Below are positions 1 through 64,000 of a DNA stretch of 64,000 nucleotides, one piece after another. The notes beneath the pieces are model-generated. The model did not search any database. It saw nothing but the letters and a program-made list of their open reading frames with translations, and was not told where the DNA came from. Source of the DNA: Flaviaestuariibacter flavus (GTDB taxonomy: Bacteria > Bacteroidota > Bacteroidia > Chitinophagales > Chitinophagaceae); NCBI RefSeq assembly GCF_004337505.1, contig NZ_SJZI01000002.1, positions 352,379 to 416,378 of the forward strand, written 5' to 3'. A program made the position numbers and the translations under genes. Within the stretch, counting starts at the first letter, position 1; every line of letters starts with the position of its first letter.

Positions 1-608
1 TCGGCCGCCTGCTCGCCACCCGCAAGCTCGATCATCTTTTTGGCGGCGCCACGCGTGCCTATGACGAAATACTGGTTGCGCTGCTGCCCGAAGTGGATCA
101 CCAGTACCCGCGGCTTGCCGGGGTATTTTGCCACCTGCTGCGCGGCTGCGGCAAGGTCGGCGTCAAGAACACGATTCAGGCTGTCGGCAACGTTCTCCTT
201 CCCGAATTCTTTGCCCAGGAGACGCAGCACGATCCTGGCACTGTCAATGGAGTTGCCGGCAGGGTACACCTTCACCGGCACTTTCAGGTCCTCCAGTTGG
301 CTCATAACCTCGGCGGGTGCTATGTCGCCCTGATGCACCACCAGTGTCGGATCGAGCGAGGCGATGCCTTCGGCACTCAGGTGCCGGTGGTAACCGACAG
401 TGGTTTTCTTTTTTGCTTCGGCGGGATAGGTGCTGCTCACATCCACGCCCACGATCTTATCGCCTTGCCCGAGTGCAAAAAGGAATTCGGTCAGCTGCTT
501 CGAAACACAAACGATCCGATCTTTCCCGCCTCCCTCCTGCTTCTTGCCGAACCGGTTGCAGGCCATAAGCGTCAGTGCGAATACGCACAGGTAATAGGTT
601 TTACGCAT
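1..608 (-). CDS. hmuT: Heme-type ABC transporter substrate-binding lipoprotein (3' end cut by window edge)
   Basis: About 202 codons are visible, starting at the ATG at 606-608; the C-terminal end lies beyond position 1. The N-terminus is a lipoprotein signal with lipobox LMAC at residues 14-17, so the mature protein would be anchored to a membrane. The body matches the periplasmic binding fold of PF01497 and most resembles the HmuT branch: GVDVSSTYP, VGYHRHLSAEGIASLDP and a later PGKPRVLVIHFGQ segment. HmuT proteins deliver heme to an ABC permease. It is the last visible gene of a minus-strand run behind a TonB receptor, which fits outer-membrane capture followed by periplasmic hand-off. A cobalamin or siderophore ligand cannot be excluded; the permease and ATPase would lie outside the window. 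Confidence 0.75.
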   Translation of the reverse strand, partial: MRKTYYLCVFALTLMACNRFGKKQEGGGKDRIVCVSKQLTEFLFALGQGDKIVGVDVSSTYPAEAKKKTTVGYHRHLSAEGIASLDPTLVVHQGDIAPAEVMSQLEDLKVPVKVYPAGNSIDSARIVLRLLGKEFGKENVADSLNRVLDADLAAAAQQVAKYPGKPRVLVIHFGQQRNQYFVIGTRGAAKKMIELAGGEQAA

Positions 609-656
609 AGTTGAAAAAGCAGCGGCAGTTCGGGTTGAACCGCCGCTGCGTATTGA

Positions 657-2888
657 TTAGAAATTGTATTTGAGGGCAATGCTCCCGAACCATTGTGTAT
701 CACGTGGTGCCGGAACATACGCGTCGGGAAGCTGGTTAATGAAAACCATCTGGTAGTACTGCGTTCCACCGAGGTTGACAGCGCCAACCGAAGCGTCAAG
801 ATCGAAATGCGCACCAACGGAGCGGCGGAAACCAAGCTTCGCATTGATCAGCCCGAACGATTCGGCGCGCACCAGGTTATCACCCGTGAGGTAAATAGCG
901 TCACGGTAGGCGTAGTACGCATTAAAGTAAAGACCTGGCCGGGTTACTATGTCGATACCCGCGTTGAATACGACCGGGGGAAGCCCGGCAACCTTGTTCC
1001 CGCTGAAATCAACGGTGCTGTCTTTTTTGTTGTTCTGACCCAATCGGAAACGCATAAAGCGGAAGTCTTCATATTTTCCGTCTGTGTACGTAAAGTTTAC
1101 AAAGGGAGCCACTTCCTTGAAGAAGCCCGTGGCCGACTGGTAAGCCGCAACGCGAAGGGCTATTTCGATCCCTTTATGGATTTGCTTTCCGCCGTTGGTG
1201 ACGTAGCTGTATTCCGTAGTTGCAGTAGCCGGGTCATTGTTGAGCGGTACCGCGATCGTGGTCATTTTGTTTGAAAATACAGTGCGGAAGATTGCCACCT
1301 CGTAGGTCAGCCGGTCCTGCGCGAGCGCACCCTTGCTTCCTAGTTCAAACTGATCGCCACGTTCGGGCACAAGGCCGGTATTTACCTTGGCGGTAGCCGG
1401 GGCGCCGTTTGCAAAAGGCAGGTAGAAATAGGCTGTTGTCGGCGCCTTAAAGCCGCGACTCCAGGAAGCATAGGTGGATATTTTGCCGGCAAAAACCTTA
1501 TTTACGGCCACCCGCGGCGACCACATGTCTTCATAGGTCTGGCTGTATACATCCGGCACTACCGCATTGCGGCTCGATGCAATAGTGAGTCCGAGCTGCC
1601 GGTCATTGAGTTTCAGCCTCAACTGATTCCAGCTAACACCGACGGTAAAGGAAAGATCACCCGGTAAGCCAAGCGTCCAGTCGGTAAAGACGGAATTGGC
1701 AGCGGTTTGCGTTGCTACGTTACCCCGAACGGAATCAACGCGGTTATAGGCCAGCGGGTCGCGCCGGTCTGCCCCCATGCGGTAGTCGACTTTCTGGGCA
1801 CGCTGGTGCAACGACTCGATGCCGGTGAGTCCGCTGAGGGTGGCACGGCCGAGTGCGAAGCGGGTATTGAAAGTAGAACGGGCGCCGAAGTTGACCGGGT
1901 TTTTATCGGTCCACCCGCCCGCCGAAGAAGCATCGGTTGCGGCACTGTAGCCAAAGACTGTCGTTGTGTTGCTGAAACGTTCACTGAACACATACGTATG
2001 GCCGATCCCGGCACGGACACTCACGATGCGCGAATGAGCGTCATTCTTGATATAATTCGGGTTTCCGCTGTAATCCTCCCGGCGCCACTGTGCCGTGTCC
2101 AGTTCGCCGAAACGTTCATCGTAGCTATTCGCAAAGCCCAAAAAAGCTGTGATGGCCTGGCGTGCATTCGGTGTGAAATCTCCGGCAAAGTTCACAAAGT
2201 CCTTTCGTGAATGGTTGTGAATAGAAGACCCATCGGACTCCTGGTGCCCGTAATTCAATAGGATCGACGAACGCTCCGAGCCATGCTGAAAGGTTGTGGT
2301 GTAGCGCTGCAGCCCGTAATTGCCAAGCAGCACCTGCTGCCCAACCGAAGTTTTGCCAGGCTCGGCTTTCATCGTCCGCAGGTTCACAGCGCCTGCGATC
2401 GCCTGGCCGTACAGCGTTCCTGCAGGGCCTTTCACTATTTCGGCGCTGCCCACGGTAGCGAAGTCGATATCGTCGAGCACGGTAATTCCTTCGGCATCGG
2501 TAAGCGGGATACCATTGAGGTACATCTTGACACCCTGTATATCGAAATTGCTGCTGGCACCATTGGCGCCACGCACACCCGCACCGTAGCCACGGATGTT
2601 GATCACCTGCCCGGATGATACGCCGCGGCGCATCATCTGTACGCCCGGTACATTGGCATTGATGGCGTCGTCGAGAAAAAGGCCGGTACTGCGGCGCAGC
2701 TCGCGCGGGGCAAGCTTGGTGATGGCAGCAGGCTGGTAGAGAATCTTCCGGTTGGCCGATGAGGTAACTTCCACCTCTTCGAGCTCTTTCATATCGGGTT
2801 TACGGGTAGTATCGGTGTTGGGAACTGTTTGCCCAAAAGAGGCTTGTACGCACGCCACGGTGGCTGCGCTCAAAAGCAGTCGCTTCAT
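657..2888 (-). CDS. TonB-dependent outer-membrane receptor, probably heme/iron
   Basis: 743 residues with a signal peptide ending near ASFGQ, then a plug domain (about residues 45-180: EEVEVTSSANR, INIRGYG, IVKGPAGTLYGQAIAGAVNLRT) and a C-terminal 22-strand-type barrel ending in the aromatic signature SIALKYNF. There is no CarboxypepD_reg domain, so it is a classical siderophore/heme-type receptor and not SusC. It follows the gene at 2942-3448 by about 50 bp and is followed after 48 bp by the HmuT-like lipoprotein, so the three genes probably form one uptake operon. The ligand is inferred from that neighbour only. Confidence 0.85.
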   Translation of the reverse strand: MKRLLLSAATVACVQASFGQTVPNTDTTRKPDMKELEEVEVTSSANRKILYQPAAITKLAPRELRRSTGLFLDDAINANVPGVQMMRRGVSSGQVINIRGYGAGVRGANGASSNFDIQGVKMYLNGIPLTDAEGITVLDDIDFATVGSAEIVKGPAGTLYGQAIAGAVNLRTMKAEPGKTSVGQQVLLGNYGLQRYTTTFQHGSERSSILLNYGHQESDGSSIHNHSRKDFVNFAGDFTPNARQAITAFLGFANSYDERFGELDTAQWRREDYSGNPNYIKNDAHSRIVSVRAGIGHTYVFSERFSNTTTVFGYSAATDASSAGGWTDKNPVNFGARSTFNTRFALGRATLSGLTGIESLHQRAQKVDYRMGADRRDPLAYNRVDSVRGNVATQTAANSVFTDWTLGLPGDLSFTVGVSWNQLRLKLNDRQLGLTIASSRNAVVPDVYSQTYEDMWSPRVAVNKVFAGKISTYASWSRGFKAPTTAYFYLPFANGAPATAKVNTGLVPERGDQFELGSKGALAQDRLTYEVAIFRTVFSNKMTTIAVPLNNDPATATTEYSYVTNGGKQIHKGIEIALRVAAYQSATGFFKEVAPFVNFTYTDGKYEDFRFMRFRLGQNNKKDSTVDFSGNKVAGLPPVVFNAGIDIVTRPGLYFNAYYAYRDAIYLTGDNLVRAESFGLINAKLGFRRSVGAHFDLDASVGAVNLGGTQYYQMVFINQLPDAYVPAPRDTQWFGSIALKYNF

Positions 2889-2941
2889 AAAGATCGTTTG
2901 ATAAAAAATGAAAAATGGTCGTTCGGAGCTGTTTCAAACGA

Positions 2942-3448
2942 TCAGGCAAGCGGCGGCGGGTCCGGCACGGAAACGTACGGCGGGTGAAGCCTTTCGCAGC
3001 CTTCCGGCGGGTACGCGCAGGAGACGGTTCCGGGCAGCGGAACAGTAACCGGTGCGGGTACCAGGTAGGGTACTGAAAGCAGTTTCTGGAGGCTTTTCGA
3101 GGGAAGAGGTTCGTCCTGTTTTTCCTGGTGGTAGCGGGATACGAGCTGCGATTCTTTGTGGTCGGCCACGGCCCGGACGCGTACCGATCCGCCATCGTTG
3201 GTCCGCCCGAGCACGTCATAGCGGGTGCCTTTCCACTCAAACTCCTTCCCGCCCTCGAGCCATTGGATAGAAGCGTACGTACGGGCGTCAAAAAGGAAAG
3301 TCTCGCTGCCTTCCGGGATACGCCCCTGTCGCAGGCTTTCGCGCATCTCCGCGCGCACCTCTGCCAGCTGTAGCCGGAACAGCAGCGACCGTCCGCCAGT
3401 GGCGAGCAGCAGGAGCAGGAAGCATAAAAAAGCAGTCAGGCGGCGCAT
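2942..3448 (-). CDS. Small exported or membrane-anchored protein with Pro-rich tail
   Basis: 168 residues, not recognised as a named family. Residues 1-20 are a strongly hydrophobic signal/anchor (LTAFLCFLLLLLATGG). The middle is a charged segment with WLEGGKEFEWKGTRYDVLGR, and the end is Pro-rich with two Cys (VSCAYPPEGCERLHPP) finishing PDPPPLA. It heads the run leading to the TonB receptor and HmuT-like protein, so it is probably part of the uptake system. A near-consensus -7 element (TAGCTTGC) lies just upstream on the minus strand. Function unknown; the reading frame is supported by the hydrophobic start, clear operon position and length. Confidence 0.65.
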   Translation of the reverse strand: MRRLTAFLCFLLLLLATGGRSLLFRLQLAEVRAEMRESLRQGRIPEGSETFLFDARTYASIQWLEGGKEFEWKGTRYDVLGRTNDGGSVRVRAVADHKESQLVSRYHQEKQDEPLPSKSLQKLLSVPYLVPAPVTVPLPGTVSCAYPPEGCERLHPPYVSVPDPPPLA

Positions 3449-3466
3449 CGGGTACGCAAGCTAAGA

Positions 3467-3494
3467 AATATCGAATAACGAATAGCGAATATCG
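3467..3494. repeat. Intergenic 7-bp tandem phrase (AATATCG-type)
   Basis: Four consecutive heptamers read aatatcg, aataacg, aatagcg, aatatcg. They fill most of the 47-bp gap between the gene at 2942-3448 and trhO. This is one member of the intergenic phrase family described in the findings. Confidence 0.8.
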
Positions 3495-3495
3495 G

Positions 3496-4545
3496 TTAGG
3501 CCGGGCCGCCGGGCGGGCTCAGGCGCTGGCGCAGCCCGCGGCGCGACTTGCTGAAGACGTTACGGCCCTTTTCCACGCCTTTCCGCAGCTCTTTGCGCTC
3601 CTCTTCGGGTAGCTGCATGAGTTCCTGGCATTCGGTGCTGCAGCAGCGCTCGTATTGCTCCCGGCACGCATCACACTGGATGAACAGCAGGTGGCAGGAT
3701 TCGTTGACACAGTTGACGTGCGTATCGGCCGGGACGCCGCACTGGTGGCATTGCGCGATCACTTCGTCTGTGATCCGTTCGCCAAGGCGCTCGTCGAACA
3801 CGAAGTTCTTCCCGTGAAATTTCTGCTCCAGCCCCAGCTCTTTTACCTGGCGTGCATAGTTGATGATACCGCCCTCGAGGTGGTACACATTGCTGAAGCC
3901 CTGGTGCAGCATGTAAGCCGAAGCTTTTTCGCAGCGGATCCCGCCGGTGCAGTACATGATAATATTGCGGTCTTTCTGCTCCTGAAGCATTTCCACCGCC
4001 ATGGGCAGCTGCTCCCGGAACGTATCGGAAGGCACCTCGATCGCTTTTTCAAAATGCCCCACCTCGAACTCATAGTGATTGCGCATGTCTACCACCACAG
4101 TATCCGGATCCTCCAGGAGGCGGTTGAAGCGGGCGGCGTCCACATACTTGCCCCGGTTGGCCATATCGAAGGAAGGATCGCTGATCCCGTCGGCCACGAT
4201 CTTGTCCTTTACCTTGATCCGCAGTACCCAGAACGACTTGCCGTCGTCGTCCACCGCCACATTGAGGCGAAGGCCATCAAGCGCGGGGATTGAGTAGAGA
4301 AAGGCCCGCAGCTCGTCGAAGCGTGACCGGGGTACGCTCACCTGGGCGTTGATACCCTCAGAAGCAACATAGATGCGGCCGAAAACCCGGAGCTGCTCCA
4401 GCCCTACGTAAAGGGTGTCGCGGAAGGCCTGCGGGTCTTCGATGTGGAAATAGCAATAAAAGGAGATCGTGGTGCGGGCTTCTGTTTCCGCCAGCATACG
4501 GAGCTTCAGCTCCTCGTTGGAGACACGGTTGTGCAGGACAGGCAT
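3496..4545 (-). CDS. trhO: tRNA uridine(34) hydroxylase TrhO (rhodanese-related)
   Basis: 349 residues from the ATG at 4543-4545; an upstream in-frame start at 4584 would add 13 unlike residues. TrhO uses O2 to hydroxylate U34 of certain tRNAs to 5-hydroxyuridine in the cytosol. Visible hallmarks are the N-terminal [12 protein letters not shown] and GINAQVSVP region, the rhodanese domain with active-site loop [11 protein letters not shown], and a C-terminal Cys-rich segment (CHQC, HVNC, CHLLF, CDAC) typical of the longer family members. The gene appears monocistronic, with a phrase repeat at its 3' end. Confidence 0.93.
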
Positions 4546-4681
4546 AGTGGTTTGAAATTTTAAGGACACTCGTCGGGTGAACAAAACTTCTTTCCATTCC
4601 GTTGCAGCGGCAGCGCATGAGGAAGCCGCTTTACGGATGGAGCCGCAAAGGTAACCACTTCTGCCGGCTTGAAATGCTAAA

Positions 4682-5023
4682 TCAGCGGTTGAGCAGGAGG
4701 ATCAGCACGCCCACCAGGAGCAGGATGATGGCTACAACCGGGGCGATAAAGGCCAGGATCAGCACCCCCAGGCCGATGAGGATGTACATCAGCGTACGTG
4801 TAGAAATCCCGCTGTCGCGGCCCGTGATCATTCCGGCAATTTTCGCCTTAAAGAAAGACCAGAGCGCACGGCGCTTCATACGGCGGAGCTGCTTTTTGCT
4901 GAGCTGTGCCGCGTAAACACTCATAACGAGCGCGGCTGCCAGGAAAGGGGCATTGGTTTGCGGGTGGATAAGGCTTTGGTGGGTTTCGTTGATGGCTTGC
5001 ATCGCGGTTGAGCTGAGAGACAT
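4682..5023 (-). CDS. Small inner-membrane protein of unknown function
   Basis: 113 residues if started at the ATG at 5021-5023 ([11 protein letters not shown]); a start at 5059 would add 12 residues but would overlap the promoter box at 5057-5064. There are three hydrophobic stretches: one near residues 25-40 ([12 protein letters not shown]), then a basic loop ([17 protein letters not shown]), then two adjacent helices at the C-terminus ([17 protein letters not shown] and [16 protein letters not shown]). No family was recognised. It lies downstream of DUF5686 but has its own promoter-like box. Confidence 0.6.
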
Positions 5024-5056
5024 ACGGGCTTGTTTTATTCCGATGGGTGATGGCTG

Positions 5057-5064
5057 CAAAACTA
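5057..5064 (-). promoter_or_regulatory. -7 promoter element TAGTTTTG
   Basis: On the minus strand the sequence reads TAGTTTTG, an exact match to the Bacteroidota -7 consensus TAnnTTTG, 33 nt before the ATG at 5023. It sits next to the 3' end of the DUF5686 gene. Confidence 0.55.
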
Positions 5065-5068
5065 AGGA

Positions 5069-7537
5069 TCACTGACGAGAAAACAACGAAGTGGAAAGTC
5101 CAAGGCGCGGAAATTCCAGATGCTCGACGCCGTTGTCTTCAATCCCGTAAATAAGATCGATACGGAAGATCCGGAAGATGTTCTCGAGGCCTACAAACGG
5201 CTCGAGGTAACTTCTGCCCGGAGCATGGTACATCATGTTGGCACCGGCCACCAGGTTCCATTTCAGCTTGCGGACCAGCGGGATCTTATTGGTCAGCAGG
5301 CCATTGAAATGATGCTCGAAGAATACCGCCGTGTAGAAACGGCTTGCATTGCTGAAATAATAGGGAGGCACGAGCTGGAACCGGCCCGCATAAGATTCGC
5401 TGAATTTGATGGCGTTTCCTTTGAAATGGATATAATCCGGCGTCTGCAGCGAATCGCGGTTGATGAAGCCCCCGAGCTGCACCTGGTAGATCATGCGGCC
5501 ACCCAGGCGCAGGTTGAGGCTGTGAGCGATGCTGAAATTCCAGCGGCTGTACGACACGTCGCCCCCCAGCACACCGGGCAGCGCCCTGGTAAAAGCCAAT
5601 CCGAAGACCGGGTAGCGCGATCCAATGCTCACCCGGCGCTGCGGGAACTCAATGTAACGGGTGCCCGGCTGCCAGCGAAGGCCGACCGTTACCAGGAACG
5701 CCTGGTGACGGGTGATATTGGTGTCGGCCAGCGGCGTCGGTGCATTGGGCGTAAATTCTACTCCTTCCTTCGACCGGATGGTAAAGTCAGTGCTGTTTTC
5801 AAGTGGAATCCGGTCCTGGTATTGCACCCGCGCACTGAAGTTGAAGCCATCCTCAAGCCCTTGTTCATAGTCGGCGCGGAAGTAGCGCGCTTCATAGATC
5901 TTCAGCCGGTTGACCTTCGACAACAAGGTTGAAAAGCTGTTGAGAAAGGGGCTTACCGGGTTTTCATTGTTGAACTGGAATACATCGCTGCCGCCCGACA
6001 GCGTGATATAGCGATACCGCTTGTTGCTGAAGTTGTAGCTGACGCTGAGGTTGGGGTTCAGGTGCCGGTTACTGAAGCCGTAGCGCAACTCCGGTGTAAC
6101 GGAAAGGGCACGGCGGGTAAACCCAAAGGAATCAAGTTGTTTGGTATAGGTAGCCCGCGCGTTGATCACCAGTCCCTCCACGGTGTTGTAGCTTACCGTT
6201 TCGAGCAACGACGGAACGAACCAGGTTTCGCGGCGCTTTTCACGTGTGAAGCTTTGTCCCGTAAGCACCATTTGCTGCAACGATACCTTGTTGCGGATCC
6301 GGTCGAGCGAATCGAGGTATTGCGGGGAGTGCTGCAACTTCTCGATACTGTCTTTACGCCGGTAATCGGTCACCTCATCATCCTGCAGCGCAATGGGACG
6401 CGAGCCGCTCCAGTAGTCTTCCGGCTTCTTGTTCGAGCTGTCGGTGTAGCGCAGCACGGTATTGTCGAAGTAGCCTTTCGGAAACTTCGGGTCGAGGTCA
6501 TAATCGGAATAAACGTTTACAAAGGACCCAAAGGCGTCGAACCCGAATACCTTCACGGCCGGGTACAGCACCTGGTTGCGGAGTACCCATTGCCCGGAAG
6601 GCAGCGGCACGTACAGCTGCTGCAGGCGGAGTGTGTCGAGTGTCTGGAGCGCGAATTCCTTCACCATCGTCAGGTCGAGTGAATGGATGCGCCAGTCGTC
6701 TTCAACGATGTTGATATAACCCTGGAACAGCGGCTCGTAGCGGCGCTTCGGGATGACGCGGATCCGGTTGATCATCCGCCCGTTCTCGGTAAAGGCACCC
6801 TCGTACTTGTATTTGTAGTAGTGAAGCGCGTTATCGGAAATGGGCGAGATAAACCCGCGTGGGTTAAGGCCCGTGCCCACCTGCAGCAAGTTGTCGTAAA
6901 GCGTGAAAATGCGGGGCGCGCTGAGCCCGAAGCCGTCGGAGTTGCCGCTCACCTTGGTTGCAATCACCTCCACTTTCACCTTCCGCGGCGGATCCACCGA
7001 ATACCGCGCTACGGTTTCCGACAGGTAGAGCATCTTTCGTTTCGAAGTATCGCCGTCTTCAAAGTCCACCTTCTGACCCAGGAACTTTTTCGGGAAATCG
7101 CGCAGCCGGAATTGTCCCTTTGTATAGACCTGCGTGGAGAACCGCCGCAGCTCGTCGCGGTAAGTAACCCGTTTGCGGATCGCTTCGCGGATGATCGCGT
7201 AAGCCGGGTCCTCGCCTTTCTTGATAATTACTTCTCCAAGGGTAAGCTGCTGCTGTTGCAACTGGAAGTGCAGCTCTATGTCTTCCGTTCCAAGGGTGAT
7301 CGTCTTCTCGGTTTGCTGGTAGCCCACATGCTGGCATACGATGGTATAATCGCCGGGCTGCAGCGCCAGCCGGAAGCGGCCTTCCGCGTTGGCAGTCGCG
7401 CCGATGTTTCTTCCTTTTACCTGGATGGTCGCGTACGGTAGCAGGTTGCCCAGCAGGTCGGTAACTTTCCCTGTTACCTTTTGCGCATGAACGGCGGTTG
7501 CAGCCAGCAGGCTGAGGAGCAGCAGGATCTTTCGCAT
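5069..7537 (-). CDS. DUF5686 / CarboxypepD_reg-like outer-membrane protein
   Basis: 822 residues. Signal peptide MRKILLLLSLLAATAVHAQ, then a CarboxypepD_reg-like beta-sandwich at about residues 20-105 (VTGKVTDLLGNLLPYATIQV, GRFRLALQPGDYTIVCQHVGY). The DUF5686 body follows, with the typical DPAYAIIREAIRKR motif at about 125-140, and ends as a likely outer-membrane barrel (FPRLGLSTSLFSRQ). The family is widespread in Bacteroidota, with no established biochemical role. It starts 8 nt after the small membrane protein gene at 7546-7887 and is co-oriented with penicillin acylase, so the three probably form an operon. No receptor plug domain is present. Confidence 0.85.
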   Translation of the reverse strand: MRKILLLLSLLAATAVHAQKVTGKVTDLLGNLLPYATIQVKGRNIGATANAEGRFRLALQPGDYTIVCQHVGYQQTEKTITLGTEDIELHFQLQQQQLTLGEVIIKKGEDPAYAIIREAIRKRVTYRDELRRFSTQVYTKGQFRLRDFPKKFLGQKVDFEDGDTSKRKMLYLSETVARYSVDPPRKVKVEVIATKVSGNSDGFGLSAPRIFTLYDNLLQVGTGLNPRGFISPISDNALHYYKYKYEGAFTENGRMINRIRVIPKRRYEPLFQGYINIVEDDWRIHSLDLTMVKEFALQTLDTLRLQQLYVPLPSGQWVLRNQVLYPAVKVFGFDAFGSFVNVYSDYDLDPKFPKGYFDNTVLRYTDSSNKKPEDYWSGSRPIALQDDEVTDYRRKDSIEKLQHSPQYLDSLDRIRNKVSLQQMVLTGQSFTREKRRETWFVPSLLETVSYNTVEGLVINARATYTKQLDSFGFTRRALSVTPELRYGFSNRHLNPNLSVSYNFSNKRYRYITLSGGSDVFQFNNENPVSPFLNSFSTLLSKVNRLKIYEARYFRADYEQGLEDGFNFSARVQYQDRIPLENSTDFTIRSKEGVEFTPNAPTPLADTNITRHQAFLVTVGLRWQPGTRYIEFPQRRVSIGSRYPVFGLAFTRALPGVLGGDVSYSRWNFSIAHSLNLRLGGRMIYQVQLGGFINRDSLQTPDYIHFKGNAIKFSESYAGRFQLVPPYYFSNASRFYTAVFFEHHFNGLLTNKIPLVRKLKWNLVAGANMMYHAPGRSYLEPFVGLENIFRIFRIDLIYGIEDNGVEHLEFPRLGLSTSLFSRQ

Positions 7538-7545
7538 ATGCAGTT

Positions 7546-7887
7546 TTATCGGTTGGCCCGGAGGGCGCCGCCGCTGAGTGCTGCAAATCCGCCTACCAGT
7601 CCACCAACCAGCGCTGTTACCAGCAAGAGCAGGAAGGACGAAGGCAGGTGCAGCAGCTCAGCGACCTTTCGCGAAAGTAACTGTTCATTTTCGAGGTCGA
7701 GCCATAATGCAATGCCGGCCCACAGTAAAAAAATTGCTAAAAATCCCGACAAAAAGCTCCGGGGCAGGCGCTGCGGCAGTGCCACGCCGACCAGGAAAGC
7801 CACCACGGCTACGCTCCACCAGGGGAGGTAACGGCCGGCGATGAAGGCAAAAAGCAGGATGAGCAGGATTGAAACCAGGAAACGCAT
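7546..7887 (-). CDS. Small membrane protein (4 predicted helices)
   Basis: 113 residues with about four hydrophobic segments: residues 3-17 (FLVSILLILLFAFIAG), 23-38 (WSVAVVAFLVGVALP), 48-66 (FLAIFLLWAGIALWL) and 83-107 (FLLLLVTALVGGLVGGFAAL). No known domain was recognised. It lies 7 nt after the penicillin acylase stop codon and 8 nt before the DUF5686 start, so translation is likely coupled within that operon. A role in the envelope is inferred only from the neighbours. Confidence 0.7.
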   Translation of the reverse strand: MRFLVSILLILLFAFIAGRYLPWWSVAVVAFLVGVALPQRLPRSFLSGFLAIFLLWAGIALWLDLENEQLLSRKVAELLHLPSSFLLLLVTALVGGLVGGFAALSGGALRANR

Positions 7888-7894
7888 AAGCAGT

Positions 7895-10339
7895 TTATGA
7901 AGGGTTGAAGGTCATGGTCCAGCGAACCCGCGTGTCTTTGGCCTCGGTGGCCTCCATCATCCAGAGCGGGTAGTAGCGGCCACGAGCCCAGTCGTCGGTG
8001 AAATTATCGTAATAACGGCTGCCGGGATTACCGCTTTGCCCGCCCGGGTAGATGCCGTAGGCGACCGTTTGGCGCGACAACTGGATCACCTGCCGCCAGC
8101 TCGGACCGTGGTATTGCGTGACGGCATTGGGTGTCACCGCACTGCCGCCTACCACCAGTTCGCGGTGCCAGAAAGGTGAGAGCGCATCGCGGAGCAGGTG
8201 GCGGATCGCCGCTTTCTTGTGTTTATACCAGGTCAGGTTGTTCTCTTTTTCTTCGGCATGCAGGGATGCGGCAGCACCGGCCCAGGCACGGCGTACCAGC
8301 TGGGGCAGCGTCTCTGTTTCGGGCGTGCGGATATCATCGACAAAAACATTCGCGGTGTCACGGAGCAACAGCTCGAGCACCTTCTGATCGTCGGGCCACA
8401 CTTTCGGTTCACTGACACGCCCCAGTTCATCGCCCACAAACGCGGTCTTCAGCGAATCCCACACGGACCAGAAAATGGTGGCGGCGCGGCCTTCGGCGCG
8501 CTCCTGGAAATCCCAGCGCGCAAGTTCATCGTAATAGGTCACATCTTTCGGGTCGACGGCATTCCTGTCGAGGAAGCGGAGCATCAGCGGAACAGCATCT
8601 TCCGCAACACTGTTGAAAGTACTTTGCTGGAGCGCCATCATCTGGCCAGGCGTTGCCCGCTGCAGTTGCATCAGCGTGTTATGGATCGTCACGCCGCGTG
8701 GGCTGATATAGTTTCCCGGAATGAAATACGGATAGCTGCCATCCGTAGGCCGCTGGTTGGCACTTTGCACAAAGCCTTCCGCGGGGTTAAGCACGTGCGG
8801 GTTCTCTTCGTCCGGAATGAAGCCCTGCCAGGCAAAGCTGCTGTCCTCGCCGGGCATCACGAAGAGCCCCTGCCCTTCCCAGCGCGCAGGAAACCTGCCC
8901 TGCTGCCAGATAGCGATATCGCCGGACTTGCTGGCGAAAATGACATTCTGCCCCGGCGTTTTCAGTCCGCGGATGGCCTCGCGATACTGATCATAATTCG
9001 CTGCACGGTTCAACTTAAAAAAAAGCGCGGGGTCGTTGGATCCTTCCTGCCCGGTCCAGCGCACGGCGATCGCACGATCGTCAGAAACTTCATTGGTGAA
9101 GGAAGCATCATAGGACACGGGACCAAATACCGTATATGCCACCGTATCATAAATGGTGGGCGCGCCGGCGACTTTGATGTGTTCTATCTTCAGTTGCGTC
9201 GGCGTCCACTGCCCGTTGTACCAGTATTCTTTTTTTGAATTGTCGCGGAAGCGGATTGCATAATAGTCTTTTACATCCCGCATGGCATTGGTTGTTCCGA
9301 ATGCGATCTCGTCGTTGAAGCCCATGATCACGCTCGGAGCACCCGGGAAGGTGCAGCCGTATACATTCATCGTGGGGGTATGCAGCTGCATTTCAAACCA
9401 GATGGAAGGCAGCGTGAGGTTGAGGTGCGGGTCGTTGCAAAGTATGGGCGCTCCCGAGGCGGTGCGGCTGCCGGCTACGGCCCAGTTGTTCGAGCCATTG
9501 TTCCGGTCGGGTTTGCCAACGGGCCTTACACGCAGGCTGCTGTCTTGCCTGAAATAAAGGGAGTCGGCCGTGGCCGGCTTTACCGGCACGATACCCGCCG
9601 GTGCGAAAGCCGTACCCTGCGGTACGATCGGCTTCGACGAGTCGGACAGGTCGTCGTATAGAGCTTTTATCTGGGAGAGGTCAAAAACCGAACGTTCGTT
9701 GGTGAATTCCAGGTCGCGCTCATAAGAGGCAAGGTCTTTTGCCATTGCCTTGCTGAATAGGGCGGTCTTCAGGTTGCTCCAACGCTCAGGGCGGTAGCCG
9801 AGCAGCTTGTATTCCACCGGCAGTGCACTGGAAGGAAGCGCATCGATCCAGGCATTGACACCCGCAGTGTAAGCGTCAAAATACTTCTTACTCTCCGTGT
9901 CTGCCTCCATGGCTTTCAGCGTTGCCTCGGCACCGGTTACCATTCCAAGCCGGCGCTGGCTGCGGTCATACTTGAGGATGTCGGGATTCTCGCCCAGAAT
10001 CTCGGAGAGGCGTCCGGCGGCTGCATAGGTTTGGAATTCCATCTGCCAGAGCCGGAACTTCGCATGGAGATAACCCTGCACGTAATAGGCATCTTCTTCG
10101 TTATCGGCAAACACGTGGGGCACCAGGCGGTTATCGATATAAACGGTCGTTTTTCCTTTTAGCCCGGGAAGCTTCAGGTTGGCATTGTAATCTTCATTCG
10201 CAGGCTCGGCATTCTGCCAGAAGCCTTGCTGCGGGCTCAGGAAGGGCCCTACCTGCGGCACACCCTTCCACTTGTGTTCGAGGGCAAATACAAGCGCGCC
10301 CGTGATAACGGCAGAAACAAGAAACGGAACGATTCTCAT
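7895..10339 (-). CDS. Penicillin acylase family Ntn-hydrolase
   Basis: 814 residues from the ATG at 10337-10339; a TTG at 10360 is possible but less likely. The N-terminal segment VPFLVSAVITGALVFAL is a signal or anchor. The alpha-subunit region contains VYIDNRLVPHVFADNEEDAYYVQGYLHA. The autoprocessing site GSNNWAVAG places the catalytic Ser at about residue 283, followed by the beta-subunit motifs CNDPHLNLTLPSIW, PGAPSVIMGFNDEIAFG and SANQRP. The family hydrolyses amide bonds of penicillins, N-acyl homoserine lactones or related acyl amides in the periplasm; the substrate here cannot be told from sequence. It is the first gene of a run with a small membrane protein and DUF5686. Confidence 0.92.
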   Translation of the reverse strand: MRIVPFLVSAVITGALVFALEHKWKGVPQVGPFLSPQQGFWQNAEPANEDYNANLKLPGLKGKTTVYIDNRLVPHVFADNEEDAYYVQGYLHAKFRLWQMEFQTYAAAGRLSEILGENPDILKYDRSQRRLGMVTGAEATLKAMEADTESKKYFDAYTAGVNAWIDALPSSALPVEYKLLGYRPERWSNLKTALFSKAMAKDLASYERDLEFTNERSVFDLSQIKALYDDLSDSSKPIVPQGTAFAPAGIVPVKPATADSLYFRQDSSLRVRPVGKPDRNNGSNNWAVAGSRTASGAPILCNDPHLNLTLPSIWFEMQLHTPTMNVYGCTFPGAPSVIMGFNDEIAFGTTNAMRDVKDYYAIRFRDNSKKEYWYNGQWTPTQLKIEHIKVAGAPTIYDTVAYTVFGPVSYDASFTNEVSDDRAIAVRWTGQEGSNDPALFFKLNRAANYDQYREAIRGLKTPGQNVIFASKSGDIAIWQQGRFPARWEGQGLFVMPGEDSSFAWQGFIPDEENPHVLNPAEGFVQSANQRPTDGSYPYFIPGNYISPRGVTIHNTLMQLQRATPGQMMALQQSTFNSVAEDAVPLMLRFLDRNAVDPKDVTYYDELARWDFQERAEGRAATIFWSVWDSLKTAFVGDELGRVSEPKVWPDDQKVLELLLRDTANVFVDDIRTPETETLPQLVRRAWAGAAASLHAEEKENNLTWYKHKKAAIRHLLRDALSPFWHRELVVGGSAVTPNAVTQYHGPSWRQVIQLSRQTVAYGIYPGGQSGNPGSRYYDNFTDDWARGRYYPLWMMEATEAKDTRVRWTMTFNPS

Positions 10340-10371
10340 AAGCAATGAGTTCGGCGACAAGATAATACAAT

Positions 10372-10492
10372 GTGGTAATGTGGTAATTTGATAATGCGGT
10401 AATCCTGCCGGTTACCGGCTAAGGCAGGCAATGTTTCGGGGAAACTCCGCCTGAATATTATCACATTACCGCATTACCGCATTCGCTATCCA
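10372..10492. repeat. Inverted pair of 8-bp tandem phrases (GNGGTAAT family)
   Basis: The left arm (10372-10403) reads gtggtaat, gtggtaat, ttgataat, gcggtaat. The right arm (from 10457) reads attatcac, attaccgc, attaccgc, attcgcta, which is the same octamer family in inverse orientation. Between them lies a further stem cctgcc/ggcagg. The element fills the gap between the starts of the acylase and the end of pcm and could fold into a long imperfect hairpin. A related element occurs at 25417-25531. Confidence 0.85.
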
Positions 10493-11142
10493 TTCTTTCC
10501 TTCCAGCATCGGCACGAAGCTGAATTGCTCGAATACTTCCTCGCTGACGGAGCCATCCGCGTTTTTGGTGAGACGCTTCATGATCTGCACGTCGCCTTCG
10601 CCGGTGGGGATTACCATGATTCCACCGGGCTTCAGTTGCTGTACCAGTTTAGGAGGAATGAAGGGAGCGGCGGCCGTGATCAGTACCCGGTCGAAAGGCC
10701 CGTAAGTGGGCAGGCCTTCAAAGCCGTCGCCGTAGAAATACTTGATGGAAGGATACTTTCGGAGCCAGGCGATAGTTTTGTTTTCATCGAAAAGCGGCTT
10801 CTGGCGCTCGATGGTAAACACCTGGGCGCCGAGCTCCGCCAGCACGCAGGCCTGGTAGGCCGAGCCCGTTCCGATTTCGAGCACCCGCTGGAACGGCTTT
10901 ACGTCCAGCAGCTGCGACTGGTAGGCCACCGTGTAGGGATGCGAGATCGTCTGGCCGGTAGCAATGGGGAAGGCACGGTCTTCGTAGGCTAATTCCTCGA
11001 ATGCCGAGTCCAGGAAAAAATGACGGGGAATCTTGTTGATTGCGTCGAGCACGGCTTCACTTTGAATGCCCTTGCCGCGCAGCAGGTCCACGAGCTTCTT
11101 ACGTAGCCCCATATGGCGGTACGTATCCTCAAACTTCCTCAT
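10486..11142 (-). CDS. pcm: Protein-L-isoaspartate O-methyltransferase
   Basis: 218 residues from the ATG at 11140-11142, chosen because a perfect TAnnTTTG box precedes it by 4 nt and upstream residues do not fit the family. The enzyme transfers a methyl group from SAM to isoaspartyl residues in damaged proteins. Visible motifs are FLDSAFEELAYEDRAFPIATGQTISHP, the SAM site VLEIGTGSAYQACVLAELG (about residues 80-98), DGFEGLPTYGPFDRVLITAAAP, and LKPGGIMVIPTGE. The length is normal. It is transcribed divergently from the ICMT-like gene 22 bp away. Confidence 0.93.
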   Translation of the reverse strand: MRKFEDTYRHMGLRKKLVDLLRGKGIQSEAVLDAINKIPRHFFLDSAFEELAYEDRAFPIATGQTISHPYTVAYQSQLLDVKPFQRVLEIGTGSAYQACVLAELGAQVFTIERQKPLFDENKTIAWLRKYPSIKYFYGDGFEGLPTYGPFDRVLITAAAPFIPPKLVQQLKPGGIMVIPTGEGDVQIMKRLTKNADGSVSEEVFEQFSFVPMLEGKNG

Positions 11143-11146
11143 GGCA

Positions 11147-11154
11147 CAAAGATA
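11147..11154 (-). promoter_or_regulatory. -7 promoter element TATCTTTG, 4 nt before pcm ATG
   Basis: The minus strand reads TATCTTTG then TGCC then ATG. The short gap implies a leaderless or nearly leaderless pcm transcript. Confidence 0.6.
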
Positions 11155-11164
11155 ACCGCCCCGG

Positions 11165-11791
11165 ATGGGCTTTGCCGGGGCGCCCACACAATATTTTTAT
11201 ACAGTGCTGCAGCAACACCTCCTGCTTGCCTTTGGCTGGGTTTTGTTCGGGTTTTTCCACAGCGTCCTTGCCAGCGGACGCCTCAAACGGGCGCTCTTCG
11301 GGCGCATGCCCCGCCTCGCGCCGTACTACCGCGCCGCGTATGTTCTTTTTGCCTTTGCGACACTCGGCGCCCTGCTGTGGTGGCAGCTTCGGATCCCCTC
11401 CCCGCTCCTGCTTCCCGCGGGCTGGCGCTTTGCCGGGTATATCCTGGGCGCTGCGGGCGCAATCCTAATGGTCGCCTGCATCAGGAAATACTTTCTCAGC
11501 CTGAGCGGGCTCAAAAGTCTTTTCCGTCACGAGGTGGTGGCACCCGAGCTCCGCATCGACGGCGTGCACCGCTATGTGCGGCACCCGCTTTACCTCGGCA
11601 CCTTTGCTTTCGTATGGGGACTGTTCCTGGTTGTTCCCTATGCTTCGATGGGCATCACGGCTTTTTTCATTCATGCCTACACGGTGTTGGCGATCCCTTT
11701 TGAAGAAGCCAAGCTGGTACAGGATTTCGGCGCCGACTATGAACGATACCGCCGGCAGGTACCGCGATTGTGGCCGCGGATACTAAAATAA
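11165..11791 (+). CDS. Isoprenylcysteine/phospholipid methyltransferase-like membrane protein
   Basis: 208 residues as the longest frame; an in-frame GTG at 11204 would give a shorter protein starting LQQHLLLAFGWV and may be the true start, because the first 13 residues lie over the pcm promoter. There are five hydrophobic segments and a C-terminal ICMT/PEMT-type SAM-dependent methyltransferase signature: VHRYVRHPLYLGTFAF, then PFEEAKLVQDFGADYERYRR and VPRLWP. These enzymes methylate lipid or prenyl-type acceptors at the membrane; the bacterial substrate is unknown. It is monocistronic, with a bidirectional terminator immediately after the stop codon. Confidence 0.82.
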   Translation: MGFAGAPTQYFYTVLQQHLLLAFGWVLFGFFHSVLASGRLKRALFGRMPRLAPYYRAAYVLFAFATLGALLWWQLRIPSPLLLPAGWRFAGYILGAAGAILMVACIRKYFLSLSGLKSLFRHEVVAPELRIDGVHRYVRHPLYLGTFAFVWGLFLVVPYASMGITAFFIHAYTVLAIPFEEAKLVQDFGADYERYRRQVPRLWPRILK

Positions 11792-11813
11792 AAAAAGGCC
11801 CGAAGGCCTTTTT
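11791..11813. terminator. Bidirectional intrinsic terminator
   Basis: Arms aaaaaggcc and ggccttttt around a CGAA tetraloop, with A and T runs on both sides. It separates the convergent methyltransferase and phosphohexomutase genes. Confidence 0.85.
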
Positions 11814-11851
11814 GAATGTGGTAGGATGAGCAACGATGCTCTTGGCAGATC

Positions 11852-13576
11852 TTATACACCAAGATCTTTGGTAATAGCACTGATCTTGCCTTCCAGCCCG
11901 CCGTACACTTCGTCGAACTGTTCGGCGGAGGCGAGCGGCGCTTTTACACTGAAGTAGAACTTGATTTTGGGTTCTGTGCCCGAAGGACGCGCCGAGATCT
12001 TGCTGCCATCTTCCAGCACGAACTGAAGTACGTTCGACTTCGGCAGGGTGATCGGTGTTGTTTGTCCCGAAGTAAGATCGGTAGCCACCTGCTTCTGGTA
12101 GTCGAGCATCTGGGCCACTTTCACGCCGCCGAGCGATTGCGGAGGGTTGCTGCGGTAGCGTTCCATCATGTCGGCGATTTCCTGCTGCCCGTTCATTCCC
12201 TTTTTCGTGATCGACACGAGGTGCTCCCGGTAGCAGCCATAGGTAACATAGAGGTCGATGAGCTTCTGGAACAGCGAGCGGCCTTTGTTCTTTTCATAGG
12301 CCGCCATCTCGCAAAGAATAGCCACGGCCGACACGGCGTCTTTGTCGCGGATCTCCTGGCCGATCATCAGGCCATAGCTTTCTTCCCCGCCGATGATATA
12401 GTTCTCTTTTCCTTCCTTGGCGCGGATGAGCTCCGAGATCCACTTGAAGCCGGTAAGCACGCTGTAGCAGTTTACACTCAGCGCCGCTGCCACCTCATCG
12501 ATCATATTCGTGGTCACAATGGTCTTTACCACCATATCGTTCGGTTGCTGGAGTCCTTTTTCGCGACGGCTTTCCATCATGTAATTGAAGGCCAGTACAG
12601 CGGTCTGGTTGCCATTGAGCAGCACCCAGTTGCCCTTGTGATCCTTCACGCCGACGCCAACGCGGTCGGCGTCGGGGTCGGTGCCGCAGAGGATGTCGGC
12701 ATCGATTGCCTGCGCTTTTTTCAGCCCGATGCTCATTGCCTCTGATTCTTCCGGGTTGGGATAGACAACCGTCGGGAAATTGCCGTCGGGTGTGGCCTGC
12801 TCGTCAACGATGGTGACATTGGTAAAGCCATAGTCGGCCAGCACCTGCGGCACCAGCTTGATGCCCGTCCCGTGGATGGGCGTATATACGATCTTAAGGT
12901 CGTGCTGCGCGGCGATGGCTTCGGGATAAACGCTGAGGCCCTTTACCATCTTGCGGTAAGCCTCGTCGATCTCCTTGCCAACGAGCGTGATATTCGCCTC
13001 GCCGCCACTCCATTTTACGTCTTCAACAGACGCGATGGCTTCCACTTCGGCGATCACGTTTTTATCGTGCGGGGGTACCAGCTGGCCGCCGTCGTTCCAA
13101 TAAGCCTTGTAACCGTTGTATTCTTTAGGGTTGTGTGAAGCGGTGCACACCACGCCGCCCTGGCATCCCAGGTGGCGGATGGCAAACGACAGCTCCGGTG
13201 TAGGACGCAGCTCTTCGAAGAGAAACACCCTGATATCGTTGGCGCCGAAAACACCGGCGACTGTCTCCGCAAAAAAGCGGCTGTTGTTGCGCGAGTCGTG
13301 TGCGATGGCCACTTTTACCTGCTGGCCGGGAAAGCTTTTCTTAAGGTAGTTGGCATATCCCTGTGTAGCCATGCCCACCGTGTATTTGTTCATGCGGTTG
13401 GTGCCGATACCCATGATGCCGCGCAGGCCGCCGGTACCGAACTCGAGGTTCCGGTAAAATGCATCGGCGAGGTCGTCGGGATGGTTGGCCTGGAGCTCAC
13501 GCACCGCGCTTTTCGTTTCTTCATCGAAAGCTCCGTCGAGCCAGTTCTGTACTTTCTGTGCAATTGCTGCATCCAT
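11852..13576 (-). CDS. Phospho-sugar mutase (phosphoglucomutase/phosphomannomutase family)
   Basis: 574 residues, the length of the larger phosphoglucomutase/phosphopentomutase-like branch common in Bacteroidota. The catalytic phosphoserine loop is TASHNPKEYNGYKAYW (about residues 143-158), the metal site is GTDPDADRVG, the sugar-binding loop is GGEESYG, and the phosphate-binding C-terminal loop is SARPSGTEPKIKFYF. It interconverts hexose 1- and 6-phosphates, supplying sugar nucleotides for envelope polysaccharides. The exact sugar cannot be decided. A rather long 5' gap separates it from the divergent DUF2279 gene. Confidence 0.92.
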   Translation of the reverse strand: MDAAIAQKVQNWLDGAFDEETKSAVRELQANHPDDLADAFYRNLEFGTGGLRGIMGIGTNRMNKYTVGMATQGYANYLKKSFPGQQVKVAIAHDSRNNSRFFAETVAGVFGANDIRVFLFEELRPTPELSFAIRHLGCQGGVVCTASHNPKEYNGYKAYWNDGGQLVPPHDKNVIAEVEAIASVEDVKWSGGEANITLVGKEIDEAYRKMVKGLSVYPEAIAAQHDLKIVYTPIHGTGIKLVPQVLADYGFTNVTIVDEQATPDGNFPTVVYPNPEESEAMSIGLKKAQAIDADILCGTDPDADRVGVGVKDHKGNWVLLNGNQTAVLAFNYMMESRREKGLQQPNDMVVKTIVTTNMIDEVAAALSVNCYSVLTGFKWISELIRAKEGKENYIIGGEESYGLMIGQEIRDKDAVSAVAILCEMAAYEKNKGRSLFQKLIDLYVTYGCYREHLVSITKKGMNGQQEIADMMERYRSNPPQSLGGVKVAQMLDYQKQVATDLTSGQTTPITLPKSNVLQFVLEDGSKISARPSGTEPKIKFYFSVKAPLASAEQFDEVYGGLEGKISAITKDLGV

Positions 13577-13648
13577 ATTGCGTTGATTTTCGTTTATCCG
13601 TTATGCAAAGGGCCGGGCAAACCCTGCCGATGCGAATTTACAGGTATG

Positions 13649-13656
13649 TACATTTG
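13649..13656 (+). promoter_or_regulatory. -7 promoter element TACATTTG, 4 nt before a GTG start
   Basis: TACATTTG is followed by GCCC and then GTGAAGAAG. The N4 spacing matches that at pcm, 21555 and 63746 and is why the GTG is preferred as start. Confidence 0.55.
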
Positions 13657-13660
13657 GCCC

Positions 13661-14647
13661 GTGAAGAAGTTATGTATTGTCATTTTTAGCTTCCTTTTCC
13701 TCGGTGCCGCGGCACAGGACACGCCTGCCCTTAAGCCGATCGTCGTGGCCCGGCCGGATAATTTCCGTAAGGCAACCGCAGCCGCGATGGTATCCGCAAA
13801 ACCGGTAACGGATGGCTTTGGCCGCCGCAAGGTGCTGGTAGATGGAATGGCTGTCGGCATCTACGGTGGTATGCTGGCATGGCTCAATGGCGCCTGGTAC
13901 AAGGACTACGAGCACAGCGCATTCCACACCTTTAATGATATCGGCGAATGGCAGCAGATGGACAAGGTGGGCCATGCCTGGTCGGTATACTCGATGAGCC
14001 ATATCGGCTATGGGCTCTGGCGCTGGAGCGGTTACAGCAATAAAAAAGCTACACTGCTGGCAGCCGGCTCGGGCCTGGCTTTCATGCTGGGAGTGGAATA
14101 CCTCGACGGCCGCTCCGCCGAATGGGGCTGGAGCTGGGGCGACGCGGGCGCAGACCTTTTCGGGGCAGCGCTTTTCGCCACGCAGCAACTGTGCTGGGGC
14201 GAGCAAAAGTTCCGGTTGAAATTCTCGGCTCACCCGCGTAGCTATGGTCCCGAGCTGGCCCCGCGTGCCAGGCAGTTATTCGGCAGCAGCCTCCAGAATA
14301 AATTGCTCAAGGATTACAATACGCAAACCTATTGGCTTTCTTTCCCGCTTCCGGCAGCCTGGAAACTTCCCAAATGGCTGCGTATTTCCGTTGGCTATGG
14401 TGCCGACGGCATGTTTGGCGGCTATGAAAACAGGGACAAGGACGCAAATGGCAATGTTTCATTCAGCCGGCCCGATATTAAGCGATTCCGGCAATGGTAC
14501 CTGGCGCCGGACATCGACCTGACGCAGATCCCGACGAAAAGTAAACTTTTGCGGAGCGTGTTTTATTCTATCAATATCCTGAAGTTCCCGGCCCCGTCGC
14601 TGGAGTTTTCAAACGGGTCCTTCAAGGGACACCTGCTGCATTTTTAG
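13661..14647 (+). CDS. DUF2279 family exported protein
   Basis: 328 residues from GTG 13661; an ATG at 13646 would add MYIWP and lies over the -7 box. Signal peptide KKLCIVIFSFLFLGAAAQ. The DUF2279/YfiM-like region covers about residues 60-190 with the hallmarks AFHTFNDIGEWQQMDKVGHAWS and GVEYLDGRSAEWGWSWGDAGADLFGA, a membrane-associated helical unit. A C-terminal extension (about 200-328) is rich in aromatic residues and beta-like. Function is unknown in this family; it is probably periplasmic or outer-membrane associated. Transcribed divergently from the mutase gene. Confidence 0.82.
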   Translation: MKKLCIVIFSFLFLGAAAQDTPALKPIVVARPDNFRKATAAAMVSAKPVTDGFGRRKVLVDGMAVGIYGGMLAWLNGAWYKDYEHSAFHTFNDIGEWQQMDKVGHAWSVYSMSHIGYGLWRWSGYSNKKATLLAAGSGLAFMLGVEYLDGRSAEWGWSWGDAGADLFGAALFATQQLCWGEQKFRLKFSAHPRSYGPELAPRARQLFGSSLQNKLLKDYNTQTYWLSFPLPAAWKLPKWLRISVGYGADGMFGGYENRDKDANGNVSFSRPDIKRFRQWYLAPDIDLTQIPTKSKLLRSVFYSINILKFPAPSLEFSNGSFKGHLLHF

Positions 14648-14844
14648 AATGAATTTTTGCGAAGCGACAGCCTCCGGCCGCCATCGCGAACGCAGCAAAC
14701 TGCGCGACCTAAGAACAGGCCGTAGCCGGCAAGAGCTTCAGGTCGGAACTACTTGCGGATGCTACCACCTTGTACATACAGGATTTGCTTCGCTCCGCCC
14801 GCAAAGACGCTGCGCGTCGGCTTCGCGCCCGAGCACTTCGTCCT
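14648..14844. other. Intergenic region between DUF2279 and PRTase genes
   Basis: About 200 bp without a convincing gene. It contains short self-complementary words such as gacgc-tgc-gcgtc near 14809, but no clean terminator with a T-run. The two flanking genes converge here. Confidence 0.5.
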
Positions 14845-15354
14845 CTAGTGCAAAAAAGCGCCCGTGACAATAGTTCCGTCCGTCTCTACGGTAATATGCT
14901 CCTGCAGCGTAGTGGATACGGAAAGTCCTACAAAATCGGGTTGCACGGCAAACAGCTTGTGCGAACGCTCCACCAGCACGAGGGTCTGGATCTTTTTGGG
15001 CTGAAAGGACAGCAGCGGTTTCAACGCATATAGGAGCGTTTTGCCGGTGTTGGACACATCGTCTACCACCAGGATTACTTTACCATCGATACCAGTGGCG
15101 CCATCGATGCGCGCGTCGAGCGGGGCCTTTTTATTGATCCGTACGATGCCGGTGGAGACGGGTACCGTAAAGATGGATGACAGCTCCTGCCGTAGCTGGC
15201 CGGCCACCACCTCACCATTGCCTTCAATGCCCAGGATGACAATGCCGGTTTCGCCGGTGTTCTGCTCGGCTACTTCGTAGGCCATGCGCCGGATGCGGCG
15301 CCGGGCGGCGTCTGCGTCGAGGATCGAATTCTTTGCAACAATATCGGGACCCAT
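14845..15354 (-). CDS. Phosphoribosyltransferase (PyrR-like type I PRTase)
   Basis: 169 residues. The PRPP-binding loop is clear: KVILVVDDVSNTGKTLLYAL (about residues 91-110), with the hood region GIVILGIEGNGEVVAG near residue 40. The overall pattern is that of PyrR/uracil-type PRTases common in Bacteroidota. It may convert a free base plus PRPP to a nucleotide or act as a pyrimidine regulator; no RNA-binding evidence is visible. It diverges from the Fe-S protein gene across 33 bp. Family assignment is secure, substrate is not. Confidence 0.85.
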   Translation of the reverse strand: MGPDIVAKNSILDADAARRRIRRMAYEVAEQNTGETGIVILGIEGNGEVVAGQLRQELSSIFTVPVSTGIVRINKKAPLDARIDGATGIDGKVILVVDDVSNTGKTLLYALKPLLSFQPKKIQTLVLVERSHKLFAVQPDFVGLSVSTTLQEHITVETDGTIVTGAFLH

Positions 15355-15387
15355 CTGTTATTTTTACGCGGTTAAAATACTACACGC

Positions 15388-16731
15388 ATGCAACTTGTGC
15401 AGCAAATTTTGTTCGTGATCCTGGCCGCCACCGCGGTTTGGGTGTTCGCCCGCAAGGTGGGTGCCATCCGCCGCAACATCAACCTGGGGCGCGATGAGGA
15501 GCTCAAAGACAACCCGGGTGCGCGCTGGCGCAACACACTGCTGATGGCCTTCGGCCAGAAGCGGATGTTCGACAAACCGCTTGTCGGACTGCTGCATTTC
15601 CTGGTGTATGCGGGTTTCGTCATCATCAACATCGAGATCCTCGAGATCATCCTCGATGGCATCCTGGGCTCGCACCGCCTCTTTGCACCCACGCTGGGAA
15701 CTTTCTACACCTTTGTTATCAACTTTTTCGAGATACTCGCTTTTCTCGTGCTGGCTTCCTGCGTCGTTTTCCTGCTGCGCCGCAACGTGGTGCGCGTGAA
15801 GCGCCTCAACATGCCTGAGCTTAACGGCTGGCCGCGCAGCGACGCCAACTTCATCCTGAGCTGGGAGATCCTGCTGATGTCGCTCTTCCTCGTTATGAAT
15901 GCGGCCGACAAAGCCCTGCAACTCCGGGGTTACGGGCATTACGGCGAAGTGCAGACGGCCGACTTCTGGGTATCCGGCATCATCACACCAATATTTGCCG
16001 GCTTTAACACCAGCACCCTGGTGGGCGTTGAGCGCAGCGCCTGGTGGCTGCACATCGCGGGCATCTTTGTTTTTCTCAACTACCTCCCCTACTCCAAGCA
16101 CCTGCATATCATCCTGGCATTTCCCAACACCTATTTCGCCCGCCTGAAGCCGCAGGCCGAGATGACCAATATGCCCGAGATCCAGCAGGAAGTGCTCTAT
16201 GCCATGCAGCCCGAGCTGGCGCCCACCGGCGATGCCGCCGCAGAAGGCCATAAGCGCTTTGGCGCCAAAGACGTGGCCGACCTGAGCTGGAAGAACCTGC
16301 TCGACGCCTATACCTGCACCGAGTGCGGCCGCTGCTCGCAGGCCTGCCCGGCCACGCAAACAGGCAAAAAGCTGTCGCCGCGGAAGATCATGATGGACAC
16401 CCGCGACCGCATGGAAGAGATCGGTGTTGCCCGCGAGAAGAACGGCGGCACCATCCAGGAAGACGGCAAGACGCTGCTGCACGACTATATCACCACCGAG
16501 GAACTCTGGGCCTGCACCTCCTGCCAGGCCTGCGTGCAAGCCTGCCCCGTGCTCATCAACCCGCTGAGCATCATCAACCAGCTGAAACGCTACCTTGCCC
16601 TTGAGGAATCGAACCAGCCCTCCGAGTGGAACGGTATGTACAGCAACGTGGAAAACAACTTCGCTCCCTGGAAGTTCAGTCCCGACGACCGCGCCAACTG
16701 GGCGTTGGAGCTTAACGAAGAGGGCTCGTAA
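15388..16731 (+). CDS. Membrane-bound (Fe-S)-binding oxidoreductase subunit, HdrD/GlpC-like
   Basis: 447 residues. The N-terminal half has about five or six membrane helices resembling a nitrate-reductase gamma-type cytochrome domain (segments near residues 1-20, 70-95, 110-135, 150-175, 215-240). The C-terminal half carries two 4Fe-4S motifs: CTECGRCSQACP at about 312-323 and CTSCQACVQACPV at about 377-389. This is an electron-transfer module. Its usual partner is a CCG-domain protein such as the one at 19418-20197, here displaced by 2.7 kb of opposite-strand genes. A strong terminator follows the stop codon. Confidence 0.88.
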   Translation: MQLVQQILFVILAATAVWVFARKVGAIRRNINLGRDEELKDNPGARWRNTLLMAFGQKRMFDKPLVGLLHFLVYAGFVIINIEILEIILDGILGSHRLFAPTLGTFYTFVINFFEILAFLVLASCVVFLLRRNVVRVKRLNMPELNGWPRSDANFILSWEILLMSLFLVMNAADKALQLRGYGHYGEVQTADFWVSGIITPIFAGFNTSTLVGVERSAWWLHIAGIFVFLNYLPYSKHLHIILAFPNTYFARLKPQAEMTNMPEIQQEVLYAMQPELAPTGDAAAEGHKRFGAKDVADLSWKNLLDAYTCTECGRCSQACPATQTGKKLSPRKIMMDTRDRMEEIGVAREKNGGTIQEDGKTLLHDYITTEELWACTSCQACVQACPVLINPLSIINQLKRYLALEESNQPSEWNGMYSNVENNFAPWKFSPDDRANWALELNEEGS

Positions 16732-16754
16732 ACTGTGAGCCTTCGATGCACTGC

Positions 16755-16789
16755 AATAAGAAAGGATGCCTGAGGCATCCTTTCTTATT
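16755..16789. terminator. Strong intrinsic terminator, 16-bp perfect stem
   Basis: Arms aataagaaaggatgcc and ggcatcctttcttatt around a TGA loop. It lies right after the Fe-S membrane subunit and also reads as terminator for the minus-strand DinB run. Confidence 0.9.
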
Positions 16790-16803
16790 TATCTGGCGTC
16801 AGC

Positions 16804-16838
16804 GTTCATGGCTTACGGCTTATGGTTTACGATTCATC
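16804..16838. repeat. 7-bp tandem phrase (GNTTAYG-type) overlapping the DinB stop codon
   Basis: Five heptamers: gttcatg, gcttacg, gcttatg, gtttacg, attcatc. The last copies encode the stop codon and last three residues (Asp-Glu-Ser) of the minus-strand DinB gene. Confidence 0.8.
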
Positions 16839-17318
16839 TGCCGTCGGGCCGTACATACCCGGCACCGGCACGCCCAGCAGGCGCAGGTATACCGACAGCT
16901 GCCCGCGGTGGTGCACCAGGTGGTTCATGGCGAAGGTGCGGATAACGGCTACGCGCGGCATGGTGAAAAACACGGCCTCACCGTTGCGCATCGTCCAGGG
17001 TTGCATCAGCTGGGCATCGGAGGCAGCTTCCATGGCGGCGATCGATGCGTCTTCGTTCTTCTGCGCAATGGCCACGAGGTCTTCAGTGCTGTTAGGCACA
17101 GGCGGGTTGTACTTGAACTCGGCCCAGTTGATCTCGTCGGTGCCGATGGTAAAGGCGGTCCAGTTGACGAGGTCGGCAACGTGGGTGGCCAGGTCGCCAA
17201 GCGACATCGACTTCTCATGCGGCTTCCAGCTCCATTTGTCAAAAGGTACGCGCTCCAGCATCTTGCGGGTGGAGGCCGCTTCGTGCTTCAGTTCGGGAAG
17301 CAGGGATTGATTGATCAT
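16827..17318 (-). CDS. DinB family protein
   Basis: 163 residues, a four-helix-bundle DinB/YfiT-like protein. The predicted metal ligands are visible: His in DLATHVADL (about residue 46) and the paired His in MNHLVHHRGQLSVYLRLLG (about residues 131-136), the classical C-terminal HxxxH. Members include thiol-dependent transferases (bacillithiol/mycothiol type), but most are uncharacterised. It begins 9 bp after the LysE gene stop, so both are likely co-transcribed. Confidence 0.9.
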   Translation of the reverse strand: MINQSLLPELKHEAASTRKMLERVPFDKWSWKPHEKSMSLGDLATHVADLVNWTAFTIGTDEINWAEFKYNPPVPNSTEDLVAIAQKNEDASIAAMEAASDAQLMQPWTMRNGEAVFFTMPRVAVIRTFAMNHLVHHRGQLSVYLRLLGVPVPGMYGPTADES

Positions 17319-17327
17319 ATTGGTGGT

Positions 17328-18047
17328 TTATAATTGTTGCAGCTCGTCGATCTCGTCCTCGAAGGGCTTTGTATGCTCTTCCGGGTGTTCTACCCAGCGT
17401 TCGGCGCCTTTGTTGCGCCACATTTTCCAGACCTGGATCAGCGCCGTGAGCGTAAAGATGCCGCCGATGACCCAGTTGAGCAGGCCCTGCTTGTCCGATA
17501 TATAGCCGGCAATGGCGGCGCCGCCGAATACGAACACGAAGTTGCCGAACAGCGTGCCCAGCGCGATGCCCGCGATATAGGTGTTATAATGGTCATTGCG
17601 GGGCAGCAAGATCTTCTTTGTAAACAGAACCGTGCTCCAGCCAAACCAAAACGGTATCTGCACCGGGTTGACCGCACTCATGAGAAAGCCGAGCAGCAGC
17701 GGGTGCAGCGTGTTGCGCAGGTAGGACGGCTCTACCGGCGTGTTGTACTTTGCCGTGTGGGCAGCGGCGCTGAAGCTCGAAATCGCCAGGATCACCACGA
17801 TCCCAAGCGTCACCCATTCCAGGATCCGGAAAAGCTTTTTCTGCTTGCGTACCCAATCCATCGCCACCAGGGACAGGCGCACATAGATCACCTCCACCAA
17901 TAGGCAACCCGATGAAAAAAAGAGTCCTGATGCGATGCCCTTGTAGATGGCGATCTGCATGGCCGCCACGTTGAGCGTGCCCAGCGGGAGCGAACCCAAA
18001 AAGGAAATGAACATCCCAGTGATGAAGATCCGGAGGAGCTTGGGCAT
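17328..18047 (-). CDS. LysE family translocator
   Basis: 239 residues with about six membrane helices and the family start SFLGSLPLGTLNVAAMQIAIYKGIASGL (cf. GPxNLxxxxxG of LysE/RhtB). A central segment LLLGFLMSAVNPVQIPFWFGW matches the second conserved NP motif. These proteins export amino acids or small metabolites; the substrate is unknown here. A -7-like box, TACTTTCG, lies 18 nt upstream. DinB follows after 9 nt. Confidence 0.85.
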   Translation of the reverse strand: MPKLLRIFITGMFISFLGSLPLGTLNVAAMQIAIYKGIASGLFFSSGCLLVEVIYVRLSLVAMDWVRKQKKLFRILEWVTLGIVVILAISSFSAAAHTAKYNTPVEPSYLRNTLHPLLLGFLMSAVNPVQIPFWFGWSTVLFTKKILLPRNDHYNTYIAGIALGTLFGNFVFVFGGAAIAGYISDKQGLLNWVIGGIFTLTALIQVWKMWRNKGAERWVEHPEEHTKPFEDEIDELQQL

Positions 18048-18065
18048 GGCAAGATTTCGTGCGCC

Positions 18066-18073
18066 CGAAAGTA
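18066..18073 (-). promoter_or_regulatory. -7-like promoter element TACTTTCG
   Basis: Minus-strand TACTTTCG, one mismatch from TAnnTTTG, 18 nt upstream of the LysE ATG. Confidence 0.4.
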
Positions 18074-18082
18074 AGGGATTTA

Positions 18083-18127
18083 GGGGTTCAAGCGGTTCAG
18101 CAGGTACAAGAGGTTCAGGCGGTTGGT
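18083..18127. repeat. 9-bp tandem phrase (GNGGTTCAR-type)
   Basis: Five nonamers: ggggttcaa, gcggttcag, caggtacaa, gaggttcag, gcggttggt. They fill the gap between the LysE start and the ATP-grasp stop codon and touch that stop. Confidence 0.8.
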
Positions 18128-19167
18128 TAAATTTTTTCGTCGAGGACTTTGAGCAGGGCGAAATGTTTTTTCGACTGCTGCAGGAAGTTCCAGCCGCGGA
18201 GGACGGGCCATACCCTGATCCCGGCCTTGCGGTTGATCTTCGAGATCTCGTACAGCACTTTCCAATGATGCAGGATCTCGCGGTGCGCCTGCCGCAGGGT
18301 CATGCTCTGCTGGTACACATGGTTGGGCTCGGCGCCGGAGCCATTGTATTCGAGCAGCAGGAAATTCCGGCCCGCTTTCAGGTCCTCGAGCGAAGCCGCT
18401 TTGAGGTCGTAGCGGCCGTAATAGAATTCCTTTGAATAGCCATTGATGCGGTCTACCAGGCGGGTGAGCTCCTCATCGATCTCTGCATGGAGGTTGATGA
18501 AAACACCACCGCGGTTCAGGTTGGCGGCATAGGTCAGGAACAGCTTCTCCCCTGCCGGCAGCACGCGCTCCAGGTCGTGCTTCTGCCGCATTTCTTCTAC
18601 GCGGAAGCGTGCATTGGGATGGCGCTCCACAAGTTCGAGCAGGCTTGACCTGCCATCGCCCGTGACGCTCATCGGCTCTTTTTGCAGGAAGCCCGTGATA
18701 ACGCCCCGCTCCCGCCCGGGGTAACGATAATAAAATATGCTGTACTCCACCGGGTAGGGAATAAGGGCCTGCACGAGATAATCCACCGGCATCTGCGCGT
18801 GGTAGGCCTCCAGGTCTTCCCAGCCCGCGATCTTCCGGAACAGGATGCCAGCCATACCCACATCGGGCTTGACAATACAGGGAAACGAAATGCCACCGGC
18901 CTCCACCAATGCCCGCACTTCGGCAAACGGGATCCGCGGTGCGACGTAAACGGTGTCGGGGAAAGAGCCCGGCGGCAGCTGCTCATACATTTCCTTCTTG
19001 CTCTCACCCTCGAAGCCGCCAAACGTAAGCGTGGGATTCGACGGCGTAAAAAACCAGGGCGATCCCGATTTGATACAATACCAGGCCCACATCGGGGTGA
19101 TGTTGAGGTAGCGCAGCCAGAAGGGCCACTGCTCCCAGTTACGAATGCGGGTAAGGAATCTGCTCAT
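18127..19167 (-). CDS. ATP-grasp fold protein (D-Ala-D-Ala ligase-like), substrate unknown
   Basis: 346 residues. ATP-grasp features are visible: FPCIVKPDVGMAGI at about residues 95-108 (lysine of the nucleotide site), YLVQALIPYPVEYSIFYYR (lid/hinge), and FLLLEYNGSGAEPNHVY at about 285-300 with the metal-binding Glu and Asn. The N-terminal 60 residues (RIRNWEQWPFWLRYLNITPMWAWYC) are Trp-rich and unlike D-Ala ligases, so this is a separate Bacteroidota family of ligases. The acceptor is unknown. It has its own TACATTTG box. Confidence 0.75.
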   Translation of the reverse strand: MSRFLTRIRNWEQWPFWLRYLNITPMWAWYCIKSGSPWFFTPSNPTLTFGGFEGESKKEMYEQLPPGSFPDTVYVAPRIPFAEVRALVEAGGISFPCIVKPDVGMAGILFRKIAGWEDLEAYHAQMPVDYLVQALIPYPVEYSIFYYRYPGRERGVITGFLQKEPMSVTGDGRSSLLELVERHPNARFRVEEMRQKHDLERVLPAGEKLFLTYAANLNRGGVFINLHAEIDEELTRLVDRINGYSKEFYYGRYDLKAASLEDLKAGRNFLLLEYNGSGAEPNHVYQQSMTLRQAHREILHHWKVLYEISKINRKAGIRVWPVLRGWNFLQQSKKHFALLKVLDEKI

Positions 19168-19178
19168 AGTCCGGCCGG

Positions 19179-19186
19179 CAAATGTA
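19179..19186 (-). promoter_or_regulatory. -7 promoter element TACATTTG
   Basis: Minus-strand TACATTTG, 11 nt upstream of the ATP-grasp gene ATG. Confidence 0.55.
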
Positions 19187-19202
19187 GCGCAGAGAAAGAG
19201 TA

Positions 19203-19287
19203 AATTGGTCTATTGGTTAATTGGTAAGGGCCTTCGCCTTTACACGCTTCCAATTACCGAAGGCTCCCAACCAAAGTGGCCAGCCAC
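19203..19287. repeat. 8-bp tandem phrase (AATTGGTY-type) with partial inverted partner
   Basis: aattggtc, tattggtt, aattggta (19203-19226), followed by a partly inverse segment containing ccaattacc and cttcg words. It lies in the divergent gap between the ATP-grasp gene and the CCG-domain gene. Confidence 0.65.
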
Positions 19288-19385
19288 GATTCTGCCGTTA
19301 AACAATTCTACCACGTAACATCTTACTTATTATTTTTGACCGGCAATAATTTAATCGCGAAGGTTTGTTTCGCGCCGCTTGCGCA

Positions 19386-19406
19386 AATCAGACATCCGAC
19401 ATCATC
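19386..19406. repeat. 7-bp phrase (NATCCGA-type), left member of a gene-flanking inverted repeat
   Basis: aatcaga, catccga, catcatc. Sixteen bases at 19388-19403 (tcagacatccgacatc) recur in exact inverse orientation at 20218-20233, on the other side of the gene. Confidence 0.85.
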
Positions 19407-19417
19407 AAATTCTCTCT

Positions 19418-20197
19418 ATGCAGGTTCGTACCATGGCCGAAATGGCCGCCGCCGGTGAAAGTCCCGAAGTGCTGTTCTGGGTAGGCTGTGCCGGCTCTTT
19501 CGATGCACGTGCGCAAAAGATCACCAAGGCCTTTGCCACCATCCTGCACAAGGTGGGTGTTTCCTTCGCCATCCTCGGCCCCGAAGAAGTATGTACCGGC
19601 GACCCGGCACGCCGCGCGGGCAACGAGTTCCTCTTCCAGATGATGGCTTACCAGAACATCCAGACCCTCAACAACTACAACGTAAAGAAGATCGTGACGG
19701 CCTGTCCTCACTGCTTCAATATTTTCAAGAACGAATACCCCGTGCTGGGCGGCACCTACGAAGTGGTGCACCACACTACTTACCTCAACGAGCTCATTCA
19801 GCAGGGCAAGATCCGGATGAAGGAAGGCGAATCCTTCAAAGGGCGCAAGATCACTTACCACGACTCCTGCTACCTCGGGCGCGGCAACGACATCTACGAG
19901 GCGCCCCGCCAGGTGCTGGAAGCTCTCGACGCCGAGCTGGTGGAGATGAAACGCTGCCGCAAAAACGGCCTTTGCTGCGGTGCCGGCGGCGCGCAGATGT
20001 TCAAGGAGGAAGAGCCGGGCACCACCCGCATCAACCTCGAGCGTTCCACTGAAGCCATCGAAACCGGCGCCAACATCGTAGCGGCGGCCTGCCCCTTCTG
20101 CAACACCATGCTCACCGACGGCGTTAAGAACGCTGAAAAAGAAGAATCGGTGCAGGTGCTGGATGTGGCCGAGCTCGTGGCCCGCAGTATGGCGTAG
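19418..20197 (+). CDS. (Fe-S)-binding CCG-domain oxidoreductase subunit (HdrB/GlpC/LutA-like)
   Basis: 259 residues from the ATG at 19418. It has two cysteine-rich CCG domains: EEVCTGDPARRAGNEF then TACPHCFNIFKNEYP in the first half, and SCYLGRGN, NGLCCGAGGAQMFKEE, AACPFCNTM in the second half. Such domains bind a noncubane 4Fe-4S cluster and act with a 4Fe-4S/membrane subunit. The gene at 15388 is the natural partner. It is bracketed by a 16-bp inverted repeat. No close promoter box was seen. Confidence 0.88.
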   Translation: MQVRTMAEMAAAGESPEVLFWVGCAGSFDARAQKITKAFATILHKVGVSFAILGPEEVCTGDPARRAGNEFLFQMMAYQNIQTLNNYNVKKIVTACPHCFNIFKNEYPVLGGTYEVVHHTTYLNELIQQGKIRMKEGESFKGRKITYHDSCYLGRGNDIYEAPRQVLEALDAELVEMKRCRKNGLCCGAGGAQMFKEEEPGTTRINLERSTEAIETGANIVAAACPFCNTMLTDGVKNAEKEESVQVLDVAELVARSMA

Positions 20198-20210
20198 GGG
20201 GAAATTTTCC

Positions 20211-20238
20211 GATCGCGGATGTCGGATGTCTGACTTGG
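20211..20238. repeat. 7-bp phrase (NATCCGA-type), right member of the inverted repeat
   Basis: In inverse orientation: agtcaga, catccga, catccgc, gatcgga. Begins 13 bp after the stop of the CCG-domain gene. Confidence 0.85.
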
Positions 20239-20289
20239 TTTGGCAGCAGGCCCATTTGCGACATTGCCAGTCCGGTATATTTTCATTCC

Positions 20290-20781
20290 ATGGAAGAGCA
20301 ACGCAACCGCGTCGGTATTTTTTTCACGCATTTCCTGAGGCACTTTGTCGCAATCCTGCTGCTCTTGGTAGCCATGCGGTATGTTACCGGTGGCTGGCAG
20401 GAAGAACAGGATCACTCCCGTGCGCTGCTACGCTATACGGTGATCGCGACTTTTATGGGCCTGGTGCAGACTTTCACCCGGAAAAAGGAGAAATCCAACG
20501 GTGCGGTTTCCGAAGGCGAGGCCGACGAGCTGGCGGGGCGCACGCTCAAATGGTACTGGCGCCACGCGTTGTTCTTCTATCTCTTCTGCCTGGCCCTCGG
20601 CGCCGTGCTCCTCATTGTCGGTCTCGTGATCATTCATTTTATCCTGGGCAAGGGCTTTCCGTTTTTCCTTATGTTGGAAAGACTGGCGCTGGTACTTCTT
20701 CCGGCCGGCATTCTGTATTCCGTCAGTAAATTTGTTGCCGACCGCAACCGCTTGCGCCGCTTTCGGAAAGAACATTTCTAA
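20290..20781 (+). CDS. Membrane protein of unknown function
   Basis: 163 residues. There are four hydrophobic segments: FLRHFVAILLLLVAMRYV (about residues 15-32), YTVIATFMGLVQTF (48-61), HALFFYLFCLALGAVLLIVGLVIIHFI (91-117) and FLMLERLALVLLPAGILYSV (124-144). A charged loop (RKKEKSNGAVSEGEADELAGR) lies in the middle. No family was recognised. It is followed after 9 bp by another membrane protein gene, so the two probably act together. Confidence 0.65.
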   Translation: MEEQRNRVGIFFTHFLRHFVAILLLLVAMRYVTGGWQEEQDHSRALLRYTVIATFMGLVQTFTRKKEKSNGAVSEGEADELAGRTLKWYWRHALFFYLFCLALGAVLLIVGLVIIHFILGKGFPFFLMLERLALVLLPAGILYSVSKFVADRNRLRRFRKEHF

Positions 20782-20790
20782 AGAGTTCGG

Positions 20791-21414
20791 ATGATGCAGA
20801 AAAGGTTCGCCCATACGCAAAAAAGCGTGCCCACCGGTATTACCCGGCGGTCCGACCGCTCCATCAGGCGTGCCGGCTACACGATGATTGGCGGCATCCT
20901 GCTTTCGCTGTGCTATTACTGGTTCCTGGAGCCGATGCAATTCGGCGGCAACGCCACCTACAAGCTGCTGGCCAACTATATCCCGGTAGGGCTCGGTATC
21001 GCGCTCGTGTTTACCTGGCTGCGCCCCGAAGTGGCGGAGGTTTTTACCAGTACCAAGGTGGTGCTGCGCGATAAGCTCTTTTTCGTGCTGCTGCTGGTGG
21101 TGATCGGCAGCGTGGGTGGTTACACTACCGTGGGGCTCCTGTTCCGCATTGTATGGGACCGCGTTAATGCCGCCTACGGCGCGCGGCAGCCATTGGAGCA
21201 CGACCTGGCAGAGGTACGATCCGTCAGCACCAGCAGGGGCTCCGGTATTCACATCATTGCCAAAGGATACAGCGCCACCATCGATGCCACTTACGAAGAG
21301 CTCAAGGCCAAGCAAACCCGCGACTCCAACCGTTACCTCGCCGACCTTTCCCTGCGCCGCGGCCTCCTCGGCACCTGGCTCATTAAAGACTGGAAATTGG
21401 TAGACAAACCCTGA
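20791..21414 (+). CDS. Membrane protein of unknown function, partner of the preceding gene
   Basis: 207 residues with about four hydrophobic segments in the first two thirds (TMIGGILLSLCYYWF, LANYIPVGLGIALVFTWL, LFFVLLLVVIGSVGGYTTVGLLF) and a soluble C-terminal tail from about residue 125. The tail includes GSGIHIIAKGYSATIDATYEELK and ends with WLIKDWKLVDKP. Not recognised. A weak hairpin follows at about 21454-21469. Confidence 0.65.
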   Translation: MMQKRFAHTQKSVPTGITRRSDRSIRRAGYTMIGGILLSLCYYWFLEPMQFGGNATYKLLANYIPVGLGIALVFTWLRPEVAEVFTSTKVVLRDKLFFVLLLVVIGSVGGYTTVGLLFRIVWDRVNAAYGARQPLEHDLAEVRSVSTSRGSGIHIIAKGYSATIDATYEELKAKQTRDSNRYLADLSLRRGLLGTWLIKDWKLVDKP

Positions 21415-21453
21415 GACCCGTGAGAAAAAAAATAACACGATCGCAATGATGGC

Positions 21454-21476
21454 TTCGGATCAATCCGAAAAACAGG
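21454..21476. terminator. Possible weak terminator hairpin
   Basis: ttcggat and atccgaa form a short stem followed by AAAA; there is no T-run on the plus strand, so it may serve little or act on the minus strand. Confidence 0.3.
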
Positions 21477-21499
21477 CCTTACGGATAGAATCTACCCTC

Positions 21500-21527
21500 A
21501 GATCCGAGATCCAGAGATCCGAGATCA
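21500..21527. repeat. 7-bp phrase (AGATCCG-type)
   Basis: agatccg, agatcca, gagatccg, agatca. Located between the membrane protein gene and the next promoter box. Confidence 0.7.
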
Positions 21528-21542
21528 AAAGATTCCCCATCC

Positions 21543-21550
21543 TACCTTTG
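21543..21550 (+). promoter_or_regulatory. -7 promoter element TACCTTTG, 4 nt before ATG
   Basis: TACCTTTG, then CGCC, then ATG at 21555: the same N4 spacing as at pcm and threonine aldolase. Confidence 0.6.
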
Positions 21551-21554
21551 CGCC

Positions 21555-22067
21555 ATGACGCTTGATTTCCAGCAATACCTGCCCGATAATTTCGCCCCCG
21601 ACAGCCGTGTATGGATCTACCAGAGCAACCGACTTCTTTTTATGAGCGAGGCCCTCGCGCTGGAGCCGCTGCTGGAAGATTTTGTGAAAGCCTGGCGCTC
21701 ACACGGCGCACAGGTGAGCGCCTGGGGCAACCTGCTCTTCGGGCAGTTCCTGGTGCTCATGGCCGACGAGCGCGCCGCCGGCGTATCGGGCTGCAGCACC
21801 GATTCGTCGGTGCGTTTTGTAAAAGAGATGGGCGAGAAATTCAAGGTCGACTTCTTCAACCGTACCCACCTCGCCTTTTTTGTAAAGGAGCGCATCCAGA
21901 CCATCCCGATGGCGCAGGTGCAGCCGGCGCTTAACGGCGGGCTTATCACACCCGACACGCTGTATTTCAACAATACCGTCGGCACCAAGGCCGAAATGGA
22001 GTCCAAATGGATCATCCCGGTAAAAGACAGCTGGCTGGCGGGACGCTACCAGATCAACCCGGCGTGA
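21555..22067 (+). CDS. Conserved hypothetical protein of Bacteroidota
   Basis: 170 residues, cytosolic-looking, no signal or membrane segment. A recognisable conserved core is SRVWIYQSNRLLF (about residues 18-30), WRSHGAQVSAWGNLLFGQFLVLMADE and GVSGCSTDSSVRFVKEMG. I recall relatives being labelled ABC transporter ATPase, but no Walker A or B motif is present, so that label is not justified. Function unknown. A phrase repeat and a strong terminator follow. Confidence 0.75.
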   Translation: MTLDFQQYLPDNFAPDSRVWIYQSNRLLFMSEALALEPLLEDFVKAWRSHGAQVSAWGNLLFGQFLVLMADERAAGVSGCSTDSSVRFVKEMGEKFKVDFFNRTHLAFFVKERIQTIPMAQVQPALNGGLITPDTLYFNNTVGTKAEMESKWIIPVKDSWLAGRYQINPA

Positions 22068-22116
22068 TCCTGTGACCTTTAATGCGGTGAGACGGCCGCA
22101 AGCGCCCTCGGATCAC

Positions 22117-22144
22117 GAAGACACAACGGCACGACGGCACAACG
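22117..22144. repeat. 8-bp phrase (AACGGCAC-type)
   Basis: gaagacac, aacggcac, gacggcac, aacg. Immediately upstream of the terminator at 22153. Confidence 0.75.
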
Positions 22145-22152
22145 TTTTTTTG

Positions 22153-22178
22153 AACGGGACGCAAGCGTCCCGTTTTTT
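22153..22178 (+). terminator. Intrinsic terminator
   Basis: Arms aacgggacgc and gcgtcccgtt with AA loop and a T6 run. Ends the unit containing the hypothetical gene at 21555. Confidence 0.88.
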
Positions 22179-22716
22179 CATTTCTTGCTGGCGAAACCAT
22201 TTCATCCGCCGCGCCGTCGCGAAAAAGCGGACCGCAGATCTGACCCGGTGATTGTTTGCCTGGTTATACCCTACAAACGAGCATCTCATTTTCGACCCGC
22301 CCCTGTCTATCAGGTCAGGAGCACTTCCAATCGCAAATTTAGAACTACATCAGCCGGAGGGAAGGCTCAAATCCTAAAACCGGAGCTTTTGTGTGCGCTG
22401 AAAACCTTCAAATCATGTATTTGAAGCTGCTTCGCGTGGAATAGAGCGCCAAATTCGGAATTTGGCGCTTTACCGCGCGCAAGAAATTCCCAAATTGGAA
22501 ATTTGAAGGTTCGGATAGGAAGCGAACCCATACCCAAAATGTGTCTATTTCACCTTTTTTCTCCACACTCGGCCTGGATTGTTCGCTCTACGGTTTGTTT
22601 TTTCCCACGGAACACGTCCAACATTCAAAAAAACACCCGGAATCTCCCACGCCAAAAGCAAAGTTTGGTTTAACGCAAAAATCTGCCACTTTGTCACACA
22701 ATCCGGCTTGAGGCGT
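22179..22716. other. Long intergenic region with a nested hairpin element, no gene
   Basis: About 540 bp without a convincing gene; an 79-codon frame at 22185-22424 has no family features or plausible start context. Between 22403 and 22511 the sequence folds into nested stems: outer aaccttcaaat/atttgaaggtt, inner cttcaaat/atttgaag (22406-22426), and an 11-bp perfect hairpin agcgccaaatt/aatttggcgct (22445-22469). A further caaatt/aatttg pair lies at about 22490-22505. The last 150 bp are A/T-richer and hold the miaB promoter. Confidence 0.6.
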
Positions 22717-22724
22717 TATCTTTG
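22717..22724 (+). promoter_or_regulatory. -7 promoter element TATCTTTG for miaB operon
   Basis: TATCTTTG 18 nt upstream of the miaB ATG, with TTTG at 22690-22693 as a candidate -33 element. Confidence 0.6.
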
Positions 22725-22742
22725 TGCCCTATTTTTTGCGTT

Positions 22743-24155
22743 ATGCTGGAATTGACCGAGAAAGTGATCGATGAAACGCGCCAGGGCGAGGCTTTTGCCC
22801 CCTCCGCCATCGAAGCCGTGGGCGCCAAGCGCCATTTTTATATCGAAAGCTATGGCTGCCAGATGAACTTTTCCGATTCCGAGATCGTAGCCTCGATCCT
22901 GGCGGAAGACGGCTTTGGCGCCACCCGCAACTTCGAGGAGGCCGATCTGATCCTCCTGAATACCTGCTCCATCCGCGAAAAGGCGGAGCAGACGGTGCGC
23001 AAGCGCCTCACCGAGTTCCGCAAGCTGAAGCAGTCCCGCCCGGGAATGCTGGTGGGCGTGCTGGGCTGTATGGCGGAGCGCCTCAAGAGCAAATTCCTGG
23101 AAGAGGAAAAGCTGGTAGACCTGGTGGTGGGCCCCGACGCCTACCGCACCCTGCCCCAGCTGATCTCGGAGGCCGACGGCGGGCAGAAGGCCGTCAACGT
23201 GCTCCTGAGCCGCGAAGAGACCTATGCCGACATCGCGCCGGTGCGCTTAAACTCCAACGGAATAACGGCCTTCGTATCCATCATGCGTGGCTGCAACAAT
23301 ATGTGCTCCTTCTGCGTGGTGCCCTTTACCCGCGGCCGCGAGCGTTCGCGCGACAACGTTTCCATCGTCAATGAGTGCCGCTCGCTCTTCGAAGGCGGCT
23401 ACCGCGAGGTGACGCTGCTGGGCCAGAACGTTGACTCTTACTATTATACTGCCGACGGTGCGGAGCCGGTCAACTTTGCACAGCTGCTGGAGCAGGTGGC
23501 CCTCGTGTCGCCGCTGCTGCGGGTGCGCTTTGCCACCTCGCATCCCAAAGACATCACCGACGATGTGCTGCACACGATGGCCAAGTACGAAAACATCTGC
23601 AAGTACATCCACCTGCCGCTGCAAAGCGGCTCCACGCGCGTGCTGCAGCTGATGAACCGCACCTATACCCGCGAGTGGTACCAGGCCAAGGTAGACCGCA
23701 TCAAGGAAATCATGCCCGACTGCGCGCTGTCGAGCGACGTCATCGCCGGCTTCTGCACCGAAACGGAAGAAGAGCACCGGGAGACGCTGTCGATGATGGA
23801 GCACGCGAAGTACGAGATGAGCTATATGTTCTTTTACAGCGAGCGCCCCGGCACCCTGGCGCAGCGCCGCTACAAGGATGATATCCCCGAAGACGTGAAG
23901 AAACGTCGCCTCACGGAGATCGTAAACCTGCAGAACCGTCTCTCGCTCGAAAGCAACCGGAAAGACCTCGGCAAGACTTATAAAGTACTCATCGAATCCA
24001 CCTCCCGCCGCTCGGAAAGCGACTGGATGGGACGGAACTCGCAGAATAAAGTCATCGTATTTGCCAAGAACGGACAAGACCTTAAGCCCGGCGATTATGT
24101 AAACGTGACCGTGCAGGAATGCACCAAGGCCACGCTGCTCGGAAGCATCGTATAA
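22743..24155 (+). CDS. miaB: tRNA-2-methylthio-N6-dimethylallyladenosine synthase MiaB
   Basis: 470 residues from the ATG at 22743. MiaB is a radical-SAM methylthiotransferase that adds a 2-methylthio group to i6A37 of tRNAs. The N-terminal UPF0004 domain shows the three auxiliary-cluster Cys in [23 protein letters not shown] and [10 protein letters not shown]. The radical SAM motif is [20 protein letters not shown]. The TRAM domain is at the C-terminus ([11 protein letters not shown] to [18 protein letters not shown]). Length is typical. It heads the run with a sigma-54 activator 9 bp downstream. Confidence 0.97.
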
Positions 24156-24164
24156 ATACAACTC

Positions 24165-25415
24165 ATGGATCAGCAATCGATCAAAAACAGGTTCGGCATT
24201 ATCGGCAACTCTCCCGCCCTCAACTACGCGCTCCAGGTAGCCACCCAGGTGGCCAACACCGACCTCACGGTGCTGATCAACGGGGAGAGCGGCGTGGGCA
24301 AGGAAGCCTTTTCGCACATCATTCATTCTCTTTCGGGGCGCAAGCACAACCCGTTTATCGCGGTCAACTGCGGCGCCATCCCCGAAGGCACCATCGACTC
24401 GGAATTGTTCGGCCATGAAAAAGGCTCTTTCACCGGAGCGGTCGACAGCCGCAAGGGTTATTTCGAAACGGTGAACGGCGGCACCATCTTCCTCGACGAA
24501 ATCGGCGAGATGCCCCTCGGCACCCAGGCGCGCCTGCTGCGCGTGCTGGAGACGGGGGAGTTTATCCGCGTGGGTTCTTCGAAGGTGCAGAAGACGGATG
24601 TGCGTGTGATTGCCGCCACCAACCGCGACCTGCTGCAGCAGGTGCAGGCCGGCAAGTTCCGCGAAGACCTGTACTATCGCCTTAACACCGTTCCCATCCG
24701 CGTGCCGGCCCTCCGCGACCGCAAGGAAGACATCCCGCTGCTGTTCCGCAAGTTCGTGGTCGACTTCGCCGAGCGCTACAAAACCACGCCGGTACAGCTC
24801 GACGACGCCGCGCGGCAGCGTCTCTCCCAGTATACCTGGCCGGGCAACGTACGCGAGCTGAAAAATATCGCCGAGCAGATCTCGGTGCTGGCCTCCGAAA
24901 AGCTGGTAACGGCGCAGGAGCTGACGCGCTTTATTCCCGAGGCCAACATGAACCGCCTGCCGGTGCTGGCAGCGGGTGTGCACAGCAATGAAGGCGCCTT
25001 TGGCAACGAGCGCGAGATCCTGTACAAGCTGTTCTTCGATATGAAGCGCGACGTGACGGAGCTCAAGAAGCTTTTTGCCGATATGCTGCAGAACCCCGGT
25101 GCGGCGGCGCAGCATGCCGGCCTCTTCCGCGAGCTGCAGGACATTCAGCCGGTGCACCACCACGACGACGGGCCGGTGCAGCCGGTGCTGGTCCCCCACA
25201 ACCCCGGCATCCCCGTGCAGCCCGTCATCCTCCACGACGACATCCACCACCACGAGGAAGTGGAGGAAAGCCTCAATATCATGGACAAGGAAAAAGAGCT
25301 GATCGTAAAGGCACTAAAGAAACACAAGAACAAGCGAAAAGACGCGGCTTCCGACCTTGGCATTTCCGAGCGGACGCTGTACCGGAAGCTGAAAGAATAC
25401 AATATCGACGAATAG
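24165..25415 (+). CDS. Sigma-54-dependent transcriptional activator without receiver domain
   Basis: 416 residues. The AAA+ domain starts almost at the N-terminus: Walker A GESGVGKEAF, GHEKGSFTGAV (GAFTGA loop with Ser in place of Ala), Walker B GGTIFLDEIGEM, sensor/arginine finger regions VIAATNRDL and FREDLYYRLNTVPI, TWPGNVREL. A helical, His/Asp/Pro-rich linker (about residues 325-375, many HH and HHHDD groups) precedes a Fis-type HTH (KRKDAASDLGISERTLYRKLKEY). There is no receiver or PAS domain, so the signal input is unknown; the His-rich linker is unusual. It sits between miaB and lptE, a gene order I recognise from Bacteroidota. Confidence 0.93.
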   Translation: MDQQSIKNRFGIIGNSPALNYALQVATQVANTDLTVLINGESGVGKEAFSHIIHSLSGRKHNPFIAVNCGAIPEGTIDSELFGHEKGSFTGAVDSRKGYFETVNGGTIFLDEIGEMPLGTQARLLRVLETGEFIRVGSSKVQKTDVRVIAATNRDLLQQVQAGKFREDLYYRLNTVPIRVPALRDRKEDIPLLFRKFVVDFAERYKTTPVQLDDAARQRLSQYTWPGNVRELKNIAEQISVLASEKLVTAQELTRFIPEANMNRLPVLAAGVHSNEGAFGNEREILYKLFFDMKRDVTELKKLFADMLQNPGAAAQHAGLFRELQDIQPVHHHDDGPVQPVLVPHNPGIPVQPVILHDDIHHHEEVEESLNIMDKEKELIVKALKKHKNKRKDAASDLGISERTLYRKLKEYNIDE

Positions 25416-25416
25416 T

Positions 25417-25531
25417 GGGGTAACGGGGTGATGTGCTGATGGGGTAATCACCTTTTTCCAACCGATTTATGCAATCCGACATTTGCAGTTTATTAGCACA
25501 TTACCCCATCACCCCATTATCCCATTCGACT
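25417..25531. repeat. Inverted pair of 8-bp tandem phrases (GGGGTAAT family)
   Basis: The left arm (25417-25448) reads ggggtaac, ggggtgat, gtgctgat, ggggtaat. The right arm (25492-25523 and beyond) reads attagcac, attacccc, atcacccc, attatccc. It is related to the element at 10372-10492, and lies between the sigma-54 gene stop and the lptE start. Confidence 0.85.
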
Positions 25532-25545
25532 TAGTTTTACACGGC

Positions 25546-26073
25546 ATGCGCAACTATAAAAAAATCGGTTTCCTGATCGCAATCGTGGCACTGATCGCGG
25601 GCACGACCTTCCTCAGCTCCTGCGGGGTATACAGCTTCCGCGACGTGTCGATACCCGACACGGTGAAGTCGGTGCAGATTGCGCCGATCGTGAACCGCGC
25701 GCCCTATGTGAACACGCAGCTCGCCGGCAACCTCACCGACCGCCTGCGCCGTAAGATCCAGAACCAGACCAGGCTCCGCGTATCGAACGACCCCGGCGCC
25801 GACCTCGTGGTCAATGCGACCATTACCGATTATTCCCTCAGCACGTCGGGCGTAAGCAGCACCGGTGCCTCGCTCAACCGTCTCACCGTCACGGTTCAGG
25901 TAAGTGTCACCAAGGGGCGCGATCCCGCCGCGCCGCCGCAGGAGTATACGCTGTCGCGGCCGTTCGATTTCCAGGCCACCAAGTCGCTGCAGGATGCGGA
26001 GCGGGAACTGTTTGAAGAAATCGTCCGCGGCCTCACCGACGATATTTTCAACCGCCTTTTTTCGAATTGGTAA
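25546..26073 (+). CDS. lptE: LPS assembly lipoprotein LptE-like
   Basis: 175 residues from the ATG at 25546. The signal peptide FLIAIVALIAGTTFLSSC ends with a lipobox, so the mature protein starts CGVYSFRDVSIPDTVKSVQI, the usual start of LptE-family proteins. The later part VVNATITDYSLSTSGVSSTG and RLTVTVQVSV fits the DUF/LptE beta-sandwich. LptE plugs the LptD translocon that inserts LPS into the outer membrane. It is preceded by the phrase repeat and follows the sigma-54 gene. A TAGTTTTA box lies upstream. Confidence 0.88.
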   Translation: MRNYKKIGFLIAIVALIAGTTFLSSCGVYSFRDVSIPDTVKSVQIAPIVNRAPYVNTQLAGNLTDRLRRKIQNQTRLRVSNDPGADLVVNATITDYSLSTSGVSSTGASLNRLTVTVQVSVTKGRDPAAPPQEYTLSRPFDFQATKSLQDAERELFEEIVRGLTDDIFNRLFSNW

Positions 26074-26094
26074 GATTGACCGTAATTTGGCGCC

Positions 26095-26898
26095 ATGGCA
26101 GCGCCGATGAACATTCTTTCCGAATCGCTTTTGCAAAAATCCTTTGCTGAATGCACGCCTGCCGAGATCGCGCAGCTGACCGAGCAGTATCCGTATTTCG
26201 CGCCGGCGCACTTCATGTTGCTGAAAAAGCTGGACCCAGCCACGGAAGAATACCGGCGCTATTACCAGAAGGCGCTGCTTTATTACCACGATCCTGTTTC
26301 GTTTGAATTCTTTCTCAACCGCGATATAGCGGTGCTCCCCGAAGAGGAGACCGCGTCTGCCCCGGCGCCGATCGAGCTTCCGGACTTCGGGCCGACATCG
26401 ATCGAGGAGCACGCCATCGCTACGCCGGAAGAGGAACTGGAAGCAGCCGAAACCGGCGATCCGGATGCCACCGACGCGCCCCTCCCCGGTCTCAACGAGA
26501 TCGATCTCAATGCCCCTCCTACCGGCGACATTTCTTTTGAGCCTTATCATACGGTCGACTATTTCGCTTCGCAGGGTATCAAGCTGTCGCAAGCTGATTT
26601 CGGCACCGACAAATTCGGCAAGCAGCTCAAAAGCTTTACCGAGTGGCTCAAGACGATGAAGCGCGTTCAGCCCACCGAAACCACGGAAGCAGGAAATGAG
26701 CACCGCTCCGATGCGCGCGTGGAAGGCATGGCCGGCAAGTCGGTACGCGAATCGGAGATCGTTACCGAGTCGATGGCCGAAGTGTGGCTGAAGCAGGGAA
26801 ACAAGGCGAAAGCCCAGGAGATCTACCGGAAATTAAGTTTGCTCTATCCGGCAAAAAGCGCTTATTTTGCAGACAAAATCAATACGTTAAACGACTGA
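26095..26898 (+). CDS. TPR-like helical protein of unknown function
   Basis: 267 residues; an alternative ATG at 26107 gives MNILSES. The N-terminal half contains YPYFAPAHFMLLKKLDPATEEYRRYYQKALLYYHDP, a helical repeat-like unit. The middle is acidic (about residues 80-135, EEET, EEHAIATPEEELEAAETGDPD). The C-terminal part ends SMAEVWLKQGNKAKAQEIYRKLSLLYPAKSAYFADKI, a single TPR-like hairpin. It has no signal peptide. Position between lptE and secG is a gene order I recognise from Bacteroidota; function unknown. Confidence 0.8.
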   Translation: MAAPMNILSESLLQKSFAECTPAEIAQLTEQYPYFAPAHFMLLKKLDPATEEYRRYYQKALLYYHDPVSFEFFLNRDIAVLPEEETASAPAPIELPDFGPTSIEEHAIATPEEELEAAETGDPDATDAPLPGLNEIDLNAPPTGDISFEPYHTVDYFASQGIKLSQADFGTDKFGKQLKSFTEWLKTMKRVQPTETTEAGNEHRSDARVEGMAGKSVRESEIVTESMAEVWLKQGNKAKAQEIYRKLSLLYPAKSAYFADKINTLND

Positions 26899-26899
26899 C

Positions 26900-27235
26900 A
26901 TGACCACCTTATTCATCATACTCATTATCCTGGCTAGTGTGATCCTCGGCTTTTTCGTGCTGGTGCAGAACCCCAAGGGCGGCGGCCTTGCCGGCTCCGT
27001 AGGCGGTTTCTCCAACCAGTTCATGGGTGTGAAGCAAACGACCGACGTACTCGAAAAAGGCACCTGGGTTTGTGCCGCTGTGATCGCACTGCTGTGCATC
27101 TTCTCGAAGGTGTTCATCGGCGACAGCCGCAGCAACGAAGCCGGCCTGGAAAACATCGGTACCGGCCCGGTATCGCGCCCTGCTCCCAAAAACACCACGA
27201 CCCTCCCCGGTGCACAGCCTGGTCCCACCAAGTAA
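26900..27235 (+). CDS. secG: Preprotein translocase subunit SecG
   Basis: 111 residues. SecG fold: first helix FIILIILASVILGFFVLVQNPKGGGLAGSVGGF (about residues 4-36), the QNPKGGGL signature, then the second helix WVCAAVIALLCIFSKVFIG (about 56-74). The C-terminal tail is Pro/Ser-rich and poorly conserved. It forms part of the SecYEG channel in the inner membrane. It starts directly after the TPR-like gene (1 nt) and ends before a terminator. Confidence 0.94.
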   Translation: MTTLFIILIILASVILGFFVLVQNPKGGGLAGSVGGFSNQFMGVKQTTDVLEKGTWVCAAVIALLCIFSKVFIGDSRSNEAGLENIGTGPVSRPAPKNTTTLPGAQPGPTK

Positions 27236-27264
27236 GCGCCGGCCCTAACATAATCTTAGGAAAA

Positions 27265-27292
27265 GCCCCGCCACACCGGCAGGGTTTTTTTA
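27265..27292 (+). terminator. Intrinsic terminator after secG
   Basis: Stem ccccgcc/ggcaggg with one C-A mismatch and a T7 run, 30 nt downstream of secG. Confidence 0.65.
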
Positions 27293-27308
27293 TTTACTTT
27301 ACCCCGGT

Positions 27309-28343
27309 ATGAGACGCATCCTGCTCCTGATCTTCCTGGTTCTTTTCCTGGCCGCCATCGGCGCCGCCTGGATCCTCCTTGGCCCCGGCACCGGCTTCGA
27401 AGGCCGGAAGGGCACCCTTTACATCAGCTCCGCTGCGCCTACGCGGGAAGCCGTGCTCGACTCGATCGGGAAGCGACAGATCGTGCGCTCGCCACGGGCT
27501 TTCCAGTGGCTGGCATCACGCCTCGGTTACTGGGGCCGCATCCACCCCGGCAAATACGAATTCAGCGAAGGCACCAGCCTGCTGACCATTGTCCGCACCC
27601 TGCGCAACGGCACCCAGACACCGGTGAAGCTGACCATCAAAAAGCTGCGCACACCCGGCGACCTCGCGGAAATCGTGGGGAATAAGTTTGAAATGGACTC
27701 GGCGCAATTCATGGCCTTCTTCCGCAACCCCGATTCGATGGCGGCTTTCAAGGTGACGCCCGACAAGGCCATGACGCTCATCTTCCCGGATACCTATACC
27801 TACAACTGGACCGCCGGTCCGCGCCAGGTGCTGCGCAAGCTGGCCGATGTAGCCGCGGGCTTCTGGACCAACGAGCGCCTCGATAAAGCAAAGAAACTCG
27901 GCCTGAGCAAGGAAGATGCCTATACCCTCGCCTCGATCGTGGAAGAAGAAACCAATGCACAGGAAGAGAAAGGAAATATTGCTTCGGTGTACCTCAACCG
28001 GATGCATAAAGGGATGCGCCTCCAGGCCGACCCGACCGTAAAATACGCGGTGGGAGATTTCAGCATCACGCGGGTGCTGCAGGTGCACACGGCCGTGGCA
28101 TCGCCCTTCAATACTTACCAGGTAACCGGCCTGCCGCCGGGCCCGATCTGCACCCCGCAACGGAAAACTATCGACGCGGTGCTGGATTCCCCGAAGACGG
28201 ACTACCTGTTCTTCGTTGCCAACCCCGAAAAGCCCGGCACGCACACCTTTACGGCCACCTATGGCGAGCACCTTGCGAACGCAAAGGCCTACCACCAGGC
28301 GCTCGACGAGCGTGCGCAAAAAAACAAATCTTCCGAACGCTGA
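27309..28343 (+). CDS. mltG: Endolytic peptidoglycan transglycosylase MltG (YceG-like)
   Basis: 344 residues. A single N-terminal helix (LLIFLVLFLAAIGAAWILL) anchors it in the inner membrane. A LysM-like segment follows with IHPGKYEFSEGTSLLTIVRTLRNG. The catalytic Glu lies in LASIVEEETNAQEEKGNIASVYLNRMHKGMRLQADPTVKYA, the YceG signature. It cleaves nascent glycan strands to terminate them. The stop overlaps the yihY start in ATGA-type fashion (TGATG), indicating translational coupling. Confidence 0.94.
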   Translation: MRRILLLIFLVLFLAAIGAAWILLGPGTGFEGRKGTLYISSAAPTREAVLDSIGKRQIVRSPRAFQWLASRLGYWGRIHPGKYEFSEGTSLLTIVRTLRNGTQTPVKLTIKKLRTPGDLAEIVGNKFEMDSAQFMAFFRNPDSMAAFKVTPDKAMTLIFPDTYTYNWTAGPRQVLRKLADVAAGFWTNERLDKAKKLGLSKEDAYTLASIVEEETNAQEEKGNIASVYLNRMHKGMRLQADPTVKYAVGDFSITRVLQVHTAVASPFNTYQVTGLPPGPICTPQRKTIDAVLDSPKTDYLFFVANPEKPGTHTFTATYGEHLANAKAYHQALDERAQKNKSSER

Positions 28344-29281
28344 TGGCCATCCCGACCTCATTCCGCAGACGCTTTCCCGGCCGGCGCCCCATCAACCGGG
28401 TGATCGAGGGCTCGAAGAACGCCTATGTGCCGGGTATCCGCCACTTCAGTCTCTTTGAGCTGACACGCGCCTTCGGGCGGCAGCTGCAACGCACCAGCCT
28501 GCCGGAGCGGGCGGCGGCTATCTCGTTTAATGTTTTCATGGCCATTCCGCCCACGCTGCTCTTCCTCTTTACGCTCGTGCCGCTGCTGCCGATCTCGCGC
28601 CAGTTTACCCGCGAACTTTTCGGCATCATCCGCGATATTGTTCCAGGTGAAAAGAACAACTCGGTCATTATCGGGTTTCTCCGCGACTTCCTCCAGCGTC
28701 CGCGGAACGGACTGCTTTCCTTTGGCCTCGTATTGGCTTTGTTCTTCTCCAGTAACGCCATGATGGGCATCCTGCGCTCATTTGATAAGAACTATGAGGG
28801 TTTTGCACATACCTCGGGCCTCCAGAAGCGGAAGACCGCGCTGCGGCTGACGATGATTTTCTTTGTGACCATCTTTGTATGTGTGCTGCTGCTCATTGCC
28901 CAGCGCGGCGTGCTCAAATGGGTCGGCATCGAAAACCAGAATGTCCGCGACATCATTTCAAGCACCCGCTGGATCGTGATCCTGGGGCTCATTTTCTGGT
29001 CCGTATCTTTCATTTATAGGCACGGCCCTGCGGTTTCCAAAAAGTGGCCGCTGGTGACACCCGGCTCGGTATTCGCAACGTCGCTGATGGTGCTTGCCTC
29101 CTTCCTGGTGAGCATCTGGGCTAATAATTTCTCGAACTACAACAAGCTCTACGGATCGGTGAGCGCGGTTTTCATCCTCATGTCGCTCATATTCGTCAAC
29201 TCGCTGGTATTGCTGCTCGGCTTTGAGCTGAATGTGACCCTGCTGAACCTGCGCAAGCAAAAGGGAATTGAAAATCCATGA
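28343..29281 (+). CDS. YihY/BrkB family membrane protein
   Basis: 312 residues. The family signature is visible: an N-terminal cytosolic part, then PERAAAISFNVFMAIPPTLLFLFTLVPLLPI, LLSFGLVLALFFSSNAMMGILRSFDKNY, LTMIFFVTIFVCVLLLIAQRG, WIVILGLIFWSVSFIYRHGP, VFATSLMVLASFLVSIWANNF and ILMSLIFVNSLVLLLGFELN, giving six helices. Function is unsettled (once called RNase BN, which is wrong). It overlaps mltG by 1 nt. Confidence 0.92.
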   Translation: MAIPTSFRRRFPGRRPINRVIEGSKNAYVPGIRHFSLFELTRAFGRQLQRTSLPERAAAISFNVFMAIPPTLLFLFTLVPLLPISRQFTRELFGIIRDIVPGEKNNSVIIGFLRDFLQRPRNGLLSFGLVLALFFSSNAMMGILRSFDKNYEGFAHTSGLQKRKTALRLTMIFFVTIFVCVLLLIAQRGVLKWVGIENQNVRDIISSTRWIVILGLIFWSVSFIYRHGPAVSKKWPLVTPGSVFATSLMVLASFLVSIWANNFSNYNKLYGSVSAVFILMSLIFVNSLVLLLGFELNVTLLNLRKQKGIENP

Positions 29282-29337
29282 GCGGCGGGATGCCGTAGTG
29301 ATTCTTTTCCGATCTTAGGGAATACAAAATACACAAC

Positions 29338-29937
29338 ATGAAAAAGAGCGGAATGTTCCTGTTCCTTGCCGCCATCGTGGCCATCGTCGCCTTCCGGGGC
29401 ATAGATGAACTGCCTATCGGCGCCAGCCTCCCCAAAGCCGATGTAAAGCTGAAAGACATCAGCGGCAAGTCGGTTTCGCTGAAAGAAGCCGCGAAGGAAA
29501 ACGGGTTGCTGGTAATGTTCAGCTGCAACACCTGCCCCTATGTGATCAGGAACCAGGAGCGCACCGTGGCGCACTGCAACTATGCACTCGACAAGAAGAT
29601 CGGTGTGGTGCTGATCAACTCCAACGAGGCGCAGCGCAGCGATGCCGACTCCTATGACGCGATGAAAGAATACGCAAAAGAGCAAGCCTACAAATGGCAT
29701 TACGTGGTGGACGAGAAATCAGCCCTGGCCGATGCCTTCGGTGCAAAGAGAACACCGGAGTGCTTCCTCTTCGACAAAAGCGGTAAACTGGTGTACCATG
29801 GCGCCATCGACAACAATCCCGATGCTTCCGGTGTAACGCGCAAGCACCTCCGGATCGCGATGGACGAAATGCTTGCCGGTAAAGATGTTTCACAAAAAAC
29901 CTCCAACTCCGTCGGTTGCTCGATCAAGCGGATCTGA
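29338..29937 (+). CDS. Thioredoxin-fold redoxin, periplasmic
   Basis: 199 residues. An N-terminal signal or anchor (MKKSGMFLFLAAIVAIVAFRG) precedes a redoxin/AhpC-TSA-like domain. The thiol site is MFSCNTCPYVIRNQERTV (CxxC at about residues 62-65). The later cis-Pro region is FGAKRTPECFLFDKSGKLVYHGAIDN. It resembles the DUF899/alkyl hydroperoxide-type thiol proteins. A terminator follows, shared with the convergent TlpA-like gene. Confidence 0.85.
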   Translation: MKKSGMFLFLAAIVAIVAFRGIDELPIGASLPKADVKLKDISGKSVSLKEAAKENGLLVMFSCNTCPYVIRNQERTVAHCNYALDKKIGVVLINSNEAQRSDADSYDAMKEYAKEQAYKWHYVVDEKSALADAFGAKRTPECFLFDKSGKLVYHGAIDNNPDASGVTRKHLRIAMDEMLAGKDVSQKTSNSVGCSIKRI

Positions 29938-29953
29938 TAAATTGAATTCAATG

Positions 29954-29979
29954 AAAAAGCCGGCGATGAGCCGGCTTTT
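29954..29979. terminator. Bidirectional intrinsic terminator
   Basis: Arms aaaagccggc and gccggctttt around GATGA. It overlaps the stop codon of the minus-strand TlpA-like gene. Confidence 0.85.
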
Positions 29980-30478
29980 ATAATTTCGAAGCTTTAATAA
30001 GCATCTTTTTCAATTCCTTTTCAAACGCTTCTTTTGAAACACCTTCTTCATAGAAACTCCGGTAGGCTGTTGCCCGGTTGATGAACAGCGTCGCCGGGAT
30101 GGCCCCCGACCACTTGGGGTCGACACGTGGGCAAAAGAGGTCGGCATTGGTTTCATCGAGAAAGTAGACCGGGGCTGTGAAGCCGCGCTTTTTTGCAAAG
30201 GCGCCCACTTTCGCATAATCCTCCGGCATGTCGAGCGATACCAGGAGGAGGCGTACACCGGCTTTTTCATACTTCTTTACCAGACCCTGGAAATACGGAA
30301 TCTCCTTGACGCATGGCGCGCAGAACGTGGCCCAGAAATTCACGACGGTCGGACGGTCGGATTCAGCGATCATTTTCTCGAGCGCGTCGATCTTCACTTT
30401 CGGCACAGAGCTTTGTGCGCCGGCGCCCAGCGAGAACAGCAGCAAGGCCGCCAGTATGATATTATTAATCTGTTTCAT
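29978..30478 (-). CDS. TlpA-like thiol-disulfide oxidoreductase
   Basis: 166 residues from the ATG at 30476-30478; a longer frame to 30577 overlaps trmH and does not resemble a signal. Signal peptide KQINNIILAALLLFSLGAGAQ, then the thioredoxin active site FWATFCAPCVKEIPYFQ (CxxC). It would reduce or isomerise disulfides in the periplasm. It overlaps the 3' end of trmH by 14 nt on the same strand, so translation is probably coupled. Confidence 0.85.
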   Translation of the reverse strand: MKQINNIILAALLLFSLGAGAQSSVPKVKIDALEKMIAESDRPTVVNFWATFCAPCVKEIPYFQGLVKKYEKAGVRLLLVSLDMPEDYAKVGAFAKKRGFTAPVYFLDETNADLFCPRVDPKWSGAIPATLFINRATAYRSFYEEGVSKEAFEKELKKMLIKASKL

Positions 30479-31058
30479 CTTGCAATCCCCATTGTTGCGC
30501 CAGCTGCGCCTGCAGCGCCGTTGGCAGTTTTGATTCGGCGTAATGCCCCGCAGCCGACTTTTGCCGGAAAGCTTCATAGAGCGTTACGGCACAGGCCACG
30601 CTGATGTTCAGCGACTGGATCATCCCCAGCTGCGGAATGATGAAATTTCCATCGGCATGTGCCAGCAACTCCTCGCTTACGCCCGCATGTTCATTTCCGA
30701 ACACAAGGGCAGCCGGAATCGTCAGGTCAGTGTCGTATAAACTTACGGCATCCGAACTCAGGTGTGTTGTTAAAATCCTTCCGTAGCGTTTCCGGAGTTC
30801 GGCTACACAGGCATCGGTGTCTGTAAACTGGTGAACGGTAAGCCACTTGTTGGCGCTGCTCGAGCTGCGGTCGCCCCACTTCTTGTGGCGGGGAATTTTG
30901 GTATTCAAAACGTAGATCTCCTGCACCCCTACCGCATCACAGCTCCGCATGACCGCGGAGATGTTGTGGGGGTCGAAAACGTTTTCCAATACGATGGTGA
31001 GGTTGTCCTGGCGTTTGGCCAGCACGGCTTCGATCTTAGCACGGCGTTCGGGGGTCAT
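30465..31058 (-). CDS. trmH: tRNA (guanosine(18)-2'-O)-methyltransferase TrmH-like
   Basis: 197 residues, SpoU/SPOUT family. Motif 1 is VFDPHNISAVMRSCDAVGVQEIYVL, motif 2 is ALVFGNEHAGVSEELLAHAD, motif 3 is IPQLGMIQSLNISVACAVTLYEAF, the three TrmH signatures in order. It methylates the 2'-O of G18 in tRNA D-loops. The N-terminal extension with RRAKIEAVLAKRQDNLTIVLENV fits TrmH and not RlmB. Upstream lies the tRNA-Pro gene on the other strand. Confidence 0.9.
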   Translation of the reverse strand: MTPERRAKIEAVLAKRQDNLTIVLENVFDPHNISAVMRSCDAVGVQEIYVLNTKIPRHKKWGDRSSSSANKWLTVHQFTDTDACVAELRKRYGRILTTHLSSDAVSLYDTDLTIPAALVFGNEHAGVSEELLAHADGNFIIPQLGMIQSLNISVACAVTLYEAFRQKSAAGHYAESKLPTALQAQLAQQWGLQDETD

Positions 31059-31109
31059 AGCCCTGCAAAGAAAATCTTTGTCGGTTGATTTTGAATTGAC
31101 TATTTCCCT

Positions 31110-31117
31110 TAAATTTG
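31110..31117 (+). promoter_or_regulatory. -7 promoter element TAAATTTG for tRNA-Pro
   Basis: TAAATTTG about 46 nt before the tRNA 5' end, with TTTG at 31090-31093 as a candidate -33 element. Confidence 0.5.
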
Positions 31118-31163
31118 CACCCCGTCAATGGAACAACGCAAGGCGTTTTATTGAATCCCGGTT

Positions 31164-31237
31164 CGGGTGGTGGCGCAGCCCGGTAGCGCACTTGCATGGG
31201 GTGCAAGGGGTCGCTGGTTCGAATCCAGTCCACCCGA
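31164..31237 (+). tRNA. tRNA-Pro, anticodon GGG
   Basis: 74 nt. The acceptor stem cgggtgg pairs with ccacccg at 31230-31236, discriminator A at 31237. The D stem is gcgc/gcgc, the anticodon stem cttgc/gcaag with loop atggggt (anticodon GGG), and the T stem ctgg/ccag with loop ttcgaat. CCA is not encoded. A terminator follows. Its 3' part is repeated downstream. Confidence 0.93.
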
Positions 31238-31245
31238 CGAACAGT

Positions 31246-31277
31246 AAAAAAGCTCTGAAGAAATTCGGAGCTTTTTT
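31246..31277 (+). terminator. Intrinsic terminator of tRNA-Pro (first of three copies)
   Basis: Stem aaaaaagctc/gagctttttt extended by tgaa/ttcg around a GAAA loop. Identical copies lie at 31359-31390 and 31472-31503. Confidence 0.85.
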
Positions 31278-31282
31278 CATTT

Positions 31283-31350
31283 CCCGGTGCGCCCGGTAGC
31301 GCATCCCGCCTGTGGCGGGAGGGTCGCTGGTTCGAATCCAGTCCACCCGA
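31283..31350 (+). pseudogene. Damaged tRNA-Pro copy 1 (5' acceptor lost, anticodon arm replaced)
   Basis: It retains a shortened D arm (gcgc ccggta gcgc), the T arm and the 3' acceptor strand ccacccga. The 5' acceptor strand cgggtgg is missing and the anticodon arm is replaced by the palindrome tcccgcctgtggcggga. It cannot form a normal acceptor stem, so a functional tRNA is unlikely. Confidence 0.8.
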
Positions 31351-31395
31351 CGAACAGTAAAAAAGCTCTGAAGAAATTCGGAGCTTTTTTCATTT

Positions 31396-31463
31396 CCCGG
31401 TGCGCCCGGTAGCGCATCCCGCCTGTGGCGGGAGGGTCGCTGGTTCGAATCCAGTCCACCCGA
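31396..31463 (+). pseudogene. Damaged tRNA-Pro copy 2
   Basis: Same structure as the copy at 31283-31350 with the same palindrome in place of the anticodon arm. Confidence 0.8.
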
Positions 31464-31503
31464 CGAACAGTAAAAAAGCTCTGAAGAAATTCGGAGCTTT
31501 TTT

Positions 31504-31848
31504 CATTTACCGGTGCGCCTCGAAGACTACCGCTAATAAAATTGAATAGTCGTTTCGATGAACGCTGAAGAAAACAGGCGAGCAACCAAGTTTTTCAAAA
31601 TGCGTTCTGATTCATTTTTGGATCGATCAGCAGAATGGGAAACTGTCAGCGCAAACCGGCAGGCAGGAAAAAAAAATGAACCGGAACGACTTCTAACTAT
31701 AAAGGTTTCATTGTAATTTATTTTTCCCGGCCCGCATCCGCTACCGATTCACCGTCATTTTTCCTCAAATGAAACCGGGCTGCGCGCAACTCACCGCCAG
31801 TTTTCCAGATCAGGTGTTACCCTTATCAGACATTTAACAAATTATTTA
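31504..31848. other. Intergenic region downstream of the tRNA array
   Basis: A/T-richer than the genes around it. No gene, repeat or RNA is supported here. Its last part precedes the SusC promoter box. Confidence 0.5.
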
Positions 31849-31856
31849 TAGTTTTG
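31849..31856 (+). promoter_or_regulatory. -7 promoter element TAGTTTTG for the SusC operon
   Basis: TAGTTTTG lies 144 nt upstream of the SusC ATG, implying a leader of about 140 nt. No terminator hairpin or riboswitch fold was recognised in that leader. Confidence 0.5.
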
Positions 31857-32000
31857 TACGCGATTGCTTATGCGTAATTGGCTTATGCACCCTTGATCTA
31901 AAAACTGCCTGAGAATCCAACTAAACACGGTGCATTTCCATACCCATTACAATTGATTACTTTTTTGATTGCTCTTATTAACATTTAGAAAACCGCTTCT

Positions 32001-35000
32001 ATGTACAAGTACGCAAGACCGTCCGCCATACTTATGTGCGGGCTACTACTTCAGCTGTCGGCCTTTGCCCAACAGCGAAGAATCACGGGCACTGTCCTTT
32101 CCGATGAGGACGGCAAGCCGATGCAGGGTGTTACGGTAACGAACCCTCAAACGAAAGCAACCGTTTTCACTGATGCCAGCGGCAAGTATACCATCGAGGT
32201 ACAGGCCGGCCAGCAACTGGTGTTTACTTCGGTCGGTTATGGCAACCGCTCGGTAACGGTAAGCGCCGACCAGTCGAATGTCAGCCTGCGCCTCACGCGC
32301 CGTGGCACCGAGCTGGACCAGGTGGTGGTGACCGCCCTCGGTATCACCCGCTCGAAGCGCTCACTGGGCTACGCCGCCAACGACGTTAAAGGCAGCGACC
32401 TCGCGCAAACGCAACGCGACAACTTTGTCAACTCCCTCGCCGGCCGCGTGCCGGGTGTTACCGTCAGCGGCACCAGCGGCATGCCGGGCTCGTCTACCTC
32501 CATCCAGCTGCGCGGTATCAACTCGCTCAGCGGCTCCAACCAGCCCCTCTTTGTGATCGACGGTCTGCCGGTAAACAACGAGACCTTCCAGGCCAACAAC
32601 ATGGTGTCACAGACGGAAAACCGGACGGTTGACTTCTCCAACCGGATCTCCGACCTGAACCCCAACGACATCGAAAGCCTCACGATCCTGAAAGGACCCG
32701 AAGCAGCCGCCCTTTATGGTATCGGTGCAGCCAACGGCGCGATCGTGATCACAACGAAAAAAGGCAAGTCGGGCCGCGCCTCGATCTCCTACGACTTCAC
32801 CTACGGCATCGAGAAGATCGACAACCTGCCCGAAGTGCCCCGTGTATACCAGCGCGGCGCCAACGGCGTGACCAGCTCCACCACCTTCGGTGCCTTCGGT
32901 CCGCGCTACCCGGAAGGAACGGTGTTCTACGACAACATGAACAATTTCTTCCGTACCGGTACGGTGCAGAAGCACAATATTTCGCTTGACGGCGGCGCCA
33001 ACGGTTATACCTACCGCCTGTCGGCCGGCTACAGCAGCCGCGAAGGTGTCGTTCCCACCACCAAGTACGACCGCTTCAACGTATCGCTTACGGGTACCGC
33101 ACAACTTTTCACGAAGCTGCGCGCCGAAACCAACCTCCAGTTCATCAACACGAAGAACACAAAGGTTTCGAAAGGTGCCAATAGCTTCTACCTGTCGCTG
33201 CTCACCTACCCCGCCGATGTGGAGATGGCGAACTATCTCAACCCGAACGGTACCCGTGCCAAGTTCACGACGACCGCCTCGGAGATCGAGAACCCCTTCT
33301 TCGACGTTAACAAGAACAAACTCGATGACCGCGGCAACCGCGTGATCTCGAACCTGAGCCTGATCTATGACATGTTCCCCTGGCTGTCGTTTACCGGCCG
33401 CCTCGGCATCGACGTCAGCAACAACGACTACCGCGTGTTCTACCACCCCGAATCGGCCCGCGCCGTGGGCACACAGGGTAGCCTCAACGTAGCCAACCAG
33501 GTAAACCGCGTAACCACCCTCACCTATTTCGGCGAGGCCCGCAAGAACTTCCTGGACAACCGGTTCAAGACGACCCTCCGTGTCGGTAGCGCCGTGTATG
33601 ATTACGACGACCGCACCTTCGCTACGTACGGCGAGCGCTTCCTCGACCCGGATTTCAACTCTATCAACAACGCCACCTACAATTCGGTACGCGGCAAGCA
33701 GACCTATACGCCGAAGCGTGTAGTAGGTGTGTTCGGCGACCTGACCATGAGCTACAACGACATGTTCTACATGACCGTTACAGGACGTAACGACTGGTCG
33801 TCGACGCTGCCGGTGAAGAACAACTCTTTCTTCTACCCCTCTGCCAGTGGTTCCTTCGTATTCACGGAGCTGATGAAGAACTCAAAGCTGACCAATGTGC
33901 TGACGATGGGACGCATCCGTGCTTCCATCGCGCAGGTTGGTAAGGACGCCCGCCCGTTTGCTACGACGGCTGCCCTCGAGCCCCAGCAAACCACCGGTGG
34001 CGGCTACGGCGCCATCTTTACCGCTCCCAACCCCGAGCTGCGTCCGGAGAAGGTAACTTCCCGCGAGATCGGCGCCGAGCTCCAATTCTTCAAGAACCGC
34101 CTCAGCCTCGACGTTGCGTACTACAAGAGCAAGAGCGTTGACCAGATCATCAATGACCTGCGTATCTCTTACGGCACCGGCTACATCCTGAAAGTGATCA
34201 ACGGCGGTGAGCTGGAGAACTGGGGTACCGAGATCCTGCTCCGTGGTACACCGATCCAGGGCAAGAACTTTACCTGGGAAGCGTCGATCAACTACACGAA
34301 GACCGACAGCCGCCTGACCCGTCTGCCGGAAGGCGTATCGGAGTTCTACAACTCGGATACCTGGCTGTTTAACAACGTTCGTAACGGTGCCCGCCTCGGT
34401 GGCCCGCTGACGACGCTGACGGCCCTGCAGGAGTACATGTACAACGATGCCGGCCAGCTACTCATCGATCCGACCTCGGGCCTGCCGCTGAAGCAATCCT
34501 TCGCCGTATGGCCGGTTGCCGGCGACCGTAACCCCGACTTCAAAATGGGTGTTTACAACAGCTTCTCCTACAAGCGCCTCAACCTGAACTTCCTGATCGA
34601 TATCAAGAAGGGCGGAGATGTGTTCAACGCTACCGGTGCCTATATGTACAACCTCGGCCTGCACCCCCTCGCCGTGGCCAACCGCGAGCAGCCCTTGGTG
34701 TTCACCGGCGTACTGCGCGACGGCCTCGAGAACACCAAGAACCCGACGCCGAACAACATCGTGATCAACCCTTACTACAACAACACGTTCTACACTTCGT
34801 CGGTGATCGACCAGGAGTTTATCGAGCGCGACGTTAACTGGGTGCGTCTGCGTGACATCACGCTCAGCTATCGCCTGCCCGAGCGCATCCTCGGCTTCAC
34901 CAAGGTGATCAAGTCGGCCTCGATCGGCGTAACCGCTACCGACCTGTTCATGTTCACCAACTACACCGGCGGCGACCCGGGCGTGAACGGCACCACCGTA

Positions 35001-35090
35001 GCTACGGGTGGCAGCGGCTCCATGGGTATCGACTTCGGTAACCTGCCCGTTCCCAAGACGTTCAACTTCAATGTGCGTGTAGGCTTCTAA
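32001..35090 (+). CDS. SusC/RagA family TonB-linked outer-membrane protein
   Basis: 1029 residues. Signal peptide to about residue 24 (LLLQLSAFAQ), CarboxypepD_reg-like domain 28-105 (RRITGTVLSDEDGKPMQGVTV to VFTSVGYGNRS), TonB box-like ELDQVVVTALG, plug domain with RVPGVTVSGTSG, QLRGINSL, PLFVIDGLPVNNETF and AALYGIGAANGAIVITTKKGKSGRASISY, and a barrel ending FNFNVRVGF. It imports glycans, peptides or other oligomers with the SusD partner directly downstream. No glycoside hydrolase lies near, so the ligand is unknown. Confidence 0.95.
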   Translation: MYKYARPSAILMCGLLLQLSAFAQQRRITGTVLSDEDGKPMQGVTVTNPQTKATVFTDASGKYTIEVQAGQQLVFTSVGYGNRSVTVSADQSNVSLRLTRRGTELDQVVVTALGITRSKRSLGYAANDVKGSDLAQTQRDNFVNSLAGRVPGVTVSGTSGMPGSSTSIQLRGINSLSGSNQPLFVIDGLPVNNETFQANNMVSQTENRTVDFSNRISDLNPNDIESLTILKGPEAAALYGIGAANGAIVITTKKGKSGRASISYDFTYGIEKIDNLPEVPRVYQRGANGVTSSTTFGAFGPRYPEGTVFYDNMNNFFRTGTVQKHNISLDGGANGYTYRLSAGYSSREGVVPTTKYDRFNVSLTGTAQLFTKLRAETNLQFINTKNTKVSKGANSFYLSLLTYPADVEMANYLNPNGTRAKFTTTASEIENPFFDVNKNKLDDRGNRVISNLSLIYDMFPWLSFTGRLGIDVSNNDYRVFYHPESARAVGTQGSLNVANQVNRVTTLTYFGEARKNFLDNRFKTTLRVGSAVYDYDDRTFATYGERFLDPDFNSINNATYNSVRGKQTYTPKRVVGVFGDLTMSYNDMFYMTVTGRNDWSSTLPVKNNSFFYPSASGSFVFTELMKNSKLTNVLTMGRIRASIAQVGKDARPFATTAALEPQQTTGGGYGAIFTAPNPELRPEKVTSREIGAELQFFKNRLSLDVAYYKSKSVDQIINDLRISYGTGYILKVINGGELENWGTEILLRGTPIQGKNFTWEASINYTKTDSRLTRLPEGVSEFYNSDTWLFNNVRNGARLGGPLTTLTALQEYMYNDAGQLLIDPTSGLPLKQSFAVWPVAGDRNPDFKMGVYNSFSYKRLNLNFLIDIKKGGDVFNATGAYMYNLGLHPLAVANREQPLVFTGVLRDGLENTKNPTPNNIVINPYYNNTFYTSSVIDQEFIERDVNWVRLRDITLSYRLPERILGFTKVIKSASIGVTATDLFMFTNYTGGDPGVNGTTVATGGSGSMGIDFGNLPVPKTFNFNVRVGF

Positions 35091-35109
35091 TCCAAACAAG
35101 AAAACAACA

Positions 35110-36705
35110 ATGAAAAAGTTATCCATCATACTGGCAGCAACCGTTCTTGTGGGCGCTACCAGCTGTAAAAAATACCTCGACGTCAACAACAACGTCAACA
35201 ACCCCGCCGCTGTAGACCCCGCCCTGTATCTCCCGACGATCGAGAGCAACTACGCGCTTGGTATCCAGTTCGACGCCCGCGCGCTCGGCACGATCGTTCA
35301 AAACTGGGCCAACTCCAGCACCGGCAACAGCTTTGCTCCTTTCGAGCGTCATGGCTACATCCCCGGCAGCGACGCCAGCGGCGACCTTTGGCGCAATGTG
35401 TATTGGAAGGGCGGCATGAACACTGTTGACATGATCAACATCGCCCGCGAGCAGAAGAAGTGGGATATCGCCGGCGCCGGCCTTGCCCTGCAGGCCTGGG
35501 GCTGGCAGATGCTCACCGACTACCATGGCGAGATCATTCTGAAGCAAGCCTTCGATCCGAACCGCAACACCTTCGACTACGACACCCAGGATACGGTTTA
35601 TGCAGTCGTAAAGCGCCTCTGCGAAGAGTCGATTACCTACCTCAACCGCAACTCCGATGGCGTAGGCACGCCGATCTTCGGCCGTTTCGATATCATGTAC
35701 CGCGGCAACGTGACGCGCTGGAAGCGCTTCGTTTACGGACTGATGGCGATCAACGAGCACCACCGGATCAAGAAGGCTGACTATAACGCGGCCGCTGTGA
35801 TTCGCTATGTCGATTCTTCCTTTACCGGCAACAACGACGACGCCCTTGTTCCGTTTGACGCTACCGGCTCCGCCGATGCCAACTTCTTCGGCACAACGCG
35901 CCAGAACCTGGCAAACTTCGGCCAGTCTGCCTTTATTGTACGCCTTATGGACGGTAGCCGCTTCAACGGGGCTATAGACCCGCGCCGCCCGATCATGCTG
36001 TCGGCTTCCACCGACGGTATCTACCGCGGACTTGCGCCTTACACCACACAGGCCTCCAACACGGCTACAACGGCTGTGCGCAGCCTCTGGGGCACCACGA
36101 TGGGTACGCTGCCTTCACCGGCCTCCAACCCCGGTAAATACCTGTACCAGGACCGCGCTCCCTTCCCGCTGATGACCTACCCGATGCTGCAGTTTATCAA
36201 GGCAGAAGCCGCCCTGAAAAACAATGATAACGCAACCGCCCTCGATGCCTATTCGAAAGGCGTCAAGGCCCACGTGGACTTCGTTGGCAACGGCGCTACC
36301 GGCACCGGCGCCACAACGCTGCAGGTTGCATTCCCCTTTATCACGGATCCCAACGTCGCCGTAAACTATACAGCCGCCAAGAATGCTTACCTGGCCGATA
36401 CTTCTGTAATCCCGACCGACGTCACCAAGATCAACATCAGCAAGATCATGCTGCAGAAGTACATCGCACTCTGGGGCTATGGATTCATCGAAACCTGGGT
36501 TGACCTGCGCAAGTTTGACTACAGCGCCGACCAGTTTCCGACCTTTGCGCTGCCCGCCTCCCTCTTTCCGGACAACGGCGGCAAGCCCGCCTACCGGATG
36601 CGCCCTCGCTATAACTCCGAGTATGCCTGGAACGTGGATGCGCTCACCCGCATCGGTGGATTCAACGCCGACTACCAGACATACAAAATGTGGATTCAGC
36701 AATAA
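35110..36705 (+). CDS. SusD/RagB-family nutrient-binding outer-membrane lipoprotein
   Basis: 531 residues. Signal peptide with lipobox VGATSC, mature start CKKYLDVNNNVNNPAAVDP, the SusD-like (second SusD family, PF12771-type) pattern with YLDVNxNPNxP. Alpha-helical TPR-like core with FIKAEAALKNNDNATALDAYSKGVKA. It forms the surface lid over the SusC channel. It starts 19 bp after SusC. Confidence 0.93.
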   Translation: MKKLSIILAATVLVGATSCKKYLDVNNNVNNPAAVDPALYLPTIESNYALGIQFDARALGTIVQNWANSSTGNSFAPFERHGYIPGSDASGDLWRNVYWKGGMNTVDMINIAREQKKWDIAGAGLALQAWGWQMLTDYHGEIILKQAFDPNRNTFDYDTQDTVYAVVKRLCEESITYLNRNSDGVGTPIFGRFDIMYRGNVTRWKRFVYGLMAINEHHRIKKADYNAAAVIRYVDSSFTGNNDDALVPFDATGSADANFFGTTRQNLANFGQSAFIVRLMDGSRFNGAIDPRRPIMLSASTDGIYRGLAPYTTQASNTATTAVRSLWGTTMGTLPSPASNPGKYLYQDRAPFPLMTYPMLQFIKAEAALKNNDNATALDAYSKGVKAHVDFVGNGATGTGATTLQVAFPFITDPNVAVNYTAAKNAYLADTSVIPTDVTKINISKIMLQKYIALWGYGFIETWVDLRKFDYSADQFPTFALPASLFPDNGGKPAYRMRPRYNSEYAWNVDALTRIGGFNADYQTYKMWIQQ

Positions 36706-36723
36706 ACAACCAGAAACATTATC

Positions 36724-37494
36724 ATGAAAAAGACAATATTCGGATTTGCATTCCTCGCCATGCTGGTTGTAGCCTGCAAGAAAGAAGCGACCATCACCGA
36801 GCGCTTCACCCCGGCCCCGGAAGGAAATGCCAACGTTAAGTTTCTCAATTTCGCCACCAATGCGCCGGCGCTCAACTTCTTCGTCAATGGCACCAAGGTG
36901 TCGGGCGCAGCAGCAGCCTCGAACGGTTCTGTTACCGGCATCTCCTACGGCAGCATCTTTCCGTCGACCGTGGCTTACGTGTCTGTTCCGGCCGGTTCGG
37001 TAAAGATTGACGGCACCGTGATCGAATCATCAACCGTAATGCCCGGAGCTGCACTGAGCTCCGCCACGCAAACCCTGGCACCGGGTAAGTTTTACACTTA
37101 CGCGCTGGTGGACACGTTCACACAGGCAAGCGGGGTCCTGATCGAGGATGACCTGAGCATTGATATGCCCACCAAGGCTTATGTGCGCATGGCCAACTTT
37201 GCCAGCGACAGCTCCGTGACGGTTACGATCACCAAGACCTCGCCTACCAACGAGTTCGCCTACACCCGCAACTTCACGGGTATCGCTCCCAAGACCGTGA
37301 CTTCGTTCGACACGGTTTCGGCCGGCGCCAGCCAGGTGTATACGGTGACCTACAAGCGGGTGAGCAACGGGGCTACGCTGGCGACGGCGAGCACCACCTT
37401 TACCCCGGCACGCGCGAAGAAGTATACCTTCTACCTCGCCGGCCAGACCCGCGCATCCACTACCCTGAAAAGCAGCTTCTACACGCACAACTAA
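36724..37494 (+). CDS. DUF4397 domain lipoprotein
   Basis: 256 residues. Lipobox LVVAC after MKKTIFGFAFLAM gives a lipoprotein. The DUF4397 core, NVKFLNFATNAPALNFFVNG at about residues 36-55, then YVSVPAGSVKIDGT and GKFYTYALVDT, is a beta-sandwich found on surface proteins. It follows the SusD gene after 18 bp and ends the operon with a terminator. It may be an accessory surface-exposed binding protein of the SusCD pair; inference. Confidence 0.85.
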   Translation: MKKTIFGFAFLAMLVVACKKEATITERFTPAPEGNANVKFLNFATNAPALNFFVNGTKVSGAAAASNGSVTGISYGSIFPSTVAYVSVPAGSVKIDGTVIESSTVMPGAALSSATQTLAPGKFYTYALVDTFTQASGVLIEDDLSIDMPTKAYVRMANFASDSSVTVTITKTSPTNEFAYTRNFTGIAPKTVTSFDTVSAGASQVYTVTYKRVSNGATLATASTTFTPARAKKYTFYLAGQTRASTTLKSSFYTHN

Positions 37495-37511
37495 GGCTAC
37501 TTTTCCAATAG

Positions 37512-37546
37512 CAAAAGGCTATCCCCCGGGATAGCCTTTTGTTTTT
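37512..37546 (+). terminator. Strong intrinsic terminator of the SusCD operon
   Basis: Arms caaaaggctatccc and gggatagccttttg followed by T5. Confidence 0.92.
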
Positions 37547-37756
37547 ACCGGCCATGAACAATAGTTGGAATAAAGCCACCGGCAGCTGGAAACCTCCTTC
37601 CGAGGCTTACCCCAAGCCCTGTTTCCGACCACCGGCAGGAATGCCTGAGGCAGCGGCGGAAGTGCCTGTTTGCCAACAATATCGGCACAATATTTCGGGG
37701 TGAAGGGTGGTGTTTTCCGGTGACTCTTTCGGCAACAGATGGAATGTCCAGCTGTT

Positions 37757-38311
37757 ATGAAAGTATTCATCAAAAATATGGTATGCACCCGCTGCAGACT
37801 TTTTGTGAAAGCGCAACTCGACGCACTCGGACTTGCCTATGACCAGGTGGAGATCGGGTACGCGGAGATCCGCGAACCGGTTACAACGGCACAGCTGGAC
37901 TCCCTGAACCACCGGTTGAAAACTGCTGGCCTTGAGCTGACCAATGGCGGAAACGGTGTGCTGCTGGACAAGATAAAAGCAGTGGTCATGGATGCCATTC
38001 AGCAGGCTGAACCACTGACCTTGAAATTTTCTGAATTTCTTTCCGGTCGACTGCATTATGATTATAATTACCTCTCCCACCTCTTCGCCGCATCGGAAGG
38101 CGTTACACTGGAGCATTACATGATTGACCGGAAAATTGAGCGGGTAAAATTCCTGCTCAGCCAGGAAAGACTTACGCTTACCGAAATTGCCTACCTCATG
38201 AATTACAGCAGCGTACAGCACCTGTCGGCACAGTTTAAAAAAGTAACCGGTATAACACCGTCACTATTTAAAAAGAAAAGTGCAGTGCGGCTAAAGCATG
38301 TTGAGGCATGA
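37757..38311 (+). CDS. Small AraC-type regulator with HMA-like N-terminus
   Basis: 184 residues from ATG 37757 (upstream start at 37739 adds MECPAV). The N-terminal 70 residues, MKVFIKNMVCTRCRLFVKAQL, have a CxxC like that of heavy-metal-associated domains and DQVEIGYAEI later. The C-terminal part is an AraC-type HTH: LSHLFAASEGVTLEHYMIDRKIERVKFLL and LTEIAYLMNYSSVQHLSAQFKKVTGITPSLFKK. Full-length AraC proteins usually have a larger sensory domain; here it is replaced by this short Cys-containing segment. Metal sensing is a hypothesis. Confidence 0.85.
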   Translation: MKVFIKNMVCTRCRLFVKAQLDALGLAYDQVEIGYAEIREPVTTAQLDSLNHRLKTAGLELTNGGNGVLLDKIKAVVMDAIQQAEPLTLKFSEFLSGRLHYDYNYLSHLFAASEGVTLEHYMIDRKIERVKFLLSQERLTLTEIAYLMNYSSVQHLSAQFKKVTGITPSLFKKKSAVRLKHVEA

Positions 38312-38455
38312 GCTGCCGTCTATAAATTCTATAATCTTTTGAATAAATCACGTAACGAAGCCGCAAGGAATTCAGCGCACCTTTATCGCCTGAACCAGCC
38401 GTCCAACAACGCGCCCGGCAAAAAAAAGCTGAACCGTCAACAAAACCAATAAAGC

Positions 38456-38629
38456 ATGAGCAACCTGAATACCGATCCGGCAAAAGCGCTTCCCACCAAT
38501 GGGGCGCAAGATCTTCCACCCCCTGTTTCCCCTGATTCAATGACAACATACAATAGGCAACCTGGGGCTCCGGCAAAAAGCAAAACCACAACCACCTTAA
38601 TCTGCAGCTATGAAAACTACTCAGCTTAG
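38456..38629 (+). CDS. Possible 57-residue peptide of unknown function
   Basis: ATG at 38456, stop TAG at 38627. The sequence is hydrophilic and rich in Pro, Asn, Thr (MSNLNTDPAKALPTNGAQDL, then a Pro-rich stretch and KSKTTTTLICSYENYSA). An upstream open stretch without an ATG (ending at about 38451 with GKKKLNRQQNQ) precedes it. It could be a decayed gene or a small peptide. Weakly supported. Confidence 0.25.
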   Translation: MSNLNTDPAKALPTNGAQDLPPPVSPDSMTTYNRQPGAPAKSKTTTTLICSYENYSA

Positions 38630-38934
38630 TAGTCACTGTGGTAGCACTTTTTAGCATGCAAATAGCCTCCGCTTAGAATTCGAAATGGACGAAGTGGACT
38701 TTGGGAACGGTAGTACCATTACTGGCGTCGCAGCGAGACCGTGCTAACTGTATATTCTTAACCAGAAACTTCAGCATCACGCGTTACCAGAACGCGCGAG
38801 TCGTAATTGGCGCGACTTCAGCCGGTTACTGCAACCAAGCGCCTGAAGTTTTTGTTCAGCCACGATGCAAGCCGGGATTGACGTCCCGGCTTCGTCGCTT
38901 CCTGCAGGGATCATGCGCAAAAAAAAGTCCGTGA
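38610..38934 (+). pseudogene. Likely pseudogene of a small exported protein
   Basis: ATG at 38610 starts MKTTQLS; a +1 shift near 38629 then reads VVTVVALFSMQIASA, together a normal signal peptide. An in-frame TAG at 38674 replaces what looks like the Gln after the Ala-rich cleavage site, followed by NSKWTKWTLGTVVPLLASQ and an open frame to 38934. One frameshift plus one stop explain the loss. The mature sequence was not recognised. Confidence 0.4.
38871..38890. terminator. Hairpin, possible terminator
   Basis: gccggga/tcccggc around ttgacg. No T-run follows. Confidence 0.4.
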
Positions 38935-38956
38935 CTTACGTCACGGACTTTTTTTG
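38919..38956. terminator. Strong bidirectional terminator next to tRNA-Pro(CGG)
   Basis: Arms aaaaaagtccgtga and tcacggactttttt around cttacg. It ends the tRNA transcript on the minus strand and any plus-strand reading. Confidence 0.9.
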
Positions 38957-38960
38957 TTTG

Positions 38961-39034
38961 TCGGGATGACTGGATTCGAACCAGCGGCCTCTTCGTCCCG
39001 AACGAAGCGCGCTACCGGGCTGCGCTACATCCCG
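38961..39034 (-). tRNA. tRNA-Pro, anticodon CGG
   Basis: 74 nt on the minus strand. Acceptor cgggatg/catcccg, D stem gcgc, anticodon stem cttcg/cgaag with loop ttcggga (anticodon CGG), T arm ctggttcgaatccag. CCA not encoded. A TTATTTTG-type box lies at 39114-39121 on the minus strand. Confidence 0.93.
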
Positions 39035-39238
39035 ATCGATGATCTCCGCCGAAGCGGGTCTCACCCCGGCCCTGCTGGCGACACGTGCGTTGCAGAAACC
39101 GGTTTCGGAGGTGCAAAATAAAGGAATTCAACACACTATTCCATATTTTTTTAACCTTTTCCTTTCCCTTCGTTTTCACTGCCTCCGGTTGTGTACAAAC
39201 TTCAAGAGCGAAGCGAAACAACTGCGCGCGCCAATCGG

Positions 39239-39246
39239 TACCTTCG
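39239..39246 (+). promoter_or_regulatory. -7-like promoter element TACCTTCG
   Basis: One mismatch from TAnnTTTG, 7 nt before the ATG of the dihydroorotase-like gene. Confidence 0.35.
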
Positions 39247-39253
39247 CCCCGTC

Positions 39254-40522
39254 ATGAACCTGCTCCTTCGCCGGGCGACGATCGTCGATCCCGCTTCTCA
39301 CCTGCACGGGCAAATTGCCGACATCGCCATTCGCGACGGCATCATTCATCAGATCGCTACCGGCATCGACCCGGCCGGTTATGAAGTAACCGACGCAGAC
39401 GGGCTGTGCGCGAGCCCTGGCTTCGTCGACCTGTTTGCGCAGTTCTGCGACCCGGGTGAAGAGCACCGCGAATCCCTGCAGAGCGGGGCAGCAGCGGCAG
39501 CCGCAGGTGGCTATACCGATGTGCTGCTGGTGCCCAATACCAATCCCTGCGTGTACAACAAATCAACCGTGGAATACATCCGGCGCAGCGGTGAAAACGG
39601 GCCGGTTAACCTTCATCCCATCGGCGCTCTTACCCGCAACACCGAAGGAAAAGAGCTGGCCGAGCTTTATGACATGGCCGCCAGCGGCGCCAAAGCATTT
39701 TCGGATGGACTCAAACCGATCCAGTCGGGCGGCCTGCTCCTCAAGGCCCTTCAATACATTTTGGCGATCGATGGCGTTATCATTCAGTTGCCCGACGACC
39801 GTTCGTTCAACCCGGGCGGACTGATGCATGAAGGCGTGGTTTCCACCCGGCTCGGGCTTCCCGGCCGCCCTGCCCTTGCCGAAGAGCTGATGGTGGCCCG
39901 CGACATCGAGCTGCTTCGCTATACCGGCGCCCGCCTGCACCTTACCGGCATATCCTGCGCGGGCTCCGTCAGCCGCATCCGCGCCGCCAAAGCCGAAGGC
40001 CTGCGGGTGACCTGCTCCGTGACGCCGCTGCACCTGCTTTTCACCGATGATGACCTGGCCGGCTACGACACCAACCTGAAGCTGGCCCCGCCCCTGCGCA
40101 CCGCTGCCGACCGGGAAGCGTTGCGTGCTGCCGTTATCGACGGTACCGTCGATTGCATCGCAAGCCATCACCTGCCGCAAGACAGCGACCACAAAGTGGT
40201 GGAGTTTGAATACGCTGCCAACGGGGCGCTGGGACTGCAAACCGCTTATGCCGCCGTTGCCAAGGCAATGCCGGAACTGGCGCCGGATATGCTGGCAGCC
40301 CTCTTCGGCGCTAACGCGCGTCGCATCTTCGGCCTCGACGATGCGACGATCCGCGAAGGAAGCCCCGCGACGATCACGCTGCATGCCCCGCAGACTCCCT
40401 GGACCTTCACAGAAACACAGAACCGGAGCCGCAGCGCCAACTCGCCGTTTTTCGGCAAAGCCTTTACCGCACGCATTGGCGGCATTATTCACCGGGGCGG
40501 CTTATTTTTGAACACTTTTTAA
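39254..40522 (+). CDS. Dihydroorotase-like amidohydrolase lacking the HxH motif
   Basis: 422 residues from ATG 39254. The amidohydrolase barrel matches dihydroorotases (VPNTNPCVYNKSTVEY, SGAKAFSDGLKPIQSGGLLLKAL, ISCAGSVSRIRAAKAEGLRVTCSVTPLHL, FGLDDATIREGSPATITL). The normal DxHxH metal motif is replaced by DLFAQFCDPGEEHRE and the later TDHAPH by SHHLPQDSDHK. It therefore probably does not bind metals like PyrC, and may be an inactive partner of aspartate carbamoyltransferase (as known for some bacterial pDHOs). The enzymatic role is uncertain. It heads the run with DUF4199 and glycosyltransferases. Confidence 0.85.
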   Translation: MNLLLRRATIVDPASHLHGQIADIAIRDGIIHQIATGIDPAGYEVTDADGLCASPGFVDLFAQFCDPGEEHRESLQSGAAAAAAGGYTDVLLVPNTNPCVYNKSTVEYIRRSGENGPVNLHPIGALTRNTEGKELAELYDMAASGAKAFSDGLKPIQSGGLLLKALQYILAIDGVIIQLPDDRSFNPGGLMHEGVVSTRLGLPGRPALAEELMVARDIELLRYTGARLHLTGISCAGSVSRIRAAKAEGLRVTCSVTPLHLLFTDDDLAGYDTNLKLAPPLRTAADREALRAAVIDGTVDCIASHHLPQDSDHKVVEFEYAANGALGLQTAYAAVAKAMPELAPDMLAALFGANARRIFGLDDATIREGSPATITLHAPQTPWTFTETQNRSRSANSPFFGKAFTARIGGIIHRGGLFLNTF

Positions 40523-40529
40523 ACTGCTT

Positions 40530-41033
40530 ATGGAGGCGACCAAAAAAAATGCACACCTGCGGCCGGCACTGCTGATCGCAGTGGTAATGCTCGGCATCCA
40601 CACCTGGATCCACACCCGGGGCCTCGGCCTCAACCCGTCGATGCTGCTGGCAGCGACACTGCCCATGGTCATCGGCATCTTTTACAATACCTGGCAGCAT
40701 GCCCGCGTTACACCCGGCAGCACCTTCGGCACCAACTTCGCCTATGGCTTCCGCATCGCCAGCGTCATCACGGTCATCATGGTGCTGTTCGTGGTGATCT
40801 TTTTCAAGGCGTTCCCGGGCTATAAAGACCACCTTGTAGAAGCGCTCCAGCGTTCGGTTGACCGCAGGAGTTCGGGCATGGACGATGAGGCGGTGAGCAA
40901 GGCCATCCAGGACTGGGACCAACACTTTACACAGCGTATCGTTACTATTTATATTTTCCTCCACCTCGTTACCGGCGCGGTAGCTGCCGCACTGGCTGCG
41001 CTGGTGAGTACCCGCAAAACAAAAACGGACTAA
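40530..41033 (+). CDS. DUF4199 membrane protein
   Basis: 167 residues with four hydrophobic helices: LLIAVVMLGIHTWIH (about residues 13-27), MLLAATLPMVIGIFYNTW (38-55), FGTNFAYGFRIASVITVIMVLFVVIFF (66-92) and IVTIYIFLHLVTGAVAAALAALV (about 137-159). The GxxFRIAxVIT pattern is typical of DUF4199 in Bacteroidota. Starts 7 bp after the previous gene and 3 bp before the GT2 gene. Function unknown. Confidence 0.85.
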   Translation: MEATKKNAHLRPALLIAVVMLGIHTWIHTRGLGLNPSMLLAATLPMVIGIFYNTWQHARVTPGSTFGTNFAYGFRIASVITVIMVLFVVIFFKAFPGYKDHLVEALQRSVDRRSSGMDDEAVSKAIQDWDQHFTQRIVTIYIFLHLVTGAVAAALAALVSTRKTKTD

Positions 41034-41036
41034 TTC

Positions 41037-41981
41037 ATGGACCTTTCCCTCGTCGTGCCCCTGCTGAATGAAGAAGAATCGCTGCCCGAGCTTACGGAGT
41101 GGATTCACCGCGTGTGCACCCAGCATGGCTACAGCTACGAGGTGATCCTCATCGACGATGGCAGCACCGACCGTTCCTGGGAAGTGATTCAACAGTTGCG
41201 TGCCGCCAACCCGAACATCAAAGGCATCCGGTTCCAGCGTAACTATGGTAAATCGGCCGCGCTCAACGAAGGCTTCAAGGCCGCGCTGGGCGATGTGGTG
41301 ATCACGATGGATGCCGACCTCCAGGATTCGCCCGATGAGATCCCCGAATTGCGCCGCATGATTCTCGAGGATGGCTTTGACCTGGTGAGCGGGTGGAAAA
41401 AAAAGCGCTACGACAACAAGCTTACAAAAAACCTGCCTTCCAAACTGTTTAACGCGGCCACACGCCGCATGTCGAAGATTCACCTGCACGACTTCAACTG
41501 CGGGTTGAAGGCTTACCGAAAAAAGGTCGTCAAGAGCATAGAAGTTTATGGCGAGATGCACCGCTATATCCCGGTGCTGGCCAAGTGGGCCGGCTTCCGG
41601 AAGATCGGTGAAAAGGTGGTGGAGCACCGCGCCCGCAAATACGGCGTAACAAAGTTTGGCTGGGAGCGCTTTATCAACGGCTTCCTCGACCTGCTGTCCA
41701 TCTCGTTCGTGGGTAAATTCTCTAAGCGACCGATGCACTTTTTCGGTCTCTGGGGAACAATATTTTTCCTGCTGGGCGCCATCAACACGCTGTGGCTGAT
41801 CGTCTCTAAAATTGCTTACCCGAACGACTACCCGCTTACCAACAAGCCGGGCTTCTACCTGGCACTTGCCTTTCTCGTGATGGGCATGCAGCTGTTCCTG
41901 GCGGGCTTCGTGTCGGAGCTCGTGGCACGTAATGCGCCGGGGCGAAACTCCTACCTCATCGAAGAAAAAGCCGGCATCTGA
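41037..41981 (+). CDS. Family 2 glycosyltransferase, dolichol/undecaprenyl-phosphate sugar type
   Basis: 314 residues. GT-A fold: DLSLVVPLLNEEESLPELTEWI start, the EVILIDDGSTDRSWEVI metal site, GYGKSAALNEGFKAALGDVVITMDADLQD region. The C-terminal part has two membrane helices (MHFFGLWGTIFFLLGAINTLWLIV, FYLALAFLVMGMQLFLAGFVSELV), the DPM1/GtrB type. It would load a sugar onto a lipid phosphate carrier. Overlaps the next gene by 1 nt (TGATGG). Confidence 0.92.
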   Translation: MDLSLVVPLLNEEESLPELTEWIHRVCTQHGYSYEVILIDDGSTDRSWEVIQQLRAANPNIKGIRFQRNYGKSAALNEGFKAALGDVVITMDADLQDSPDEIPELRRMILEDGFDLVSGWKKKRYDNKLTKNLPSKLFNAATRRMSKIHLHDFNCGLKAYRKKVVKSIEVYGEMHRYIPVLAKWAGFRKIGEKVVEHRARKYGVTKFGWERFINGFLDLLSISFVGKFSKRPMHFFGLWGTIFFLLGAINTLWLIVSKIAYPNDYPLTNKPGFYLALAFLVMGMQLFLAGFVSELVARNAPGRNSYLIEEKAGI

Positions 41982-43114
41982 TGGCCCGAATCCTGATTCT
42001 TGGTCCGGCACACCCGCTGCGCGGAGGCCTGGCAACCTTCAACCAGCGACTTGCCGAAGAATTCATACATGAAGGGCATGACTGCTCCCTTGTTTCGTTT
42101 TCGCTGCAATACCCCGGCTTCCTTTTTCCCGGAACGACGCAATACAGCGATGAGCCGGCGCCCGAAGGGCTGCGCATCCGTTCGCTGGTGAATTCGGTCA
42201 ACCCGTTCAACTGGGTTTCGGAAGGCCGCCGGCTGCGCCGCGAACGCCCCGATCTCATCGTAGTGCGTTACTGGCTGCCTTTTATGGGTCCTGCGCTGGG
42301 AACGATCCTGCGCATCGTTCGCGGCAACGGGCATACGCGTATCGTCTGCATCGCCGACAACGTAGTGCCGCACGAGAAGCGCGCCTTCGACACCGCCTTC
42401 ACCAAATATTTCCTTCCCGCGGTCGACGCCTTCGTTACGATGAGCGACAAGGTGATGGGCGACCTGAAGCGCTTCGTTCCGAAAAAACCCGCGCGGCTTG
42501 TTCGTCACCCGCTATATGACAACTTTGGCGCGCTGCTGCCGAAAGCCGAGGCGCGCCGCATGCTCGGGCTGCCGGAAGGTGACCGCATCATTCTTTTTTT
42601 TGGCTTCATCCGCAAGTATAAAGGCCTTGACCTCCTGCTGGAAGCAATGGCTGAAGCACCGCTTCGCGACAGCGATATCCGGCTGCTGGTCGCCGGCGAG
42701 TTTTACGAGGACGAAGCGCCCTACCGGGAGATCATCCGCAACAAAGGCATCGCCGACAAGGTGATCCTTCACACACGGTTCATCGCCGACCCGGCCGTGC
42801 GCCAGTACCTCTGCGCCGGCGATTTCATCGTGCAGCCTTACCGCAATGCCACGCAAAGCGGGGTAACGCCCCTGGCCTACTATTTCGAGCGCCCGATGGT
42901 GGTGACGAATGTGGGCGGTCTGCCCGACCTGGTGCCCGATCATGAATGCGGGATCGTTTGCGAACCCAACCCAGCTTCCATTGCCGAAGCGGTTGCTGAA
43001 TGCTACCGGCTGGGCGAGGATTTCTTTGTGCCGCGGCTTCGCGAAGAGAAAAAGAAATACGCCTGGAGCAATATCACGGCAGCTATCCTCGAATTAGCGG
43101 GGATGAGGAAATAG
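41981..43114 (+). CDS. Family 4-type glycosyltransferase (GT-B)
   Basis: 377 residues. GT-B features: LILGPAHPLRGGLATFNQRLAEEF (N-terminal domain), FFGFIRKYKGLDLLLEAMA, and the C-terminal UDP-binding region IVQPYRNATQSGVTPLAYYFERPMVVTNVGGLPDLV with the EX7E-like Gly-rich loop. Starts coupled to the GT2 gene (1-nt overlap). It likely extends the same surface glycan as the neighbouring heptose genes; inference. Confidence 0.9.
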   Translation: MARILILGPAHPLRGGLATFNQRLAEEFIHEGHDCSLVSFSLQYPGFLFPGTTQYSDEPAPEGLRIRSLVNSVNPFNWVSEGRRLRRERPDLIVVRYWLPFMGPALGTILRIVRGNGHTRIVCIADNVVPHEKRAFDTAFTKYFLPAVDAFVTMSDKVMGDLKRFVPKKPARLVRHPLYDNFGALLPKAEARRMLGLPEGDRIILFFGFIRKYKGLDLLLEAMAEAPLRDSDIRLLVAGEFYEDEAPYREIIRNKGIADKVILHTRFIADPAVRQYLCAGDFIVQPYRNATQSGVTPLAYYFERPMVVTNVGGLPDLVPDHECGIVCEPNPASIAEAVAECYRLGEDFFVPRLREEKKKYAWSNITAAILELAGMRK

Positions 43115-43215
43115 TCGGTGACCGTTACCGCCCTGCACCTCCGAATTTACGGCGTGCGGCTCTGCTTATTTACGAATCCACTAACTTGCCCCGCCGGGTA
43201 ACACCGCACACTACC

Positions 43216-44238
43216 ATGATCTATCGCAGCAAAGCGCCCCTCCGCATCGGTCTCGCCGGCGGCGGTACCGATGTCAGTCCTTACAGCGACCTTTACGGCG
43301 GCACCATTCTGAACGCTACCATTTCGCTCTACGCCCATGCCTCCATACAACCGCTGGAGGAGCCGAAAATCATTCTCGAGACGAATGACCGCAATGAGCG
43401 CATCGAATACGATTTCGCCCGTGAGCTTCCCATCGATGGACACCTCGACCTGCTGAAGGGCGTCTATAATGCCGTGCAGCGCGACTACGGCACCATCAAC
43501 GGCGGCTTTCACCTGTCTACATTCGTGGATGCGCCCGCCGGGTCGGGCCTGGGTACTTCATCAACGCTTGCCGTTGCCATTATCGGTGCTTTTGCCGAAT
43601 GGATGCGGCTACCGCTCGGCGAATACGACATCGCCCACTATGCCTACGTGATCGAACGCAACGAGCTGAAGATGGCCGGCGGCAAGCAGGATCAATATGC
43701 CGCCACTTTCGGCGGCGTCAACTTCATGGAATTTTATGAAGGCGACAAGGTAATCGTAAACCCGTTGCGCATCAAGCAGCAATACCTTTTTGAGCTGGAA
43801 AATAACCTGGTGCTGTACTATACCGCCACCAGCCGCGAGTCGGCGCGGATCATCGAGCAGCAGACGAAAAACGTGGTGGCCAAAAAAGAAGGCTCGATCG
43901 AGGCGATGCACCAGCTGAAGCAGCAGGCGCAGATGATGAAGGAAGCCTTGCTCAAAGGCAAGATCCACCAACTGGGCGAGATCCTCGATTATGGTTACCA
44001 GCAAAAGCGCTTGATGGCCGAAGGTATCAGCAACCCGCTGATGGAAGAGATCTACGTTACGGCGCGAAAGGCCGGCGCCAGCGGCGGCAAGATCTCCGGC
44101 GCGGGCGGTGGCGGCTTCATGATCTTTTATTGTCCCGGTAACACCAAGTTCAGCGTGGTGAAAAGCCTCGAGCGCTTTGGCGGCGTCCATCGGCCGTACC
44201 AGTTTACGGAGCATGGACTGAAGACGTGGTGCATCTGA
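43216..44238 (+). CDS. hddA: D-glycero-alpha-D-manno-heptose 7-phosphate kinase (HddA-like GHMP kinase)
   Basis: 340 residues from ATG 43216. GHMP kinase motifs: SKAPLRIGLAGGGTDVSPYSDLYGG start typical of HddA, the ATP loop APAGSGLGTSSTLAVAIIG (about 108-126), and the C-terminal KISGAGGGGFMIFYC motif. It phosphorylates the 1-position of the heptose phosphate in the GDP-heptose route. A separate gmhA follows, and the hddC-gmhB fusion completes the pathway. Confidence 0.92.
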   Translation: MIYRSKAPLRIGLAGGGTDVSPYSDLYGGTILNATISLYAHASIQPLEEPKIILETNDRNERIEYDFARELPIDGHLDLLKGVYNAVQRDYGTINGGFHLSTFVDAPAGSGLGTSSTLAVAIIGAFAEWMRLPLGEYDIAHYAYVIERNELKMAGGKQDQYAATFGGVNFMEFYEGDKVIVNPLRIKQQYLFELENNLVLYYTATSRESARIIEQQTKNVVAKKEGSIEAMHQLKQQAQMMKEALLKGKIHQLGEILDYGYQQKRLMAEGISNPLMEEIYVTARKAGASGGKISGAGGGGFMIFYCPGNTKFSVVKSLERFGGVHRPYQFTEHGLKTWCI

Positions 44239-44240
44239 GC

Positions 44241-44304
44241 GAGAAAAAGAGAACAAGAGAAAGAAAGAACAAGACAACGGGAAACTAAGTCGATGCGTCG
44301 ATGC
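44241..44304. repeat. 8-bp phrases (GAGAACAA-type and GTCGATGC-type)
   Basis: gagaaaaa, gagaacaa, gagaaaga, aagaacaa, gacaacgg (44241-44280), then gtcgatgc twice at 44289-44304. Confidence 0.7.
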
Positions 44305-44328
44305 TCAGGAAAAGTAAATGACGCGTGT

Positions 44329-44336
44329 TAGATTTG
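44329..44336 (+). promoter_or_regulatory. -7 promoter element TAGATTTG for gmhA
   Basis: TAGATTTG 16 nt upstream of the gmhA ATG. Confidence 0.55.
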
Positions 44337-44352
44337 TTCCCAACCCAAACAC

Positions 44353-44937
44353 ATGGAAAAGATCAGAAACATCATACAGGCATCGATCGACGTAAAGCAA
44401 CAGTTGCTCGAAAACGAAGAGCTGTTGCAGGCGGTTGATGCCCTAGCAACGACGATGGTGAACGCGCTTCGCTCGGGTCGTCGCATCTATTTTTGCGGCA
44501 ATGGCGGCAGTGCCGCCGACGCGCAGCACCTGGCGGCGGAGTTCTCCGGCCGCTTCTACACCGACCGCCGCGCCCTTCCGGCCGAGGCGCTGCATTGCAA
44601 CACGTCGTACCTCACCGCCGTTGCCAACGACTATAGCTTCGATGTGGTTTATGCGCGTCTGATTGATGGCATTGGCCAGGAAGGCGACGTACTCGTGGGA
44701 CTTTCCACCTCGGGTAACTCCGCCAACATCGTCCGTGCCTTTGAAACGGCACGTGAAAAAGGAATCGCAACCGTTGGCTTCACCGGCGCCTCCGGGGGCG
44801 TCATGAAGGGCCTGAGCGACTACCTCCTCAACGTGCCGTCATCCGACACGCCGCGCATCCAGGAAAGCCATATCCTGCTCGGCCACATCATTTGCCAGCT
44901 GGTGGAGGAACGTTACTTCAGCACTATGGCCGGCTAA
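44353..44937 (+). CDS. gmhA: D-sedoheptulose 7-phosphate isomerase GmhA
   Basis: 194 residues. SIS domain with FCGNGGSAADAQHLAAEFSGRF (about residues 52-73) including the catalytic Glu, TSGNSANIVRAF, and the conserved His in ESHILLGHIICQLVEE. It converts sedoheptulose 7-phosphate into D-glycero-D-manno-heptose 7-phosphate, the first step of the heptose route. Length is normal. Confidence 0.96.
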   Translation: MEKIRNIIQASIDVKQQLLENEELLQAVDALATTMVNALRSGRRIYFCGNGGSAADAQHLAAEFSGRFYTDRRALPAEALHCNTSYLTAVANDYSFDVVYARLIDGIGQEGDVLVGLSTSGNSANIVRAFETAREKGIATVGFTGASGGVMKGLSDYLLNVPSSDTPRIQESHILLGHIICQLVEERYFSTMAG

Positions 44938-44981
44938 ATCTTCCGGTTGTATTCTTTTTAAAGCAATTCTTTATCAGTCGA

Positions 44982-45008
44982 CGGTTCGCTTTGCGAACCG
45001 TTATTTTT
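44982..45008 (+). terminator. Intrinsic terminator with overlapping promoter box
   Basis: Arms cggttcgc and gcgaaccg around TTT, then TTATTTTTG. The T tract overlaps the TATTTTTG box that precedes the next gene. Confidence 0.75.
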
Positions 45009-45009
45009 G
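45002..45009 (+). promoter_or_regulatory. -7 promoter element TATTTTTG for hddC-gmhB
   Basis: TATTTTTG 14 nt upstream of ATG 45024, embedded in the T tract of the preceding terminator. Confidence 0.5.
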
Positions 45010-45023
45010 GGATCATAACATCT

Positions 45024-46352
45024 ATGAACGAACAAGTGCAAACCAATGCTTCGGGACAAAGTGCCCCGGTCGATGGACAGGCTATCACTGAAGCGATTAT
45101 CCTGGCCGGCGGATTAGGCACCCGGCTCCGTTCGGCGGTGCCCGACCTGCCGAAATGCATGGCGCCCGTTGCGGGCCGCCCCTTCCTGGGCTATGTGATC
45201 GACAGCCTGCGCCGGCAGGGAATCGAGCGTTTCGTTTTCTCCCTTGGGTACCTTTCGGAGCCCATCCAGGCCTGGCTGGCGCAGGCCTACCCTACCCTCA
45301 CCTACACATGCGTCATTGAAGCCGAACCGCTGGGCACCGGCGGTGGCATCCTGCTGGCCCTGAGCGCCGCCAATACGGCGCAGGTGCTCGTAGCCAATGG
45401 AGACACGCTGTTCGAGATCGACCTGGCAAAGCAGGCAACTGTCCACGCGCGCACAGGCGCGCAATGCACCCTAGGGCTTAAACCCATGCGCGAGTTTGAT
45501 CGCTATGGCGCCGTCGCCATCGACGCCGCCGGCATTGTAACCGGCTTTGAAGAAAAGCGTTATTTCAATGAAGGGCTCATCAACGGAGGCGTGTACCTCG
45601 TTGACCGGGAGGCCCTCACCGGCCTCGGCCTGCCGCAAAAATTTTCTTTCGAAAAAGAATACCTCGAGCCGGCCGCGCGCGCCGGCAAACTCGCAGGTGC
45701 CGTGCATGATGGCTACTTTATCGATATCGGCATCCCGGAAGACTTTGCGCGCGCACAGCGCGAACTGCAGGCACCGGTGCTCGACCTGGCGCAGGTTGAC
45801 CGCAGCTGGACCCTCCTGCTCGACCGCGATGGTGTTATCAATGAAGAATTCAAGGACCGTTATGTGCTCAACCGCGGCGAGTTCCGCTTCAGCCCCGGCG
45901 TGCTGGAAGCCATGCCCCTGCTTGCGGAGCATTTCGGCCGCATCCTCGTGATTACCAACCAGCGGGGTGTTTCGCGGGGCCTGATGAGCGAGGCCGACCT
46001 CCAGGATGTGCACGCGTTTATGACCGAAGGCATCAATGGAGCCGGCGGAACGGTTCACGGAATTTATTACTGCACCGACAAAGACAACAATTGCTTTTTC
46101 CGCAAACCCAACCCGGGTATGGCGCTACGTGCCAAAGCCGACTTCCCCGATATCGATTTCCGGAAAACCATCATGGTGGGCAACAAGCCCAGCGACATGC
46201 GCTTCGGGCGCGCGGCCGGAGCCTTCACGGTTTTCGTAACCAGCACCAACCCGAACGAGCCTTTCCCGCACCCGGATACGGACCTTCGCTTCGACAGCCT
46301 GCTCGATTTCGCAAAGGCGCTGACTGAAAAGAAAAACACGGGGCATTCCTGA
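45024..46352 (+). CDS. Bifunctional heptose 1-phosphate guanylyltransferase (HddC) - heptose bisphosphate 7-phosphatase (GmhB)
   Basis: 442 residues from ATG 45024. Residues about 20-240 are a nucleotidyltransferase: EAIILAGGLGTRLRSAVPDL, KCMAPVAGRPFLGY, and EEKRYFNEGLINGGVYL. Residues about 265-430 are a HAD-IIIA phosphatase: LLLDRDGVINEEF, VITNQRGVSRG, IYYCTDKDNNCFFRKPNPGM, MVGNKPSDMRFGRAAG. The normal GmhB zinc loop (Cys-His-Cys-Cys) is reduced to two Cys here. With hddA and gmhA, this completes synthesis of GDP-D-glycero-alpha-D-manno-heptose. Confidence 0.92.
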   Translation: MNEQVQTNASGQSAPVDGQAITEAIILAGGLGTRLRSAVPDLPKCMAPVAGRPFLGYVIDSLRRQGIERFVFSLGYLSEPIQAWLAQAYPTLTYTCVIEAEPLGTGGGILLALSAANTAQVLVANGDTLFEIDLAKQATVHARTGAQCTLGLKPMREFDRYGAVAIDAAGIVTGFEEKRYFNEGLINGGVYLVDREALTGLGLPQKFSFEKEYLEPAARAGKLAGAVHDGYFIDIGIPEDFARAQRELQAPVLDLAQVDRSWTLLLDRDGVINEEFKDRYVLNRGEFRFSPGVLEAMPLLAEHFGRILVITNQRGVSRGLMSEADLQDVHAFMTEGINGAGGTVHGIYYCTDKDNNCFFRKPNPGMALRAKADFPDIDFRKTIMVGNKPSDMRFGRAAGAFTVFVTSTNPNEPFPHPDTDLRFDSLLDFAKALTEKKNTGHS

Positions 46353-46483
46353 TTTGCAACGCCTTTGTATTTCTTAACAAATCATATGGATCCTGGAAGA
46401 TCTCCGTTCGTTCTTCCTGCGAATCTTAAGATAATTTTTGAACGCTTTTTCCGTTCTTAGAGGTGTATTTAAACACATCCTCC

Positions 46484-47470
46484 GTGAAGAAATCCGGGCT
46501 TCTTTTTTTATTGCTGATCGTCGTTTTGGGCGGGCAGCTTCGAGCGCAGAAGATTGCCAACAGCGACCTGCGCACACTGCGCGCTAAGGAAGACTCGCTC
46601 AAGAAGCTCGTCCAGGCCTTTTATATGGACGACGACCCGGCGGTGCGCCTGCGCAGCGACTCCCAGTTTGTGCGAACACTGGTGCGTAGCCTGCAGGTGA
46701 GGCATTCCTTCCAATATCCTTTTGATTCCGTTCTCGGAGTCGGCCATATTTATGCGCCCGACAGCACCTTCCGCATCTTCACCTGGGCAATCAATATCCC
46801 GGGCACATACCAACGCAAGCGCGGTGCCATCCAGATGCGTACAGCCGACGGCTCGCTGAAGCTGCTTCCGCTGCGGGATGTGACGGAATTTACCGAGCGC
46901 CCGGAGGATTCGGTACGCGGCCGCGACAACTGGATCGGCGCCGTGTATTACAACATGGTGAAGACCGAGTGGAACGGAAAGAAATTCTATACACTCTTCG
47001 GGCTCGACGATTACGGCATCAGCACGAAACGCAAATGGGTGGAAGTACTCACCTTCGACGAAGGAGGCCAGCCCCGCTTCGGCGGCAACTATTTCGACTT
47101 TTCAAAAGACAGCGTTCCGCGCAAAAGCACCGAACGTTTCTACATTGCTTACAAGAAAGAAGCATCCACGCTCGTCAACTGGGTGGATGAGCAGGATATG
47201 ATCCTCTACGATCACCTGATCTCCGAAACAAACCAGCCCGACCTGCCTTACACGATGATCCCCGACGGTGACTCCGAAGGGTTCAAGTGGGAAAATGGCC
47301 GCTGGGTGCACATCGACAAGGTCTTCCATTATAAGATCGACATGAGCGGTGCAGACCCGTTGTTGGGCAAGCCACCGATGGGCGAACCGCTGCTCGACGG
47401 GAAAGGAAATGTGGATGAAGAGAAGCTGAAGGTCAAGACCGAAAAAAACCGCAAAAAGGATCAGGATTAG
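46484..47470 (+). CDS. Exported protein of unknown function (Bacteroidota conserved)
   Basis: 328 residues from GTG 46484 (VKKSGLLFLLLIVVLGGQLRAQ, a signal peptide); an upstream GTG at 46463 adds 7 residues. The mature part contains YPFDSVLGVGHIYAPDSTFRIFTWAINIPGTYQR, then KTEWNGKKFYTLFGLDDYGISTKRKWVEVL and GFKWENGRWVHIDKVFHYKI. I do not recognise a named domain, but the pattern (beta-rich, aromatic) looks like a periplasmic protein family of this phylum. Ends with a Lys-rich tail and a terminator. Confidence 0.7.
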   Translation: MKKSGLLFLLLIVVLGGQLRAQKIANSDLRTLRAKEDSLKKLVQAFYMDDDPAVRLRSDSQFVRTLVRSLQVRHSFQYPFDSVLGVGHIYAPDSTFRIFTWAINIPGTYQRKRGAIQMRTADGSLKLLPLRDVTEFTERPEDSVRGRDNWIGAVYYNMVKTEWNGKKFYTLFGLDDYGISTKRKWVEVLTFDEGGQPRFGGNYFDFSKDSVPRKSTERFYIAYKKEASTLVNWVDEQDMILYDHLISETNQPDLPYTMIPDGDSEGFKWENGRWVHIDKVFHYKIDMSGADPLLGKPPMGEPLLDGKGNVDEEKLKVKTEKNRKKDQD

Positions 47471-47499
47471 AATAAGTTTTCCGAATCAATGACAAGGAC

Positions 47500-47527
47500 G
47501 TCCCCCGCTTCAGCAGGGGACTTTTTT
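47500..47527 (+). terminator. Intrinsic terminator
   Basis: gtcccc/ggggac stem with an inner gc/gc pair, followed by T6. Confidence 0.85.
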
Positions 47528-47612
47528 ATTGATCAGTTGCGGCTTGCCTGTTAAGTCCCGCTTCAGCCAGGCAAAGAAATTACGTCATCGTCCCTGCCTT
47601 ATTTTTACGCAT

Positions 47613-48080
47613 ATGGCAATGGAGATCGAACGGAAGTTCCTGGTCAAGAAAGACGTTTGGGAAAACTGGGAAAAAGAGCCACCGCACTACCTGCGGCAGG
47701 GCTACCTCTTCAAGGACCTGGTAAAAACGGCCCGGGTGCGGGTGAGTGATGATACCGGTTACATGACCGTCAAAGGCAAAACCATTGGCATCAGCCGGGC
47801 TGAATACGAATTCGAGATCCCGAAGCAGGACGCGGAAGACCTGCTGTCGGCTTTTTGCGATACGGTAGTCACCAAACAGCGCTATATCGTTCCCTTTGAG
47901 GGAAAGATCTGGGAGGTGGATGTCTTTCTTGAGCAAAACGAAGGACTGCTGGTAGCCGAGATCGAGCTGACCGAAGAAACAGAAACCTTTACCCTGCCGC
48001 CGTTCATTGATGTTGAGGTGACCGGCGACAAGAAGTACTACAATTCGCAGCTGGCGGTAAAGCCGTATAAAGAGTGGTAG
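47613..48080 (+). CDS. CYTH domain protein (triphosphate tunnel metalloenzyme-like)
   Basis: 155 residues from ATG 47613. The N-terminal EIERKFLVKK signature (ExExK), RVRVSDDTGYMTVKGKTIG and YEFEIPKQDAEDLLSAFC, then WEVDVFLEQNEGLLVAEIEL, give the CYTH tunnel fold. Members hydrolyse inorganic triphosphate or thiamine triphosphate. The upstream frame to 47529 adds no family residues. A bidirectional terminator follows. Confidence 0.92.
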   Translation: MAMEIERKFLVKKDVWENWEKEPPHYLRQGYLFKDLVKTARVRVSDDTGYMTVKGKTIGISRAEYEFEIPKQDAEDLLSAFCDTVVTKQRYIVPFEGKIWEVDVFLEQNEGLLVAEIELTEETETFTLPPFIDVEVTGDKKYYNSQLAVKPYKEW

Positions 48081-48143
48081 GATTTCTGGCTTCGCCCGCA
48101 ATGACAGCTTTGCTGGCGGCATCGCCTTCTGACAGGCAAAAAC

Positions 48144-48167
48144 AAGGGCCGTATTTTTACGGCCCTT
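48144..48167. terminator. Bidirectional intrinsic terminator
   Basis: aagggccgta/tacggccctt around tttt, between CYTH and the convergent lepA. Confidence 0.85.
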
Positions 48168-48208
48168 ACCAGTTAACTATTCACCTTATAAAAGAATCAG
48201 CTTCTTCT

Positions 48209-49999
<1,791 letters not shown>

Positions 50000-50026
50000 T
50001 GCAAAACCCTCCTCTTCGAAGGTTCG

Positions 50027-50034
50027 CAAAGGTA
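50027..50034 (-). promoter_or_regulatory. -7 promoter element TACCTTTG for lepA
   Basis: Minus-strand TACCTTTG 27 nt upstream of the lepA ATG. Confidence 0.55.
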
Positions 50035-50128
50035 ACGAAAAGAGCCGGCCCGCTGCGTTTTTGGTGTTAATTCCTATGGCTGTATTCCCCTTATCCGGCC
50101 AGCGCGGCATCGGAGCCGGCAAAACGGC

Positions 50129-51160
50129 TCATGCACCCGACAGCTCACGCAGGGCAGCACGCAGCCGGTCACCGGCCGCGATACCCGGTGCCAGCGCCGC
50201 CATCCGGTCCCGCATCGATGCGTATTCTTCGGGCGGCAGTGCAGCGATCCGGGCTTCCAGCTCAAAGAGACTATCCACACCGAAGCCGATCCCATATTTT
50301 TCGGCCAGCCGGGCCGCGGCACTGCCGCTGTGGCAAACCACCGGCATACCGGCCAGGATGTAGAGCGACATCTTGTGCGGGCTGATCCAGCGGGCATAGG
50401 TGCCAAGGGCGCCCCCATGCTTTGATATCTCGGTACCATCCCAGATCAGCCCGTAGGCGCCGGCAACCCGGGCAGGAAGCACCGCTGGCGGAAATGATCC
50501 ATGGTACGAACAATTGGGCGCTGTCGGGATAAAAACAGCCGGTGCCCCATACAGGTGAAAGCGCAGACCCGCCAGGCTGCCCAGCCGGGCTATGAATGGG
50601 CTCTTCTCCAGGTTGCCGGCAAAGCACAGCTCGGGTGCGGGTACCCGTTCACCGGCATTCCATGGCGCCAGGAAATCGAAAAAATCGATCGTGGCCACAC
50701 GCGCCGCCGGTAGCTTCTCCAAAAGCCAGTCGCGCATCGTATCATTGTGGGCAACGAAATGGGTCAGCCCACGGAACACCGCCAGCTCGCGCTCCAGCAA
50801 GGCGGGATCTGCGTCTTTAAGCCCGTTGATATCGGTAAGAAAGCAAATAATCCGTACATCGGTCCGGAAGCGGCGCAGACCACGCAGCAGCATCCGGCTT
50901 TGCCCGGCATATACCGGCCACTGCAGCAGCAGGGTGGCACCGCGCGGCAGGCTGGCCAGCGTTCGCAGCATCCGGATCGTACGCCGGATCTTCGCGACGC
51001 CGCTGAAGTTTTCCTGGTCGCCGAAGGCCACAGGCTGCCAGCCGTCTTCCACCAGGATCCGCTCGATGTCCACATTGCCGACGCCTCCATGCACCAGGGC
51101 ACCGCGGGCAGAATGCTCGGCCAGGAAATAAAGCCCCGTATCGATGCGTACTTCAGGCAA
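50129..51160 (-). CDS. Gtf3/galactofuranosyltransferase-like glycosyltransferase
   Basis: 343 residues with a TTG start at 51160; alternatives are lacking because the frame is preceded by the wzx end. Pattern of the Gtf3 family: IICFLTDINGLKDAD, HFVAHNDTMRDWLL, LCFAGNLEKSPFIARL, GLIWDGTEISKHGGALGTYARWISPHKMSLYILAGMPVVC. It would transfer a sugar in surface polysaccharide synthesis. Overlaps the flippase gene by 8 nt, suggesting translational coupling. Sugar specificity unknown. Confidence 0.8.
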   Translation of the reverse strand: MPEVRIDTGLYFLAEHSARGALVHGGVGNVDIERILVEDGWQPVAFGDQENFSGVAKIRRTIRMLRTLASLPRGATLLLQWPVYAGQSRMLLRGLRRFRTDVRIICFLTDINGLKDADPALLERELAVFRGLTHFVAHNDTMRDWLLEKLPAARVATIDFFDFLAPWNAGERVPAPELCFAGNLEKSPFIARLGSLAGLRFHLYGAPAVFIPTAPNCSYHGSFPPAVLPARVAGAYGLIWDGTEISKHGGALGTYARWISPHKMSLYILAGMPVVCHSGSAAARLAEKYGIGFGVDSLFELEARIAALPPEEYASMRDRMAALAPGIAAGDRLRAALRELSGA

Positions 51161-52604
51161 GCGGAAGCGTTTTGTTTCGTTTGAAAAAATAGGAAATGGC
51201 TACCTGGGTCACCTCCGGCCGAAGCGTCAGGATGATGGCAAGCCATGCAAGCACACAGGCGGGCACCAGCAGGGCTCCGCGTAAAAGTGGTGAAAGGTCG
51301 AGCGCGGAGAGCCCGGCGCCGATGGCGAAGAAGGCGGCTGCCGAGCCGAATGCGGCCACCACTACACGCGCTTTCAGCTGTAGCAGCCCGGGATACATAC
51401 GACGCACGAAAAAGACGTTACAGAGCAAGGTGGCGGCTTCACCGGCGATGAGTGCCCAGGCCATGCCGGGTCCACGCATGTGCGGGCAAAGCAACAACGC
51501 GGTCATTAGGAACACCGCCGCGCCAACAATAAGCCCGTAGAGCACCAGCAGCTCCCGGTCGCGCGGCAGCAGCACCTGCTTGTTGAGGAAAAGCGCGCCG
51601 ACCATAAGTACCGGGAAGATGGCAAGAATGCGGAGATGCGGCGCCACACCCGCGAAGCCGGGCCCGAAATAAAAAGCCGTAAACGGCTCGGCCACGAGCC
51701 ACAGTCCGGCACCCGCCGGGAGCACCAACAGCAGCAGCCCATCGGCCGACAGCCGCAGGGTGCGGCGGGCACCCTCGTGGTCGTCGCCATGAAGCTGCGT
51801 CACCGTACGCGGGTAAAGCACCAGGAAAGCATCCGTCAGAAAAGACGCCAGCAGGCGCACGATCTTTACGGCATAAGCATAAAGAGCCACCGCCGCCGGG
51901 CCGGCCAGCAGGCCGAGCAATACATTGTCAAGCAGCAGGGGAATACTGTAAACGATGCTCACTCCATAGTTGATACCGGTAAAGCGCAGGTGCTTTTTCC
52001 ACTGCAGCCTGCGAAAGCTGATCCCGGCGGTTGCATGCAGGCGCAGCAGGTTGAGCAGCAGGATAACGATGGCCGAGCCGGCAACTATAGCGTAGTAACG
52101 CACGTAATGTTCCGGCCGGCGCACCAGCAGGAAAAGCGACAGCAGCGCCAGTGCCCGAACCAGCAGGGAGCGCAGCGTGATGTAACGGAATTCCTCGCGG
52201 CCCCAGTAGTACCATTCGCAGGCAAACCCGTTTAGCAACAGTAAGGATAGCGAAAACCAGATGAGCCGAGGGTCGCCGATTCGGCCATACAGTATAAATA
52301 CGGTAATGATATAAACGATTGCCGAGCAAAGGGTGGTCAGCAGGTGCAGCGAGAGCAGCTCAGACACAAGCTGCTTCAGAGCAGGCGGATCATACCTGTT
52401 GCGTGCCACCGCGCGGATACCATACGTAATGATTCCGGCCTCGGCAAGCACCATGAAATAATAAGTTAGTCCGTCGATAAAGGCTACGCGGCCCAGTCCC
52501 TGCGGGTCGAGGGCGCGTGAAATCCAGGGGATCGAAAGCAGGGGAAACAGCACCTGGCTCAGCGACAGCAGGAAGTTATATGCCAGGTTCTTTTTCAGGC
52601 TCAC
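51153..52604 (-). CDS. Wzx-type polysaccharide flippase
   Basis: 483 residues from the GTG at 52602-52604 (VSLKKNLAYNFLLSLSQVLFPLLSIPWISRAL, the Wzx start pattern); the frame extends to 53123 but the extra N-terminus is antisense of the next gene. 12-14 hydrophobic helices follow, for example GLTYYFMVLAEAGIITYG and AFLVLYPRTVTQLHG. It translocates lipid-linked O-unit sugars across the inner membrane. A TATGTTTG box lies upstream. Followed by the Gtf3-like gene. Confidence 0.88.
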   Translation of the reverse strand: MSLKKNLAYNFLLSLSQVLFPLLSIPWISRALDPQGLGRVAFIDGLTYYFMVLAEAGIITYGIRAVARNRYDPPALKQLVSELLSLHLLTTLCSAIVYIITVFILYGRIGDPRLIWFSLSLLLLNGFACEWYYWGREEFRYITLRSLLVRALALLSLFLLVRRPEHYVRYYAIVAGSAIVILLLNLLRLHATAGISFRRLQWKKHLRFTGINYGVSIVYSIPLLLDNVLLGLLAGPAAVALYAYAVKIVRLLASFLTDAFLVLYPRTVTQLHGDDHEGARRTLRLSADGLLLLVLPAGAGLWLVAEPFTAFYFGPGFAGVAPHLRILAIFPVLMVGALFLNKQVLLPRDRELLVLYGLIVGAAVFLMTALLLCPHMRGPGMAWALIAGEAATLLCNVFFVRRMYPGLLQLKARVVVAAFGSAAAFFAIGAGLSALDLSPLLRGALLVPACVLAWLAIILTLRPEVTQVAISYFFKRNKTLPLA

Positions 52605-52640
52605 GGTCGGCGTGGGGTGGCGTTTGTTGCCGCCTTCCTG

Positions 52641-52648
52641 CAAACATA
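52641..52648 (-). promoter_or_regulatory. -7 promoter element TATGTTTG for the flippase operon
   Basis: Minus-strand TATGTTTG 36 nt upstream of the GTG start, in the 56-bp divergent gap. Confidence 0.5.
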
Positions 52649-52660
52649 TATATTTAGCCT

Positions 52661-53761
52661 GTGAACATCGTGTTGTACGAACGGGAGCATTTTGAGATAC
52701 TGGGGAGCCTGCTACAGGTTCTGAATACCGGCGCGCACCGGTTGCACCTCCTGCTACCGGCTTGGATGGATAATTACCGCGACACGTTGCCGCCAGGCGC
52801 GGCGGTTCACCATCTCCCCGAAGAGCCGGCGGCACACCCGAAAGCCGTAGAACAACTGTGTCGTGAAAAGTCCGCGGAGCTGCTCGTGCTCGGCACGGTG
52901 TCGTTTCGTCACTGGCAGTTTGCTGCCGTGTGCCGCAGCCTGGCGCCCGGGATGCAAACACTGCTTTACGTGCACGATGCGAACGACCTGCTGACGCCGC
53001 AACGCGGCACCGGCCTGCGTGGATGGGCCCGCTACCTGGGCAAGCTGCGCCTGCGCCGCGCCGTAAGCGCCTACGTGGTGCTGCTGGACGAAATGAAAGC
53101 TTACCTGGAGAAAAAAAATCCAACCGGCAAACCGGTATTGGTGATACCAGGTGCGTTTTACGATGCCGCCCTTGCTACAGATCCGGAGCCCGACCGCATG
53201 GTGCTCGCCATCCCCGGGTCGATCGACAGCGCGCGGCGGAATTACAGCGATGTTAAAGCATTTGCCGACCTGCTGAAAAAGCGGGGAATAGAAAACGGGT
53301 ACGCGATCCGGTTGCTGGGAAGCGTAAGCGGGCGAGCGCCCGGATGGATCGGCAGTTTCCAGGGGCTGGTGGAATTCGATCCGGGCGGGCTTTTACAGCC
53401 GGAATTCGACAACCGGCTCAAAAGCAGCGAGCTGGCCTGGCTACCGCTTGCGGAAACATTCAGGCGCGATGGCCACCCGTCGGAATATTACGGGATCACC
53501 AAAAGTTCCGGGGCCTACTTCGACGCACTTCGCTTCGGCAAGCCCGTACTGGCCCCTGATGGCCTGCCCGTACCGGGCCTGCTTGCGTCGGCGCTGCTGC
53601 GCTACAGCGACGCTACCTATCTTTTTTACTTACTAGAGGCGCTGCAGCAAAACCCGGCCGCCCGGCATCGCCTGCAACAACTGGCGCGCGAGCAGGCCGG
53701 GAAGGTGCGTGTGGACGACGTTCGCGCGCGGTTGCGCGGCCTGATAAGCCACCTCGCGTAA
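52661..53761 (+). CDS. GT-B-like glycosyltransferase of a polysaccharide cluster
   Basis: 366 residues, GTG start (NIVLYEREHFEILGSLLQVL). The N-terminal Rossmann half ends with LYVHDANDLLTP; the C-terminal half has VLAIPGSIDSARRNYSDVKAFADLL and SSGAYFDALRFGKPVLAPDGLPVPGLLAS. No exact family was recognised, but a GT-B fold is likely. It diverges from the flippase gene and belongs to the same surface-glycan cluster. Confidence 0.65.
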   Translation: MNIVLYEREHFEILGSLLQVLNTGAHRLHLLLPAWMDNYRDTLPPGAAVHHLPEEPAAHPKAVEQLCREKSAELLVLGTVSFRHWQFAAVCRSLAPGMQTLLYVHDANDLLTPQRGTGLRGWARYLGKLRLRRAVSAYVVLLDEMKAYLEKKNPTGKPVLVIPGAFYDAALATDPEPDRMVLAIPGSIDSARRNYSDVKAFADLLKKRGIENGYAIRLLGSVSGRAPGWIGSFQGLVEFDPGGLLQPEFDNRLKSSELAWLPLAETFRRDGHPSEYYGITKSSGAYFDALRFGKPVLAPDGLPVPGLLASALLRYSDATYLFYLLEALQQNPAARHRLQQLAREQAGKVRVDDVRARLRGLISHLA

Positions 53762-53770
53762 TTTTACCGG

Positions 53771-54727
53771 ATGGACATCAACCGGAAAAAATTCAAGAAT
53801 GAGCTCACCACCGGCTTTGGCACCAGCAGCAACACGGGCAGCGGTCGCTTTTACCGCAAAGACGGGTCGGCCAACGTGTTGCGTCGTGGCGTTCCCTTCT
53901 TCAACCGCTTCAGCTGGTTTCATACGATGCTCTCCATGTCGCCGCTACGCTTCTGGCTTTCACTCACGGGAGTCTATGTAGGGGTCAACCTGCTTTTCGC
54001 GGTTGTGTATTTCCTGATCGGCGTGGAGCATCTCAACGGTACGCTTCGAGGCGCATCAAAGGCCAACCAGTTTATCGAAGCATTCTTCTTCAGCGCGCAA
54101 ACCTATACCACCGTTGGCTACGGCCATGTAAGTCCCGATGGCATCGCCGTTTCTTCGGTGGCGGCTTTCGAATCCTTCCTGGGCGTTATGACCCTTGCCC
54201 TGGCGAGCGGTATTTTCTTCGGTCGCTTCTCGATGCCGCGTGCCTTCCTGCGCTTCAGCAGCGTGGCGCTCATCGCGCCCTTCAAAGAGGGAGAAGCACT
54301 CATGTTCCGGATGGTTCCCGAGAAAAACAACCAGCTCACCGATGCCGAAGTGAAACTGACACTGGCGCTGCAGATCAAAGAGGGCAACCGTGAGCGCAAC
54401 GAGTTTTATTCACTGCCAGTAGAATTCAACCGGATCAACACGCTTGTGCTCAACTGGACGGTGGTTCACCCGATCAACGAAGACAGCCCGCTGCATGGCT
54501 ATACGGTCCGCGAGTTGGCCGAAATGGAAGCGGAAATCCTTGTGTTTGTAAAAGCATACGACGAGGTGTTTGCCAACAGCGTGGTAGCACGCACCTCCTA
54601 CACGGCCGATGAGATCATACCGAATGCCCGCTTCCGTCCGATGTATCATTCATCAGGACAAATGACAGTGCTGGAAGTGGATAAGCTGAACGACTTCGAT
54701 CTCCTGCCCCAGCATCATGCCGGCTGA
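53771..54727 (+). CDS. Inward-rectifier-type potassium channel (KirBac-like)
   Basis: 318 residues. Two membrane helices flank the selectivity filter: WLSLTGVYVGVNLLFAVVYFLIG (M1), FFFSAQTYTTVGYGHVSP (pore with TVGYG), FLGVMTLALASGIFFGRFSMP (M2). The C-terminal domain is the Kir-type cytoplasmic immunoglobulin fold (EGEALMFRMVPEKNNQL, LNWTVVHPINEDSPLHG). It starts 9 nt after the glycosyltransferase gene, on the same strand. Confidence 0.93.
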   Translation: MDINRKKFKNELTTGFGTSSNTGSGRFYRKDGSANVLRRGVPFFNRFSWFHTMLSMSPLRFWLSLTGVYVGVNLLFAVVYFLIGVEHLNGTLRGASKANQFIEAFFFSAQTYTTVGYGHVSPDGIAVSSVAAFESFLGVMTLALASGIFFGRFSMPRAFLRFSSVALIAPFKEGEALMFRMVPEKNNQLTDAEVKLTLALQIKEGNRERNEFYSLPVEFNRINTLVLNWTVVHPINEDSPLHGYTVRELAEMEAEILVFVKAYDEVFANSVVARTSYTADEIIPNARFRPMYHSSGQMTVLEVDKLNDFDLLPQHHAG

Positions 54728-55062
54728 AAACGGAGAAAGCGTTTGCGGTTGATATAATAGAGAAACAGGAAATAGAATACCGGCAGGAAGCTGAGCACCT
54801 TCATGAAGTCGTTGCCGGTAATCAGCCCGATTGCATAAAACAGCGTAAGGAGCAATCCTCCCGCGATCAGCTGGTCGTCCTCAATGGCGCAGCCCACCTT
54901 GAAGTAATAGGTCGGCTGCGCCAGTGTTTTGAGTACGAAAGGAGATGTATGGTGATATCCGTCGGTGGCCACCAGCAAGGGCCGGTGCGGGCCAACGGGG
55001 ATAATGACCGGCACCCTTTTTTCGAGGTTGTAAATTGACATACCATCCACTACCACCCGCAC
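54715..55062 (-). CDS. Small membrane protein following tpiA (start codon uncertain)
   Basis: 115 residues if started at GTG 55062, but an open frame continues upstream over about 25 residues with plausible coding content (QQPYRIVLIRKDQFLLRFLK) and no ATG; it runs into the tpiA stop region. Two helices lie at the C-terminus (IAGGLLLTLFYAIGLITG, VLSFLPVFYFLFLYYI). Its 3' end overlaps the convergent channel gene by 13 nt. Function unknown. Confidence 0.55.
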   Translation of the reverse strand: MRVVVDGMSIYNLEKRVPVIIPVGPHRPLLVATDGYHHTSPFVLKTLAQPTYYFKVGCAIEDDQLIAGGLLLTLFYAIGLITGNDFMKVLSFLPVFYFLFLYYINRKRFLRFQPA

Positions 55063-55130
55063 TTTAAGGAAGCGGAGCAGGAACTGGTCCTTCCGGATCA
55101 GTACGATACGGTATGGCTGCTGCAGGTTAT

Positions 55131-55895
55131 TTATGATCGGAGGGCTTTGATAATTTGTACGAAATCCTGTGCCACAAGCGCGGCGCCGCCAACAAGGCCG
55201 CCGTCAACATCGGGTGCGCTGAAAAGCTCTGCCGCATTGCCCGCCTTCACCGATCCGCCATAGAGAATGGAGATCGCATCTGCCGTCTCTTTTCCCCATT
55301 TTCCCGCAAGCACGGAGCGAATGTGGGCGTGCATTTCCTGGGCCTGCGCGGCGCTGGCGGTCTTGCCTGTTCCGATGGCCCAGATAGGCTCATAAGCGAT
55401 GATCACCTGGCGCAGCTGCTCTTCCGTGAGGTGCGCAAGCGACTCTTCAAGCTGGCGCTGCACGAAGGTATTTTGCGTGCCTGCCTCGCGCACCTCGAGG
55501 GCCTCGCCGCAGCAGAAAATGGGCTGAATGCCGTATTCGAGGCACCGATCCACCTTACGCGCAAGCAAGGCATTGTCCTCGTGGAAATATTGACGGCGTT
55601 CGCTGTGGCCGAGAATGCAATAACGGATCCCCAGCGACTGGAGCATTTCAACCGATACCTCGCCGGTGTACGCTCCGTTGACCTCGGCATAACAGTTCTG
55701 CGCCGCGATGGCATAACCGGGCTCTTCATCAACGGCGCTCCTGGCCATGATCAGGTAGGGAAAAGGAACGGCAAAGATGACCAGCTGGTCGGGGGCGGGC
55801 GCGATCTTTTCGGCAAGCACGGCATCGAGAAGATCCTCGGCTCCTTTATAAGTCAGGTTCATCTTCCAGTTGGCGGCTGCGATCTGTTGTCTCAT
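55131..55895 (-). CDS. tpiA: Triosephosphate isomerase
   Basis: 254 residues. Motifs: RQQIAAANWKMNLTY (Asn-Lys), ILGHSERRQYF (catalytic His), IIAYEPIWAIGTGKTAS (catalytic Glu), ILYGGSVKAGNAAELF. It interconverts DHAP and GAP in glycolysis. A phrase repeat lies directly upstream of its ATG, at the position expected for the leader. It ends next to the small membrane protein. Confidence 0.97.
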   Translation of the reverse strand: MRQQIAAANWKMNLTYKGAEDLLDAVLAEKIAPAPDQLVIFAVPFPYLIMARSAVDEEPGYAIAAQNCYAEVNGAYTGEVSVEMLQSLGIRYCILGHSERRQYFHEDNALLARKVDRCLEYGIQPIFCCGEALEVREAGTQNTFVQRQLEESLAHLTEEQLRQVIIAYEPIWAIGTGKTASAAQAQEMHAHIRSVLAGKWGKETADAISILYGGSVKAGNAAELFSAPDVDGGLVGGAALVAQDFVQIIKALRS

Positions 55896-55901
55896 AATGT
55901 C

Positions 55902-55933
55902 GATTGGTCTGATGGTTAATTGGTCAATTCCTG
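55902..55933. repeat. 8-bp phrase (AATTGGTC-type) in the tpiA leader
   Basis: gattggtc, tgatggtt, aattggtc, aattcctg. It shares the ATTGGT word with the element at 19203-19226. Confidence 0.75.
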
Positions 55934-56059
55934 ATTCGATAATCTTTTTTTGTCAGGCGGATTGAATGCGCAAACTAAGCAGAATCCGGCAACATAATCC
56001 TACATGTACACTTCGGAATTGCAGGAGCAAATCCGGCATCGGGGACCGGCAATCCGGGA

Positions 56060-57238
56060 TTAATAACGCCGATACACTTCCCGTAGTATCGCTTCTTCTT
56101 CGGCTCCGAGCTCAAGGCCTTTCAGCTTTTTCCAATTGGCGATATGCTCCAGCGCTTTTTCCAGCTCGTAGCGTTCGATTCCGTCTTGTCCCCAGGAAAA
56201 TGATGGCACGTATTTCGGCGGGATACCCGAACCGAAAAGATTGCAGGAGACGCCTACGACGGTGCCGGTGTTAATGGAGGTATTGATGGCGGTGCGGCTG
56301 TAATCGCCCATAAAAAGTCCACACTTGGTTCCGGCTTCCTTTATGCCGTCGGGCAGGTAAACGCGCACCGCGGATGCGTTGTTTTTTATGTTGGAATTGG
56401 ACGTGCCCGCGCCGAGGTTGCACCATTCGCCCAGCACCGAGTCGCCGAGGTAGCCGTCGTGTGCTTTGTTGGAGTTTCCGAACAGCACGCTGTTCTTGAT
56501 TTCGCCACCCACCACACAGGCCGGGCCGATCGTTGTGGCTCCATAGATGCGGGTGCCCATTTTAACGGTGGCGCCTTCACAGATGGCGACGGGCCCACGC
56601 AGGAGGCTGCCTTCCATCACCTGCGCCCCGTTGCCGATATAGATCGGCCCTTCGGTGGCATTGAGAATGCAATGCTCCACGCGGGCGCCTTTCTCGATAA
56701 AGATGCGCGCCGCGTTGGTCATGGCGGTGGTGCGGGGCGCGCCCTGGCTTTTGCGTTTCTGGGTGAGCAGGGCAAAGTCCTGCTCGATGGCCCAGGCATT
56801 ATAGCGGGTGATGTCCCAGGGCGCGCGCAGCTCACGGAACTCGGATTTCGCTTCCACGGCCTTTTCCATCTTCACCCGGTTGGCGTCGAGCACCTGCTTG
56901 CGGGAGATACAGTAAATAAAGCTTTCCCGCTCGGGAAGGCTCAGGAATTCACCTGGGCGCAGCGCCTGCACCTCTCCGGCGAGGGCGGGCGTGGGCAGGA
57001 TGTTGCCATGAACGAGGTAGATGATATCCTTGCCGATGCTTTCGTCGATCACCAGGGCGCCCGGGCCGTCTTTGTAATCACCTTCCTGCTTATCGAAGGA
57101 GGGCAGGCCCAGGAGGCGCTCCCATTTTTCGCGGATGGTGAGGATGCCCACCCGGAAATCGGGGATCGACCGGGTAAGGGTGAAGGGAAAAAGCTGCCCG
57201 GGATTGCAAAACTCTTCTGTAAAAACGATTTTTTCCAT
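56060..57238 (-). CDS. GlmU-like sugar nucleotidyltransferase with left-handed beta-helix
   Basis: 392 residues. The N-terminal half is a diverged nucleotidyltransferase (MEKIVFTEEFCNPGQLFPFTLTRS, DFRVGILTIREKW) and lacks the classical GGxGTR loop. From about residue 180, hexapeptide repeats give a LbH domain (IYIGNGAQVMEGSLLRGPVAICEGATVKMGTRIYG, NSVLFGNSNKAHDGYLGDSVLGEWCNLGAGTSNSNIKNN). Usually labelled putative sugar nucleotidyl transferase in Bacteroidota. The catalytic role is uncertain. Confidence 0.85.
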   Translation of the reverse strand: MEKIVFTEEFCNPGQLFPFTLTRSIPDFRVGILTIREKWERLLGLPSFDKQEGDYKDGPGALVIDESIGKDIIYLVHGNILPTPALAGEVQALRPGEFLSLPERESFIYCISRKQVLDANRVKMEKAVEAKSEFRELRAPWDITRYNAWAIEQDFALLTQKRKSQGAPRTTAMTNAARIFIEKGARVEHCILNATEGPIYIGNGAQVMEGSLLRGPVAICEGATVKMGTRIYGATTIGPACVVGGEIKNSVLFGNSNKAHDGYLGDSVLGEWCNLGAGTSNSNIKNNASAVRVYLPDGIKEAGTKCGLFMGDYSRTAINTSINTGTVVGVSCNLFGSGIPPKYVPSFSWGQDGIERYELEKALEHIANWKKLKGLELGAEEEAILREVYRRY

Positions 57239-57258
57239 GGCTCCGGTAAAAATAAAAA

Positions 57259-57279
57259 ATCCCCTCTTGCGGAGGGGAT
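57259..57279 (-). terminator. Intrinsic terminator of rpmE
   Basis: atcccctc/gaggggat around TTGCG; the minus strand continues into T6. Confidence 0.88.
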
Positions 57280-57301
57280 CTATAAATAGAACAAAGCTCG
57301 G

Positions 57302-57550
57302 TTATTTCTTGGCGTATTTCTTCTTGAACTTGTCGATACGGCCGGCGGTGTCTACCAGTACGTTCTTACCAGTGAAGAAGGGGTGCGAGGTCGACGAGAT
57401 TTCCAGCTTGATGAGCGGGTACTCGTTACCATCTTCCCATTGAATGGTTTCTTTAGAACCAGCAGTAGAGCGGCTCAGAAATGCGTGGCCGTTACTCATG
57501 TCTTTAAAAACCACGTAACGGTAATTCTCCGGATGCAAACCCTTTTTCAT
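57302..57550 (-). CDS. rpmE2: 50S ribosomal protein L31 type B
   Basis: 82 residues. Motifs [40 protein letters not shown] and the ending [16 protein letters not shown]. It lacks the CxxC zinc ligands of type A L31, so it is the zinc-independent form. A TAACTTTG box lies upstream. Confidence 0.97.
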
Positions 57551-57597
57551 AATATCTTATTTTTATACGGCGGCTGTATTTTTTACAAAGCGACGCG

Positions 57598-57605
57598 CAA
57601 AGTTA
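57598..57605 (-). promoter_or_regulatory. -7 promoter element TAACTTTG for rpmE2
   Basis: Minus-strand TAACTTTG 47 nt upstream of the ATG. Confidence 0.5.
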
Positions 57606-57649
57606 AGACGAAAAAAGCATCTGTCCCAAACTTTCCCCTGTTAATTTTT

Positions 57650-58141
57650 TTAACTCCGCATGTTTTCAAACTGTAGCGGAATGCCGAGGTTCCAGCCCTT
57701 GGAAGCCTGTATAACTGCCTGTAAGTCATCGATTTTCTTACCGGTAACCCGCACCAGGTCGTCGTTGATGGAGGCCTGCACCTTGAGCCCGGAATCTTTG
57801 ATCTGCTTCACGATCTTCTTGGCATCTTCCTGCTTAAGCCCATTGGAAACGCTCACTTCCTGCTTCCATACCTTGCCGCTCTGCGCCCCCTCCCTGGAAG
57901 TGTCGAATGCTTCGGGCACGATGCCCTGCTTGTGGGCCCTGCTGATCAGCACGTCAATCAGCTGGCTCATCTGCATCTCCCCTTCCGTTTCGAGGGAGAT
58001 CTTGTAATCCTTCTTGTTGAGGTCGATCACCACGTGGCTGTTCTTGAAGTCAAAACGGTTGGTGATCTCCTTGCGGGTAACGTTTACGGCGTTGTCGAGC
58101 GCCTGGGCGTCTACCTTGGATACGATATCGAATGAAGGCAT
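57650..58141 (-). CDS. YajQ family nucleotide-binding protein
   Basis: 163 residues from the ATG at 58139-58141. Start MPSFDIVSKVDAQALDNAVN, then EITNRFDFKNSHVVIDL and SGKVWKQEVSVSNGLKQEDAKKIVKQIKDSGLKVQASI with the RVTGKKIDDLQAVI end, the YajQ signature. Some members bind cyclic di-GMP or tRNA. A TATATTTG box is 16 nt upstream. Confidence 0.95.
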   Translation of the reverse strand: MPSFDIVSKVDAQALDNAVNVTRKEITNRFDFKNSHVVIDLNKKDYKISLETEGEMQMSQLIDVLISRAHKQGIVPEAFDTSREGAQSGKVWKQEVSVSNGLKQEDAKKIVKQIKDSGLKVQASINDDLVRVTGKKIDDLQAVIQASKGWNLGIPLQFENMRS

Positions 58142-58157
58142 ATGCTTGTGGTTTGGG

Positions 58158-58165
58158 CAAATATA
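58158..58165 (-). promoter_or_regulatory. -7 promoter element TATATTTG for yajQ
   Basis: Minus-strand TATATTTG 16 nt upstream of the yajQ ATG. Confidence 0.55.
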
Positions 58166-58176
58166 CAGTTGAACGA

Positions 58177-58210
58177 ATCTCCGATCTCTGATGTCGGATC
58201 TCCGATTTTG
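58177..58210. repeat. 7-bp phrase (ATCTCCG-type)
   Basis: atctccg, atctctg, atgtcgg, atctccg, attttgt. Inverse-related to the phrase at 58336-58370. Confidence 0.75.
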
Positions 58211-58262
58211 TGGGATAAAGTTCAATCACACTTCCCCAATCCAGAACCCTTAAATCGAAAAA

Positions 58263-58284
58263 GGCCCCTCGGGAGCGAGGGGCC
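58263..58284 (-). terminator. Intrinsic terminator after the outer-membrane receptor gene
   Basis: ggcccctcg/cgaggggcc around GGAG; minus-strand T5 follows. Confidence 0.88.
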
Positions 58285-58335
58285 GTATGCACATGAGAAA
58301 CTATAGAATGTAAGGGTCTCTTTAATCGGAACTTA

Positions 58336-58370
58336 GATGTGCGATCTGCGATCAGACATCCGAGATTTAT
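58336..58370. repeat. 7-bp phrase (GATCAGA-type) overlapping the receptor stop
   Basis: gatgtgc, gatctgc, gatcaga, catccga, gatttat. Thirteen bases, atcagacatccga, are identical to 19387-19399. Confidence 0.8.
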
Positions 58371-60793
58371 TGCTGTCCGCCACCGCCCACGCGGTTCTGC
58401 TCATCCTGCGCGGCGGAAGTGCGGCGGCGCTGCTGCGGAGCGCTCTGTCCTTTCGCGAAGCGCCAGGTGAAGGTGATGCCCACGCGGCGGTTGTCCCACT
58501 TGCTGCGGATCACGGCGTCCACGTTGTCGAACTTGGTGTAGCCGCTGAACTTCTGGATCCAGAACGGGTCGTTGAGGTTCACTTTAATGGTACCCATATT
58601 CTTCAGGATCGACTTCGACACACCGAAGGAAACAACACCCATAGGATTGGCAACGATGATACCGGCGTCCTGCGTCTTCGAGCGGTAGAAGCCGCTGGTC
58701 TCGAGCGTCCAGCCCTTGTTGAGGCGGAACTGCTGGCTCATATTGGCCATCCAGGCGGTCATGTTCACATCCAGCGGCTTGCCGTTAATGAAGCCGTTGA
58801 ACTGATTGTTGTAGGCATTGACGTAAACGTTCAGGAACCACCACTTCTTCACCGGCACGTTGACGCTCACGGCCAGGCCGATGTTGCGGCGCGAAGCCAG
58901 GTTTTCTTTCGTCTGGAAGGTCTTCTGCTCGGCATCGTTCTGCTTCAGCAGGTCGTTGATGATGTCGGTGGTCTTGCTCCAGTTGAACACGGTGTTCACC
59001 ACGCCGCGGAAGTTGTGGCTCACCTCGATGTTGTTCGAGAACTGCGGCGTCAGGAAGGGGTTGCCCTTTTGGAACGTAAAGCGGTCCAGCATGCGCTCAA
59101 ACGGGTTGAGGTCCTGGTAGCCCGGGCGCTCGAGGCGGCGGCTGTAGCTAACGCCTACCGTATTCTTGTCATTCACCTTGTAGCTCACATAGCCGGTCGG
59201 GAACAGCTGCGCATAATCACGCTCTACGCGACTGTTCATGGCAATGGAGTTGCCGATGGAATGCGTGTGCTCGAAGCGAAGCCCTACCTGGTAGCTCCAC
59301 TTTTTCAGCTGCTGGCTCCAGTTGGCATATGCCGCGTTGATGTTCTCTTCGTAAACGAAGTGGTCGCTGCGCTGATCAATGGTATCGACACCGGTCAGGT
59401 AATCGCGCGATTTATAGGGCGCATCGTTGTCCGTCTTCACGTAGCTGCTCTTCAGGCCAGCTTCGAGCTTTCCGCCTTTGTTGCCCACAGGCGTTACGAA
59501 ATCAGTCTTTGCGCTATAGATGTCGATGTTTTGTTTCAGGAGTGCCGTCAGGTAGTACGGATCGCCATCGAGTTGCTTGGTGCCATTGTAGTAGCGGTTG
59601 TCCAGTACCTGGTCGCTGGTGGAGCGGTAGCGAACGTAGTCCGCGTCGGCTGTGATCTCCGCGCCCTGCTTTTTCAGCTGGCGCCGGAAGTTCAGGTTGG
59701 CACCGATATTCTTCCACGTGTCCTTGTTGGAGCCGAAGGCTTCGTTGGTATTGATCAACGTGCCATTATCGTCGGTGATGATGGTTTCGGAATTAACCGT
59801 ACTCTGACCGGGACGGGTCGTACCGGTCACCATGAAGCCGATGGAGGTCTTCTTGCTGATATTATAATCGAGACCGACACGTGCCGAGTAATTGTTGTTG
59901 GAGAAATGCGGGTAGCTGTTCTGCTGGAAATATTTACCCGGGAAGCGGCGGTCGATCTGCAGCTCGTTGAAGCCTTCCCAGTAGCTGTAGCTCAGGCTGG
60001 TGAACAGGTTCACCTTGCCCTTGCGGTAATTAAGGTTGAAGCTTTGCGGTGCCTTGGCATAGCGTGCCTGCACGAAGGACAGGTTGATGCTGCCGTTGAG
60101 ACCGGTCTGCAGGCCCTTCTTGGTGCGCAGGTTCAGCACGCCCGAGTTACCCGAGGCGTCGTACTTGGCGGAAGGCTGCGTCATGATCTCGATCTGGTCG
60201 AGCTGGCTGGCCGGCATATTGCGCAGCAGGTTCGTAAGGTCCTGTCCGCTCAGGTAGGTCTGCTTGCCGTCGACGAGTACGATGATGCCGCTCTTGCCTT
60301 TCAGCGAAACGTTTCCGTCTTTGTCGAGCGTGATGCCGGGCGACTTTTCCAGCACGTCGAGCGCGCTGCTGCCGGCGTTGGTGGGCGATGCGTCCACGTT
60401 CACCACCATTTTATCGAGACGCGCTTCCACGAGCGGCTTGCGTACGGCAACAGTAACACCCGACATTTCTTTTGCAGCGCGGTGAAGCGTCACTGCAGGC
60501 ACATCAAAGCTGCCGGTTGCATCGAAAGCCGGCGCGAAACTGCGGTCGAAGCCGACAGAGGTAAACGACACCAGGTAACGGCCGTCCTTGATACCGGTAA
60601 ATTCATATTGTCCGTTTTTATCCGTGACTGCGAGCTTCGCCAGCGAAGAGTCTTTGGCGCGCAGCAGCGACACGGTGGCAGCGGCCAGGGGCTTGCCTTC
60701 TGCGTCTTTAACAGCACCCGTAACACGCGCGCCGGTCTGTGCCTGTGCTGCTGTGGCTATTGTGAGTGCAACGAGTGTAATGATCTTTCTCAT
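58367..60793 (-). CDS. Outer-membrane beta-barrel receptor with CarboxypepD_reg domain
   Basis: 808 residues from the ATG at 60791-60793. Signal peptide MRKIITLVALTIATAAQAQ, CarboxypepD_reg-like domain about 22-100 (ARVTGAVKDAEGKPLAAATVSLL, YEFTGIKDGRYLVSFTSVGF), plug (MVVNVDASPTNAGSSALDVLEKSPGI, LVDGKQTYLSG, ASQLDQIEIMTQPSAKYDASG) and an OMP_b-brl_3-type barrel. A TonB-dependent-receptor relative. Paralogous to the next gene. Confidence 0.93.
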   Translation of the reverse strand: MRKIITLVALTIATAAQAQTGARVTGAVKDAEGKPLAAATVSLLRAKDSSLAKLAVTDKNGQYEFTGIKDGRYLVSFTSVGFDRSFAPAFDATGSFDVPAVTLHRAAKEMSGVTVAVRKPLVEARLDKMVVNVDASPTNAGSSALDVLEKSPGITLDKDGNVSLKGKSGIIVLVDGKQTYLSGQDLTNLLRNMPASQLDQIEIMTQPSAKYDASGNSGVLNLRTKKGLQTGLNGSINLSFVQARYAKAPQSFNLNYRKGKVNLFTSLSYSYWEGFNELQIDRRFPGKYFQQNSYPHFSNNNYSARVGLDYNISKKTSIGFMVTGTTRPGQSTVNSETIITDDNGTLINTNEAFGSNKDTWKNIGANLNFRRQLKKQGAEITADADYVRYRSTSDQVLDNRYYNGTKQLDGDPYYLTALLKQNIDIYSAKTDFVTPVGNKGGKLEAGLKSSYVKTDNDAPYKSRDYLTGVDTIDQRSDHFVYEENINAAYANWSQQLKKWSYQVGLRFEHTHSIGNSIAMNSRVERDYAQLFPTGYVSYKVNDKNTVGVSYSRRLERPGYQDLNPFERMLDRFTFQKGNPFLTPQFSNNIEVSHNFRGVVNTVFNWSKTTDIINDLLKQNDAEQKTFQTKENLASRRNIGLAVSVNVPVKKWWFLNVYVNAYNNQFNGFINGKPLDVNMTAWMANMSQQFRLNKGWTLETSGFYRSKTQDAGIIVANPMGVVSFGVSKSILKNMGTIKVNLNDPFWIQKFSGYTKFDNVDAVIRSKWDNRRVGITFTWRFAKGQSAPQQRRRTSAAQDEQNRVGGGGQQ

Positions 60794-60964
60794 GGTCTTT
60801 GCTTTGGTTTTGTAAAGCTGACACAAAGGTGCCGGCTCACGCAACGGTTAATGATTGAATTGTGATAAAGAAGCCATTAATTGGGTTGAACGATATCGGT
60901 GTTACAACTTGTTTGATCCTGCCTGTTACGAGTGGTGAATGCGCCCCATGAACGGGCTCGTCCG

Positions 60965-63433
60965 TCACTGAGCACCCTTCACACGATTGAGCTCGTCCGA
61001 CGCGGCACCGGCCCGGCGGCGAGAACTTTCTTTGGCGGGTTTGCCGAAGCGCCAGTTGAAGGCAAGGCTCACATTGCGGGTGTCACGGGTCTGCCAGAAG
61101 TGGGCATCCGTATTCTGAAAGCTCATCGCACCCTCTACTTTATTGGTGAAGAAAATGTCCCGGACATTCAGCTTCACATTGCCGGCACCTTTCAGGATCG
61201 TTTTGCCCACACCCGCCGAAACCTGCGCCAGCGGGTAGATCAGGATCTGCCCGTCGAGACCGCTGGAGCGGTACCAGCCACTGAGCTCTCCGTTCCAGCC
61301 TTTGCCAAACTGGAACTGGTTGCCGGCGTTCACCAGGAAGACTTTGGTGTTTGCGGAGAACTCCTCCCCTGCGCCGTTGATGCGGCCCGTAAACCCGGTG
61401 TAGTTGTAGTTTACGTAAACATTGGCATTCCACCATTTGCGCAGGGCGCCCTGCGCGCTAACCGCGATGCCGGCGGTGTTGCGGCGGCCGAAGTTGCCGT
61501 CCTTAACAATCGTGGCATAATCAAACTCACCATTCGCATTACGGGCTTGCTCAAAGGTTTCGTTCATCATATCGCGGGTGCTGCTCCAGTTGAGCGTCGT
61601 GGTGAGAAAGCCCTTGAAAGTGTGCGTCAACTCGATGTTGTCGGTAAACTGCGGCCGCATAAACGGGTTGCCCTGCTCGTAGGTAAACTTGTCGATGAAG
61701 AACAGGAACGGGTTCAGATCCTGGTACGACGGACGATCGATGCGGCGGCCGTAGGATGCGGAGAACTGGTGCTTCTTTGTGGCTGCATAGCTTACAAAAA
61801 CGGTCGGGAAGAGACTGCCATAGTTACGCCCGAAACTGGAGTCGGGGTGCTTCGCCTGGTCGGGCGAACCGAACTGGTAGCCGTTGTAAGCCGTATGCTC
61901 GTAGCGCAGCCCGGCCTGCAGCCCCCATTTTCCCAGTTGCTTGTTGTAATTCACGTAGCCAGCAACGATGCGCTCCTCGTAGTTGAACCGGTTGGTCTTT
62001 GTGGTGTCTACCGCATCTCCTGCGGGGAGCTGGTTGAAATAGAAGGCGCTGTTTTTCGTGCGTACATAGCTACCCTTCAGGCCCGCTTCGAGCTTGCCTT
62101 CTTTACCGAGCGGCTGGCTGTAGTCGGTCTTTGCCGAATAGATGCTGATACGCACCGGGAGGTCGCCCCGCAGGCGCTCGCCCGATTGTTTTACCCAGCC
62201 CGTGTTAAAAGCGTTGTTGACGAAGATCTGCTCCGAGCCGGTACGAAAGCCAATGGCGTCCAGGTCGGCCGTCAGCTCGCGGCCGGCAGAGTCGAACTGG
62301 TGACGGAAATTCAGGTTCACCGAACCGTTTTTCCAGGTATTGAACAGGTCGCTTTCAGCCGACACAATGGAGTCGAGCTGTCCGTGCGCATTTTTCAGGA
62401 AGGAGGTGCTGTGGCTGATGCCCCGCTCGGGGTTGGTACCGCCGTTGAGCACGAAGCCCAGCGTGGTGCGATTTGTAAGGAAATAGTCGGCACCGAGCTT
62501 CAGCCCGTAGTAGTTGTTGTGATCGCGCTGCTGGGTAGTCGATTCGAAGATCGCGCCGGGTGCGCCGTTACTGGTATAGCGACGCTCTATATCGAGGTTC
62601 TGGTAACGTTCAAAATGGCTATGGTTGATGCTGGTGAAGAGATTCACCTTGCCGTTGCGGTAATTCAGGTTAAAGCTGTTGTTGGAGTGGGTACGATGTC
62701 CCTGCGTTGCGGAAAGCGACAGGTTGCCATTGAAGCCTTTCAGCTTGTTCTTTTTCGTTTTGATATTGATAATGCCCGAATTGCCCGAGGCGTCGTAGCG
62801 CGCCGAGGGGTTGGTCATGATCTCGATCTGCTCGATGGCGGTGGCCGGCAGCGTGCGCAGGTAGCTGGCAAGCGCCGTCTCCGACAGGTAGGCCGGGCGC
62901 CCGTCGATCATCACCTGCACCGCGGCGCGGCCCTTGAGGGATACGTTCCCATCTTTATCCACCGACACGCCGGGCGCTTTTTCCAGTACTTCAAGTGCGT
63001 TGGCACCCACGTTGGTGGGCGAAGCCTCTACATTGATCAGCGTGCGGTCTGCTTTCTGCTCAATGAGCGGCTTGCGGGCCGTTATGGTCACAGCCGCGAG
63101 GTCTTTGCTTACCGGCAGGATCCGGATTACCGGGAGCGTGTAGCTGCCGGCGCCCGCTACAGACAGGGGTGCCGAATATTCCTTGCCATGTCCCACCGCC
63201 GAAACCAAAACCAGGTAATTCCCCGCGGCTACGTTTTCAAAGGCAAAACGCCCTTCCTTACCGGCCACCGCGATCTTTACCACGGAAGAGTCCGATGCGC
63301 GGAGCAGGGAGATAGTGGCGGATTCGACCGTCTTCTGGCTACCGTCGGCAACCTGGCCCTGGATGGAGCCGGTGCTTTGCGCGGATGCTGAAAAAGCGGC
63401 AGAAAGCGCTATAATGGTAAATAAATGATTCAT
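60965..63433 (-). CDS. Outer-membrane beta-barrel receptor, paralogue of the preceding gene
   Basis: 822 residues from the ATG at 63431-63433. Signal peptide MNHLFTIIALSAAFSASAQ, CarboxypepD_reg domain (SIQGQVADGSQKTVESATISLL, FAFENVAAGNYLVLVSAVGHG), plug (LINVEASPTNVGANALEVLEKAPGV, MIDGRPAYLSE, IEQIEIMTNPSARYDASG) and barrel. The two receptors share the same order and many identical stretches, so they arose by tandem duplication. A TACATTTG box lies at 63489-63496. Confidence 0.93.
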   Translation of the reverse strand: MNHLFTIIALSAAFSASAQSTGSIQGQVADGSQKTVESATISLLRASDSSVVKIAVAGKEGRFAFENVAAGNYLVLVSAVGHGKEYSAPLSVAGAGSYTLPVIRILPVSKDLAAVTITARKPLIEQKADRTLINVEASPTNVGANALEVLEKAPGVSVDKDGNVSLKGRAAVQVMIDGRPAYLSETALASYLRTLPATAIEQIEIMTNPSARYDASGNSGIINIKTKKNKLKGFNGNLSLSATQGHRTHSNNSFNLNYRNGKVNLFTSINHSHFERYQNLDIERRYTSNGAPGAIFESTTQQRDHNNYYGLKLGADYFLTNRTTLGFVLNGGTNPERGISHSTSFLKNAHGQLDSIVSAESDLFNTWKNGSVNLNFRHQFDSAGRELTADLDAIGFRTGSEQIFVNNAFNTGWVKQSGERLRGDLPVRISIYSAKTDYSQPLGKEGKLEAGLKGSYVRTKNSAFYFNQLPAGDAVDTTKTNRFNYEERIVAGYVNYNKQLGKWGLQAGLRYEHTAYNGYQFGSPDQAKHPDSSFGRNYGSLFPTVFVSYAATKKHQFSASYGRRIDRPSYQDLNPFLFFIDKFTYEQGNPFMRPQFTDNIELTHTFKGFLTTTLNWSSTRDMMNETFEQARNANGEFDYATIVKDGNFGRRNTAGIAVSAQGALRKWWNANVYVNYNYTGFTGRINGAGEEFSANTKVFLVNAGNQFQFGKGWNGELSGWYRSSGLDGQILIYPLAQVSAGVGKTILKGAGNVKLNVRDIFFTNKVEGAMSFQNTDAHFWQTRDTRNVSLAFNWRFGKPAKESSRRRAGAASDELNRVKGAQ

Positions 63434-63488
63434 TACGTGTGATTTAATACTAGCCTTCATCAATTACTAGCCCTTGTCAATTACATTA

Positions 63489-63496
63489 CAAATGTA
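63489..63496 (-). promoter_or_regulatory. -7 promoter element TACATTTG
   Basis: Minus-strand TACATTTG 55 nt upstream of the receptor ATG. Confidence 0.5.
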
Positions 63497-63733
63497 GGTA
63501 CCATGCAACGCATAGTACATAGTTTGATAAGGAACGGTGATTTTCAGGGATAACCGGCGCCTGGAAGTATGGGCATAGGACGCGCGGGAGACGAAGCCGT
63601 TACAGGAAATGGTTATTTCTGGATAAGCGGCAAGAAGCGGCAACAGCCGGAAGAGCGGCAACGGCCTTTGCTACCCGACCGAGAGGCCGTCAATGGGTTC
63701 CGCGCGCCGCGCCCGTTAAGCCTTACCGGGCCT
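63497..63733. repeat. Intergenic stretch with 9-bp phrase (AGCGGCAAC-type)
   Basis: No gene. At about 63625-63662 the sequence reads aagcggcaag, aagcggcaac, agccggaag, agcggcaac, a degenerate nonamer/decamer phrase. The rest is unremarkable. Confidence 0.6.
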
Positions 63734-63741
63734 TACATTTG
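63734..63741 (+). promoter_or_regulatory. -7 promoter element TACATTTG, 4 nt before ATG
   Basis: TACATTTG, AAGC, ATG: the same N4 spacing as at pcm and 21555. Confidence 0.6.
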
Positions 63742-63745
63742 AAGC

Positions 63746-64000
63746 ATGATAGTTGATTTCCGATCCGATACGGTTACCAAGCCGACACCGGCGATGCTCG
63801 AGGCCATGATGAGCGCCCCCGTAGGCGACGACGTCTATGGCGAAGACCCCACGGTCAACCGCCTCGAAGCACTGGGTGCCGAGCGCTTTGGCATGGAGGC
63901 CGCGCTGTTTTGCCCCTCCGGCACCATGACCAACCAGATCGCCATTAAGGTGCACACGCAGCCCGGCGACGAAGTGGTGTGCGACCAGACGGCCCACGTT
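63746..64000 (+). CDS. ltaE: Threonine aldolase (3' end beyond window)
   Basis: 85 codons visible from ATG 63746. The start [20 protein letters not shown], then [41 protein letters not shown] and [12 protein letters not shown] are the low-specificity L-threonine aldolase pattern. This PLP enzyme splits L-threonine into glycine and acetaldehyde. The PLP-binding Lys would lie outside the window. The N-terminus supports a leaderless start. Confidence 0.92.

Follow-up and report, generated by a model that had tools for sequence, protein, structure and literature searches.

REP elements and RAYT transposases pair a small nuclease with short palindromes, and group I introns with I-TevI-type endonucleases also occupy tRNA anticodon loops. 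The nearest described system to the locus analysed here, as judged from the accessible text of its description, is phage SegB, a GIY-YIG homing endonuclease co-localised with phage tRNAs that drives tandem tRNA-segB amplification, in arrays with microhomology between the tRNA 5' end and the segB 3' end (PMC13096335). The accessible part of that paper uses 'palindrom' and 'hairpin' 0 times and mentions no hairpin-substituted partial tRNA copy, and the accessible part of the 2006 survey of the GIY-YIG superfamily (PMC1564403) names no tRNA-gene-linked family. The open-access literature (preprints and most subscription journals lie outside this scope) yielded no account of tRNA copies with a hairpin-substituted arm next to GIY-YIG genes and no paper linking GIY-YIG with repetitive extragenic palindromic elements; such missing description is weak evidence of novelty.

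Here we analyse a tRNA-Pro(GGG) locus in a stretch of 64,000 nucleotides of Flaviaestuariibacter flavus, hereafter the window. Behind the intact tRNA gene stand partial copies in which one arm has been exchanged for a hairpin. Such arm swaps go with GIY-YIG nuclease genes, and the window, which gave no GIY-YIG match, is without one.

Anatomy of the tRNA-Pro(GGG) array

The locus comprises the following features.

30465-31058, minus strand: SpoU-family RNA methyltransferase gene (ORF of 197 aa; PF00588, 119 bits), the divergent upstream neighbour and syntenic anchor
31164-31238, plus strand: intact tRNA-Pro(GGG) (ARAGORN; Rfam, 58.8 bits)
31181-31293, plus strand: unit 1, D loop to flank, with the real anticodon arm at 31191-31207 (exact comparison)
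31246-31277, plus strand: terminator-like hairpin 1, GAAA loop, A/T extended stem (folding; exact comparison)
31284-31351, plus strand: hairpin-blocked tRNA-Pro copy 1, with D-like arm, palindrome, T arm and 3' acceptor strand
31294-31406, plus strand: unit 2, anticodon arm replaced (exact comparison)
31304-31320, no strand: palindrome TCCCGCCTGTGGCGGGA, 7-bp stem, 3-nt loop
31359-31390, plus strand: terminator-like hairpin 2 (folding; exact comparison)
31397-31464, plus strand: hairpin-blocked tRNA-Pro copy 2 (tRNA-model match; exact comparison)
31407-31519, plus strand: unit 3, one base different from unit 2 (exact comparison)
31417-31433, no strand: palindrome, second copy (exact comparison)
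31472-31503, plus strand: terminator-like hairpin 3 (folding; exact comparison)
31510-31519, plus strand: CCGGTGCGCC flank, the left side of the duplication join and the array end (exact comparison)

A sequence-only reading had placed a tandem 113-bp array behind the intact tRNA-Pro(GGG), and ARAGORN, Rfam, TRF and exact comparison bear this out. Starting from the D loop of the tRNA gene, the array (31181-31519) consists of three head-to-tail 113-bp units, supporting the tandem amplification that had been proposed; TRF reports, in the sequence as assembled, a repeat at 31208-31519 with a period of 113, 2.8 copies and 99% matches. Unit 1 is the 3' part of the real tRNA-Pro(GGG) plus a terminator. 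It differs from unit 2 at 15 positions, every one inside the 17-nt anticodon arm, where CTTGCATGGGGTGCAAG of the real tRNA becomes TCCCGCCTGTGGCGGGA in the copies (31304-31320 and 31417-31433); the 96 positions outside this arm are identical. A palindrome thus indeed takes the place of the anticodon stem-loop. The two damaged units, previously taken as identical, share the same arm swap and are separated by a single changed base near the 3' end.

The hairpin-blocked copies lack the 5' acceptor strand, as had been noted. The accompanying statement that the D and T arms are kept holds for the T arm and needs amending for the D arm, of which only the 3' half is tRNA-derived, the 5' half being the flank CCGGTGCGCC. 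Because CCGGTGCGCC occurs both at the join between CCGGTGCGCC and CGGTAGCGCA and at the array end (31510-31519), the repeat is a tandem duplication, in whose later copies exactly one tRNA arm has been exchanged. The array is not a product of chance. An assembly artefact also appears unlikely, since the same architecture recurs in sequences of other genomes.

Each unit carries one terminator-like hairpin, and the three are mutually identical, with the terminator-bearing stretches folding at -17 kcal/mol (z -5.1), in agreement with the three terminators described earlier. A simple terminator scan listed none of these three array hairpins, in our reading because the T run sits within the stem. 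As RNA, the hairpin-blocked copy folds no more stably than shuffles (z -1.4); as DNA, it folds somewhat better (z -2.4, with 5 of 200 shuffles as good). The window copies match the tRNA model over its full length at 23.5 bits, below the cut-off of 29, and ARAGORN called neither of them as a tRNA. Neither copy therefore qualifies as a functional tRNA, that is, a match above the cut-off with an anticodon, and neither can work as one, consistent with the earlier suggestion that the products could be nonfunctional. A scan for sigma-70-type consensus sequences found no promoter within the array. For the window's other tRNA gene, tRNA-Pro(CGG) at 38960-39034, inspection by eye of the surrounding 800 bp revealed no hairpin copy.

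The arm swap recurs within the genome

The exact palindrome TCCCGCCTGTGGCGGGA occurs genome-wide only in the two array copies. Allowing up to two mismatches yields 27 strand-matches at 25 places of the same genome, six of which hold the 17-mer TCCCGCTTTTGGCGGGA, and the pattern TCCCGN{3,13}CGGGA is mildly enriched genome-wide (172 occurrences vs 101 for the reversed control). Outside the tRNA copies, all 13 places read with similar cores, the six with TCCCGCTTTTGGCGGGA and seven others, lie in terminator-like stems (L045-L048, L247-L255) of the forms AACGTCCCGC...GCGGGACGTT and AAAGGTCCCGC...GCGGGACCTTT, making a genomic source for the hairpin core possible. TCCCGC...GCGGGA terminator cores often lie within longer inverted repeats and form a modest repeat family of this genome.

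The sequence-only reading had envisaged capture of a palindromic element and proposed searching the genome for further copies of it. The search returned no exact copy outside the array and close variants both in terminators and at further tRNA genes, leaving capture weakly supported, by the similar terminator cores and the genomic source that they make possible. Against capture, the swap is in register with one tRNA arm, recurs at other tRNA genes with other inner sequence and accompanies GIY-YIG nuclease genes, which a reading confined to the window could not reveal.

The same swap, TCCCG...CGGGA with different but complementary inner bases, is found in this genome at tRNA-Pro(TGG) and tRNA-Val, with the arm exchanged between the same flanks as in the window, GCA and GGGTCG. 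The tRNA-Pro(TGG) locus (L029) contains three copies with TCCCGCCTTGGGCGGGA, 94 bp apart. At tRNA-Val, two loci at the ends of contigs C43 and C2 (L066 and L065, respectively) are built of 351-bp units in which TCCCGCTTTCAGCGGGA replaces TCTGCCTTACAAGCAGA, each unit with one GIY-YIG ORF (incomplete at contig or array ends). The D stems are ruined in the L029 and L066 copies. Partial copies at tRNA-Met (L068) and tRNA-Asp (L071) bear the hairpin after the anticodon loop, again with a GIY-YIG ORF. A tRNA search of the genome gave 41 matches above the cut-off; a further 11, weaker and reaching E 1 at most, are all hairpin copies (Val 8, window 2, Pro(TGG) 1).

The assembly breaks inside the tRNA-Val GIY-YIG array, at the ends of C2 and C43, with eight hairpin copies visible over both. 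A second kind of one-domain GIY-YIG protein (YILTNA...) is encoded away from tRNA genes at L067, L069 and L070 (C42:2999-3253, C50:116258-116500 and C44:76539-76805), between or beside palindromic repeats, with GTCATCCTGAGCGTAGCGAAGGATC (L069) and CGTCATTGCGAGCGCAGCGAAGCAA (L070) inverted on both sides. This combination of nuclease and palindrome looks like a REP-type pairing.

A one-domain GIY-YIG gene adjoins tRNA genes

At the Val, Met and Asp loci of this genome and in relatives, a GIY-YIG gene of ~80 codons lies between an intact tRNA and a hairpin-bearing partial copy. Loci of the downstream type consist of the intact tRNA, usually a terminator, the ORF and then a 5'-shortened copy with hairpin and 3' end, and those of the upstream type of a 3'-shortened copy with hairpin, the ORF and then the intact tRNA. 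The anticodon arm is replaced or interrupted most often, otherwise the D, variable or T arm, and the common hairpin forms are TCCCG...CGGGA and CCCCG...CGGGG. An intact tRNA is present at most loci read, the exception being an eight-unit array, L223, in which none was called. This array (G368:C34:5600-11000) is formed by eight ~365-bp tandem units; every unit combines a GIY-YIG ORF with a copy resembling tRNA-Met, and several contain two hairpins. At L089 (~1050-1360), the GIY-YIG ORF beside tRNA-Val(TAC) is interrupted by DNA with repeated palindromes of the TTCGACCTCGGAGAGGTC type; here the palindromic repeats appear to be inserted in the nuclease gene itself.

All 14 ORFs tested from related loci match PF01541 at a score exceeding its cut-off. 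The Tyr, Arg, His and Glu positions are conserved in protein A1, and the YIG motif looks degenerate at two own or near loci, L071 and L042. PADLOC, run on four proteins, gave weak matches for three, the best labelled homing endonuclease (E 2.7e-05), and a defence-system gene was rejected on these matches. Two of four proteins matched generic homing endonucleases in PHROGs, and one tblastn query against a phage collection of 50,697 records retrieved no homologue at E 1e-4; phage origin was tried and set aside.

Association with tRNA genes was assessed at 70 Bacteroidota GIY-YIG loci, a non-random sample combining the best hit in 30 of 36 genomes with 40 regions hand-chosen among the matches listed. 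A same-strand tRNA lies within 800 bp at 48 of the 70 and an opposite-strand tRNA at 0 of 70, against 0.6 expected from the tRNA density in the window's genome; the remaining 22 have no nearby tRNA. Within this sample L208 overlaps L181, and L177 belongs to the window's own genome, its intact tRNA-Val lying on another contig. A partial copy of the adjoining tRNA is found at 17 of the first 30 loci and 26 of the other 40, and an automatic count places a hairpin at 14 of the 30 and 23 of the 40, including at least two plain terminators recognised by eye (L196, L211). The 116/166 locus catalogue includes loci found via tRNAs and gives no frequency estimate.

Hairpin copies and nuclease genes across genomes and phyla

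The anticodon-arm pattern, defined as GCATCCCG, 3-16 free bases and CGGGAGGGTCG, is present in 20 of 298 genomes of the order, with 1 hit in all for the reversed control; of the 19 nearest relatives covered, only 4 have it in its exact form. Across 23 distinct cases, complementarity holds at the first inner pair in every one (23 of 23, p 1.4e-14) and at the second in 18 of 21, although the search left the free bases unconstrained. Because the inner pairs are complementary, the hairpin appears to be maintained while its sequence changes. The pattern marks 30 loci (of 42 places), with a GIY-YIG ORF in the fetched stretch at 9 and none at 21, counts that include several stretches cut off by a contig end and some overlapping loci; hairpin copies without a nuclease gene are common. 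A perfect hairpin of at least five pairs is contained in 33 of 41 distinct segments that substitute for an arm or interrupt the sequence between two tRNA pieces, and the other eight include larger-loop hairpins or two small stems by eye (e.g. L210, L232).

GIY-YIG hits were obtained in 36 of 60 Bacteroidota genomes. A scan of species genomes with five proteins yielded 62 loci, whose record titles name Bacteroidota, Neomarinimicrobiota, Patescibacteria, Planctomycetota, Terriglobia (Acidobacteriota), WOR-3, Nitrospirae and others; these phylum names are those of MAG records, in which misbinned contigs are possible. By hand count, the fetched stretch contains a same-strand tRNA at 47 of the 62, with opposite-strand tRNAs at L161 and L175. 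All 13 chosen loci with partial copies carry a hairpin, in Ser, Gly, Tyr, Trp, Ala, Asp, Thr or Pro tRNAs; 11 of these loci are titled as non-Bacteroidota phyla and two are without phylum.

Differing states of the tRNA-Pro(GGG) site in relatives

The SpoU-family gene recurs at the tRNA-Pro(GGG) loci of relatives at 60-82% identity (tblastn), defining a syntenic site that is found in differing states between species, not strains. Across eight genomes, the site holds a GIY-YIG element in two (G013, G014), an array without ORF in two (the window and G016, the latter with anticodon arm and T arm both replaced) and, in the stretch shown, neither array nor element in four (G005, G006, G012, G015). 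A ninth genome, G009, has other inserted DNA at the syntenic site, and G003 differs in the placement of the neighbour gene. The hairpins of G013 and G014 occupy the D arm and variable region rather than the anticodon arm, and these elements are therefore not the direct parent of the window array. Its parent may instead have been an element since lost, or one of the anticodon-arm type now at tRNA-Val, acting in trans.

In G009, a tRNA-Pro(GGG) 3' fragment and the intact gene are ~5.4 kb apart, separated by other DNA (L035, L036; C5:65168, 70542), probably an ordinary integrative island using tRNA-Pro(GGG) as its attachment site.

Selection, isotype tracking and fold of the nuclease

Comparison of ORF copies revealed purifying selection in several arrays. 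In L223, dN/dS ranges from 0.06 to 0.49 over 28 pairs (27 of 28 below 0.35), pairs within one array not being independent of each other. Values are 0.16 at L037, 0.16 and 0.16 at L234 (the third pair having one change) and 0.08 at L181; only silent changes separate the copies at L222, L124 and L197, and the L225 copies are identical. Less clear cases are L243 (0.53 on three changes), L165 (0.43) and the saturated L078 and L216. By these sequence measures, the nuclease copies appear to be mostly under purifying selection.

Nuclease lineage is correlated with tRNA isotype. On a tree of 109 proteins, isotype changes 35 times vs 67 in shuffled trees, a test inflated by near-copies; below 55% identity, the counts are 33 vs 42, with a minimum of 37 in 100 shuffles, and nearest neighbours share isotype in 12 of 56 cases vs 4.3 expected. 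Clustering on the tree is seen for the replaced arm as well (21 changes vs 29.6, minimum 25 in 200 shuffles). In the automatic arm table, which contains a few wrong hairpins or arms (L076, L078, L194 and L211 by eye) and repeated arrays, Val rows have the anticodon arm in 9 of 9 cases, some from one array, and at the Pro loci of the scanned protein group the hairpin lies mainly in the D arm. These patterns, in which isotype and replaced arm are confounded, suggest that nuclease lineage decides which tRNA is used and which arm is changed. G-T pairs account for 11 of 332 pairs in hairpins vs 10 of 186 in real anticodon arms, a comparison that does not separate DNA-level from RNA-level selection.

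The AlphaFold model of the nuclease has a mean pLDDT of 87. By profile and fold, its nearest relatives are UPF0213 (COG2827; 1zg2, 1ywl), followed by SLX1 (7cq2, 6seh) and I-TevI (1ln0, 1mk0), the first Foldseek match alone reaching E < 0.001. SLX1, a eukaryotic nuclease with a partner protein, is a structure-specific nuclease of branched DNA according to PDB entry titles. The model offers the suggestion, and no more, that a structure-reading nuclease family would fit a hairpin partner.

Proposed origin of the array and alternative explanations

We favour, at a probability of roughly 0.56, the reading that a family of selfish, homing-type elements of tRNA genes gave rise to the window array, which was amplified and has no nuclease gene. 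This reading builds on the anatomy of the array, the exact arm swap, the association of GIY-YIG genes with tRNA genes, the purifying selection on the nuclease gene in several arrays, the correlation between its lineage and tRNA isotype and the differing states of the syntenic site. A full element would comprise an intact tRNA gene, a one-domain GIY-YIG gene of ~80 codons and a hairpin-bearing partial tRNA copy. Its nuclease would cut the tRNA gene of its isotype at or near the arm that is replaced, and repair would place the nuclease gene between a complete tRNA, allowing the host to survive, and the partial copy, in which the hairpin would erase the cut site and thereby prevent both re-cutting and tRNA function. 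Recombination between the direct repeats could then build tandem arrays, some retaining the nuclease gene and others not; the window would be left with two 113-bp units and no gene. We infer cleavage, homing or mobility and the hairpin's role from comparative sequence patterns, among which the tracking of isotype lends indirect support to specific cleavage and homing.

The weakest links of the homing-element reading are the window itself, which has no GIY-YIG gene, and the 21 of 30 pattern loci without one. The occurrence of the same hairpin core in terminators of the same genome means that part of the likeness may be convergent or borrowed. Since an intact tRNA stays beside the nuclease, a nuclease acting on the bare anticodon arm would also cleave the locus that houses it, so its target would have to be larger or its access limited. 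Site erasure alone needs no palindrome of conserved form, and the form of the hairpin is a feature that the homing-element reading leaves unexplained. A tentative and bolder version is possible at best: an SLX1-like structure-reading nuclease and its hairpin would swap single tRNA arms and leave one intact tRNA, across at least 15 isotypes and several phyla, with the hairpin both blocking re-cutting and serving as the recognition target of the nuclease.

Neutral decay is a doubtful alternative, in which the 3' part of the tRNA was duplicated in tandem, a frequent event at tRNA genes, and its imperfect stem became a perfect palindrome by template switching during replication, with GIY-YIG genes as separate hitchhikers that share these hot spots. 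Template switching is an established route to the correction of quasi-palindromes, the join between CCGGTGCGCC and CGGTAGCGCA looks like that of an ordinary duplication and GIY-YIG is missing from the fetched stretch at most pattern loci (21 of 30). However, template switching would keep one strand of the arm, whereas 15 of 17 bases are changed here, and neutral decay would also have to accommodate the TCCCG/CGGGA rims recurring in other isotypes, families and phyla, the hairpins in D-arm, T-arm and insertion cases and the one-strand GIY-YIG association (48 vs 0 of 70). Were the copies instead tRNA-like decoys, sponges or an RNA antitoxin, released as units by the terminators as in type III toxin-antitoxin systems, one would expect the observed end-to-end matches of window and Val copies to RF00005, which lie below the cut-off, the single L193 copy at gathering score (34.9 bits) and a terminator in each unit; ToxIN, with tandem repeats beside a small nuclease, is similar in outline. 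Such a functional RNA is nevertheless unlikely, as the sigma-70 consensus scan found no promoter of the copies' own and each copy lies behind a terminator, upstream-type copies read are without the 3' acceptor strand, the RNA fold is no better than that of shuffles (z -1.4) and the D stems are ruined in L029 and L066. In the type III comparison, the Pfam label of the tested ORFs is GIY-YIG, not RNase toxin.

Capture and amplification of a genomic palindrome, for instance the core of the terminator family, would account for the 25 places with up to two mismatches and for the 13 places read, all terminator-like with the same core. We regard it as very unlikely given that the exact match is confined to the array, the rim excess is 172 vs 101, the swap is in register with the tRNA arm and omits the outer stem of the terminators, and identical rims appear in phyla whose genomes differ; a REP or captured repeat was rejected on the first two of these observations. 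The remaining candidate, att-site remnants of integrative elements with tRNA-Pro as attB, is brought to mind by the second tRNA-Pro 3' fragment of G009, ~5.4 kb off and seemingly in use by an island. At such sites the 3' fragment is uninterrupted and comes with neither a hairpin nor a D-arm part, whereas the 113-bp units contain both and directly adjoin with nothing between, an anatomy on which this barely credible origin was rejected. A group I or II intron was likewise rejected: no intron family reached the Rfam gathering score in the window or the 20 loci scanned, where the Rfam matches are to tRNA only.

Implications and comparison with known systems

If the homing-element reading holds, the tRNA genes of many bacteria, including hardly studied phyla, host tiny selfish elements that are easily missed, since damage keeps the tRNA copy from being called, as in the window, and the ORF resembles a generic GIY-YIG protein. 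They would offer a way to ask how a nuclease lives on an essential gene without host death and why a hairpin should be the scar. The same elements may also explain part of the tRNA pseudo-copies and of the assembly breaks seen at tRNA genes, the Val array ending two contigs here. If the hairpin is the active part, a selfish element would duplicate an essential gene and mark one copy as 'taken', a new way of using such a gene as a home.

Among solved structures, one-domain GIY-YIG proteins of UPF0213 and SLX1 are the nearest to the nuclease by profile and fold. I-TevI-type group I intron endonucleases (1ln0, 1mk0) have the GIY-YIG fold in common with it and differ in their setting, intron RNA being absent at the Rfam gathering score from the window and 20 loci. 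REP/RAYT systems differ in that their nuclease belongs to an unrelated family and in that the palindrome here is not of high copy number. The closest likeness is to SegB, in the accessible description of which a GIY-YIG gene adjoins tRNA genes of many isotypes and tRNA and nuclease form tandem units (PMC13096335). SegB resides in phage genomes, whereas the loci analysed here lie on bacterial chromosomes and encode proteins of one domain and ~80 aa.
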